From a virus, in IMG/VR virus record IMGVR_UViG_3300037264_000785, positions 1 through 41,015 of that record: a DNA stretch of 41,015 bases; one strand, written 5' to 3'. Of the stretch, positions 1-41,015 are shown in pieces. The stretch's first letter is position 1. Every line of letters begins with the position of its first letter. The notes beneath the pieces are model-generated. The model saw only the letters and a program-made list of their open reading frames with translations. It was not told where the DNA came from and searched no databases. The position numbers and the translations under genes are program-made.

Positions 1-3000
1 CGAACCAGCCGCCGGCGGTGCGGAGTTGGCCCCGGAGGTCCGCGAGATCCTGCGTCGCCGCCGAGCTGCGCGTCGCCATGAACGGGCTCACGCTGTCGAT
101 CCACGTCGTTGTCTTCTGCATCGTCGCCGCGTCCTTCAGCCAGCGGCCGAGCCCGCGCGCGACCCACTTCACGCCGACCCGCTCGGCGCCGTTGAACAGG
201 CCAAGCGGCTGCTGGATGCCGGTCCAGAGGTTGAAGCCTAACAGCGCGATCTGCGTGCCCGTGCGCGCGAACGTCGCCGCCTTCTCCATGCCGTTCTTCG
301 CCGGGTCCAGCTTGCCGGCCGCGATCGATTCGAGCGCCCGGGTGAACTGCTGATAGATCACGTCCCCCTTGGTTTCGAGGATCGCATTCGACACGGCCGG
401 ATCGCGGAGCAGCCGCGTCACGTCGATCAACATCTCGTGATGCGTGAGGTCGTGAATGACCTGCTCCAGATGCGAGAACATCACGCCGAGGTCGAGCCGC
501 ACGGACAGCTTGACGTGCGACTGCCGGGCCTCCAGATGCCCGCGGCGCGTCGTCGTCCGCACATACGCCGCCGACGTTTTCAGTTTGGCCTCGGTCGCCG
601 CCTCGTGCTGCTGGCTCTTGATGTTCATCCTGGCATCGTAGGCGAGTGGGTAATACCCGCCGGCGAACGTGCCGAACTTCGTGACCACGTCGATGCCCTC
701 GACGCGCTCCGGCGCGATGCCCGTCAGCCGTTCCGTCTTCGCGGCGATCTCCGGCCAGAACCGATCGAGGAAGCGCCAGGTGTCGACGACGAACTTCCAG
801 TCGCGTTCGTCGAGGGTGTCGAGGATCGCCGCGATTTGCTTCGCGTTCCACTTCCGGCGGGGGTCGTTCAGCAGACGGTCGCGGCTCGTCTGGTTCCCCC
901 AATTCAGCGCCACCGCGAGACGGGCCTCCTTCGACAGACTGCCCACGCCGGCGACGGCGGTCTGCTCGTGCCAGCGCCCCAGCTCGCGGCCTGGGTAGTG
1001 CTGCTGCATGATCTTCGCGTAGGTCAGCCCCTCGGCCTCGTTGCGGCTCTGCTTCGCATCGGTCGCCGTGTTGATCGGCCGGACGATCGCCGACCACATC
1101 GCCCCACCGTCGCCAGGGCCATCCATGACTTGCGCCAGCGTGCCGATGCGCGCGTGCGACGCGAACCACTCGCCGATGCTCCGGCGCCGATCATCGGCGG
1201 GTCGGAACTCGAGCGGGATTTTCCCGGCCGCGTTGTGTTCGCGGATCGACGTCACCAGCTTGTCGCGCTCGATCGCGAAGTCGCGCGCGTCTTTGTTCTT
1301 CAGCAGCCGGTTCTTCAGCCGCGCCAGATGCACGATCGACTTCAGGGTGTCGCTCACCGCCACCAGTTCATCGACCGGCAGTTCTCGGTAGTGGATGCGC
1401 CGCGCATCGTCGAGCACGTCCTCCGGCAGGTCGACGCTGAAGCCGTCCGCTTCGAGTTGGCTGACCCACTGCCGCAGCGCCTCCCGCTTCGTCAGCGCCT
1501 TGCCGCTGATGCGCGCGAACTGATACCGATCGAGGATGGTGTCGATCTGCTCTTGGAACCCGCCGCCCGCCAAGCCGATGCGCTTCCGTGAGGCCGGTGT
1601 ATCCAGCACCTGCGCCGCCCGCACCCTCGCCTCGACGTCCTCGACGACACGGCTCGCCTCGCGGTAGAGCGCCAGGCTGATCGCCTCCTGCTGCTTGGCC
1701 GCGATCGCCGCGTCGAAGTCTTGTCGGGCCGCGGCTTCAAGCGCCTGCTGCCCGGCTCGGCGAGCGGCGGTGTGGAACAGATCCGGCTTCAGGTCACGGA
1801 TGCGCGTGCGCCCGATCCGGGCCTTGGCAACCTCACGCATCTCGGCCTCGGTCGGCAGCGCCGCGTTGATTCTGGCCGCCCCGCTCCGGGCCTGCGCCTT
1901 GAGCGCCTTGACCTCGGCATCGAGCGCGTCAATCTCGACTTGCTGATGCCCCTCGGCGATCGCGATCCGGAGCTTCGCCTCCGCCTCGAACCATCGCCGT
2001 TCATAGTCGCGTTCCTTGACCGCAGAGGCTTGCGCGGTGCGCTTCAGCCGGCCGAGCGTCTGCATTTCGATCCGCACGATCGCCGCCCGGTGCTCGTTCG
2101 CTACGGCCGCCTTGGCGAGGTCTGACAACTTGTCGTCGACCATGAGGTCGCCGGCTTGCGCCGTCATCCGCTTGGTCGTCTCGGCCTCGATGAGCCCGCG
2201 CATCGGCGCCGCGTCCGCGACCGCCAACAGCAGCGCGTCGCCACTCGCGAAGCCGAACAGTTCCGCGACCGTGTCCGGGTCCATGCCGCCGGTCGCGGTG
2301 TGGATCGGCGGCGGATAGGTCGGCAGCGCGGCAAGACGCTCCGGGCCGTAGCGATCCACGATGGTCTGTCTCGACAGCTTCAACGGCTCCAGCGGCACGC
2401 CCTCGACCAGCGGCGTCCCGTCCGGGTGCGTGCCCTTCCGCATCGCCGCGAGCGCCTGATACACCGGCAGCGCGTAGACCTCGGCCTCGACCTGTTCGCG
2501 GATCGCCTGCTTCTCCTCGCGGTAACTGGCCCGCTGCTGGCGTTGCAAGTCGCGTAGGAGCTTGCCCTCAAGCTGCTCTCGCGCCGTCTGCCCGGCCTCG
2601 GCAACCTGGCCCTGGTAGACGTCGAACTCCTCCGCCGACATGCGAGCCGACTCCGGGGTCGTGAACATCGGCGTCGCCATGACGGCGGCCTGCGCCTCCG
2701 CGATCGCCGCATCGCTCGCCAGCATCCGATCGAACACGCCGCGCACGTCATCCGTCAGCTCGACGTTGAGCGCGGTGAGCGTCCGATACAGTCGGCCGAG
2801 CCAGGTGCGGAAGTTGGCGAACACGCCGCGCAGCGCCAGCGTCGGCGCCTTGCCCTCCAGCAGATACTTCTCGAACCCGCGCGCGAATCGCTCTTGTTGC
2901 TCCGTGCCGTCCGCGCCGAACCGCGCCCGGATGATCGCGAGGTCGCCCTTGAGTCCCGGCGTCGCTTCCGGCCGCGCTTCCAAGTCCTGCATGATCTTCA

Positions 3001-6000
3001 GGAACAGGTGCGCGCTCTCGTGCATGAACGTCGACACGTCGGCGTTCTCGAACAGCTTGATCGTGAACTGGAGATCCGGCCCGAACAGCGCATTGCGATC
3101 GAACGAGCCGGTAATCGATCCGCGCTTGCCGGCGGCCGGCGGTTCCTCCTGAAAGAGCGTCTGTCCGCCCAGGACGGCAGACTTCAACGCGGGCGTGAGA
3201 TCGAGGCCGGGCTGAAGGATCGGCTTGATGGCTTCGTTGTGTTCGTCGGCGATCGTCTCGGCCGACGAGCGGAGGGCGTGATGTGAAACGAGTTTCCCTT
3301 GCGGGTCATACACCGCCCAATCGCGAATAGGCTGACTACTGATGTAGTAATTCCCCGGCTCCGTCGCGGCGCTGACCTGGCTGGCATCGTCGGCGGCGCC
3401 CCACGATGGAAACTCTCCAACGAGCACGCGCGCAGCGCCCTCGTTGCGATGTAGTAACCAGTTTTCCTGACCGATATCTCGCTTTGACACATGGAACTTG
3501 CCTTGCTTGAGGCCGATATCGAACGTCGTCACCCGCCCGCCGTGCGCCTTCACTGCCGGCAGCTTGTGCACCACGTTCACGAAGTCGACGTCATAGAGGC
3601 GCTTCAAGCCGAGGCCGCCGACTTCGAGCCCTTCCTCTTTGATCTCGCCTGATTCGCCCGCGAGGATCTGCTCGGTGAGTTCCTTCCCAATCGCCGCGCT
3701 CAGGTGCTTGCCTGCCCAATTCGCCGCCCCACCGTCGCCAGAACTCCATTGCACATTGCCGGTGTCGATCTCGGCGTGAACAATGATCGTGCCCCCGCCC
3801 TTGACGTTGATGGCGACGCGCCGGACTGGCGAAGTGACGCCATCGCCCCTTAGTAACTGGGTTGTGTTCCAGTTGATCGCGTCGACCTCTTTCCGAAGGC
3901 TGTAACGCTCCCGCTGCTGATCGCCCGTCGTCCAGCTAATCGCCTCATACCCGTGCTCGGCCGCGTAGCGCAGCGCCCACTTGAACCCGATCTCGCGCCA
4001 GTTCTTCAGGTAGAGCGGCGGCATTGACGCTTGGTTGTCTTCGCTGGGGGGCTGCACTTCGTCGAGGAATAGCAGCTTTTTGCGCGGGCCGTCGATCTGT
4101 GTATCGATCGCCCGAATGCGGTCCTCGAAGTTGGCCCGTTCTCGGCGCAGCTTATTGATCTGCGTCTGCACGTCTTGCGGCGCATCGGCGGCTCGGCCGC
4201 TGTCCGGCATGAGCGCCTGAATCGCTTTACTCCGATCGGCCCGCTGACTCTCTACTTCAACCGCCTCCGCGTGTAACGGTGCTGCTTCCTCGTCGGTCAA
4301 CGGCGCCGATGCAAAGTGCGTCGAGAACCGGAGGCGCACGATGGGGTTGACGACGTTGCTGTATTGGCTGTGGCCGTCTTCCCAGGTCGCCGTGAGCTTC
4401 TCATAGGCGTCGTTATGCCACATCTCCAAGGCGTGCGCGACCTTGGCGCCTTCGGGCTCGGCGGTGCCGACAAATAGTTCCAGCGGTTTGCCTTCAAACA
4501 GCCACGGCTCCCCGTTCACCGTCACGGTATACGCGACCATGTTGCTTGACGTCGTGCGGGTGACTTCCTTGACCTGAATGACCGGATCGCGTTCCCGCTC
4601 TGGCGGCCTGAGATCCGCCGTGACGAACGCCTCCCGATACGAGCCCGCCTCGAAGCCGGGGAGGCGATAGCGATCGTCGGCGAATTGGACGCCGGTCGGA
4701 TCGTCATCGGCGTGCTCGCGGTCCCATAACTCGACCGCTTCGGTATAGGCGTCGTCCCACTTAACGACCTCCTCAGCGGCCTCGCGCGCTTGGATGCCAA
4801 GCTCCTTTTCGGCGTCGTCGCGTCGCTTGTCGTTGATTGTCTCCGCCTCGGTGTCGGCGGCATCCCGTGCCTCATCCTCCGACTCGTAAATGTAGCTGTC
4901 CTCGTCGCCGTCGAGCGTGAAGCTCCATCCCTCGTCGGTTTCGTAGACGCGCACCTTGACCTCGCGATAGTCCGCGTCGTTGGTGTTCTCGATGCTCCGG
5001 ATCTCGTTGTTGAGATATTGATCGTAAAGTTCGTTAGCGCGTTCCGTGATCCACTCCGCTTTGTCGGCCTGCGCCCCTGAGTTCGAGTCGCCGAGAATAA
5101 CCTCGCTCACCTTGACCTGATGCACCGCCAGGTAGTCGAGCACGTCCTGCTTCGTGTAACTCTTGCCGGCCTCCAGGTCCGCGACCGACGTCAGCGCAAA
5201 CTCGTCGAGGTTGATCCCGAGCTTCGAGTTTTTGATCGTCGCGATCCACTGCGCGCCGCTCGCCTTCGCCAGCGTCGACAGCTCCACCGCTTTCAGGATG
5301 CGCGAATAGAACTTCGGCGCCGTGCTCTCGGTCGTTTCGATCAAGCCCTGAAACAGCGTGCGCTGCATCCGCTTCGCGCTCGGCGTGGCCGCGACCTCCG
5401 ACGTCAACCGGAACGGCAGCTCGCCCAGCTCCGCGGCCGTGCCGCCGAAGCCTTCCATGCCGGGCAGCGCCGGCTCGAGTTCCTTCGCGGGCACCGGAAT
5501 GCCCAGCGCGACGAGCGTCGCCTCGGTCACGGTCGACTTGTGCCGGGGTCCGCCGACGATGTTGAACAGCGACACACTGCCGCCCTGGCCGTCGTCCTGT
5601 TCGCCGATGTAGGTTGCGGTCGGTTCCTCGGTGACGTCCTGAAACAGCGTCGCGACCTGATCGAGCGTCGACACGTCGAATGAGGTATCGCCCGTGGCGT
5701 CGATGGGTTCGCTCTCGTCGATCTCAACCTCCGGTAACGGCATCCACAGGTCGTGCCACCACGTTTTTTCTCGCTTGATGCTGACGTCGCGCAGTTCCTC
5801 CGTGCCCGGCAGTTCCGTCGCCGATGCCCCGGCTGCACCGTGCCGCGTGATCTCGTCGAGCACGTCGGTCAGATGACTCTCGGATTCGAGGAACGCGAAC
5901 CGCGGATCGCGCTTCAGTTGCTCAAAGATGACATCGAGCCCGAGCCCGCCGCCCGTGCCCTGACCGGCCTTCGTGACGATTTTCTTGTTCCGGAACACGC

Positions 6001-8845
6001 CGGGAATGCCCGGCACGCCGAGCAGCGATCCGAACTTGCCTTGGAGTTCGCGCAGCTCGCCGCCCGTCTGCTCCCCGATGGCAATGCCGCCCATGCGGGC
6101 GATCGCGCGCAAGATGTCGTGCTGATTGTGGCCGCTCTCGGCCGCGAGGGTTTGCCGATCGAACCACAGCTCGAGCCGGTAATCGAACTCGCCCCGCAGG
6201 AGCGTGGGATCTACGGCTGGTTCGAGGGCTTGGGCGCTGGCGAGGATGGAGTTGAAGACGCGGGCGAGGTGCTTGTCGGCTCGGTCGCCGGCTTTCTTGC
6301 CTGTTCCCGGATCGCTTGCCGGAATGCGCTCCCGGGCGGACAGCCGGCCAGGATCAGCGAGTCGACTCGTTTCAGGTCCGGCGGCGGCATCAGCGTCCTC
6401 AGTCTGCGCTGGCCCCTTCGCCTTGTCAACCGCTAACCGTGCCATCAGCGCCCGGCCGGCCCGCACCGCCTCAGGGTCCGTATATGCCGGCCGCCGGAGC
6501 GCGTCCGCGCCCATCCGGACATCCCGGGCGGCATCGTCGGCGGCCACCTGGGCCTGAAGGGCGGCACGACCCTCTGGCGTCTTGCTGGCGGCGCTGGCAG
6601 CGGCACGGGCGGCCTCTGCCGCATCTTCGGCGATCGGGGCGGGCGGCAGTGCCTTCGCGGCGGGCGTCGCCACAGCGGCCTCCGGCGCCGGTTTCAGCGC
6701 CTTCAGCCGTTCCGAAAATGGGATAGTCGGCGTTTGGGCAGATGCCCCCGCTTTTGGTCCTTTCTGATACGCGCTACGCAGTTCCCATAACTGTCCTTCG
6801 CTGAAGCCTTCCCATGTGTCGCCTGATTCTGATTGCGATTGCGTCACGCTGACGCCGGCCGCACGCAGCGCGGCCTGTTCCGCTGTCGAAAATCTGGTGA
6901 GCGGGATGAGTCCATTAATACCGCGCAAGTCGCCAAGGGCGATCAGCGCCGAGCCGACTGGATGCGTCCGCAGTTCCGCATCGTTTCGCGGTAGCGACGC
7001 TGCAATGGTCACGGCATCAAAAGACGACCGCGGAGCAGCCCCCGCTTCCTGCGGCCCGGTCACGAGTAGGCCGTATTTTTTGAGCGTCTCGACCGGGTCC
7101 AGCCCCTCCCGCTCGAACGTCGATGTCAGCGCCTCAAAGATGTCGGCGTAGCCCTCGACGGCGCCCTTGGGCAGTTTGACCTTCGTGCCGGCAAGCGCCG
7201 CCTGAATCTTCTGGAGGATCGCCTGCCGCACCGGGCTCGGCTCGGCCGGTGCCTCCGCTGGCGGTTCGGTCGCCTTGGCGGCTTCGGCCTCTTTGAACGC
7301 CGCGAACTCGCGCATGTTCATCCGGGTCGGATCGCCGAGTCGGAGTTCCTCGGCCATGAACGCATGATGATCGGTGCCGGCGAGCTGCACGGCGTAGACC
7401 GCCGTTGGAATCTCAAGGTCTACTCCCGACCGGCGCGCCTCCTCGAGCGCGTCTGCCCGCCCTGTCAGCTCGCCGGCCACGGCCGCGGCACCCTCGACCC
7501 GCCCGTGCGGGGTGTCGAGCCCCTTGTCCTGCCAATACGTTTCGAAGGTGTCGACCGGCGCGTAGACGTGTTCGATCGGCCCGTCCTTCGTGATCTGTGC
7601 GGCGAGGTCGTGTAAGGCGGCCGGCATCCGCTCCAGCGTGGCCGAGCCCTTCACGCCGGAGGCTAGCGCCTTGAAGAACTCTTGATCCTGCTCGCTGCGT
7701 GCCGCCCGTCCGCCGTCGCCGGCTAGTTTCTGCGCCACGGAGCCCAGCGCCGACATCGTGCCGACCATCGTCACCGTCGCGATCAAGGTCTGCGTGAACG
7801 CCGCCGGTCGTTCATCGAGGTAGGACTGCAAGCCTTTTTCCGGGTGCAGCAGCGCCCAGTCTGCGAAGTCCTGCACATGCGTCGCAACTTGCTCGCCAGG
7901 GAGTTCGGCCGCAAGCTGATGCAGAAGGATCTTGTAGAACGGTGAGCCCTGCGCGAGATCCTTGAAAAACCACACGGCCGGGATCTTCTCCGTCAGCGCC
8001 TCGACGACGCCCTTGACGGCCCCGAGGCCGGTCGACGTCAGCAGGCTCGCCCCCTCGGCCCGGGCTTCGCGTGACGCCGCGCCGCCGGTCTGAATGCCCA
8101 TCAGCGTGAGCATCGCGTTCGCGCCCCCGCCGAGCGCCCCGAGCAGGTAGCCCGGTGCCATGCCGCCCATCGACTCGAACCCGCTGTAGAACGCCTTTTC
8201 GTTCGGCCCCGCGCCCTTTTGTGCGCCGCGCGCATACTCCGCATCGCGCGACGCGGACACGGCCGCCTTCTCGAACCAGCCGGCGAGCGAATCGGCCCCG
8301 AGCCACTCGGCCGCCGTCGCTGCCGTGCCCCACGCGCCGACATTGAACTGCGCCAGCGGACCCGCAGCGATGGCTCGGAGCGCGTTCGTGCCGACGTCGA
8401 GCGTCTTCGCCAACGTCCGGAGCGGGTTGATATCGTCGGACGCGAGTTTCGCGTTGTCCGGGTTCTCGAGCCAGGCCGCCAGCTTCGGGCTCTCGGTGCG
8501 GATTTCCTGATACGGCACCGCATCGATCGCCGCCTGCCGTTGGAATTGCTCGAGGTTGCGCTCGACGGTGGCCGGCTCGATCCGATACTGCGCGGCGAGC
8601 CGCTGCACTTCGGCGGCCTTGTCCGGGGTCGTCTCGGTCGCCTGCCGGATCGCGCCCTGCGCCGTGCGGTTCCGCTCCTCGCTCAGTTCGGTGACGATGC
8701 TCGTGTAGGGATTCGTCGGCGCCGCGGGCTGGCGGGTGTCTCGCTCTTTGACGAGGTCAGCGACGATCCCGGTGTAAGGATTCGCGGCCGGGCCTTGCGG
8801 CTCGTCGATGTCGCCCAGCGTCTCGTCGTAGAGGTTCGTCGCCAC
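1..8845 (-). CDS. Giant polyvalent virion protein with HExxH metallopeptidase motif (3' end beyond the left edge)
   Basis: One minus-strand frame stays open from a GTG at 8845 (five bases after the stop of the gp15-like gene) to the edge, giving at least 2948 residues. It resembles the large polyvalent proteins of podoviruses, which are thought to be ejected into the host with the genome. Seen in order: an N-terminal region with NPYTGIV/NPYTSIV repeats (about 25-60); a Gly/Ala-rich hydrophobic segment (about 219-248); a conserved helical block ending LPGEQVATHVQDF (to about 369); a segment around FETYWQDKGLD (about 424); an Ala-rich helical stretch (about 736-811); a GGI...LDVIFEQL block (about 904-984); the GYEAISWTTGDQQRERY motif (about 1632) typical of polyvalent-protein domains; HESAH (1942-1946) followed by FARGFEKYL, whose Glu near 1992 could be the third zinc ligand; then a long helical C-terminus containing FWPEIAAK and GGYYPLAYD. 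A GTG start with a distant AGGA is modest, so the exact start is less certain than the frame. Confidence 0.85.
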   Translation of the reverse strand, partial: MATNLYDETLGDIDEPQGPAANPYTGIVADLVKERDTRQPAAPTNPYTSIVTELSEERNRTAQGAIRQATETTPDKAAEVQRLAAQYRIEPATVERNLEQFQRQAAIDAVPYQEIRTESPKLAAWLENPDNAKLASDDINPLRTLAKTLDVGTNALRAIAAGPLAQFNVGAWGTAATAAEWLGADSLAGWFEKAAVSASRDAEYARGAQKGAGPNEKAFYSGFESMGGMAPGYLLGALGGGANAMLTLMGIQTGGAASREARAEGASLLTSTGLGAVKGVVEALTEKIPAVWFFKDLAQGSPFYKILLHQLAAELPGEQVATHVQDFADWALLHPEKGLQSYLDERPAAFTQTLIATVTMVGTMSALGSVAQKLAGDGGRAARSEQDQEFFKALASGVKGSATLERMPAALHDLAAQITKDGPIEHVYAPVDTFETYWQDKGLDTPHGRVEGAAAVAGELTGRADALEEARRSGVDLEIPTAVYAVQLAGTDHHAFMAEELRLGDPTRMNMREFAAFKEAEAAKATEPPAEAPAEPSPVRQAILQKIQAALAGTKVKLPKGAVEGYADIFEALTSTFEREGLDPVETLKKYGLLVTGPQEAGAAPRSSFDAVTIAASLPRNDAELRTHPVGSALIALGDLRGINGLIPLTRFSTAEQAALRAAGVSVTQSQSESGDTWEGFSEGQLWELRSAYQKGPKAGASAQTPTIPFSERLKALKPAPEAAVATPAAKALPPAPIAEDAAEAARAAASAASKTPEGRAALQAQVAADDAARDVRMGADALRRPAYTDPEAVRAGRALMARLAVDKAKGPAQTEDADAAAGPETSRLADPGRLSARERIPASDPGTGKKAGDRADKHLARVFNSILASAQALEPAVDPTLLRGEFDYRLELWFDRQTLAAESGHNQHDILRAIARMGGIAIGEQTGGELRELQGKFGSLLGVPGIPGVFRNKKIVTKAGQGTGGGLGLDVIFEQLKRDPRFAFLESESHLTDVLDEITRHGAAGASATELPGTEELRDVSIKREKTWWHDLWMPLPEVEIDESEPIDATGDTSFDVSTLDQVATLFQDVTEEPTATYIGEQDDGQGGSVSLFNIVGGPRHKSTVTEATLVALGIPVPAKELEPALPGMEGFGGTAAELGELPFRLTSEVAATPSAKRMQRTLFQGLIETTESTAPKFYSRILKAVELSTLAKASGAQWIATIKNSKLGINLDEFALTSVADLEAGKSYTKQDVLDYLAVHQVKVSEVILGDSNSGAQADKAEWITERANELYDQYLNNEIRSIENTNDADYREVKVRVYETDEGWSFTLDGDEDSYIYESEDEARDAADTEAETINDKRRDDAEKELGIQAREAAEEVVKWDDAYTEAVELWDREHADDDPTGVQFADDRYRLPGFEAGSYREAFVTADLRPPERERDPVIQVKEVTRTTSSNMVAYTVTVNGEPWLFEGKPLELFVGTAEPEGAKVAHALEMWHNDAYEKLTATWEDGHSQYSNVVNPIVRLRFSTHFASAPLTDEEAAPLHAEAVEVESQRADRSKAIQALMPDSGRAADAPQDVQTQINKLRRERANFEDRIRAIDTQIDGPRKKLLFLDEVQPPSEDNQASMPPLYLKNWREIGFKWALRYAAEHGYEAISWTTGDQQRERYSLRKEVDAINWNTTQLLRGDGVTSPVRRVAINVKGGGTIIVHAEIDTGNVQWSSGDGGAANWAGKHLSAAIGKELTEQILAGESGEIKEEGLEVGGLGLKRLYDVDFVNVVHKLPAVKAHGGRVTTFDIGLKQGKFHVSKRDIGQENWLLHRNEGAARVLVGEFPSWGAADDASQVSAATEPGNYYISSQPIRDWAVYDPQGKLVSHHALRSSAETIADEHNEAIKPILQPGLDLTPALKSAVLGGQTLFQEEPPAAGKRGSITGSFDRNALFGPDLQFTIKLFENADVSTFMHESAHLFLKIMQDLEARPEATPGLKGDLAIIRARFGADGTEQQERFARGFEKYLLEGKAPTLALRGVFANFRTWLGRLYRTLTALNVELTDDVRGVFDRMLASDAAIAEAQAAVMATPMFTTPESARMSAEEFDVYQGQVAEAGQTAREQLEGKLLRDLQRQQRASYREEKQAIREQVEAEVYALPVYQALAAMRKGTHPDGTPLVEGVPLEPLKLSRQTIVDRYGPERLAALPTYPPPIHTATGGMDPDTVAELFGFASGDALLLAVADAAPMRGLIEAETTKRMTAQAGDLMVDDKLSDLAKAAVANEHRAAIVRIEMQTLGRLKRTAQASAVKERDYERRWFEAEAKLRIAIAEGHQQVEIDALDAEVKALKAQARSGAARINAALPTEAEMREVAKARIGRTRIRDLKPDLFHTAARRAGQQALEAAARQDFDAAIAAKQQEAISLALYREASRVVEDVEARVRAAQVLDTPASRKRIGLAGGGFQEQIDTILDRYQFARISGKALTKREALRQWVSQLEADGFSVDLPEDVLDDARRIHYRELPVDELVAVSDTLKSIVHLARLKNRLLKNKDARDFAIERDKLVTSIREHNAAGKIPLEFRPADDRRRSIGEWFASHARIGTLAQVMDGPGDGGAMWSAIVRPINTATDAKQSRNEAEGLTYAKIMQQHYPGRELGRWHEQTAVAGVGSLSKEARLAVALNWGNQTSRDRLLNDPRRKWNAKQIAAILDTLDERDWKFVVDTWRFLDRFWPEIAAKTERLTGIAPERVEGIDVVTKFGTFAGGYYPLAYDARMNIKSQQHEAATEAKLKTSAAYVRTTTRRGHLEARQSHVKLSVRLDLGVMFSHLEQVIHDLTHHEMLIDVTRLLRDPAVSNAILETKGDVIYQQFTRALESIAAGKLDPAKNGMEKAATFARTGTQIALLGFNLWTGIQQPLGLFNGAERVGVKWVARGLGRWLKDAATMQKTTTWIDSVSPFMATRSSAATQDLADLRGQLRTAGGWF

Positions 8846-8850
8846 GGCCG

Positions 8851-10659
8851 CTATTTCCTGCCCGGCTTCCGCATATAAGCGTTGATAACGTCCTGCGGAC
8901 CCCAGGGCGTCCCGTTGAGGCGAAGCGCCTGCTCAATGAGTTGCTTGTCGGCCTCGGGCACGTCACTGATGCGGAGCACGGGCGTCGCCGACCACGGCCA
9001 GAACCCGGCCCCGCTGATCGCGTGCGCGTCGAGCACCGCCTTGGCGATGTCCTTTCGCTCCTCGCGGCTCACGTAGCCGCCGGCCTTGACTTGCCGCTTC
9101 CCGATCTCGTCCTCGACCGCCGCCCGGAGTCGGCCGATCTCGGTGCGCTGCTTGGGCGATAGCTCGCTCGGCGGCTTGTATGCATACTTCAGGCCGACGC
9201 TGTCCGCGACCTCATTGAAGAGGTCACGATCAATCACGGCCGCCCGGTAAACCGTGTCGCTCTTTTTGATCTGATCCTGTTTCTCGATCAGGCGGTTGAC
9301 GTGATCGCGGCCGAGCACCGGCAACGCCGAGAGCAGATCCTCGCGACTGAACGATCGGAGCACGTCCGGGTCGGCATAGTTGTGATACGCCGCCCAATTA
9401 CTATTTTCGAGTTCCTGCTCTTTGCGAGCCGCCGCGGTGTAGGCGCGCGACTCGGCCGCCGCCGCTCGGCCCTCACGGGACGCCGCTAGGGCTTCGCGAT
9501 GCTCGCCTTCGCGCCGGAAGTATTCGCCGATCCGCTGCTGCACGTCGCCGGGCGCGTTCACGAACGCCGGCAGCCGCTTGACGTCGCCGAGGTCGGCGCC
9601 TTGAAACACCGCTCCCCATATCGCGCCGTTTTGTGCGTCCTGCCGTTCCTTGCGGCCATCGTTCACGCCTTGCTTGCGCGAGCGCAGCGCGTTGATCGTG
9701 GCCTTCAGCGAGTCGGTATCGTCGCCCCACTTCTCTCGGGCCGCCGTCTCCATCTTGTCGAGCGAGATCGGCGACGTGTCATCGTTCGGCCCAGGGGCCA
9801 GCTTCGCCCAAATCTCCGCCGCGGCGCGCTCGCCGTTGGCGTCTGTCGTGGCGGCCTGCACTTTCGCTTCGAGCTTGGCGAGCACGTCGCCGTCCGTGAT
9901 CAGCCCTTTCTCTTTCGCATCATCGAAGTAGGCTTTGGCCTTACGATCCTGGCCGGCGACAAACAGGCGCGTCACTACGCCGTCGATCGTCTTCGACTGG
10001 AACGCGCCGACCTGTTTCTCGATCGCTTCAGGGCCGAGCCCGAGTTTTGGGCCGACCTCCTTGATCGCGTAAATCGCTTCGCTCATTTCCATCGCGACCC
10101 TGGCCGGATCGGTCGCATGAATCACGGCGGCATCGTGGGCGTTCTCGATCTTGGCCGCCAGTTCACCGCGGCCATACGTCTGCATCGCGTTGAACGTGTG
10201 CCGGCGCGCGTCGGTGTAGCCGCTCTGGTAATAGCGGGCCTTGAGTTGCTGATACTGCGCCTTCTGGCGCTCCGTAACCGCTGTGGCTTCGATGGCACCG
10301 GCCGCTTTCGTGAACTTCTCCTCGAAGTCCTCCGGCACGCCGAGGGCGTCCTTGCCTTGCCGCTTCAGCGCCCCGGTCTGCTCATGCGTGAAATAGTCGG
10401 CGTCGAACTTGGCGAAGGCGTTGCTCATTGAGATCGCGGCGATCTGATCGGCCTTGTCCCGCTCCTGCTGCTGAATCTCGGCATACTTCGTGACGCCGAT
10501 GCGCGAGAGCACATCCCCGACGCCCGCGATCGCCCCGGCACGGTTCGCCTCCGCCCCAGCGAGCCCCGCCCCGCGCGACAGCGGCGTTTCGGCAGCACTT
10601 TTCCTGACGCCTGGGATCGGCGCCTGGCTGACCTCACGCTGGGAGCGGACGACCGGCAT
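8851..10659 (-). CDS. Internal virion protein, T7 gp15-like
   Basis: 602 residues, highly charged and almost wholly helical with Ala/Glu/Lys-rich coiled-coil stretches, no signal peptide and no cysteine cluster. Length, composition and position (between a gp14-like protein and a giant polyvalent protein) match the second internal core protein of T7-like and BPP-1-like podoviruses. In T7 this protein is ejected and helps form the periplasmic DNA channel. The C-terminal part (residues about 500-602) contains a conserved-looking LSPKQRTEIGRLRAAVEDEI segment. ATG follows the TAG of the upstream gene directly (TAGATG), so translation is probably coupled. The call rests on synteny and fold character rather than a catalytic motif. 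Confidence 0.7.
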   Translation of the reverse strand: MPVVRSQREVSQAPIPGVRKSAAETPLSRGAGLAGAEANRAGAIAGVGDVLSRIGVTKYAEIQQQERDKADQIAAISMSNAFAKFDADYFTHEQTGALKRQGKDALGVPEDFEEKFTKAAGAIEATAVTERQKAQYQQLKARYYQSGYTDARRHTFNAMQTYGRGELAAKIENAHDAAVIHATDPARVAMEMSEAIYAIKEVGPKLGLGPEAIEKQVGAFQSKTIDGVVTRLFVAGQDRKAKAYFDDAKEKGLITDGDVLAKLEAKVQAATTDANGERAAAEIWAKLAPGPNDDTSPISLDKMETAAREKWGDDTDSLKATINALRSRKQGVNDGRKERQDAQNGAIWGAVFQGADLGDVKRLPAFVNAPGDVQQRIGEYFRREGEHREALAASREGRAAAAESRAYTAAARKEQELENSNWAAYHNYADPDVLRSFSREDLLSALPVLGRDHVNRLIEKQDQIKKSDTVYRAAVIDRDLFNEVADSVGLKYAYKPPSELSPKQRTEIGRLRAAVEDEIGKRQVKAGGYVSREERKDIAKAVLDAHAISGAGFWPWSATPVLRISDVPEADKQLIEQALRLNGTPWGPQDVINAYMRKPGRK

Positions 10660-11220
10660 CTATTTCCTGCCCATCCCGTATTTGGCTTCAAGCAGCGACG
10701 CGCTTGAGCCGATGATCGACCCGGCCGCATCCCACCGCGACGCGCTCCGGTTCGCCTTGCCGGCCTGTTCCATGTAGAAGCCTTCCTTGCGCTGGATCTG
10801 CCCGCGGCGCTTCAGGTCTTCGCCCTGGACCTCGTAGCCCCACGCCTCGCGCGCCGCGTTGGTCCGGATCGTCAGCGCATCCAGCTCACCGAGATAGGCG
10901 GCATCGGCCTGCACGTCCACGGCCGAGCCCGTGCTCACGTCGATGTTGCCGGCTGCGAAGCCGACCCGCTGCGCCCCGATCGCCCCGCGCACCCGCGTCC
11001 GGAACCGCGCTTCTTCGTCGGCGCCGCGGGCGATCGCATCCTCGGCCTGGAGGTCCGCGACCGCCGCGTTGTAGTCGGAGAGTTCCGCCTGTGACTCCGA
11101 GGCTTCGCGCTGCGCGGTGCCCGCTCGTGCAGCAGCGTTGCCAGCCTTGATCGTGCCGACCGCTCTGATGGCGGTGCCGGCGGCCATCAGCCCGAGCATG
11201 GCAGCAGTGAAGGCGGCCAT
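10660..11220 (-). CDS. Internal virion protein, T7 gp14-like
   Basis: 186 residues. The N-terminus (about 1-28) is hydrophobic and Ala/Gly-rich, followed by a long Ala/Glu/Arg helix. The middle carries the signature GAQRVGFAAGNIDVSTGSAV, with DVQADAAYLGELDALTIRTN next, which is characteristic of the small internal core protein of podoviruses (family members read roughly GxSGVxxxxGSxxDVxxxTAxxGELDALTIRYN). In T7 the equivalent enters the host outer membrane during ejection. It lies directly upstream of the gp15-like gene with no spacer, and the two plus the giant protein form the ejectosome block. Confidence 0.8.
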   Translation of the reverse strand: MAAFTAAMLGLMAAGTAIRAVGTIKAGNAAARAGTAQREASESQAELSDYNAAVADLQAEDAIARGADEEARFRTRVRGAIGAQRVGFAAGNIDVSTGSAVDVQADAAYLGELDALTIRTNAAREAWGYEVQGEDLKRRGQIQRKEGFYMEQAGKANRSASRWDAAGSIIGSSASLLEAKYGMGRK

Positions 11221-11442
11221 TCAGCCCTTCCTCACAGTCGTCGTCAGACCACCGTCCGCAGCCGGCACTGTATCAACGATCTCCCCGAGCACGGTGAGCC
11301 GTTCGCCGCTGGGGCCAAAGACGCAGCACGTCAGGGCTTGCGCTGCCACTAACGAGTCGGCCTCAAGTCGAGGGCCAGCGTAGCGGGCGCCGCCGTCCAG
11401 CACGTTGCGATACTCCGTGATGAATCGTTTGAGCATCGTCAT
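11221..11442 (-). CDS. Small conserved-looking protein between nozzle and internal virion genes
   Basis: 73 residues starting at an ATG that overlaps the stop of the tail nozzle gene (ATGA) and ending exactly before the ATG of the gp14-like gene. It is soluble and mixed alpha/beta, with a CC pair at about residues 39-40 and no recognised motif. Its tight packing between structural genes supports a real gene, possibly a minor tail or assembly protein. Function unknown. Confidence 0.65.
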   Translation of the reverse strand: MTMLKRFITEYRNVLDGGARYAGPRLEADSLVAAQALTCCVFGPSGERLTVLGEIVDTVPAADGGLTTTVRKG

Positions 11443-13481
11443 CCGCCGACTATGAGGTTCGGCAAAATGCCGAGGATGGTGAGGGGTAAAGGTTGATCCT
11501 GTCGGATGAAGATCCGCCCGTGCTCGTTGAACGTGGCGCTGACCGACATCTCGACGTGCCCGGTGTGCTCGTCGACCGCCGTCTCCAGCGTGCTCAGATC
11601 GTAGCCCGTCAGGTTCGCGGTGTCCGGCCCGGCCGAGAACACGCGGCTCGACTTGTCGACAATCAGCGTCAGGCTCCCCACGCGCTTGAGTTTGTCACGA
11701 ATGGCCGTCCCGCCGGCGTCGAGGTTTAGCGTCTCGAAGTCGGCATACTGAATCGGCAGGCCGAGATGCACTTCACTCGCCGCGGTCGGAATCGTGACGC
11801 TGCCGCCCGCGACGACGAACGGCCCGACCACCGCACCATCGGCCAGGCCCACGACCGTCTTGCCGTTCAGATGCGCGAGCCCGGTGAACACCGTCGCCGG
11901 CGCCCCGCTGTAGCTCAGGCCGCTGTCGACAAAGAACGCATCGACGTCGAAGTCGAGGATCGTCCGCGAGGCCAGCCGTTCGATATACCGCTTACTGGTG
12001 CCGCCGATCGTCCGCCGCACCATCACGTAGACCGCATCGCCGTCCACTTCCGGCACGGTGCAGACCTGCTCGAAGTCGCCATCGGTATCGTGCCGGTGGA
12101 AGCCCCACACGTCCAGCTCGCGCACGTAGGTCAGCCCCAGCAGCACGCCGTCATCCCTGACCGCCCACACGATCGAGTGCGGGGTTTCCGCGTAATCCAT
12201 CCGGTCGATCACATGGCCGTCGACCAGGTGCGTCGCCCACAGCGTCAGGTCGCGGCCGTTGAGTCCTTCGACCGCTTGGTCGAACCGGAGATCCCGCAGG
12301 ATCGAGCCGCGCGCTTGCAGGTAGACCGCCGAGTTCCCGATCACGACGGGCGGCACGTCCGGCGCCGCGCCGGCATAGGTTTCCTGATCGGCGCCGAGAC
12401 TCGAGGGCGTCAGCGGTTCGTTCGGTCGACCCACCGACCACGCGCCGCCGTCCGTGAACACGACCAGCCGCTTCAGGCCGAGCATGTGTCGCACCGGATG
12501 ATAGTTCCGGCCGACAATCTCGAAGGACAGGGCATCGTCATCCTGGAGCGGTGAGCTGATGCCGAAGTTATTCACGAACCCCGTGCGTGACCCCTCGATG
12601 CGCTGCGGGGCCGCGATGCTGTTGGCGTAGAACCGGCGTTGTTGATAGTGCGTCGCCACATGCGGCCGGGTGTCCGCGCTGACGAACGGCGTGCGTGCGA
12701 TTGCCGGCGTGATGGCGAAGTCCGGCGGCGTGCCCGGATTGTTGAACAGGTTCGACGCGGCGATGCCGATGAACCCGAACACCCCATTGCCGGTCGGATC
12801 GCAATAGACGTTATATTCCTCCGCGCCAGCGACGGCGTTCCAGGTGAGCGCGTGCGGAGCGGCGGCCGTTGGGGTGGCTGAGGTCGCATCGGTCACGGCC
12901 GCGGTCGGGAGGCTTTCCTCATACGTCTCCGCCTTGACCGACGTGACTTGATAGCTATAGGTGAACGCGCCCGCACCGCCGTTGACCGCTAACCCGGTCG
13001 GGGCGGCGATCGAGGGCACCGTCGTCGCGAGCTGCAACACCCAATTGTCATCGGCGATATAGACCAGCTCGCGCGGATCGTGCAGCCGGTGCGTGATCGT
13101 CACGACGTTACCGCTCTGCTCCCAGGAGCCGATCAGCCCGCCCGTGGTGTAGGGCGTCGCGACTTCATACGGCGTGCCCGGCGGGTTCTCGATGATCGCG
13201 CCGTTCTTGTAGAACCGGAAGTAACTCGCGCCCGCCTCGATGAGGAGGCTCTCGTTCGGGTTCTCCGACACGTAGCGAAACAGCCGCTTATTGGCGTCGG
13301 TCGTCTTGCTCTCGCCGATGAACCGGAAGCCCGGCCGGTTCGCGACCGCCCCGTGCCGCAGCACGAGGAAGTTGCGACAGGTCTTCAGCCCCTCCGCGTA
13401 GCGCGGATGATCCGCCCGCGCGTGCAGGACCGGGTCGAGTTCGCCGGCGGAAAAACTCCGTTGGATGACGCTCTCAGGCAT
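11439..13481 (-). CDS. Tail nozzle protein (tail tubular protein B-type)
   Basis: 680 residues, beta-rich. The N-terminus (SFSAGELDPVLHARADHPRY, then GLKTCRNFLVLRHGAVANRPG) is the classical opening of the large tail nozzle/stabilisation proteins of BPP-1-like and epsilon15-like podoviruses. This protein forms the distal tail tube through which DNA leaves. Residues about 165-265 resemble a fibronectin-III-like insertion (APTGLAVNGG...YNVYCDPTG). A beta-propeller-like central region (about 290-480) contains GLKRLVVFTDGGAWSVG and VDGHVIDRMDYAETPHSIVW. Starts five bases after the stop of the preceding 114-residue gene. Confidence 0.85.
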   Translation of the reverse strand: MPESVIQRSFSAGELDPVLHARADHPRYAEGLKTCRNFLVLRHGAVANRPGFRFIGESKTTDANKRLFRYVSENPNESLLIEAGASYFRFYKNGAIIENPPGTPYEVATPYTTGGLIGSWEQSGNVVTITHRLHDPRELVYIADDNWVLQLATTVPSIAAPTGLAVNGGAGAFTYSYQVTSVKAETYEESLPTAAVTDATSATPTAAAPHALTWNAVAGAEEYNVYCDPTGNGVFGFIGIAASNLFNNPGTPPDFAITPAIARTPFVSADTRPHVATHYQQRRFYANSIAAPQRIEGSRTGFVNNFGISSPLQDDDALSFEIVGRNYHPVRHMLGLKRLVVFTDGGAWSVGRPNEPLTPSSLGADQETYAGAAPDVPPVVIGNSAVYLQARGSILRDLRFDQAVEGLNGRDLTLWATHLVDGHVIDRMDYAETPHSIVWAVRDDGVLLGLTYVRELDVWGFHRHDTDGDFEQVCTVPEVDGDAVYVMVRRTIGGTSKRYIERLASRTILDFDVDAFFVDSGLSYSGAPATVFTGLAHLNGKTVVGLADGAVVGPFVVAGGSVTIPTAASEVHLGLPIQYADFETLNLDAGGTAIRDKLKRVGSLTLIVDKSSRVFSAGPDTANLTGYDLSTLETAVDEHTGHVEMSVSATFNEHGRIFIRQDQPLPLTILGILPNLIVGG

Positions 13482-13485
13482 CGGT

Positions 13486-13830
13486 CTAGCCGAGGATGAC
13501 GCGCTCGGCGCTGATCGTGATGGTCAGGATGTTGTTCGTGCCCGCCGACAGCGTCAGGATCTCGGCCGCCTCCATCGGAATCCAGACCGGGATCGTCCGC
13601 ACGTTGTCGCTGACCCCAGCGGCGGCGGCCGGGATGTTGTAGGTCTGCCAGAGCCGCGTGCCCGCGGCATCGGCGCCGATGCTGAGCGTGAACGTCACGA
13701 TGCTGCCGGACGGATTCTGCACATGAATCAGTCGCAGGATGAGCTTCTCGCCAGCGGGCACGGTGATGACGGTCGTCGGCCCCGTGGCGATGAGCGCCGG
13801 GCCGTAACTCCGAACAGGAATGCGAGGCAT
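13486..13830 (-). CDS. Small beta-sandwich virion protein
   Basis: 114 residues. Strong Shine-Dalgarno AAGGAG five bases before the ATG. Sequence alternates hydrophobic beta strands (TTVITVPAGEKLILRLIHVQ, then FTLSIGADAAGTRLW) in the style of small phage structural or decoration proteins that accompany tail and neck genes. It sits between two other beta-rich structural genes. A role in the tail or as a fibre-attached protein is inferred from fold character and position only. Confidence 0.65.
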   Translation of the reverse strand: MPRIPVRSYGPALIATGPTTVITVPAGEKLILRLIHVQNPSGSIVTFTLSIGADAAGTRLWQTYNIPAAAAGVSDNVRTIPVWIPMEAAEILTLSAGTNNILTITISAERVILG

Positions 13831-13839
13831 GGGTGCTCC

Positions 13840-14649
13840 TTATTGTCCGACGTAGTAACTGACGTTGACGCGGTTCAGCACAGCCGCACCACCGGCCGCC
13901 ATGACGATCGTGGTGGCGGTGTTGGCGACCAATGACTTCAGCGGCGAGGCGGGTGCGTAATCGAGATCAACCTGTGTGCCGCCCGCCGCCATCGCGTTCC
14001 CCACGCTCCAGGCCGGTGTGCCGGGCAAATTCGTGCTCGTGTGAATCAGGGTCGCCGAGCCCACCAGGGCGGCGGTCGCATTCCGCATCAGGCTAATATG
14101 CGTGATGTAGTGGAACAAGCCGACGCCGGCAGCCGGCAGCGTCGCGGTGGCCGCCGTATTCGCCGCCGCCGTGGCGGTGACGTGCAGCGTCGCGGGCACG
14201 GGCCGACCGTAGATCACAAAGTCGCTCGGCGTGGCCCGCGCGGCGACTGTCACATTGCCGGACGTGTAGGCGGAGACGCGGATTCGCACGCGCCGGAGTC
14301 CGGTGACGCCCACGACGTATTGCCCGGTCGCCGTCGTCGCGATGATGATGGAGGGCACATACTGCTCGGCCAGGAGCGTCGCGCCGATGAGCTGCGCGAA
14401 CGCGAACCCAGGGCGCGCGAAATAGTTGACGCCGTCAATGGTGCCCTCAAAGACCAGCGTCAAGGCGCCCGCGGCCGTGCGCACGTCATAGACCGCGCAG
14501 GCGGTGCCGGCGAGATCCATCACGACCTCGGCATTCAGCGCCCCCAACACAAAGGTTGCGGTGCGCCCATCAGTCATCACGCCGCCGCCGAGTTGATCGG
14601 GGACGCCGCCGAGGATCTCGTTGCCGCGCGCGTCGTATAGGATCGCCAT
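13840..14649 (-). CDS. Beta-rich tail-associated protein
   Basis: 269 residues, preceded by GAGGG seven bases before the ATG. It appears to hold two beta domains. Residues about 1-155 include the DxGTxxxVYDVRTAAG-type strand pattern and a GTIDGVNYFARPGFA motif seen in phage structural proteins, and residues about 160-269 form an Ala/Thr-rich beta domain. Low charge and no transmembrane segment. The gene lies between the collagen-like gene and the small beta-sandwich gene, so it is probably a tail or fibre-network component; the exact role is unknown. Confidence 0.65.
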   Translation of the reverse strand: MAILYDARGNEILGGVPDQLGGGVMTDGRTATFVLGALNAEVVMDLAGTACAVYDVRTAAGALTLVFEGTIDGVNYFARPGFAFAQLIGATLLAEQYVPSIIIATTATGQYVVGVTGLRRVRIRVSAYTSGNVTVAARATPSDFVIYGRPVPATLHVTATAAANTAATATLPAAGVGLFHYITHISLMRNATAALVGSATLIHTSTNLPGTPAWSVGNAMAAGGTQVDLDYAPASPLKSLVANTATTIVMAAGGAAVLNRVNVSYYVGQ

Positions 14650-14661
14650 TGAGATGCCCTC

Positions 14662-15477
14662 TTACGCGGTCACGGTGTAATCGATCGAGAGCGCCCCCGC
14701 CCAAGGCGTCTCGGTGTCGATCTCTAAGATGAACGACCCAGCCAGCGCGCGCGTCATCAGTCGCCGATAATCCACTGCGTCATTCGATCCGACCACGTTT
14801 GCCGCTAGGCCCGAGGCCCACACGTTGATCTTTGATGTTGCGGCAACGGTCGCATCGACGACGGTAACGGACTGAGACACTTTCGCGGGATAGGCCACAT
14901 TGACGACGGTGCGCGTAACCGCTCCGCCGCCGCCGCCCGCTGGCCCCGGTGGCCCTTGTGCGCCGGGGAAGCCGTCAAACCCGTTCTCTCCGTCTACCCC
15001 GTCCAGACCCGGCCACCCGGCCGCGCCAGAGCCTCCAGGAGCCCCGTTTGAACCCGCCGGGCCTGCTGGCCCCATCGCGCCGGGGAAGCCGTCAAAGCCG
15101 TCCTGGCCGGGTTCGCCGTCTTGACCGGGTAAGCCGAGGCCACCAGGAAGCCCAGCCGCGCCCGTGCCGGGAGGGCCAGCCGGGCCCGTCGCGCCGGGAA
15201 AGCCGTCGAGCCCATCCTCGCCATCCTGACCATCGGTAGGCACCCATATGCCGCCTGAGCCGCCTCCGCCAGAACCCGGCGGCCCGGTGGGGCCGGGCGG
15301 GCCAACGGGACCGATGTCGCCCGGTGCCCCGTCGAAGCCGTCCGCGCCGTCCTGCCCGTCCGAGCCGGGGAACGCCATCGGCCCGATGCCGCTGCCCACC
15401 TGATCGATGACCGGCATCCCGTCTTGTTGGCGGAACGGGGTGCGGGCCGTGACGGTGAGGCGTTTATTGCGCGGCAT
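14662..15477 (-). CDS. Collagen-like virion protein
   Basis: 271 residues from an ATG overlapping the stop of the 1348-residue tail protein (TGATG, with GAGG six bases upstream); an in-frame ATG at 15495 would add six residues. Residues 1-37 are a short N-terminal anchor. About 38-185 is a Gly-X-Y collagen-like region, and about 186-271 is a beta-rich C-terminal domain that could nucleate trimer formation. Collagen-like triple helices are used in phage tail fibres as stiff stalks. Adjacency to the adhesin/tubular fusion suggests a fibre or fibre linker. It could instead be a head fibre. Confidence 0.8.
   Translation of the reverse strand: MPRNKRLTVTARTPFRQQDGMPVIDQVGSGIGPMAFPGSDGQDGADGFDGAPGDIGPVGPPGPTGPPGSGGGGSGGIWVPTDGQDGEDGLDGFPGATGPAGPPGTGAAGLPGGLGLPGQDGEPGQDGFDGFPGAMGPAGPAGSNGAPGGSGAAGWPGLDGVDGENGFDGFPGAQGPPGPAGGGGGAVTRTVVNVAYPAKVSQSVTVVDATVAATSKINVWASGLAANVVGSNDAVDYRRLMTRALAGSFILEIDTETPWAGALSIDYTVTA
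14923..15366 (-). repeat. Four-module collagen-like repeat region
   Basis: Within the collagen-like gene the pattern D-G-x-D-G-x-x-G-[FL]-D-G-[FA]-P-G-A-x-G-P-x-G recurs about four times (protein residues about 40, 82, 120 and 159), separated by looser Gly-X-Y stretches and one Gly/Ser-rich break (residues about 68-81). The DNA copies are similar but not identical, consistent with an old internal duplication that can still change copy number by recombination. Confidence 0.8.
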
Positions 15478-18400
15478 CAGCGGCCTCGAATCCATTCCGC
15501 GTCAGGCGGGTCTTCCGGCTCGGCCTCGTTGGCGTCCTGCACCCGCGCCCGCTCGAGCACGACCTGATACATCGCTTGGGCGTAGCGCGTTGCCTGCGCC
15601 CGCATCCCGGCCTGGTTCGGCTTGTGGCTCACCCGCTGCCGGGGGTCCGTGGGCGACTCAGGCCCGCGCCCGCGCTGTTCTGCCACGGCCGGGTCGATTT
15701 GCGCCAGCGAGGGCGCCAGCGCCGCCGCCAGCCGCCAGGCGAGGGCATCCCGGAACAGGTCGTCGCCCTTCTGCACCGCGCAGTTGATCCGGGCGGTGTA
15801 TTCGAGGTTCGGATCGAGTTCGTCCGTGAACAGCAGGTCGCCGGTCGCGTCCGTCCCGACCTCCCACGGCGGCGGCGAGTCCTCAAACGCCCGGCCGGTG
15901 CCCGTGGCGACCAGTCGGCGGACCATCACGTAATCGGTCGGCAGCCGGTAGCTGTATTGCCAGTCCGGATTGACCGCCACGGTCGCCGTGCCGCCCACGG
16001 TCACGAGCGCGTCGTTATACCGCTTCGCAAACTTCCACGGGTAGTCTCGGAGCGTCGCGCGGATCTCATCGTCCAGGATGATGTTCGCCAGCACCGCCGG
16101 CGGGCTCTGATCGGTCGCGAGGTTCGCAATCGTCTGACAGCCGATCCGCAGCAGGCCACGATTCACGACTTGGATGTTCGCCGTGACACACGCCGCGGCC
16201 TCGTCACCCGCCAGCGGCACCGCCGTCCGCAGGCCCGGCACGCCCGGCTTGATGATCGCGTTGGCCTTGTCGATCGTCGCCTCGAACATCTTCGTGCAGC
16301 GTTCGGCCTCGCTCGTCATCCGCGTCAGGGGCGGGGCCAGCGCGGCGCTCAGGTGCCACTTCAGCGCCTCCGTGAACAGGGCGTCGCCGGTGAACGCGAC
16401 ACAGGCCGGCCGACAGGTGTATTCCAACACCGCCGCGGCTTCGTTCGTGAGGATCAACCCACCCGAGCCGTCACTCGACAGCATGAACGCCGGGGGTTCC
16501 GGATCTTTCGCCGTGCCGCGGACGACGACAATCCGCCGGGGAAAGATGCAATCTATCGGCTGCCGGTAACTGAACGCCCAATCGGCATGACTCGGCTGTG
16601 CCGCCACGAGCACTAAAGCGGCGTAACGTGTGGCGAACGGCCAAGGCGTCATAGTGAGCGTCGCCCGGACGGACGTCTCATACAGGAGTCGGGCGATGCG
16701 CGCCTCGCGGGTGCCCTGCGTGCAGTAATTGGTCAGCGTTTGCGAGACGCCGATCTCGAGCAGGGACAGGTTGACCTGCGCGGTCGTTTCCTCGATGCAG
16801 ACCGTGCCCGCCGCGCAATCGTCCGTATCACTCGGCGGGAGATCGCCCTCGCCCGGTCCGCCGTCGCCCGGGTCGACTTCTTCGTCGCCGATCGGGAAGG
16901 GTCCATCGAACGGCGACTCCGGCTCGATCGGCGTGAACTCACCGTCGCAGCTCCAGCCGTTGTTACAGGCGGCCGTCCCGCCCGGTAATACGAACCAGTC
17001 GTAGATGATGCCGGCCGCGTTCAACGTCACGCCGACTGTGAACGAATCGATCCCGCCGGCGGTGATCCCGGTCGTGGCGTTATTGACGCCGGACACCGGG
17101 CAGCTCGTCGTGCCGGTGTGCGAGGGGTCACGGACGATCGCCGCCGCGTTGTGCGGCACGACCATCACCCACAGCGGACGGACCAAGGTCGGGCCGAAGC
17201 CGATCGTGCGGGCGGCGACGCCGTCGCCGGTGTAGCTGCCCATCTGCACCGCTTTGGACCGCCCCGGATCGGCGCTGCCGTCCTCCCGTCGCCAGAGTGC
17301 AAACGCGGCATTGAGTTGTAGTGACAGCGTCGACGCAACCAAGGGCGAGAGTAACCCCGCGCTCCAGGTCAGGAAGTCGATCACTTCCGCCGCATTCAGC
17401 AGCGAGACCGTCGCGGCGGCGTGTCCGACGCCTTTGTAATACCCGCGGAACGTCGACCCGCCGTCCGGGGTTTCGTATTGGAAGAACCCGGCTTCCGGCG
17501 CGAAGGTTTCATTCGGCAGTAGGTCGACATTATCGAAGTCCTGCGCGCCATGCCCGAAGACGCCCGTCAGGAGGAACCGCCCCGCCGGATCGCTCACCGC
17601 GACGTATTCGTAGGTGATGGCGCTCTCGTTGACTTGGGCATCCGCGCCCGTGATGCGGACGATCGTGCGTTGCTCCTGATCATCCTCGACGGCCGCCGAG
17701 ACGAAACTCGGATCGATGAACGCCTGCACCGGCACGTCGGGCTGGACTTGCTCCTGCAAGCTCTGATGCGACGCGATCATCGACGAGAACCACAGCCCGA
17801 TCGGATGCGTCGAGATGCCCGTGCGCCGCGTGTAGAACCAATGCACCGGGCATCGGAACACGAGATCCTGCCCCGTGCCGTTGCCGACGTAGGTGCCAGA
17901 GTGGATGATGTAGGGCGAGGCGGGCGCCGCGATCAGCCGCGCCCACGGTGATTCGGGATACGGATTATTGTGCGCGCCCAGCGAGCGCCGCGGGATCGTC
18001 GTCGGCGTCGTCGCCCCGGGGAACACGTCCTCAGCGCCGAACGTGCCGACGACTTCCGCCACCGCGCCCAAGTGATAGACCGTGTCGCTGCTGGCGTTGT
18101 TGTCTTTTAGGTAACGCAACACCAGCGTCGTGAGTTTGGTCGGCAGGATGACGCCCGCCGGCATATACCAATGGTGCTCATGCGCGAGCCCGCTGATCGA
18201 CGGCAACACGACGAGGTCTTCCGCCGCCGTCCCGATCTTGAACCCGAGCGAGCTTTGACCTGCGGTGACGCCGTTGTGATAGACCCCGACCAACAGCGCA
18301 GCGATGCCGAGTGTATTCGGCTGCGCGTCCACCTTCAGCGCAACGTCCGTGTTCACCACGATCGGGGCGAGGGCGGTCGTGCTCACCATCCCCGTCACGG

Positions 18401-19523
18401 CGGATTCGGGGAGTTGGTTTAGGTTGCTATAGCTTTGGTTCGTCCAGTTGACCGCATCGTGCCCGGTCCCGAAGCTCGTCGCCGAGGCCCGGATGACCTT
18501 GGACCCATTCAACCAATCCAAGCCGACATACCGGAACGGGGAAGCACTTTCCTTGAGCGGTTCGGCCGCGCCGATCCAGTCATCAAAGTCCGCTTCGAGG
18601 TCGGTCACATCCGGCGACCCGAGAAGGGACTTCGTATACACGCCATTCGTGCCCAGCCCGGCCGCCGTGAATGAGCTGTGTGACGCGATCAGGGTGCCGT
18701 TTTTGTAGACCTTCACGAACGCCCCGACGCCTCCGCCGGCCGTCGCATAGGAGAGCACCACGTCGATGCGCGCCCACACGCCGGCGACGAGAATGGCCGA
18801 GGAGGTGGTTTTGATCGTGGGCACGCCGGAGGCGATATCCGACACGACGATATTGAGCCCTGGCGTCAGCGCCAGCTCGATCCCATCCTGCCCGGCGCCG
18901 CCGTTCGACCGCCAGATTTTCGCGTTCGCCGCGGGCACTTTCCGCACGCGGATGTAGAACCGATCCCAATGCGCGTGTGACGTGCTGCTGCTGAACTGTG
19001 AGACTTGATGTGAGATCGTCAGGGAGTCGCCGCGGAACGCGAAGCCCATCCCGTCCGGATGTCGGGAAGCGTCCCTGGTCAGGCACCGCCGTGCGGTGGT
19101 GCTGATGCCGCCTTCGCCCTCCTCCGGAATCTCGAAGCCGTCAACCCACTGCCGCTGTGCCATCGCGACGACCTGCACGGCGACGCCGTTGATCATCGCG
19201 ACCGTGCCCTCGCCAAACACGAACTTGCCGACCCATATGAAGGTGGTTGTGGTGGCGAAGATCGGCAACCCGAACCAGCCGCCGCTTTTGCGCGTGAACG
19301 TCGCTTCGGTCTGTGGGTAATTCGCCGAGGTCCAGAACCAGGGCGAGCGCGTGCAGGGCGCGACAAACGACGCGAGGTTCCCGAGAATCGGCGCGGCATA
19401 CGTGACCGCCGCCTCCGCCGGCGCGACGCGCACCCCGAAGGGAAACGCGGCTTGATGCGCCGTCACCGCCGCCCGATCAGTCAGGTGGATGGTGTATTCG
19501 AGATACTTCGTTTTGGTCGCCAT
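15477..19523 (-). CDS. Fusion of adhesin-like region with two tandem tail tubular A (T7 gp11-like) domains
   Basis: 1348 residues. Residues 1 to about 870 are beta-rich and fibre-like, including a LamG/concanavalin-like stretch (about 190-320, e.g. GVGAFVKVYKNGTLIASHSS). Residues about 875-915 form an acidic Pro/Gly linker bordered by cysteine pairs. From about 915 there are two homologous tail-tubular-A-type domains (about 915-1105 and 1120-1348). Both contain RATLxxxPWxFAxRY, WxFSYRxPxD followed by a conserved RR, a Leu-Glu-Tyr-Thr strand, and GDxLFxxALxWxLxAALAPxL. In podoviruses the tubular A protein forms the gatekeeper ring between portal and nozzle and carries fibre attachment sites. 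Fusion to a binding-type N-terminus is unusual. No candidate start lies near the domain boundaries, and the frame is continuous. Confidence 0.8.
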   Translation of the reverse strand: MATKTKYLEYTIHLTDRAAVTAHQAAFPFGVRVAPAEAAVTYAAPILGNLASFVAPCTRSPWFWTSANYPQTEATFTRKSGGWFGLPIFATTTTFIWVGKFVFGEGTVAMINGVAVQVVAMAQRQWVDGFEIPEEGEGGISTTARRCLTRDASRHPDGMGFAFRGDSLTISHQVSQFSSSTSHAHWDRFYIRVRKVPAANAKIWRSNGGAGQDGIELALTPGLNIVVSDIASGVPTIKTTSSAILVAGVWARIDVVLSYATAGGGVGAFVKVYKNGTLIASHSSFTAAGLGTNGVYTKSLLGSPDVTDLEADFDDWIGAAEPLKESASPFRYVGLDWLNGSKVIRASATSFGTGHDAVNWTNQSYSNLNQLPESAVTGMVSTTALAPIVVNTDVALKVDAQPNTLGIAALLVGVYHNGVTAGQSSLGFKIGTAAEDLVVLPSISGLAHEHHWYMPAGVILPTKLTTLVLRYLKDNNASSDTVYHLGAVAEVVGTFGAEDVFPGATTPTTIPRRSLGAHNNPYPESPWARLIAAPASPYIIHSGTYVGNGTGQDLVFRCPVHWFYTRRTGISTHPIGLWFSSMIASHQSLQEQVQPDVPVQAFIDPSFVSAAVEDDQEQRTIVRITGADAQVNESAITYEYVAVSDPAGRFLLTGVFGHGAQDFDNVDLLPNETFAPEAGFFQYETPDGGSTFRGYYKGVGHAAATVSLLNAAEVIDFLTWSAGLLSPLVASTLSLQLNAAFALWRREDGSADPGRSKAVQMGSYTGDGVAARTIGFGPTLVRPLWVMVVPHNAAAIVRDPSHTGTTSCPVSGVNNATTGITAGGIDSFTVGVTLNAAGIIYDWFVLPGGTAACNNGWSCDGEFTPIEPESPFDGPFPIGDEEVDPGDGGPGEGDLPPSDTDDCAAGTVCIEETTAQVNLSLLEIGVSQTLTNYCTQGTREARIARLLYETSVRATLTMTPWPFATRYAALVLVAAQPSHADWAFSYRQPIDCIFPRRIVVVRGTAKDPEPPAFMLSSDGSGGLILTNEAAAVLEYTCRPACVAFTGDALFTEALKWHLSAALAPPLTRMTSEAERCTKMFEATIDKANAIIKPGVPGLRTAVPLAGDEAAACVTANIQVVNRGLLRIGCQTIANLATDQSPPAVLANIILDDEIRATLRDYPWKFAKRYNDALVTVGGTATVAVNPDWQYSYRLPTDYVMVRRLVATGTGRAFEDSPPPWEVGTDATGDLLFTDELDPNLEYTARINCAVQKGDDLFRDALAWRLAAALAPSLAQIDPAVAEQRGRGPESPTDPRQRVSHKPNQAGMRAQATRYAQAMYQVVLERARVQDANEAEPEDPPDAEWIRGR

Positions 19524-19545
19524 GCTGCGCTCGCCCGGGTCAGGG

Positions 19546-19917
19546 TTACGCGATTGCGCCGAGGTTCATCGACCGGACGTTCCACAGCACGGCGCTCACC
19601 GCTTCGACCTCGAGCGACGAGCCCGCGAAGGCCGCCGCCGTCCAGGTGATTTTGGCGCCGGTCGTGCCGTCTCGGAGCGTCGAGCCCGTGAACGTCACGA
19701 CATGCGCGAAGTCGCTGCCGGTCGTGAACCGCAGGCGACGGCCGATGTTGGCCGCGCCAGGTGCGGCGACCGAGAACGCGCCCGCAGATCCGGCTTTGTT
19801 CAGGTAGTGCGTCCGATCTTCGTGAATCGGGATCACGCCATCGGCGGTGATGGCGTTCGGGGGTTCCGCCGCGAAGCGCGGCGTGTGCGGGTAGTTGACG
19901 ACTCGTGGACGTGGCAT
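19546..19917 (-). CDS. Small beta-rich virion protein
   Basis: 123 residues, SD AGAGGAG eight bases upstream of the ATG. A short basic/Pro-rich N-terminus precedes alternating strands (RLRFTTGSDFAHVVTFTG and following) similar to small phage capsid or fibre accessory proteins. Located between the capsid genes and the tail fusion gene, so it is probably structural. No specific function recognised. Confidence 0.6.
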   Translation of the reverse strand: MPRPRVVNYPHTPRFAAEPPNAITADGVIPIHEDRTHYLNKAGSAGAFSVAAPGAANIGRRLRFTTGSDFAHVVTFTGSTLRDGTTGAKITWTAAAFAGSSLEVEAVSAVLWNVRSMNLGAIA

Positions 19918-19969
19918 GTGCGGACTCCTCTAAATGGCATGTAATCCGAGTGGCGCCGAACGCGACCCG

Positions 19970-20305
19970 CTAGGCCGCGCCGAGCGGGTTGTCGCCGGTC
20001 GTCTTCAGCTTGCCCGGCACCGCCTGATCGTGGATGTTCTTGAGCGCCTGCGCCGGGCCGGTGATCTGCGTCGGCGTGCTGCCGTCGACCGTCTCCATCC
20101 ACTTCTCGGAGAACTCTTTCGCGTGGACGTCGAACACGTCGCCCTCGCGCCGGCGGACGTTGTCGACGAAGCCGGTTTTGGTCGCGCGCACGCGGATCAA
20201 CTTGCCCAGGTGGCGGGCATCCGGACGGGGCTCGGTTGGTCCAGCCTTGGCGACGGGGCCGGGCTGGCGTGCCGCCGGACGGGCGGCCGGTTTGCTTTTG
20301 GACAT
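19970..20305 (-). CDS. Conserved phage head-module protein of unknown function
   Basis: 111 residues with a basic, Ala/Pro-rich disordered N-terminus (1-30) and a compact domain (about 32-80) with VRATKTGFVDNVRRREGDVF and EFSEKWMETVDG. Proteins with this RxGDVFxV...EFSxxWMExV pattern commonly sit near capsid genes in podoviruses and are thought to be minor head or neck proteins. SD AGAGG is five bases upstream of the ATG. It follows a strong hairpin in the 88-base gap behind the cement protein gene. Confidence 0.6.
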   Translation of the reverse strand: MSKSKPAARPAARQPGPVAKAGPTEPRPDARHLGKLIRVRATKTGFVDNVRRREGDVFDVHAKEFSEKWMETVDGSTPTQITGPAQALKNIHDQAVPGKLKTTGDNPLGAA

Positions 20306-20332
20306 AACTCCCTCTCACGAAGATACGAAGAC

Positions 20333-20349
20333 GGCCGGGAGTGCCGGCC
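20333..20349 (-). terminator. GC-rich hairpin between cement protein and next gene
   Basis: GGCCGG (20333-20338) and CCGGCC (20344-20349) form a perfect 6-bp stem with a 5-base loop, followed on the minus strand by a weakly T-rich run (GTCTTCGTATCTTCG). It lies in the 88-base gap downstream of the capsid cement gene. A partial terminator or an RNA-processing/stabilising element would both explain uneven expression of head and tail genes. The T-tract is poor, so terminator function is uncertain. Confidence 0.4.
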
Positions 20350-20393
20350 CGGCTCGACACTGAGCGGGGCCAGCAGCTCCGGCGGATGGATCG

Positions 20394-20822
20394 CTAGACC
20401 GCGTAGTTGCGGGCGTAGTATTCAGACGCGATCGAGAACAGATCGTGCGCCGTCAGCCAGGCGGTCGCCGAAATGGTCCCGCCGGCCGTGGTGAGCCGGA
20501 CCCCGAGATACCGCTGCGTCGGCGTGCCCATCGGGAGCGGCACGAAGAACAGCGCGCCGACCACCGTCTCCGCCAGCGGAATCGACCGCGAGGCGTGGAC
20601 GAGGATGCCGGCGGTCAACGCGGCGTCGGTCGCCGAGATGACCTCGATCAACGTGGCGGCGACGGTGCCGGCGGTCGTGACGGCAATGCCGAACCCCATC
20701 GGTTCGCCGGTGCCGATCTTCCGCTTGGGCGTGACGTTGCCGAGATCGATGGAGTCCGTCGAGACGGCGGCGGCTCCGAACGCCTGCGCGTTTGACACAC
20801 GCAGGAAAGCATCGAGATACAT
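20394..20822 (-). CDS. Capsid cement (decoration) protein, Bbp16 family
   Basis: 142 residues. The opening YLDAFLRVSNAQAF followed by STDSIDLG, GTGEPMGFGIAV and QRYLGVRL is the pattern of the BPP-1 Bbp16-type cement proteins, which clamp capsid hexamers from outside. It is directly downstream of the capsid protein gene, as in that phage group. Family length (about 120-145 residues) agrees. SD-like AGGGACAG precedes the ATG. Confidence 0.85.
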   Translation of the reverse strand: MYLDAFLRVSNAQAFGAAAVSTDSIDLGNVTPKRKIGTGEPMGFGIAVTTAGTVAATLIEVISATDAALTAGILVHASRSIPLAETVVGALFFVPLPMGTPTQRYLGVRLTTAGGTISATAWLTAHDLFSIASEYYARNYAV

Positions 20823-20849
20823 AACTGTCCCTGTCCCTTCCTGGCGGTC

Positions 20850-21989
20850 TTAGACGACCCGCGCTTCCGTGTTGAGTAAGGCGTCGACGCGCCGCACCGG
20901 CACGCCGCCGAAGTCCATCACCCGCTTGCCCTCGAGGTTCGCGAAGGTGAGGCCGCCGCCGGAGGTCACGTCCGCCCGCTCCTGCTTGCGGAGGTAGCGC
21001 GCGACCGTGCGGTTCATGTAGAACACCGGCCGCCCGAGGCTGTTCGGCAGCATCTCGAGCGCCTGCTCCATCAGATCGATCAGGTCGGCCGCGCCGCCGC
21101 CGGCGAGGTTCGAGATGTCGATGTTGGCGATCCGGATGACATAGCGCCAGTCCGCGAGCTGAATGCCCGCGTTCCAGACCCAGCGTTCCTGCAACGCACG
21201 CATCCGCGTGCCCGCGACGCCGGCCGTGACCTGGATGGTCTGCTCGCCGTAGTCGTCATGTTGCAGGCCGGCCTGCGAGCCCTTCGGGAAGATCCCGCTG
21301 ACCGTCTCCGGGCTCCATGCCACGAGCCAGATGCTCGAGTTGTCCGCGGCATCCACGCCGCCCGCGTCCAGGATGTTGCCGCCGTTGCCAGCCGACAGCA
21401 GGGAGTAGCGCGGCGCGAGGCCGGTGAACTCCTCCGGCGCGATCCCGCCGTTGCCGTAGAACAGCGTTTGCGCCATTTCCTGATTCATCGCTTCGATGAA
21501 CGCCCGGGCCTCCGACAGCCGGAAGGCTGCGGTGTTGCCGTTCAGTTTGGCGAGGGCAACGTCGACCTCTGACCACGCTTCGAGGATGCCGCTCTGCTCG
21601 TCGATCTGCGCGGTCGTCGACTTGCTCGGCACCACGCCGGCGTTGATCAAGCGCCAGGCCACGGCTGGCAGGCCCGTCCGCATCGTCGTGCGGTGCCCGG
21701 TCGGCAGGTTGCCCTCGATCCATTGCATGTCGCTCAGCAGCTCGTTGCTTTGCGAGAGCAATTCGACAATGTCCGACACCTTGCCAGTCGGATCGAGCCG
21801 CTTCGCCCAATCCGCCAGGGTCAGCGCCCCCGTGCTCAGCGCCGCGCCGAACACGAGCACGTAGGTCGGATCGAAGTCGAACAGCGCCCGGAGATCCGGG
21901 CCGCGCACGACCTGTGAGACGGCGCCGACGTCCACGCTGAACAGCGCGACGCAGATCGCCGTGAGAACCATCACCGTGACAGCACGCAT
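20850..21989 (-). CDS. Major capsid protein with an N-terminal signal-peptide-like extension
   Basis: 379 residues. From residue about 55 onward the protein is a canonical podovirus (BPP-1/epsilon15-type, HK97-fold) coat protein: ALTLADWAKRLDPTGKVSDI, NLPTGHRTTMRTGLPAVAWR, SKSTTAQIDEQSGILEAWSE and a C-terminal FGGVPVRRVDALLNTEARV. The first 54 residues are extra. Residues 1-23 have a basic n-region (MR), a 17-residue hydrophobic core and a small-residue c-region (DVGA before VS), and 42-58 are again hydrophobic. A strong SD (GAGGAG, seven bases before the ATG at 21989) fixes this start, and no later ATG precedes the conserved domain. Related coat proteins normally begin shortly before the LADWAKR motif. 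In-frame GTG codons lie in the extension, but none has an obvious SD. Confidence 0.9.
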   Translation of the reverse strand: MRAVTVMVLTAICVALFSVDVGAVSQVVRGPDLRALFDFDPTYVLVFGAALSTGALTLADWAKRLDPTGKVSDIVELLSQSNELLSDMQWIEGNLPTGHRTTMRTGLPAVAWRLINAGVVPSKSTTAQIDEQSGILEAWSEVDVALAKLNGNTAAFRLSEARAFIEAMNQEMAQTLFYGNGGIAPEEFTGLAPRYSLLSAGNGGNILDAGGVDAADNSSIWLVAWSPETVSGIFPKGSQAGLQHDDYGEQTIQVTAGVAGTRMRALQERWVWNAGIQLADWRYVIRIANIDISNLAGGGAADLIDLMEQALEMLPNSLGRPVFYMNRTVARYLRKQERADVTSGGGLTFANLEGKRVMDFGGVPVRRVDALLNTEARVV

Positions 21990-22013
21990 AATTCCACTCC
22001 TCGACGGACGGAC

Positions 22014-22715
22014 CTACTTCATGTTGGGATACAGGCGCTTCGCGAGATCGGCATCGCGACCGCCCCCGCCCCCGCCCCCGCCTGCACCCGACACGGGCAC
22101 ATCCTCCGCCATCTTCTTGCCGAGATCCGCGAGGAAGCTCGCGATCTCGATGTGATTGCCATACCCGCTCTTGTCCAGGATGCGCTGAAACGCCGCGCGT
22201 CGTGGATGCCCTTCGGGTCGGACGGCATCGATCACGGTCTTGGCGAGCCGCTGGGTGTCCGCCAGCTTCGCCCCGCCGTAGTCCTGATCGGCCGTCAACT
22301 GTGCCGCGAGCGCCTCACTCTGTTCGATGAGGTAGGTGTTCTGCTGCTCGAGGAGCGCCTGCGCGGCGTCGTTCGGCAGCTTGTGCTCGCGCGCCATCTT
22401 CTCGATCGCCGCGACATCGGTCGCGTCAACCGCCCCGCCCTCGGGGAGGGTCAGCGCATATTTCTCCGGTGCGCCTTCCGCGCCTTTGTCGTCGTCCGCC
22501 TTGCCGCCCTTGGCGGCCTTGGACGCTTCATCGGCTGCTGCTTTGTCGGCCGCGATCTTGTCGGCCGCACTCTTGTCAGCGGCGACTTTATCGGCTGCGG
22601 CTTTGTCCGCAGTCGCCTTGTCGGCGGTGACTTTGTCGGCGGCAGCCTTGTCGGCTACCGTTTTATCTGCTGCGGCTTTGTCGGCCGCGGCTTTGTCTTC
22701 AACTTCGGTCGGCAT
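22014..22715 (-). CDS. Capsid scaffolding protein with AADK repeats
   Basis: 233 residues, highly charged and helical, directly upstream of the capsid gene, which is the usual place for a scaffold. Residues 6-63 consist of a five-residue repeat ending in Ala-Asp-Lys; 70-85 are acidic/Gly-rich; about 86-205 form the conserved-looking domain (YALTLPEGGAVDATDVAAIE, then helices); about 207-220 is a run of glycines; and the C-terminal AKRLYPNMK tail is typical of phage scaffolds whose end contacts the coat protein. Overlaps the preceding gene by 17 bases, with AGGAG about 12 bases upstream of the ATG. Confidence 0.85.
   Translation of the reverse strand: MPTEVEDKAAADKAAADKTVADKAAADKVTADKATADKAAADKVAADKSAADKIAADKAAADEASKAAKGGKADDDKGAEGAPEKYALTLPEGGAVDATDVAAIEKMAREHKLPNDAAQALLEQQNTYLIEQSEALAAQLTADQDYGGAKLADTQRLAKTVIDAVRPEGHPRRAAFQRILDKSGYGNHIEIASFLADLGKKMAEDVPVSGAGGGGGGGGRDADLAKRLYPNMK
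22521..22697 (-). repeat. 15-base coding minisatellite encoding about eleven Ala-Asp-Lys pentapeptides
   Basis: The 5' part of the scaffold gene repeats a 15-base unit encoding x-x-Ala-Asp-Lys (Ala-Asp-Glu in the last unit) in strict five-residue register from residue 11 to 63. Third codon positions and the two variable residues differ between copies, so it is a diverged tandem array. A continuous helix with a charge pattern repeating every five residues is expected. Confidence 0.85.
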
Positions 22716-23091
22716 CGTCGTCTATCTCCTCGGTGCGCGTGGTATGCACGGCATCCGTTTCGCGGTTCTCGCGCCCGACCGCGTCGCGCGCTTCCCGCAT
22801 CATCGTGAACAACGCTTCATCATCGGCCGCGGCAATCTCCGCCATCAGGTAGTGCCCGACGTTCTGCCGGCCCGCCGCTTCCGCCATCGCGATCGGGTTC
22901 TCCCTAAGCACCGTCTCGTTGACGCCGCAGAACCCGAGGAACCGCCAGAGCATCCGACGCCCTGGCTCGGTCGCCAGCACCGCCCGCAGGTCGACCAGCT
23001 CGCGCGTGCGGCGATCCTTGACACGACGGCCGGCCTGCCCGACTTGGCGGGGGTCGGCAGTATTGCGGACGAATGCGCGGGCTTCGGGCAT
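22699..23091 (-). CDS. Bbp19-like head-module protein
   Basis: 130 residues. The region about 36-90 (LRAVLATEPGRRMLWRFLGF, NPIAMAEAAGRQNVGHYLMA) matches the Bbp19-type domain found next to scaffold and capsid genes in BPP-1-like podoviruses. Function in the family is not established; a minor head or assembly role is inferred from position. The acidic C-terminus (EEIDDDADRS) overlaps the scaffold start by 17 bases. ATG follows the TAG of the upstream gene directly. Confidence 0.8.
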   Translation of the reverse strand: MPEARAFVRNTADPRQVGQAGRRVKDRRTRELVDLRAVLATEPGRRMLWRFLGFCGVNETVLRENPIAMAEAAGRQNVGHYLMAEIAAADDEALFTMMREARDAVGRENRETDAVHTTRTEEIDDDADRS

Positions 23092-24444
23092 CTAGCCTCC
23101 CAAGCAACTGACGCGGACGTTGGCGCCATCAACAAACGCCAGCGCGACCCCGGTGGTCCGGGTGTAGTTGGTGAAGGTCGCGGTGGTCGTAGTCGAGGCC
23201 GTCATCTCCATCGCGGCGGTCGCGGAGGTGGTGACGTTCATCGCGGTGCAGACCCAAGCGTTCGCGGCGGCTGGCAGCGTGAAGACCACCGTCGAGACAC
23301 CCGCACAAGTGGTGCCCATGTCGGCCTCGAAGGCGGCCGTGCCGTTGTTCCACACCATCGCCTCGCCGGTGCAAGAGTTGGCGACGGTGGGGGCCGTGAC
23401 TGAAATGGCGACGGATGTGCCGTTCACCTGATAGGCCGTACTGACTCCAAGCACCGACGCTCTGAGAATTGCGTTGTCGTTTTGAGCACGATTCCGAATA
23501 GTGACCGTGCCATCCACGGTGAAGTCGAGGCCGATGCCGACCGCATCGGCGTTGTTGGTTAAATTTAATTGTCCATTCGCCGGAGACTTTAATAAAGACC
23601 TGGCGGCATATTCTAAATAGGACGCCGACACAATTTGAACATGTGCCCCGCTGACTACTCCGGCAGCAAACGTCGCCAGCTTCGTCGAATCAATCGTGAG
23701 CGCCGTCGCCAGCGTCCCCGTCACCCCCGCGCCTGCCGCCGGAGAGGTCTGGAAGATGATCGAGCCGCCCGCTGAGGCTCCGCGATTCCGCCCGCCAGCA
23801 ATCGTCAGGTTCCCGCCCACCCCATCGGACGTGATCCGATCCGGGCCTTTGAACATCTGATCCGTGACGCCTGCGGCGTCTCCGCCCATTTGCAGGACGG
23901 CAGCGGCTTCGCGGGCGAGGAAGACATCAGACGCTGCCCCAATAGCCCCGCTTGACCATTCTAGTGTCGCAGCACTGCGTAACCGGATGCCGTCATCCAA
24001 CCGCACCGTCGCTGTTCCAGCAGCCGAATAATCAAGGCTCCCGTTATTAGACGGCCAGAAGAATCCAGTATCTGCGTCATTCGCAAAGCTAAATGAGGGA
24101 GCCCCAGCGGTCCCATTCGGTCCCAAGATCGGCACCGTGCTCGTCACCGCCGTCGTGGTGCCGCGCAGTTGCGCCACGCCGTTCGCGGAGAGGCACCACG
24201 CATTCGCCACGTCCGAGCCGAGGCCCGTCGTCGCGCTGCCGGTGAACGCATAGGCCGGATTCGCGCACGTCGAGCCTGGCCCCGTCAGTTGCCCCGTGAA
24301 CGGCCCGCCCGCGAACACGGGCGCCGTGACGCTTTTCCAATAGCCGATGCCGGTGGCCGTGCCTTGTGCGCGTGCAAACGTGGCCCAACACAGCAGCGCC
24401 GCGATGCCGAGCGCCAGTCTCCATCTATTGCGTGACGTGTTCAT
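23092..24444 (-). CDS. Secreted or fibre-like protein with a signal peptide, inserted in the head module
   Basis: 450 residues from the ATG two bases after the preceding stop. Residues 1-26 form a textbook Sec signal peptide (basic n-region NTSRNRWR, hydrophobic ALGIAALLCW, ATFARA before QG). The mature part is Gly/Thr/Ala-rich and beta-repetitive. Two related units occur (AYAFTGSATTGLG and SFSFANDADTGFF), followed by strand-rich repeats such as RLRSAATLEWSSGAIG and LTIDSTKLATFAAG, typical of tail fibres and head fibres. The C-terminus (about 360-450) holds three cysteine-bearing strands. The mature part has six visible cysteines, which fits an exported, disulfide-bonded protein. Base composition dips (AT-rich at 23560-23640). 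Whether it is a virion fibre or a cell-surface protein cannot be told from sequence. Confidence 0.75.
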   Translation of the reverse strand: MNTSRNRWRLALGIAALLCWATFARAQGTATGIGYWKSVTAPVFAGGPFTGQLTGPGSTCANPAYAFTGSATTGLGSDVANAWCLSANGVAQLRGTTTAVTSTVPILGPNGTAGAPSFSFANDADTGFFWPSNNGSLDYSAAGTATVRLDDGIRLRSAATLEWSSGAIGAASDVFLAREAAAVLQMGGDAAGVTDQMFKGPDRITSDGVGGNLTIAGGRNRGASAGGSIIFQTSPAAGAGVTGTLATALTIDSTKLATFAAGVVSGAHVQIVSASYLEYAARSLLKSPANGQLNLTNNADAVGIGLDFTVDGTVTIRNRAQNDNAILRASVLGVSTAYQVNGTSVAISVTAPTVANSCTGEAMVWNNGTAAFEADMGTTCAGVSTVVFTLPAAANAWVCTAMNVTTSATAAMEMTASTTTTATFTNYTRTTGVALAFVDGANVRVSCLGG

Positions 24445-24446
24445 GG

Positions 24447-24773
24447 TCAGGGCTCCCGATACATGCCTTCGGCGTAATCCACGCGCGCCGTCGCGGCGGC
24501 GACGATCCCGTAAATGATGTCGCGCGGAAACGGGCGCTGCGTCGTGCAATCCGCCGCGCCCAGCTCGAAGCCGTTGGCGGTCGTCACCCCGGCCGGCCCG
24601 AGGAACACCGAGACAGTATCCCGGTTGCAGATCAGCACGCTCCCGCCGCGCGGACCCGAGCGATAGATTTGCGTCGCCGTCACCGCCACCGTGACGCGCC
24701 CGGCGACGAATGCCGCATCACTCACCGTCACCAGCGCCAGCACGAACACGAGAGCCAACAGTAATCGAGTCAT
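24447..24773 (-). CDS. Small secreted beta protein with a signal peptide
   Basis: 108 residues from ATG at 24773; an in-frame GTG at 24776 is also possible. GGGGGAG directly precedes. Residues 1-21 are a signal peptide (TRLLLALVFVLALVTVSDA before AF). The mature domain (VTVTATQIYRSGP-like strands, then NRDTVSVFLGPAGVTTANGF) matches the small phage beta-sandwich proteins in which a VxLGxxGVTTANGFxL motif is common, but those are normally cytoplasmically made virion proteins without a leader. The mature part has two cysteines (CNRD, ADCTTQ). It lies between the portal gene and the secreted fibre-like gene. Confidence 0.7.
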   Translation of the reverse strand: MTRLLLALVFVLALVTVSDAAFVAGRVTVAVTATQIYRSGPRGGSVLICNRDTVSVFLGPAGVTTANGFELGAADCTTQRPFPRDIIYGIVAAATARVDYAEGMYREP

Positions 24774-24781
24774 CACTCCCC

Positions 24782-26518
24782 CTATGCGACCTGTTCCTGT
24801 GCCGCGCCCTGCGTCATCCGCGAGAGCGCCGTGTCGCCCTCCATCGGCGTCGTGCCGGCGTTCTTCACCGCCACGGACATCTTCGCGGCGTTCTCCGCTT
24901 CCATCTGCGCCTGCTGCGCCTTCGCCGCTTCGGCCGCCAGGCCGTCCGCGTCCTCATCCGATCGAACGATGTTCGGATCAATCCCGAGCAAATCGCCATA
25001 CACGTCCGCCACTCGGTTCGTATCGACCTTGTAGAGAATACCAGGGATGACGGGCGCGATCGTCAGCACGTTCTGCATGAACCGATCGAGGCCCACCACA
25101 CCCACCAGCTTTTGCGCCTGCGCGAGGATCGAAATGTATTCGACCTTCAGGTTCACGCCTTGGAGCTGCTCCGGCGCCGGCGGAATCAACCCCGCGCGGT
25201 CCATCATCTCGAACACCCGATCAACGATCGGATCGAGCAGCTCGTCGTTCGTGCGCTCGAGCACCGGCCCCAGCGCAATCAGCTTCTCCTCGTGCCGCTC
25301 CTCGACTTCGCGCGCGGTCGGGCGCTGACTGCCGGCCTGCGGGTCCGAGCGTGCCAGCATTAGGAACAGATCCTCATAGAACGCGCGCTGCACCCGATAC
25401 TCGACGTTCTGAATGTCCTGCGCCAAGTGATCGACGCGCAGGTTGACGTCGTGAATCGACCTGAGTGTTTTGTTCTGATCGTCGACGTAAGTGATATCGC
25501 CAGAGAGCAGGCTCGTCTTCTGCGTCATCAGCGCGGTCGGGCCGGTCAGCGGCGGGTCGACCATCTTCGCAATCGCCTGCGCCTTCTTCTTCTCCATGAT
25601 CTGTAACTGCTTGACGTCGCCGAGCGCCGTCATCCCAGGGCAGTCGGTGCCGTAGCTGTCGCCCTCGGTCACGTCCCACCGCGGGCACATCAGCGGGAAG
25701 GTTCGGAACCCGCTCTCACGCAGGAAGTTTTTTTCGGTTGAGCCCGTCTCCCACCAGCAGCTCGCGAACAGGTAGAACTTTGGCAGCAGCTTCGACGGGT
25801 CGGCCTCTTGGTTCGGCGTGATCATCCACGTCACTTTGACCGGCGTCTGATACTCGCCGCGGTCCCACGCCGTTTTGACAATCGTCGAGATGTTCGACCA
25901 GTCGATATCGCGGCCGTTCTCTTTGAGGCCGAACTCCTCGACGACCTGGCGCACCGTCAGCTCGAACTCGCGCACGAACGACGACACCATGCCGCGGGCG
26001 TTCAGCCCAATCGCGTAGCTGCCGAGCGCATAGTTGTAACAGCGGAACAGGTCTTTGCTGTCATCGAGCAGCGCGACCGCGGCCGTGCCGAACACCCCAA
26101 TGTCGCCGTAGGTGATCGGAAACGAGTTGTAGAGATTGGTCTGCGCGAACACCACGAGCATCCGCTGCGTCACGTCATGCAGCCACGCCTTGACGGGCGC
26201 GAACTTCGCGAGGTCAGGGTCCGGCGTCGTGAGCTTCATCCACGGCCGCGCCGGCGAGGTCAGGCCCGCGTGCAAGCCGCTGGCGAGCGTGCGCGCCGCG
26301 AACCGTCCCGTCGAGTTGATGATCTTCTGATTGCGCTTGTCGCCCCGGTTCTTGTCGCCGGTCCAGAACCGCGTGCGCCGCGGGAGCAGGTATTCATCCA
26401 GTTCCGACCAATGCGGATCGAACCCGCTTTTGCGTTCCGAGAACAAGGTCGCCGCGAGTGTCTGGTAGCGATCGCGCTTCGCCTTCGCGTCGCCGCCGAA
26501 TGAGTATTCGCGGGCCAT
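24782..26518 (-). CDS. Portal (head-to-tail connector) protein
   Basis: 578 residues. It matches the podovirus head-tail connector family (T7 gp8-like): an N-terminal RYQTLAATLFSERKSGFDPH segment, a WSELDEYLLPRR motif, and STGRFAARTLASGLHAGLTS, followed by DIGVFGTAAVALLDD, the RAFYEDLFLML helix and a C-terminal Ala/Glu-rich helix. It forms the dodecameric ring at the unique capsid vertex, through which DNA is packaged and ejected. Length is typical for the family (500-600). Confidence 0.93.
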   Translation of the reverse strand: MAREYSFGGDAKAKRDRYQTLAATLFSERKSGFDPHWSELDEYLLPRRTRFWTGDKNRGDKRNQKIINSTGRFAARTLASGLHAGLTSPARPWMKLTTPDPDLAKFAPVKAWLHDVTQRMLVVFAQTNLYNSFPITYGDIGVFGTAAVALLDDSKDLFRCYNYALGSYAIGLNARGMVSSFVREFELTVRQVVEEFGLKENGRDIDWSNISTIVKTAWDRGEYQTPVKVTWMITPNQEADPSKLLPKFYLFASCWWETGSTEKNFLRESGFRTFPLMCPRWDVTEGDSYGTDCPGMTALGDVKQLQIMEKKKAQAIAKMVDPPLTGPTALMTQKTSLLSGDITYVDDQNKTLRSIHDVNLRVDHLAQDIQNVEYRVQRAFYEDLFLMLARSDPQAGSQRPTAREVEERHEEKLIALGPVLERTNDELLDPIVDRVFEMMDRAGLIPPAPEQLQGVNLKVEYISILAQAQKLVGVVGLDRFMQNVLTIAPVIPGILYKVDTNRVADVYGDLLGIDPNIVRSDEDADGLAAEAAKAQQAQMEAENAAKMSVAVKNAGTTPMEGDTALSRMTQGAAQEQVA

Positions 26519-26519
26519 G

Positions 26520-26819
26520 TCAGTAGACGCCGATCAAGGAACGTGGCTTCGCGGTGACGGGTGCCGCGCCAGCGACGGGCGGCTTCGGGCGCGTGAGGAG
26601 CGAACCGGCCGCGGCCCGCTTGCGCTGTTTCTGACCGGCCGCTTGGGCGATGCCCTCGTTCACGCCGGGCAGGATGGTTGGGGGCTTTGGCGGCGCGAGC
26701 GACTCCACCGGACCCGGCGCCAGCGGGGCATCTGTGGCGAGCTTGGGCTTCTTCCGAAACGCCTGCGCGACGTTCGCCGCCGCCAGTGCGCCGATGGCGA
26801 GCCCCGTGAACAGCCCCAT
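26520..26819 (-). CDS. Small portal-associated protein of unknown function
   Basis: 99 residues. The N-terminus (FTGLAIGALAAANVAQAF) is hydrophobic, followed by a Pro/Lys-rich, probably disordered region and QKQRKRAAAGSLLTRPK, then a C-terminal SLIGVY. Short proteins with a hydrophobic start and an AAxGRxxTxLT-type tail lie beside the portal gene in epsilon15/BPP-1-like phages. Here the tail motif is degenerate. The start overlaps the stop of the acetyltransferase gene (TAATG), and the gene ends one base before the portal gene. Confidence 0.65.
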   Translation of the reverse strand: MGLFTGLAIGALAAANVAQAFRKKPKLATDAPLAPGPVESLAPPKPPTILPGVNEGIAQAAGQKQRKRAAAGSLLTRPKPPVAGAAPVTAKPRSLIGVY

Positions 26820-27289
26820 TAGAGCAGCTTCACGAATGCCGTCTCGACCGCCTCGTAACCCTGTCTGGTATAGAACTTGCCCACGTCGGAGCCCTCCGGC
26901 GCAATCATCTTTACCATATTTAGGCCGTTTTCCCTACACCACCGCTCGGCCGCCTGCATGAGCCGGGGGCCCACCATGCCGGCCCTGTGCTCCGGTTCGA
27001 CCCACCACGCCTGTTCGTCGCCGTAGGGAATACCAGTCAACAGGTGCGGCAGCGCGGTCAGCGCAATCATGCCGATGATGGGCTTGAACCGGCCGCCTTG
27101 CTCCCAATGCGGCTCGACCGAGTCGATCTCCGCCACAAGGATGACGCCGTGCTCGAGCACGAGGTCGATCAGTTTGCCGATGAACACCGGGTCGGCCCGG
27201 AACAGTGCGCCGTAGCGTGTCGACTGAAGGAAGTGCGTCGTCATCTCGACCAGCCGGGGCGTGTCGGCGGCCGTGGCCTCGCGGATCAC
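26819..27289 (-). CDS. GNAT-family N-acetyltransferase
   Basis: 156 residues from a GTG that overlaps the preceding stop (GTGA). It shows the full GNAT layout: N-terminal strand VIREATAADTPRLVEM, central strands (ILVAEID, IIGMIALTAL), the acetyl-CoA-binding motif A in HRAGMVGPRLMQAAERWCRE (residues 101-120), and the C-terminal FYTRQGYEAVETAFVKLL strand-turn-strand. Similar acetyltransferases lie between terminase and portal genes in several podoviruses. The substrate is unknown; a virion or host protein is possible. Confidence 0.88.
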   Translation of the reverse strand: MIREATAADTPRLVEMTTHFLQSTRYGALFRADPVFIGKLIDLVLEHGVILVAEIDSVEPHWEQGGRFKPIIGMIALTALPHLLTGIPYGDEQAWWVEPEHRAGMVGPRLMQAAERWCRENGLNMVKMIAPEGSDVGKFYTRQGYEAVETAFVKLL

Positions 27290-27543
27290 GCCGGCTGTTC
27301 CTGGCTCAGCGCGTCTGCGTATCCTATGGCGTAAGCGTCGCCGACCGTCTTCGCTGGCATCGCCGTGCGTAGGTTCTCGGCGACGATACCTTGATTGAAG
27401 TCCTCCGTGCGCTTGAGGAATCCGCGCTCGTAGGCCCGCCGCATGTTCGGCTGTTCCTTGAACGGGCCGTCGCGCAGCTCCCACTCCTGCACCTTGCCGC
27501 CACGATGAATCTGAATCCGATGCGTTACCTTGCCCTTCGCCAT
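27286..27543 (-). CDS. Small unknown protein
   Basis: 85 residues from an ATG (MAKGKVTH) preceded by GGGGG at a six-base spacing; it overlaps the end of the upstream gene by 19 bases and its stop overlaps the acetyltransferase start. Contains a short beta segment (THRIQIHRGGKVQEWELR), then helices (MRRAYERGFLKRTEDFNQ). No family recognised. Good SD and tight packing support translation. Confidence 0.65.
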   Translation of the reverse strand: MAKGKVTHRIQIHRGGKVQEWELRDGPFKEQPNMRRAYERGFLKRTEDFNQGIVAENLRTAMPAKTVGDAYAIGYADALSQEQPA

Positions 27544-27761
27544 CGCTGCCCCCTGGGGTGAACGCGCCGGACCTGTGGCCGTGGGCGCGGTTGCCGCACC
27601 ACCCACACCGCAGTCTCGTGAATCCGCGCGAACACGTAGGGTTGACCGTAGCGTTCAGCGTCGACGCCCCACTGCCGACCGTGAACGTAACCCCGAACCA
27701 GCCGCGCGTTCGGCACCGCATACGTCGGGTCGGTGCTCAGCCTCCGGAGATCAGCGTTCAT
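27525..27761 (-). CDS. Small basic protein after terminase large subunit
   Basis: 78 residues, starting at an ATG that overlaps the terminase stop (ATGA). The longer reading frame continuing upstream lies inside terminase and is a shadow. N-terminal NADLRRLSTDPTYAVPNARL and RIHETAVWVVRQ suggest a compact domain, and the last 20 residues are strongly Arg-rich, suggesting nucleic acid contact. Function unknown. Confidence 0.55.
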   Translation of the reverse strand: MNADLRRLSTDPTYAVPNARLVRGYVHGRQWGVDAERYGQPYVFARIHETAVWVVRQPRPRPQVRRVHPRGQRWRRAR

Positions 27762-29257
27762 TTCTCGCGATCCGCGTCGACGTCGTCCTGCGTCACCGCC
27801 CGGTTGCGCGGCCGCCCGTGAATTTGCTGCTGCATTTGCCCGCCCGGCATGTCTGGCATCCCGAAGGTGAGCGCTAGGGCATCGGCCAGATCCGGCGAGC
27901 GCCCGAGCCGGATCTTTACATGGTCCTTCTCCTCGAGCAGGAACTTGCCTTTGTTGAACGCGTAGGTCGGCGTCGTCAGCTCGGCGACAATCTCGGTCAG
28001 GCCGCGCGGCAGCACCCCGCCGCCCTTGATCCACTCACTCATCGCGAACCAAATCTCAGCCCGGCGATTCGCATAGCGCGGGTCAATTGCCGGCGCCGCA
28101 AACTGCACATTGATCGGCCCGGCCCCGTTCGCGCGCATCACATCTACCGCCCCAGCCGCCCAGCCGCCGGTGGCGTCGAAGAACTCCAGCTCGGAACCCC
28201 AGCGCAGTTTACTTCCGAGCACTTGGTTCGCGATGTTCACGCTCACCGCCGAGTCGCGCGCGTGCCGCATCACGACCGGCTTGAACGACACGAGCCCCTG
28301 CCGCGGGAAGATGACCGTGCGATCATCGCCGAACCTAGCGACGTCGACGCCCAGCCGCTTCTGCGCCCACTCATAGGCCGTGATCGGCAACTGCCGCGCC
28401 ATCGCCGCCTCGACGTCCTCGAGCCCGAGCAGCGCATTGATCGATGACGGCGGGAACTGGCCGAGGATGTAGCTCTTGACCCAGGGGTTCTCGCGGCCGT
28501 AGGTCGCGATCTGTTCGGTCGCCCACTTGCGCGGGTTCGGTCCCACGCGCGGCGAATGCACCCACGCCTCCGGATCGTCCGGATCGCCCGTGATGCGGAT
28601 GACGTGCCATAAGTGCCGCAGCTCGTTCGCGGCGGCGTGCAGCATCCCCTCCAGCGACACGGGATTGCCGGCCTGGAGGAACTTGGCGAAGCCGCCACCG
28701 GCTTGCGCGAGGGCTTGCTCACCCGACCGCAGGATCGGCGTCGGGATCGCGCCACTCTCGTCGGCCTGGACCAGCACATACTTGGAGTGCAGCCCGGCGA
28801 GCGTCGTGCCCTGCTCGTCCGCGTTCGCGCTTTTCGGCCACGAACGAGCGGACAGGAACCACGTCTCAGGATGATGGTTTGCGAAGATGCGCCGCGCGGT
28901 CTGCGTGAACGCCGCCCGCATGTAGTCCGACCGCTGAATCCACTTCGCGTATTCCTTCCAAAGGTTGTCTCGGAGATTGTCGCCGGTGATGGCGACGCAC
29001 GCGCCTTGTGGATGCTCGAGCTTGTCGCCCTGCACCCCAAGGAACCAGCAGCCCGCGATCGAGAGCACGGCCGTCTTCCCAGGGCCGACGCACGCCTGTA
29101 AGCTGATGCGCTGATATTTGGGATCGGGGCTCGCGAACGCCAGCAGCGCCTTCTCCTGCCAGGGATCGCCCTGAAACTGAAATTGCTCGTCGGCGTATTG
29201 CAGAATGCCGCGCTCGTCCTCGCGCCAGCGTTTGACGGTGGACTCGGCGGGGGTCAC
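27758..29257 (-). CDS. terL: Terminase large subunit
   Basis: 499 residues. ATPase domain: adenine-binding region QGDPWQEKALLAFAS, Walker A CVGPGKTA (residues 56-63), Walker B VLVQADES (161-168), coupling motif near LQAGNPV. The RNase-H-like nuclease domain has GVDVARFGDD (catalytic Asp about 305), FFDATGG (Asp 361) and SPDLADALAL (Asp 456/459). This is the motor and nuclease that cuts concatemers and packages DNA through the portal. Overlaps the upstream DUF551 gene by ATGA. Length and motif spacing are normal, so it should be active. Confidence 0.95.
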   Translation of the reverse strand: MTPAESTVKRWREDERGILQYADEQFQFQGDPWQEKALLAFASPDPKYQRISLQACVGPGKTAVLSIAGCWFLGVQGDKLEHPQGACVAITGDNLRDNLWKEYAKWIQRSDYMRAAFTQTARRIFANHHPETWFLSARSWPKSANADEQGTTLAGLHSKYVLVQADESGAIPTPILRSGEQALAQAGGGFAKFLQAGNPVSLEGMLHAAANELRHLWHVIRITGDPDDPEAWVHSPRVGPNPRKWATEQIATYGRENPWVKSYILGQFPPSSINALLGLEDVEAAMARQLPITAYEWAQKRLGVDVARFGDDRTVIFPRQGLVSFKPVVMRHARDSAVSVNIANQVLGSKLRWGSELEFFDATGGWAAGAVDVMRANGAGPINVQFAAPAIDPRYANRRAEIWFAMSEWIKGGGVLPRGLTEIVAELTTPTYAFNKGKFLLEEKDHVKIRLGRSPDLADALALTFGMPDMPGGQMQQQIHGRPRNRAVTQDDVDADREK

Positions 29258-29733
29258 AGGGTGTCTGGACGGTGAGCGATCCGCATTTTCTGGCCTGTTT
29301 TTCTTACTTTACGACCGGGCCGAGCTTCGCGTGAAACGTCTTCGAGATGCTCGATGACCGGCATCGGCGACCAATGCGTTCGCCAGTGACAGGCGACGCC
29401 AGCCTTGCTATACCAGCCGAGCCCGTTGAACGCCGCGTCGCTCACGCGCCAGATCACGCCGTCGCGAATCAGCGCCACGAGCACGAGCGTCTTGTCGGTC
29501 GGCCCTGTCTCGATCGGCATCCACGCGCCGACGAGGCCAACCGCTGAGCCCTTCGTCGGGAAGACCTCACTCAGCACCTCGCCTGCCCATCTGGTATTGC
29601 GAGGGCACACGGCAGCGTCGCACGCGCCGGTCTTGTGCCCGCAGCTTTCGCACCGATACGGACACAACGTCCCGCTGCCGAAGTGCGTCCCGCTACACAA
29701 GCTACAGCTCCCGTTCTCGGCGACGTGGCTCAC
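29254..29733 (-). CDS. Zinc-ribbon plus DUF551-like protein between terminase subunits
   Basis: 159 residues from a GTG overlapping the terminase small subunit stop (GTGA). Residues 1-45 hold a cysteine-rich segment (CSLCSG, CPYRCESCGHKTGAC, VCPRN) likely to bind one or two zinc ions. Residues about 70-135 match the DUF551 pattern (AWMPIETGPTDKTLVLVALI, then GWYSK and HWSPMP). DUF551 proteins are common phage-encoded small proteins without an assigned function. The location between terS and terL is odd for this family and suggests a link to packaging or simple accessory insertion. Confidence 0.75.
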   Translation of the reverse strand: MSHVAENGSCSLCSGTHFGSGTLCPYRCESCGHKTGACDAAVCPRNTRWAGEVLSEVFPTKGSAVGLVGAWMPIETGPTDKTLVLVALIRDGVIWRVSDAAFNGLGWYSKAGVACHWRTHWSPMPVIEHLEDVSREARPGRKVRKTGQKMRIAHRPDTL

Positions 29734-30110
29734 TTGCGCGACCCGGCGATGATGTCGCTCAGCGTCTCTGTCACGTCGAGGACGTGCTTGATCGAGTGCC
29801 GGCCGCTGCAACGGTTCAACTCGGCGATCGCCCGGATGCGCGCGGCGTCCTCGCCCCGACTGGCGATCGTCGAGAGGATTTTGTCGCGCTCGTCGGCCGT
29901 GAGAATCGACTTCCGGGTCTGCTCCTTCACCCGCGCCGCAACGGCATCGCGGATGTTAGCTTTCACAAGCAGCCGAGAGGCCGTGACCCGGAGCGCCTTC
30001 TCGGTCTGCTGATAGCCGGCCAGCCGCGCCGCCAGGACGCCGTTGCCGCCAGCCGAGCCGAGGTAGGCATCAACGAACCGCTGTTCCTTGAGCGTGAGCG
30101 TTTTGGTCAT
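29730..30110 (-). CDS. terS: Terminase small subunit
   Basis: 126 residues. The N-terminal helix-turn-helix (residues about 6-60: LTLKEQRFVDAYL, then LAARLAGYQQ and a LL...IRDAVAARV helix) is the Terminase_2-type DNA-binding domain that recognises the packaging site. The C-terminal helices (about 65-126) would form the oligomer and contact the large subunit. Overlaps both neighbours (ATGA upstream, GTGA downstream). Confidence 0.9.
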   Translation of the reverse strand: MTKTLTLKEQRFVDAYLGSAGGNGVLAARLAGYQQTEKALRVTASRLLVKANIRDAVAARVKEQTRKSILTADERDKILSTIASRGEDAARIRAIAELNRCSGRHSIKHVLDVTETLSDIIAGSRK

Positions 30111-30511
30111 ACCTCGCCTTCGTCCGGCACGAAGCCCGGCACCTGCATCCAGACATCGATCGGCTGATGCGCGCTCTTGACCGCAAAGAGACGGTCGACA
30201 CCGACGAACAACTCTGCAACCTCGGTATAGATCGTGCCGCCCTGCTTGACGGTGGCGACCGTGATGTCAGATTGAAACTCGCGGGTCGGCGGAATCACAA
30301 ACCGCACTTGACCGCGGTGCCCCAGCTCGCGCGGCAGTCGCACCCAGCCGAGGCGCTTCGTCGGCGAGCAGCAGCAATGCACCGGCAGGTAGCCGTCCTT
30401 AGTGCCCGGAGCCATCGCCCTGCCCGGAGGTCTGAATCTTGGTGTGCTGGCACGCCAAGGCGCGAAGTGGGGCGCCGGGTTTGGGGCCGTCCTGACGACG
30501 CGCAATTTCAT
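30107..30511 (-). CDS. Unknown protein upstream of terminase
   Basis: 134 residues from an ATG (MKLRVVRT) overlapping the stop of the upstream gene (ATGA); an in-frame start further upstream would lie inside that gene. The first half is Pro/Arg-rich with a VHCCCSPTKRLGWVRLP segment. The second half is a beta-rich domain (QVRFVIPPTREFQSDITVAT, VFVGVDRLF-like strands). No family recognised. Confidence 0.6.
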   Translation of the reverse strand: MKLRVVRTAPNPAPHFAPWRASTPRFRPPGRAMAPGTKDGYLPVHCCCSPTKRLGWVRLPRELGHRGQVRFVIPPTREFQSDITVATVKQGGTIYTEVAELFVGVDRLFAVKSAHQPIDVWMQVPGFVPDEGEV

Positions 30512-30801
30512 CGGAACGACCTCGAGACACCGAGCGATCCAATCCGGGCCTTCGTGTCGCAAACCGTGATCGTCGGATGATGTAGCGTGAGGCACTGACA
30601 GAGCCACGCCCCCGGTGTCGCCTGGAGACGGGCCCAGCCCTCAGCGTGCGCGCTCGGTCCCATCTCGCGGATCATCGATTCGGCGATCTCGCAGAGCAGG
30701 CCCATGCCCTCGACGACCTGATCGATCGTCTTCGCCTCGCGCACGGTCTTGTTCGCCCGAGCGACCTGCTCGAGCAGTTCAGCTCTCCGTCGCTTGTCCA
30801 T
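30508..30801 (-). CDS. Small helical unknown protein
   Basis: 97 residues with GGAGG four bases before the ATG. Residues 1-50 form a charged helix (DKRRRAELLEQVARANKTVR). The C-terminus contains a WLCQCLTLHHPTITVC strand with clustered Cys/His (two Cys, two His, one Cys), possibly metal-binding. No family recognised. Confidence 0.55.
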   Translation of the reverse strand: MDKRRRAELLEQVARANKTVREAKTIDQVVEGMGLLCEIAESMIREMGPSAHAEGWARLQATPGAWLCQCLTLHHPTITVCDTKARIGSLGVSRSFR

Positions 30802-30874
30802 GATGCCTCCAACTCCAGACTTCGTAACCCGGTCGCACCTTCGGGCTGTAGAGCACGAGGATGCAATCCTTCAT
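30779..30874 (-). CDS. Possible 31-residue microprotein
   Basis: A short frame begins at an ATG overlapping the methyltransferase stop (ATGA, 30871-30874) and encodes MKDCILVLYSPKVRPGYEVW plus 11 more residues, ending 22 bases inside the next gene. Its translation would couple the methyltransferase to the downstream gene. The overlap geometry matches neighbouring genuine genes, but length and lack of homology make it tentative. Confidence 0.35.
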   Translation of the reverse strand: MKDCILVLYSPKVRPGYEVWSWRHHGQATES

Positions 30875-32145
30875 ACGGCCTCCGTGAATAACGGCGCGAC
30901 CGATGCGATCCGGCGCTCCGCAATTTCGACGTATTCCGCTTCGCGTTCGATGCCGATAAATTGACGCTGCTCGTAGGCGCAGGCCATGCCGGTCGTGCCG
31001 CTGCCGGTGAAGGGATCGAGCACCGTGCCGTTGATCGGCGTCACGAGCCTCACCAGCCAGCGCATCAACTCGACTGGCTTCACGGTCGGATGGAAGTTGC
31101 CGCGAGGTTGCAGGCCACGGTTACGCGGGGTGTCGCCGCCTGGATTACCGTCTTTGCGGGAATCGTCGCGTTGCTTGTGTGGGAGGTCGTAGCAGCCCAT
31201 GTCGCGCTCTTCTCTGCTCGGTTTTGCTACGTAATAAAAGCGGGACGCACCACCAGAGTCACCGTAGACGTATCCTGGTTGCCCGATGCCGAATATAGAC
31301 TTCCCGCCTGAATCCATCGTCTTGGGCGTATTACAGCCGAGTAAATCTCCGGTCTGCTCATCCAGTGCGGTTGCGGCATCTTCATCAAGGAGGACGTTGG
31401 CAGGCCAGCGGCCGAGCGTTTCGGCTTTCTCTACGTTTGCCCTGATCTTCGCCGCATGGGTCGCACGAGCAGAGTCGTCATGCTTCCAAGGCCGATCCCA
31501 CCCTTCGTGCCCTTCTCGACCGATAGTGTCAGCCTTTTCGGCACCACCGCCAAGCGGATCATCGGTTACGATTCGGCAGGCGTCGATATTCAGGGCTCCC
31601 GTAGAATGCCGCAGGACGTTCGCGGCAACCGTGCCGGCAGTCGGCTTGCGGGCGAGCACGATAGGCTCCCACGCTGGCTTCAGGGCCGTTCCTTGCCCGT
31701 TGCCTACGTTGAGCGACTTTGGGAAACCGGAGCCATACAGCCACGACAGACAATCTCGAATCTCAAATCCGGCGTCTTCGATCCCGGCTGTCAGCCGGTG
31801 ATACATCCGCGTCCCGCCGAACGCGACAAGATGCGCGCCGGGCTTCAGCACGCGGAAGACTTCCCGCGCCCATTGTTCGGCTTCGGCCTGCATCGCTTGC
31901 GCGTCCCGGTTCTGCCGCTTCTGGAAGTCCGCGCAGGACCGTTGCCGACCGCCTTGCCTGGATGCGCCAGTGTTTACCGCGTCAGTTTCGACACGCCGTC
32001 GCATCGGGAACGCGCCGATGCCACCGGGCACGTCCCAATCCTTCGCCATGAATCCAAGACCGTAGGGCGGATCGGTCACGCAGGCATCAACTGACTCGTC
32101 GGCGAGTGTTGGCAGCACGTCGAACAGATCGCCGCAATGGAGCAT
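30871..32145 (-). CDS. DNA methyltransferase, beta class (N6-adenine or N4-cytosine)
   Basis: 424 residues. Motif IV DPPYGL (Asp 25) comes first, the VLKPGAHLVAFGG strand (about residues 95-110) follows, and motif I/X lies at the end (HPTVKPVELMRWL, DPFTGSGTTG at 377-386, QFIGIE). This circular order is that of beta-class amino-methyltransferases. The roughly 200-residue middle (IRDCLSWLYGSGFPKSLNVG, RWPANVLLDED) is a target-recognition region shared by many phage solo methylases. No restriction enzyme gene lies beside it, so protection against host restriction or a regulatory role is more likely than a complete R-M system. Starts two bases after the preceding stop. Confidence 0.9.
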   Translation of the reverse strand: MLHCGDLFDVLPTLADESVDACVTDPPYGLGFMAKDWDVPGGIGAFPMRRRVETDAVNTGASRQGGRQRSCADFQKRQNRDAQAMQAEAEQWAREVFRVLKPGAHLVAFGGTRMYHRLTAGIEDAGFEIRDCLSWLYGSGFPKSLNVGNGQGTALKPAWEPIVLARKPTAGTVAANVLRHSTGALNIDACRIVTDDPLGGGAEKADTIGREGHEGWDRPWKHDDSARATHAAKIRANVEKAETLGRWPANVLLDEDAATALDEQTGDLLGCNTPKTMDSGGKSIFGIGQPGYVYGDSGGASRFYYVAKPSREERDMGCYDLPHKQRDDSRKDGNPGGDTPRNRGLQPRGNFHPTVKPVELMRWLVRLVTPINGTVLDPFTGSGTTGMACAYEQRQFIGIEREAEYVEIAERRIASVAPLFTEAV

Positions 32146-32147
32146 TT

Positions 32148-32783
32148 CTACTTTCTCGCTTTCACGCTGGCGACCTTGGCCTCGAGGATGTGCCCGCCGT
32201 GCGCCTTGAGGAGTTTTTTGATCTCGTTCTTCGCCAGGTCCGCCGCCTTCGTGAACGTCGGGGCTTCAACGGAGACGTGCAGCGTGACCGCGAGCTGCTG
32301 CACGGCGGATGACTTGCCTTTAAGTAAACTTGATCGCTTCGAGCCGCGAACTTCCGCGCGCAGTTCGGCCTGATTCCAGCCCTCGGCCTTGCTCTTTTCG
32401 AGCATCTCAACTTGTGCGTCTGGTTCAAGGCTCGCCACCGCTTGATGATGACCGAACGGCACGCCTTCGACTCGATTCTCCGGTGGCAGCTTCTTGCCGA
32501 TTGATCGGTAGACCCTAACACTCCCCTCGGTCAGCCCTGTTTCTGCGCTGATGAGAATGTCGCGCAGATCGCCGAAATCCTCGCGAGAGTCGATGTATCG
32601 AATGATGTCGACCATCCAGAACCCGGAGCACTTGACCGAGCGCGTGACGAAATCAAACGCGCCTTGTGTTTCGTGAAATGTCGGGCGCCCGTGAACCTCG
32701 ACCCCGGTGCTATTGAATTGAAAGCACCCGATCGAGAACGGGGCTTCAATCTGCTCCTGACTCACGAGCGCCCGCTTCGTCAT
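32148..32783 (-). CDS. Putative DNA-binding protein with a ParB/KorB-like helical segment
   Basis: 211 residues. The N-terminal half (about 15-75) is a compact domain with a TQGAFDFVTRSVKCSGFWMV segment. About 85-150 contain SAETGLTEGSVRVYRSIGKK, a plausible helix-turn-helix, then VPFGHHQAVASLEPDAQVEM and GWNQAELRAEVR. This last pattern, in which a helix scoring survival of a residue list is followed by GWxxxxLRxxV, recurs in ParB/KorB-like and other phage or plasmid HTH proteins. The Lys-rich C-terminus ends in VKARK. DNA binding is inferred; the target is unknown. Confidence 0.6.
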   Translation of the reverse strand: MTKRALVSQEQIEAPFSIGCFQFNSTGVEVHGRPTFHETQGAFDFVTRSVKCSGFWMVDIIRYIDSREDFGDLRDILISAETGLTEGSVRVYRSIGKKLPPENRVEGVPFGHHQAVASLEPDAQVEMLEKSKAEGWNQAELRAEVRGSKRSSLLKGKSSAVQQLAVTLHVSVEAPTFTKAADLAKNEIKKLLKAHGGHILEAKVASVKARK

Positions 32784-32784
32784 C

Positions 32785-33237
32785 TCAGTTCACCGATCCC
32801 AGCGCGGCCGGATTGTCTTCGCCCTGGGGCACCGCTTCGCCTTCCGGCTCGACTTCGGCCGTCTCCGCCGTGGCCGTGCGCTCGCGGGCCGTCCTTACTC
32901 TCAACTTCTCTTCACCCGGCACGCGCACCAGCTCGACGCCGGCGTGCTGATACGCCGTGATGTCGTGCGCCCGCATCGCCTTGAGCGCCTGGAGTTCGAG
33001 GTCGGTTTCCTCGCCCCGCAGCCGGTTCATCTCGCCACGGGTTTCCGCGATGCCTTGGCAGATGCGATCACAGTCCCGGTGCCGGAACCCGTCAAAAGAC
33101 TGCTGCGCCGGCATCCGCTTCCGCGCGCGGGACTTCGCCGCCACCTTGGAGACACGCGCCGCCTTCGCCTTCACCTTCCGCGCCGGGGCGGCCTTGCCGC
33201 GCTTCGCCGCCTTTGCGGCCTTCTTCTTCTTTGCCAT
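32785..33237 (-). CDS. Phage protein with a lysine/alanine-rich histone H1-like tail
   Basis: 150 residues with an excellent SD (AGAGGAG, seven bases). Residues 1-42 are almost only Lys, Ala and Arg (AKKKKAAKAAKRGKAAPARK and on), resembling histone H1 or Hc1-type tails. Residues about 48-115 form a coiled-coil domain of a common phage family (DRICQGIAETRGEMNRLRGE then HAGVELVRVPGEEKLRVRT). The C-terminus is acidic. In most relatives the basic tail is absent or shorter. A role in coating or compacting replicating DNA is possible. Confidence 0.7.
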   Translation of the reverse strand: MAKKKKAAKAAKRGKAAPARKVKAKAARVSKVAAKSRARKRMPAQQSFDGFRHRDCDRICQGIAETRGEMNRLRGEETDLELQALKAMRAHDITAYQHAGVELVRVPGEEKLRVRTARERTATAETAEVEPEGEAVPQGEDNPAALGSVN

Positions 33238-33255
33238 GCACTTACTCCTCTCGGG

Positions 33256-33636
33256 TTAACACTCCACGACTCGGGGCTCCCGCGACCGCGGTGCCCATGC
33301 GACGACCCAGCGCCGCAGCGCCGTCTTCCCCTCCACCGCATGAATCAGGTGAGGGAAACGGAACTCGGCAAACTTTCGACGCGCGGCAGGCTGAGTCCCG
33401 CCGACCGCAGACTTGCCGCCCTTGACCTGCACGAAAATGATCTCCTTGTCGCTCATCGCCAACAGGTCACTCCCGAACTGATCGCGCTTGACTGGCATCG
33501 GCGGCTTGCCGAAGCGATAGATCCAGCGGACCTCCTCGAGGTTCGCAACCTGGAACCCCATCCCGGCCAGCCATTTTTTCGTGCGGCCCTTGTAGTAGGC
33601 GCCCCGCTGTGCGTTGCTCGGCATCGCTGCGCTCAT
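33256..33636 (-). CDS. PD-(D/E)XK nuclease-like protein, Holliday-junction-resolvase type
   Basis: 126 residues from ATG at 33636; a TTG at 33663 in the same frame would overlap the DnaB end by 14 bases. The opening YYKGRTKKWLAGMGFQVANL matches the first helix and strand of Hjc-like resolvases, and GSDLLAMSDKEIIFVQVKGG gives Asp57 and Gln70-Val-Lys72 as the D...(E/Q)xK core. The usual early Glu of the GRxxE helix is replaced by Lys, so activity is uncertain. Position after the replicative helicase fits recombination or concatemer processing. No good SD is visible. Confidence 0.6.
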   Translation of the reverse strand: MSAAMPSNAQRGAYYKGRTKKWLAGMGFQVANLEEVRWIYRFGKPPMPVKRDQFGSDLLAMSDKEIIFVQVKGGKSAVGGTQPAARRKFAEFRFPHLIHAVEGKTALRRWVVAWAPRSREPRVVEC

Positions 33637-33663
33637 TGTGGAGAACAAGTCACGATTTGTCAA
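33635..33663 (-). promoter_or_regulatory. Candidate sigma-70 promoter at the end of the DnaB gene
   Basis: On the minus strand, TTGACA (33663-33658) is followed after exactly 17 bases by CACAAT (33640-33635), a perfect -35 and a 4-of-6 -10 at consensus spacing in otherwise GC-rich DNA. It would start transcripts near 33628, just upstream of or within the nuclease gene, reading into the histone-tail and methyltransferase genes. No other promoter match of this quality was noticed in the window, but no systematic scan was run. Confidence 0.45.
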
Positions 33664-35050
33664 TCAACGTCGGCGGTGTCACTTTAGTCGGCTTCTCTTT
33701 TGCCTTCGCGGGCTCCGGTTCCGGCTCGTTCGGCGCGTCAGAGAACAGGACGATATCCCTATCAAGCGTCAGCTTCAGCGTCCCGGTCGGGCCGTTGCGT
33801 TCCTTCTCGATGATGAAATACGTCAGCCCGCCCTCGCGGTGATTCTTCCGGTGCAGGAACGCAACGACGTCGGCATCCTGCTCGAGAGCGCCCGACTCGC
33901 GCAGGTCCGACAGCTTCGGCCGCGGGTCCGGCCGCTTGTCTGAGGCGCGGTTCATTTGCGACAGCAGGATGATCGGCACGCTCAGCTCGTCGGCCAGGTG
34001 CTTGAGCCGCCGGCTGATGTCCGTCATTTCATCGTTGCGGCTGGCGCCGTGGCGATCGAGCGTGCCCGGCATGAGTTGCGCGTAGTCGACGACGACCTCG
34101 TCGAGCCCGTCCTCGGCCTTGAGCCGCCGGCACGCGCTCCGGATGTCCCAAGCCGTCCGGCCGGCCGTGTCGTCAATCCACAGCGGCAGGTCGAACATGA
34201 TCTCTTGCGCCGCGGCGATCGCGGCGTAGTCGCTGCCGCCGATCTCCCCGGCGCGAATCCGCACCATCGGCACGTTCGCCAGGCTCGACAGGATGCGCCA
34301 TTCCAGTTGGCGCCGCCGCATCTCAAGACTGAACATCGCGACCCGCTTGCCGGCGCGGCACGCCGCGACGATTGAGTTCATCACGAACGTCGTCTTGCCG
34401 ATCGACGGCCTAGCCGCGATGACGATCAGGTCGCCCTTCTGCCAGCCCGCGGTGTGCCGGTCGACGGACTCGAAGCCCGTCGTGATGCCCGTCAGCTCGC
34501 CGCGGTGCTTGACCCGCCATTCCAGATCCGCCGTGAGCGCCGGCAGGCCGGTGCCGAGCCCGACCATCCGGCCATCGACGTGCCCGTGTTGCAGCTCGAA
34601 AAATTGCTCCTCGGCCGAGCGGAGGATCTCCGCCGGCGGTTGATCGGCTTCGTAGGCTTGCCCGAGCACTTTGTTCGCGGTGAAGATCAGCGACCGCAGC
34701 AGCGCCTTCTCGCGCACGACCGCCGCATAGGCCGCGATGTTGACGCCGCGGGGCACCCCGTCGACCAGACTCGCCACGTAGGCCGGCCCGCCGACCTCGT
34801 CGAGATCGCCATCCTGTTCGAGCCGTTCCTTGAGCGTGACCAAGTCGACGACCTGGTTCACGTCGAGCATCGCGACGATCGCCTTGAACATCCGCCGGTG
34901 CGAGTCGCGAAAGAACGCCCCAGCGGTCAGCGTCTCTGCGATCGAATGAAACGCGGTATTGTCGATCAGGATCGCCCCAAGCACGGAACGCTCCGCTTCA
35001 AGGTTCGAGGGCAGCGTCCGGGTCGGTTCCTCTGACTTGCCGCGCGTCAT
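33650..35050 (-). CDS. dnaB: Replicative DNA helicase, DnaB family
   Basis: 466 residues. The N-terminal primase-interacting domain (about 10-120: NLEAERSVLGAILIDNTAFH, DLVTLKERLEQDGDLDEVGG) is joined to a RecA-like motor domain. Motor motifs: Walker A ARPSIGKT (213-220), SLEM (241-244), Walker B VVDYAQ (320-325), and LSQMNR plus the SDLRESGALEQDAD arginine-finger/H4 region (381-394). The hexamer unwinds the fork 5' to 3'. The acidic/Pro-Lys C-terminus (about 440-466) is a short extension. A phage with its own DnaB but no visible polymerase is expected to use the host replisome. ATGA overlap with the upstream methyltransferase. Confidence 0.95.
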   Translation of the reverse strand: MTRGKSEEPTRTLPSNLEAERSVLGAILIDNTAFHSIAETLTAGAFFRDSHRRMFKAIVAMLDVNQVVDLVTLKERLEQDGDLDEVGGPAYVASLVDGVPRGVNIAAYAAVVREKALLRSLIFTANKVLGQAYEADQPPAEILRSAEEQFFELQHGHVDGRMVGLGTGLPALTADLEWRVKHRGELTGITTGFESVDRHTAGWQKGDLIVIAARPSIGKTTFVMNSIVAACRAGKRVAMFSLEMRRRQLEWRILSSLANVPMVRIRAGEIGGSDYAAIAAAQEIMFDLPLWIDDTAGRTAWDIRSACRRLKAEDGLDEVVVDYAQLMPGTLDRHGASRNDEMTDISRRLKHLADELSVPIILLSQMNRASDKRPDPRPKLSDLRESGALEQDADVVAFLHRKNHREGGLTYFIIEKERNGPTGTLKLTLDRDIVLFSDAPNEPEPEPAKAKEKPTKVTPPTLIDKS

Positions 35051-35676
35051 AGCGGTAACGCGCCTTGACTGAGACGCTCAGCCGCGAGTTCACAATACCG
35101 CTCGTTGATGTCGATGCCCACGGCGCGCTTCCCGAGACGCTTCGCGGCGACTAGTGTTGTCCCTGACCCCATGAACGGATCGAGCACCGTTCGCGCGTCA
35201 GCGGGCGCTTGTAGCAGCGACCAGCGCATCACGGCCTCTGGCTTCTGGGTTGGGTGCCCGACGCGTTCGGCGTTGGTAGCCCCGATAGACACCGAGATCA
35301 TCCGAGAGTTCTGATCCAAATTTGTCCATGCGTATTCGACGTTGCCCATTGATGGCGGCGCGTCCGGTTTGCACCAAGACAGCCAGCAGCGGGCGATTGG
35401 TAGATCGTAGTAATTGCCGCCGAAGATGATCTGGTGACGGCAGAGGCTCCTGCCGAGCGCCACACCTTCGGGCGCGGGTGTGCTGTCCCAATCTTCTGGA
35501 GCCTGCCCCTTGCGCCGTTGCCACTTCGTGGGCTGAGCAGCGAACCCGATACCGTAAGGTGGGTCGGTCAGCAACAGGTCGAACCCGGCTGATTCGTCTG
35601 GCGCGATACGTGCCAGCACGTCCCGGCAGTCGCCGTGGTAAATCGTGATCCCGTCCTGCTCGTAATAGGGCGTCAC
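35047..35676 (-). CDS. DNA methyltransferase, beta class, small
   Basis: 209 residues. DPPYGI at 38-41, then HPTQKPEAVMRW (about 141-152), and motif I DPFMGSGTT (166-174) followed by VGIDINERYCELAAERL. This short beta-class amino-methyltransferase without a large recognition domain is common in phages. It overlaps both neighbours by ATGA within the replication block, so it is made together with DnaB. It is clearly different from the larger methylase at 30871-32145, so the phage probably methylates two sequences. Confidence 0.9.
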   Translation of the reverse strand: MTPYYEQDGITIYHGDCRDVLARIAPDESAGFDLLLTDPPYGIGFAAQPTKWQRRKGQAPEDWDSTPAPEGVALGRSLCRHQIIFGGNYYDLPIARCWLSWCKPDAPPSMGNVEYAWTNLDQNSRMISVSIGATNAERVGHPTQKPEAVMRWSLLQAPADARTVLDPFMGSGTTLVAAKRLGKRAVGIDINERYCELAAERLSQGALPL

Positions 35677-36113
35677 CGGCGGATCTCGCGGCGCTTGCGC
35701 TGTGTCTCGGCGGCATCGGCCTCGAGGTCGAGTTCAGCCTCCGGCGCCCTGACGCTGGCGTGCTGATTGATTGTCGCGACGAACATCGGGAATGAGTGCT
35801 TGGCGCGCGTGATGAACTCCTCCCGGCTTGCCGCGTAACTCGCCGCCCTAGCGCCGATTTCCTCCGCGCTCAGCGTCTTCAGGAGTCGCTTCATCTGCGG
35901 CGCATCCTTCGCATAGTTCCAGACGTAGGCGGCCCCCGGATAGACCAGCCCCCACGCCTCGGCAAACGCGCGGTAACACTGCTTCAGCTTTTCGCCGATG
36001 CCGACCCCGCCCCCGATCAACACGTCGATCTCGTCGAGCACCGCCTGCTCCTTCTCGCGCAGTTCGCGGAGCACGCCGAGCAGCTTGACTAACTTAGGCT
36101 TTTCGTCCTTCAT
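35673..36113 (-). CDS. Replication-block protein of unknown function
   Basis: 146 residues from ATG at 36113, with AGAAAG six bases upstream; a GTG two codons earlier is an alternative. The N-terminus is a charged helix (KPKLVKLLGVLRELREKEQA), followed by AYVWNYAKDAPQMKRLLKTL and AKHSFPMFVATINQHASVRA. This WNYAKDxxxxKRLLKT...HSFxxFVxxINQ pattern is found in proteins near phage replication genes. It is the first gene after the large non-coding gap and overlaps the methyltransferase by ATGA, so it heads the replication operon. Function unknown. Confidence 0.75.
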   Translation of the reverse strand: MKDEKPKLVKLLGVLRELREKEQAVLDEIDVLIGGGVGIGEKLKQCYRAFAEAWGLVYPGAAYVWNYAKDAPQMKRLLKTLSAEEIGARAASYAASREEFITRAKHSFPMFVATINQHASVRAPEAELDLEADAAETQRKRREIRR

Positions 36114-36120
36114 AGACACT

Positions 36121-36161
36121 TTCTTATAAGTGAACTGTGTTATTTGAAATCATATAGTTCA
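36121..36161 (-). promoter_or_regulatory. AT-rich promoter/operator island with inverted repeats
   Basis: A sharply AT-rich patch in GC-rich surroundings, just before the replication operon. It contains the inverted repeat TGAACT (36131-36136)-N19-AGTTCA (36156-36161) and the perfect palindrome CTTATAAG (36123-36130). TTATAA within the palindrome could serve as a -10 element, but no good -35 is present at 17 bases, suggesting activator- or repressor-dependent control. An origin-unwinding element is an alternative reading. Confidence 0.45.
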
Positions 36162-36171
36162 GCCTAGCGCC

Positions 36172-36541
36172 GGAGCCCCCGAGGCAAACGGCTCCCTAGA
36201 GAGCAGCCGCGCCTCGGAGACGGTTCGATCAGCCCGTGGCCGTCGCCCGTTCGTGGCCCGCGCCTGCCGTGACGACAGCGGCGCGGATGGTCAGACGTCA
36301 GGCCGTCGCACGGCCCCTCTGCCCCGCTCTGACCATTCGGCCCCACGGGTTGCTCGGCAGCTTGGTAGCACGTTCGCCGACGCAGCCCCAAGCGGTTATC
36401 CCTCCCGGCGGCGTCAGGGCGGTTCCGCGTGATTTGTCTTGGGAGAAGCTCAGGGGGTAGAATGCCGCCCTGGGGCGTCCTCCGTGTCCAATCCACGGAA
36501 TCGCTTGGAGCCCGGCGGGTGGTGGATCTCCTGCCGGGCTC
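36172..36541. ncRNA. Candidate structured non-coding element (chain of strong hairpins)
   Basis: This is the only gap above 300 bases and holds no convincing gene. It contains successive perfect inverted repeats: CCGAGGC/GCCTCGG (36179-36185, 36211-36217) with inner CGGCT/AGCCG, in competition with GGAGCC/GGCTCC (36172-36177, 36190-36195); CCGCGCC/GGCGCGG (36258-36264, 36280-36286); ATGGTCAGA/TCTGACCAT (36287-36295, 36328-36336) enclosing GGCCGT/ACGGCC (36301-36306, 36310-36315); CAGGGCGG/CCGCCCTG (36415-36422, 36465-36472); TCCGTG/CACGGA (36481-36486, 36494-36499); GAGCCCGGC/GCCGGGCTC (36508-36516, 36533-36541). It could be a stable RNA, a leader of the replication operon, or an origin. It shows no match to RNase P RNA, tmRNA or a complete tRNA. 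Strand is undetermined. Confidence 0.5.
36508..36541. terminator. 9-bp GC hairpin downstream of the 54-residue gene
   Basis: GAGCCCGGC and GCCGGGCTC pair perfectly around a 16-base loop, ten bases beyond the stop of the 54-residue gene. The only T-rich flank (GCTTTGTTCTT) is on the plus-strand side, so as an intrinsic terminator it fits plus-strand transcription better. On the minus strand it may be a processing or pausing structure that closes the early operon. Confidence 0.4.
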
Positions 36542-36550
36542 GCTTTGTTC

Positions 36551-36715
36551 TTATACGCCTGCCCGCCCCGCGAGATCAAGCGCAATCCACTTATCTAGCT
36601 TGACGTAACCGTGGCGATGTCGTCGACGGCGATACCAGACGCCTCCAAACATGGCGGCGTCCCAGCCGTTGGGCACCCAATACTCGACGCCATCAATCCA
36701 AAATGGGCTTGTCAT
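36551..36715 (-). CDS. Small 54-residue unknown protein
   Basis: Starts at an ATG overlapping the helicase stop (ATGA, 36712-36715) and encodes a Trp/Tyr/Arg-rich protein (MTSPFWIDGVEYWVPNGWDA, later RRRRHRHGYVKLDKW). Aromatic and basic content suggests nucleic-acid contact, and it faintly recalls the N-terminal strand region of phage HNH proteins, but no HNH residues follow. Ends before the structured gap. Confidence 0.55.
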   Translation of the reverse strand: MTSPFWIDGVEYWVPNGWDAAMFGGVWYRRRRHRHGYVKLDKWIALDLAGRAGV

Positions 36716-38580
36716 CGCTTCCTCCGTGATTGTGCGATGTCGATCAAATCAGAGGCCGCGCCCGCCGTGAGCCCCGGCTTGATCGCCACGCGCAGCCGGG
36801 CTAGCAGGCCGATCTGTTTCTCACTCGCCGGCCGCAGCCGCCACGGCGCATCGGCGCTCTTGAGTTTCATCACCGCCCGCCGCTCCTGTAAGACGAACGC
36901 CTCCGCCAGCCCCGCCGCCGCATCCGCACTCTCGATCTCCATCGCAATCGTGCGCTGCCGCACCGAGCCCCCGCCCTTCGGCCTGAACGTCAGGCTCACG
37001 CTGAAGCGATCGAGCAAGTCCCGCGCGACCTTCAGCAGCTCGAAGCCGTCGAGCCACGGATACTCGAGCCGATACTCGTCGAGCCCGCTCTTGATCCAGT
37101 TCAGCGCCCGCCCCGCACCGAACGCCCCCAGCTCCGGCACGTCCCACACGTCGAACGTCGACGCCCAGGCGTTGAGTTCTTCCATCGTCTTCCGGCCGGC
37201 GCCGTCGATGTTGAACCCCGGATGCGCCCGCAGGAACGCCTCGAGTTCGTTCTCGAGCGTCGCGAGATCCTTCCCGTTAGCCTTGATGCCAGGCGGCAGG
37301 CCGTAGAGCACCGGCGCTGTTTGCAGCGAGTGCCGTTTGGCAATGTCGACGAGGTCGATGACCACGCATTCCTTCTTGCCGGGATAGAGTCGCAGCCCGC
37401 GGCCGGTCATCTGTGTATACAGGGTCGTGCTCTTGGTCGGCTTCGCGTGCAGGATGCAGCCGGTGCGCGGCAGGTCCGTGCCCTCCGTGAAGATCATGCA
37501 GTTGCAGATCACGCGGACCCGGCCCGCCGTGTAGTCCGCGAGGATCTGCCGGCGTTCCTCTTTGTCGGTCTTCCCGCTCACCGCTCGCGCTTCGATGCCG
37601 ACGACCTGGAACGCCTCGGCGAGCGCGTGCGCGTGCGCGACATCGACGGTGAACGCGAGCGTCGATTGATCGCCGGCGTAGGTCGTCCAGGCTTCCACCG
37701 CGAGGGCGTTGCGGTGCGCGTTGTTCACGGCATCCGCCAGCTCGCGCTGATTGAAGTCGCCGCGGTTGGTCCCGACGTCGTCGAGCGTGCTCTTGGTTTC
37801 CACGACCCACGGCACAATCGGCACGAGCCACTGATCATCGATCGCCGCCTTGAGCCCATAGCTGTAGCAGAGGCTTTGAAACACGGCCCCAAGGCCGATC
37901 GCATCGCTCCGGTTCGGCGTCGCCGTCACGCCGACGAGCAGTTGATCCTTCGGCGCCCGTTCGTCCCAGGCCGCGAGGTTCTTCGCCATCTCGGCGGCGT
38001 CCGTCTCATTCGCCGCTTCGATCTCCTCGCTGTCGCTGGCATCCGCTGGCGGCAGGAACCCGAGATGCACGAGCGCCGTGCGATATGTCGGCGCCGCGGC
38101 ATGGTGCGCCTCGTCGATGATGACGATCCGGAACTTGCAGGTCCGCAGCAGCGCCTTCAGCCGCTTGAACTTCGACGCCTGTAAGGTCTGGATGCTCGCG
38201 ATGATGACGTCGCTGTAGCGGTTCGCGACCCGGTCGCCCTGCTCGATGCTGACCAGGATGCCGGGGTTCGCCCGCTGGATCTTGTCGGCGCTCTGATCAA
38301 GCAATTCCTCGCGGTGCGCGATCACGAGCATCTTCCGCTGACCTTCGGGGAACGTCTCGAGCCACTCGCGCATCGCCGGATGGCGCAGCAGCGCAGCGAA
38401 CGCGACCGTTTTTCCTAGGCCAGTTGACATCTGAAGGAGCAGCCGGTTTAGGCCACTCGCCCGAGCCTGGCAGATGGCGTCATTTGCCGCGTCCTGGTAG
38501 GGGCGGAGTTGAGGGGCTTGGGAGCCAGCCCCCACCCCGTTCGTCGCCCCAGGGCCGTCCGGTGCCTGCGTCAGCGCCAT
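36712..38580 (-). CDS. SF2 DEAH-type helicase
   Basis: 622 residues from the ATG at 38580, one base after the preceding stop, with GGGGG in front. Q-like region QLRPYQDAANDAI; motif I STGLGKT (52-58); motif Ia AHREELLDQ; motif II DEAH (156-159); motif III TAT (219-221); motif V MIFTEGTDLP (363-370); motif VI QMTGRGLR (390-397). The C-terminal part (about 430-622) contains helical domains and ends SEKQIGLLARLRV...RRKR, a tail often seen in phage relatives of RadD-type helicases. Likely roles are recombination or fork remodelling during phage replication. An acidic insertion (about 178-205, SDSEEIEAANETD) sits between motifs II and III. Confidence 0.92.
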   Translation of the reverse strand: MALTQAPDGPGATNGVGAGSQAPQLRPYQDAANDAICQARASGLNRLLLQMSTGLGKTVAFAALLRHPAMREWLETFPEGQRKMLVIAHREELLDQSADKIQRANPGILVSIEQGDRVANRYSDVIIASIQTLQASKFKRLKALLRTCKFRIVIIDEAHHAAAPTYRTALVHLGFLPPADASDSEEIEAANETDAAEMAKNLAAWDERAPKDQLLVGVTATPNRSDAIGLGAVFQSLCYSYGLKAAIDDQWLVPIVPWVVETKSTLDDVGTNRGDFNQRELADAVNNAHRNALAVEAWTTYAGDQSTLAFTVDVAHAHALAEAFQVVGIEARAVSGKTDKEERRQILADYTAGRVRVICNCMIFTEGTDLPRTGCILHAKPTKSTTLYTQMTGRGLRLYPGKKECVVIDLVDIAKRHSLQTAPVLYGLPPGIKANGKDLATLENELEAFLRAHPGFNIDGAGRKTMEELNAWASTFDVWDVPELGAFGAGRALNWIKSGLDEYRLEYPWLDGFELLKVARDLLDRFSVSLTFRPKGGGSVRQRTIAMEIESADAAAGLAEAFVLQERRAVMKLKSADAPWRLRPASEKQIGLLARLRVAIKPGLTAGAASDLIDIAQSRRKR

Positions 38581-38581
38581 C

Positions 38582-38776
38582 CTAACCCCCTTCCGCCCCG
38601 GCCCGGTCCAGCAGCACGCAGACGCAGGACTCCCACCGGACGGGCCGGAGAGCCTTCTGCGCCTCCCGTATCGCCCGGGAGGCACATGTGGCCGCGCTGG
38701 AGCCGGAAACGGTGCCTCTAGCCGTCTCCGGCGGGCGCTCGGCAAACTCGAACGTCACGACGTATTTGGCGGTCAT
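38582..38776 (-). CDS. Small unknown protein
   Basis: 64 residues from the ATG overlapping the upstream stop (ATGA, 38773-38776). A strand TAKYVVTFEFAE, a helix (SRAIREAQKALRP) and a strand (SCVCVLLDRAG) suggest a small alpha/beta fold of the type found in many phage accessory proteins. No family recognised. Confidence 0.55.
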   Translation of the reverse strand: MTAKYVVTFEFAERPPETARGTVSGSSAATCASRAIREAQKALRPVRWESCVCVLLDRAGAEGG

Positions 38777-39357
38777 CGCCCCGCCCGCCAGTTGTGCCAC
38801 GCGACACCCGTCAACGCCGCGCCGGCGGAATAGCCCACCACGCGCGCCAGCTTCGGATGCCCGGACCTGTCCAGTTTTCGGACAATCCAGACCTGCACGG
38901 CCGTGCCGGCAGCTTTGACCGCGATGCGCTGCGTCGCCGACTGGCCGAGCACCGGGTTCCCTTCGCGCAGCCCGGGCCGCTGGAGGGCGATCTCCGTCGA
39001 GACGATGTCGGCCACGTTGCCGAGCACGATCGCCCCTACGGCGCCCTGTGCGTGCGCCAGCGAGGGGAGCAGCAAGCAGAGCAAGAGCACCCCGGCACCG
39101 GCACGCGCCCTCAACATCGCGTCGGCAATCACATAAGCGGTTCGAGCATACCGCTCCGCGAAGATCCTGATCACTTCGGCGTCAGGCTCACGCTCCTCGC
39201 GGGTCACGGTTATATGGCACTGTGAAATCACCTGAGCCGCGAAGTAATCGCGCAGCGTCATGCCGTCTGTTGACGGTTCAGACTCTGTTGAGCCATCGCC
39301 GTAGACGCCAAAGAATCCCGCGCGTGGGAACGCCGGACCGCCATCGTTTGCGCTCAT
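38773..39357 (-). CDS. Two-part protein: GMTLRDYFAA domain fused to a membrane domain
   Basis: 194 residues from the ATG overlapping the preceding stop (ATGA). Residues 1-82 are a common phage module (GPAFP near the start, GMTLRDYFAA at 32-41, AYVIADAML at 74-82). Immediately after comes a signal-like segment (LRARAGAGVLLLCLLLPSL then AHAQG) and a DUF5658-like membrane domain (ADIVSTEIALQRPGLREGNP, a second hydrophobic stretch at about 170-185). An in-frame ATG at 39117 (residue 81) would produce the second half alone as an exported membrane protein, but no clear SD precedes it. Either a gene fusion or two in-frame products. Confidence 0.7.
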   Translation of the reverse strand: MSANDGGPAFPRAGFFGVYGDGSTESEPSTDGMTLRDYFAAQVISQCHITVTREEREPDAEVIRIFAERYARTAYVIADAMLRARAGAGVLLLCLLLPSLAHAQGAVGAIVLGNVADIVSTEIALQRPGLREGNPVLGQSATQRIAVKAAGTAVQVWIVRKLDRSGHPKLARVVGYSAGAALTGVAWHNWRAGR

Positions 39358-40412
39358 CCCGCCACCGTCGTCGACTTCACGAGTGAGCAACCCGGATACA
39401 CGCTCTCGAACGATTCGCGGAGCGCCCGCGCCTGCTGATTGAGATAGACCGTGTTCGGCGAGAACGCCCGCCGCAGGTCCGGGTTCAGGATCGCCGCCTG
39501 GAACAGCGCATCGAGGTCCACGTCGCCGCACGAGTAGCTCGTCACCATGCGCGTGCCGGCCGCCCGTCCGAGGTTTGATTCGACGGATGGCGCGGCGACG
39601 GTGAGCGGCTGCTCTTTGACAGCCGCGGCCTGCGTGCGGATCTCGATCGCTGCGCGCTTTGATGCGATGGCGTCGAGGATCTTCGGCGTCGCGAGCAACT
39701 TCGCCGCCGTGTCGTGTGGGTTCTTGAATCCAGCCGTCGCCGCTGATCGCTTGCCGTCGCCGCGGGTGCCGAGGCCGAACACGTAGTTGTCAACAAACGC
39801 CTGTTCACGCGCTGACAGCTTCGGGCTCTGCGCTTCCAGCCGGAGCGCCTCGGCTTCCTGATCGGCGAGTTCCTTCTCGCGGTCCTTGCGCGCCTGCTCC
39901 TCGTTCGCGCGCCGCTGGCGGTCTTCCTCCTCGCGGATGCGCCGCTGCTCGGTCTGCACGTAGGCGACGACGCGCGTATCGAGCGACGCAATCGCCGACT
40001 CCACCGGCTCGAGGTCCGCGCGCTTCAGGTCCAGCAGGTTCCGCTTCAGATCGTCGACGCTGCGCGTGATGCGCGACCAGTGATCTTCGATCTTCCGCTT
40101 CAACTGCTTCGCGCCCCGGAGGAACTCGAGCGCCTCCGTGTGGCTCGGCTTGTCGTTCACGACGATCATCATCGCCTGCTGGCGGAGCGTGATCGCCTCG
40201 CCGGCGTCCGGGCTGGGCGCGATGTCGACGGACACGGCTTTCGAGGGCTTGTTATGGAGCGGGTCGCCCTCATCCTTGCCACACAACTTGCACCAGCGGG
40301 AGCCGTAGGATTCGGGATCGTGTGCGTGCGGCGGAAACGTCTTTGGTTTGACGTCCCGGCTGTCGGTGCCCCGACTCGCGGGGCGGCGGGCGTTGAGTTT
40401 CGAGGTTGCCAT
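39354..40412 (-). CDS. Coiled-coil early protein with an inserted terminase-small-subunit-like HTH domain
   Basis: 352 residues from the ATG one base after the upstream stop. Residues 29-53 form a probable zinc site (HAHDPESYGSRWCKLCGKDE, then a His). About 70-195 are the charged coiled coil of a phage family often encoded beside recombination genes (LRGAKQLKRKIEDHWSRITR, RRIREEEDRQRR). Residues 199-253 (LSAREQAFVDNYVFG, AATAGFKNPHDTAAKLLATP) match a Terminase_2-type HTH. About 285-352 resume the family C-terminus (TSYSCGDVDLDALFQAAI, ESFESVYPGCSLVKSTTVAG). The HTH therefore sits inside the linker of the host family. A TTG start at 40430 is less likely. Confidence 0.75.
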   Translation of the reverse strand: MATSKLNARRPASRGTDSRDVKPKTFPPHAHDPESYGSRWCKLCGKDEGDPLHNKPSKAVSVDIAPSPDAGEAITLRQQAMMIVVNDKPSHTEALEFLRGAKQLKRKIEDHWSRITRSVDDLKRNLLDLKRADLEPVESAIASLDTRVVAYVQTEQRRIREEEDRQRRANEEQARKDREKELADQEAEALRLEAQSPKLSAREQAFVDNYVFGLGTRGDGKRSAATAGFKNPHDTAAKLLATPKILDAIASKRAAIEIRTQAAAVKEQPLTVAAPSVESNLGRAAGTRMVTSYSCGDVDLDALFQAAILNPDLRRAFSPNTVYLNQQARALRESFESVYPGCSLVKSTTVAG

Positions 40413-40413
40413 C

Positions 40414-40605
40414 TTACGCCGCCTTCCCAAGGCCGCTGTAGACTTCGCGCTCGAAGCTACGGATGAATCCGCATTCCCCGTCCTCGAGATAGAACACGCC
40501 GCGCGACTCGATGATCGTCACGACTTGACCGCTGTAATCAGAGCGTGCTTGCGCCCGCGCTGCGGCCTCGGTGTCGTGCTTGTGTTGAAACTTCTTGGAT
40601 GCCAT
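40414..40605 (-). CDS. Small unknown protein
   Basis: 63 residues with SD AGGAGAG six bases before the ATG. A Lys/Ala-rich helix (KKFQHKHDTEAAARAQARSD) precedes beta strands (GQVVTIIESRGVFYLEDGEC). The Shine-Dalgarno is among the better ones in the window. No family recognised. Confidence 0.65.
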   Translation of the reverse strand: MASKKFQHKHDTEAAARAQARSDYSGQVVTIIESRGVFYLEDGECGFIRSFEREVYSGLGKAA

Positions 40606-40650
40606 CTGTGTCTCTCCTGTTGCGGAGTATGACGGCAGGGGGCCTTGCTG

Positions 40651-40974
40651 TCAACAACTATCTGGATACCACGCCTTCGCAATGTGCCGCGACAGCACGA
40701 GCGGGATCTTGGCGATCATCGCGCTGGCGGCTTTGCGGGCGGGGCTCTTGCTGCCAGAGCGTCGTGAAACGGATTGCTGGCCGTCACTATCGAGACTCGC
40801 CGCGTTGAACCAGTCGCCGCCGGTGTTCTTGAGTTCTTCGCGCATCCGCTTCTCTGCCGTCGTGTTGAACGCTTGCGCCTTGTAGCCGGGTGTCCCGTAG
40901 CCGTTGAAGTCGATTCCGCCGACCTTCGTGCCGATGTCAGTAGGATTAGTGATACCTGCCCTTGATGACTTCAT
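40651..40974 (-). CDS. Unknown protein at the right edge (may be the 3' part of a longer gene)
   Basis: 107 residues from ATG at 40974, but the frame stays open to the window edge (adding GTGSWFGID upstream), so the true start may lie outside. The protein has a Gly/Asn/Thr-rich first half and a basic Ser/Arg/Lys segment (SVSRRSGSKSPARKAASAMI) before a hydrophobic end. No family recognised. Third-position GC is high in the middle part, supporting coding. Confidence 0.55.
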   Translation of the reverse strand: MKSSRAGITNPTDIGTKVGGIDFNGYGTPGYKAQAFNTTAEKRMREELKNTGGDWFNAASLDSDGQQSVSRRSGSKSPARKAASAMIAKIPLVLSRHIAKAWYPDSC

Positions 40975-41015
40975 GTCGATTCCGAACCACGATCCAGTTC
41001 CGTGCCGCCTCTGGT
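40975..41015 (-). other. Edge fragment with unresolved coding frame
   Basis: All three minus-strand frames are open here. One ends in TGA overlapping the ATG at 40974 (last residues TRGGTELDRGSEST), one ends at 40946 (ARNWIVVRNRHEVIKGRYH), and one is continuous with the 107-residue frame. Too short to choose. Confidence 0.3.

Follow-up and report, generated by a model that had tools for sequence, protein, structure and literature searches.

The general view is that self-assembly of HK97-fold shells takes place in the cytoplasm. N-terminal coat segments that may be removed are familiar from the HK97 delta domain and the T4 gp23 propeptide; both of these resemble scaffolds and are cleaved by proteases of the phage, and neither is a hydrophobic signal peptide. 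The closest described systems for the coat protein considered here are BPP-1 Bbp17 and epsilon15 gp7 (PF20911, phrog_212), whose cultured family members begin at the coat domain, with no leader in the annotated records checked. In the BPP-1 virion the coat and cement proteins are uncleaved, and the N-terminal peptide of the coat protein runs radially outward and augments the sheet of the cement protein (PMC3863775). A tailed-phage head built on a membrane is described for T4, where proheads start on the inner membrane via the portal (PMC9958956); according to a 2011 review, prohead membrane association had not been shown for phages other than T4 (PMC3185693).

The window analysed here (41,015 nucleotides, the IMG/VR virus record IMGVR_UViG_3300037264_000785) encodes on its minus strand a 379-residue protein (20850–21989) that is unambiguously a BPP-1/epsilon15-type major capsid protein. 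PF20911 (GP7) matches residues 66–379 across profile positions 1–313 of 313 (E 2.7e-124), the protein falls into phrog_212 (major head protein), and the BPP-1 structure 3j4u aligns with residues 51–379 (E 1.8e-103). An AlphaFold2 model based on 90 sequences reaches a pLDDT of 84.5 and has 3j4u as its top Foldseek match (TM 0.70/0.81), while a shallower run with 26 sequences (pLDDT 54) was too poor for use. Profile, 3j4u and model matches together place the HK97-fold coat domain at residues 60–379 (20853–21812, minus strand). The window also has the scaffold–coat–cement gene order of BPP-1, with a Bbp16-family cement protein at 20394–20822 (minus strand; PF21190, E 3.4e-15) and, upstream of the coat gene, a probable Bbp18-like scaffold at 22014–22715 (minus strand; phrog_458, E 4.8e-28). 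The role of the latter is inferred from a product of low-complexity ADKAAADK repeats, and its PHROG is labelled "protease". An earlier note on this DNA, made from the sequence alone, had stated that no maturation protease is encoded; profile searches of the window gave no confirmed phage protease, but the statement holds only if this low-complexity protein is viewed as the scaffold.

Where the window departs from the cultured family members is at the N-terminus. Homology to the coat begins only at residue 51–66, so that about 54 extra residues precede the coat, in agreement with the start near residue 55 given in the earlier note. The strong GAGGAG ribosome-binding site that the note had placed seven bases from the ATG lies at 21997–22002 (minus strand). 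Its further remark that no later ATG precedes the coat needs a small correction, as there is a second ATG at codon 7, but this lies inside the signal segment described below and changes nothing.

Residues 1–23 (21921–21989, minus strand) form a signal-peptide-like segment with n-, h- and c-regions (R2; VMVLTAICVALF; predicted cleavage VGA|VS after residue 23), as the earlier note had proposed, and AlphaFold2 gives a helix for residues 2–17. By a simple rule of our own (a positive n-region, a 10-residue uncharged hydrophobic core and small residues at -3 and -1), the segment has the features of a Sec signal peptide of the SPase I type. Scans of IMG/VR contigs for homologues sharing the extension, a search that the note had suggested, yielded 37 distinct extensions that share the reading frame of the coat, at loci from many metagenomes and in uncultured phages of soil and sediment. 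The rule is passed by all 31 aligned extensions of the signal-peptide type, compared with 11% of composition-matched shuffles, and in 30/30 distinct extensions of this type the h-region leads into an [AVLIT]xA site (60% of shuffles). Ala at -1 is nearly invariant across alignment A1 and the flanking positions vary; the n-region is net positive in 36 of the 37 extensions. In five relatives (L246, L251, L182, L207 and L162) a first hydrophobic segment is followed by a loop of 6–13 residues and a second hydrophobic stretch, without a clear cleavage site, although the starts of L251 and L207 are less sure, having no obvious ribosome-binding site. These hairpin-type extensions appear to be independent and, since they keep both hydrophobic stretches without a clear site, suggest that membrane association, rather than cleavage, is what is conserved.

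Comparison of nine close pairs gave pN/pS values of 0.00–0.38 for the first 23 codons in eight pairs and 0.71 in one, against 0.22–1.26 for the linker and 0.05–0.27 for the coat; for the window and the two nearest relatives tested, the values are 0.30–0.38 for the signal segment and 0.5–1.26 for the linker. The low values in the first 23 codons indicate that the extension is translated and that selection acts mainly on its first segment. The extension recurs in many contigs, which rules out chance or an assembly artefact as its source, as do the pN/pS values of most pairs. The same data bear on the fallback offered in the earlier note, translation from an internal GTG with the leader as a remnant, and on the related possibility that the leader is an annotation artefact. 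The window does have GTG codons at positions 44 and 46, and short relatives begin near the same place with a ribosome-binding site of their own. However, neither GTG is conserved, a codon-by-codon check of the extended relatives found no conserved start codon inside the extension, and L012 has no ATG, GTG or TTG at all between its ATG and the coat. As the leader is mostly under purifying selection and the long start of nearly every extended relative has a ribosome-binding site, we regard a working coat made from an internal start as highly improbable.

A signal peptide on its own would present the phage with a problem, as the coat would be exported and packaging would come to a halt. The remainder of the extension, however, contains two further elements. 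Residues 24–42 (21864–21920, minus strand) are a short, net acidic and variable linker, and the corresponding loop has a net charge of 0 to -3 in 37/37 extensions (mean -1.3, measured from the end of the h-region). This is followed by a second hydrophobic stretch, not reported in the earlier note, at residues 43–59 (YVLVFGAALSTGALTLA; 21813–21863, minus strand), which overlaps the ancestral coat N-terminus and is followed by the AKR/GKR of the coat. Its mean Kyte–Doolittle (KD) value over 17 residues is 1.72 (M13 pVIII, 2.12); across relatives the 17-residue mean is 1.63 with a minimum of 1.04, and values of at least 1.4 are found in 86% of relatives vs. 0.2% of control windows within the coat. 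The layout of signal peptide, short acidic loop, hydrophobic stretch and basic cytoplasmic side is shared with the M13 pVIII procoat, for which the same measure gives an h-region, a 26-residue loop of -3, a TM segment and a +3 end. The likeness is one of layout: pVIII has no homology to the window coat and is a tiny helical coat extruded through the membrane, whereas the window coat forms the HK97-fold shell of a dsDNA-packaging tailed phage, unlike a filamentous virion, and is not a member of the inovirus procoats. The positive-inside rule is well established, and together with this layout it predicts an N-in/C-in topology that leaves the coat domain in the cytoplasm.

Taken together, we consider the first ~59 residues a candidate membrane-insertion module placed before an ordinary BPP-1-type coat. 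Guided by the signal peptide, the nascent coat would engage Sec/YidC of the host, its short acidic loop would pass into the periplasm, and the second hydrophobic stretch would halt transfer, so that the coat domain, from the positively charged AKR onwards, would stay cytoplasmic and tethered to the inner membrane. Signal peptidase I would probably cleave after Ala23. Procapsids could then be built by scaffold and portal at the membrane surface, with the tethers on the exterior of the shell. This is the side towards which the BPP-1 coat N-terminus points; because of that outward orientation the extension is expected to project outside the shell, which by analogy would be compatible with a membrane tether. 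We give a probability of roughly 50% to this reading, a membrane hairpin whose coat domain is cytoplasmic and heads that form on the inner membrane. We favour it because, of the possible topologies, only the one offered by the second stretch would leave the coat domain in the cytoplasm. Membrane insertion, its topology, cleavage and head assembly at the membrane are all inferred from comparative data, which the membrane-nucleated shells suggested in the earlier note fit better than the alternatives do. For the window phage the likeness to T4 (gp20/gp40) is likewise a proposal, and the means would differ: membrane contact in T4 is made by portal and chaperone, whereas here it would be made by a signal peptide on the coat.

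Against a membrane hairpin stands that the second stretch is only marginally hydrophobic, is partly the ancestral coat N-terminus, overlapping residues of the coat's own arm, and is modelled as coil. An alternative is that Sec never recognises the extension, which would instead be an arm on the outer shell that packs on or extends the cement beta sheet. Such an arm would agree with the BPP-1 coat N-terminus, which augments the cement sheet on the outside (PMC3863775), and with AlphaFold2, which models the second stretch as extended (coil at residues 38–57, mean pLDDT about 55–76). The coil probably says little about this stretch, given that the models are made without a membrane. An arm also leaves the n-region charge, the conserved Ala at -1 and the acidic loop unexplained, as well as the signal-peptide look of rapidly diverging sequences, and a very hydrophobic helix on the virion surface would be unfavourable. 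We therefore consider a purely structural arm unlikely.

The predicted cleavage site, which sets the window leader apart from the uncleaved BPP-1 coat, raises the possibility that host signal peptidase I is the maturation protease, with transient membrane insertion serving only to remove the leader and time assembly. This proposal of the earlier note gains from the canonical Ala -1 site in 30/30 distinct signal-peptide-type extensions and from the lack of a confirmed phage protease in the window. It accounts less well for the roughly five hairpin-type relatives, which keep the membrane helices without a clear site, and for the short-form relatives and BPP-1, which need no cleavage. As a complete explanation we find it rather doubtful, and somewhat more so than the structural arm; it overlaps with the membrane hairpin and may be part of it. 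True export of the coat to the periplasm, as a life-cycle step or as a secreted second product, has in its favour that further proteins with signal peptides and paired cysteines are encoded by these phages. But DNA and terminase are cytoplasmic, and a shell that packages DNA has to meet them there; the only cysteine of the coat sits inside the signal segment, and no second coat gene was found in the window. We regard export as quite improbable.

An important question is how the extension is distributed in the family. Nearly all other relatives begin with M-[A/T/S/P]-x-L-x-x-x-x-LTLADWAKR or a close variant, and the short forms each have a separate ribosome-binding site immediately behind the stop codon of the gene upstream. 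In the phage collection, 10 of the 11 cultured or isolated relatives are annotated with the short start, the eleventh (zth2-2) being a record without annotation, and the extension is absent from all 75 relatives in prokaryote genomes, which begin directly with the coat. Many close relatives also do without it (e.g. L169, L027 and L159), which the earlier note did not record; the extension is thus not essential for assembly in this family. In the extended forms the old start codon has been replaced, usually by Gly (...VFG-AALSTGALTL...). A separate signal-peptide ORF upstream of the coat was sought in 18 short-form relatives, and none was seen.

When the long and short forms are mapped on the coat tree, 17 changes are needed, of which supported branches force at least 10; a tree of the N-terminal half of the coat needs 12 (12–14 in bootstrap replicates), at least six of them forced. 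The two trees rule out a single origin of the extension, with 12–17 gains or losses. A caveat to these counts is the mosaic look of the coat genes, by which the module may be spread through recombination; similar signal sequences in distant coat branches suggest that it partly is. As a separate observation, two distinct types of C-terminal third, FLRKQER-like and FLDIQGR-like, occur among the coats of L010, L016, L021, L063 and L072, which suggests mosaic coat genes. The portal frame of L065 (G006) is broken by one internal TGA and gives split matches, and its coat contains a short stretch that looks frame-shifted; both possibly reflect sequencing errors.

A broader reading is that these phages have repeatedly acquired a switch by which an HK97-fold coat is made as a membrane-inserted preprotein, with icosahedral heads that form on the inner membrane and are later released from it. 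We advance this tentatively, at slightly less than even odds. As far as we could find, that route is known for filamentous phage coats and for no HK97-fold coat, and our search of the open-access literature, with most subscription journals outside its scope, brought up no paper describing a signal peptide on the coat of a tailed phage. A coat inserted as a signal-peptide hairpin would depart from cytoplasmic self-assembly, and close relatives with and without the extension provide natural pairs for asking what membrane assembly does for heads. It would also bear on capsid display and encapsulin engineering, where membrane-tethered HK97-fold shells could be useful.

The genes around the coat include others with signal peptides. 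Between the portal and coat genes lies a fibre-like protein (23092–24444, minus strand) with a signal peptide (MNTSRNRWRLALGIAALLCWATFARA|Q) and six cysteines in its mature part. The neighbouring gene at 24447–24773 (minus strand) encodes a small protein with its own signal peptide, two cysteines and a beta domain. In alignment A2 the two cysteines are invariant in six homologues, and a seventh, L262, is without them. A hydrophobic signal-like N-terminus on this small protein and an extended coat occur together in 7/7 phages, the window included, and more distant relatives of the beta domain, in other phages, have no signal peptide. The idea that virion-like genes with signal peptides are found only beside an extended coat was refuted, as the short-form G011 and G012 carry exported small proteins; only the small protein at 24447–24773 tracked the extended coat. 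Because short-form relatives also have signal-peptide genes, the association of such neighbours with the extended coat is supportive, not decisive.

Several other genes in the window deserve mention. In a 1348-residue ORF at 15477–19523 (minus strand), a long fibre-like region precedes two stretches near the C-terminus that both match phrog_394 (tail protein; E 2e-54), apparently a duplicated tail domain fused to a fibre. Two N6/N4 DNA methylase genes are present at 30871–32145 and 35047–35676 (minus strand), and a ResIII-type helicase is encoded at 36712–38745.
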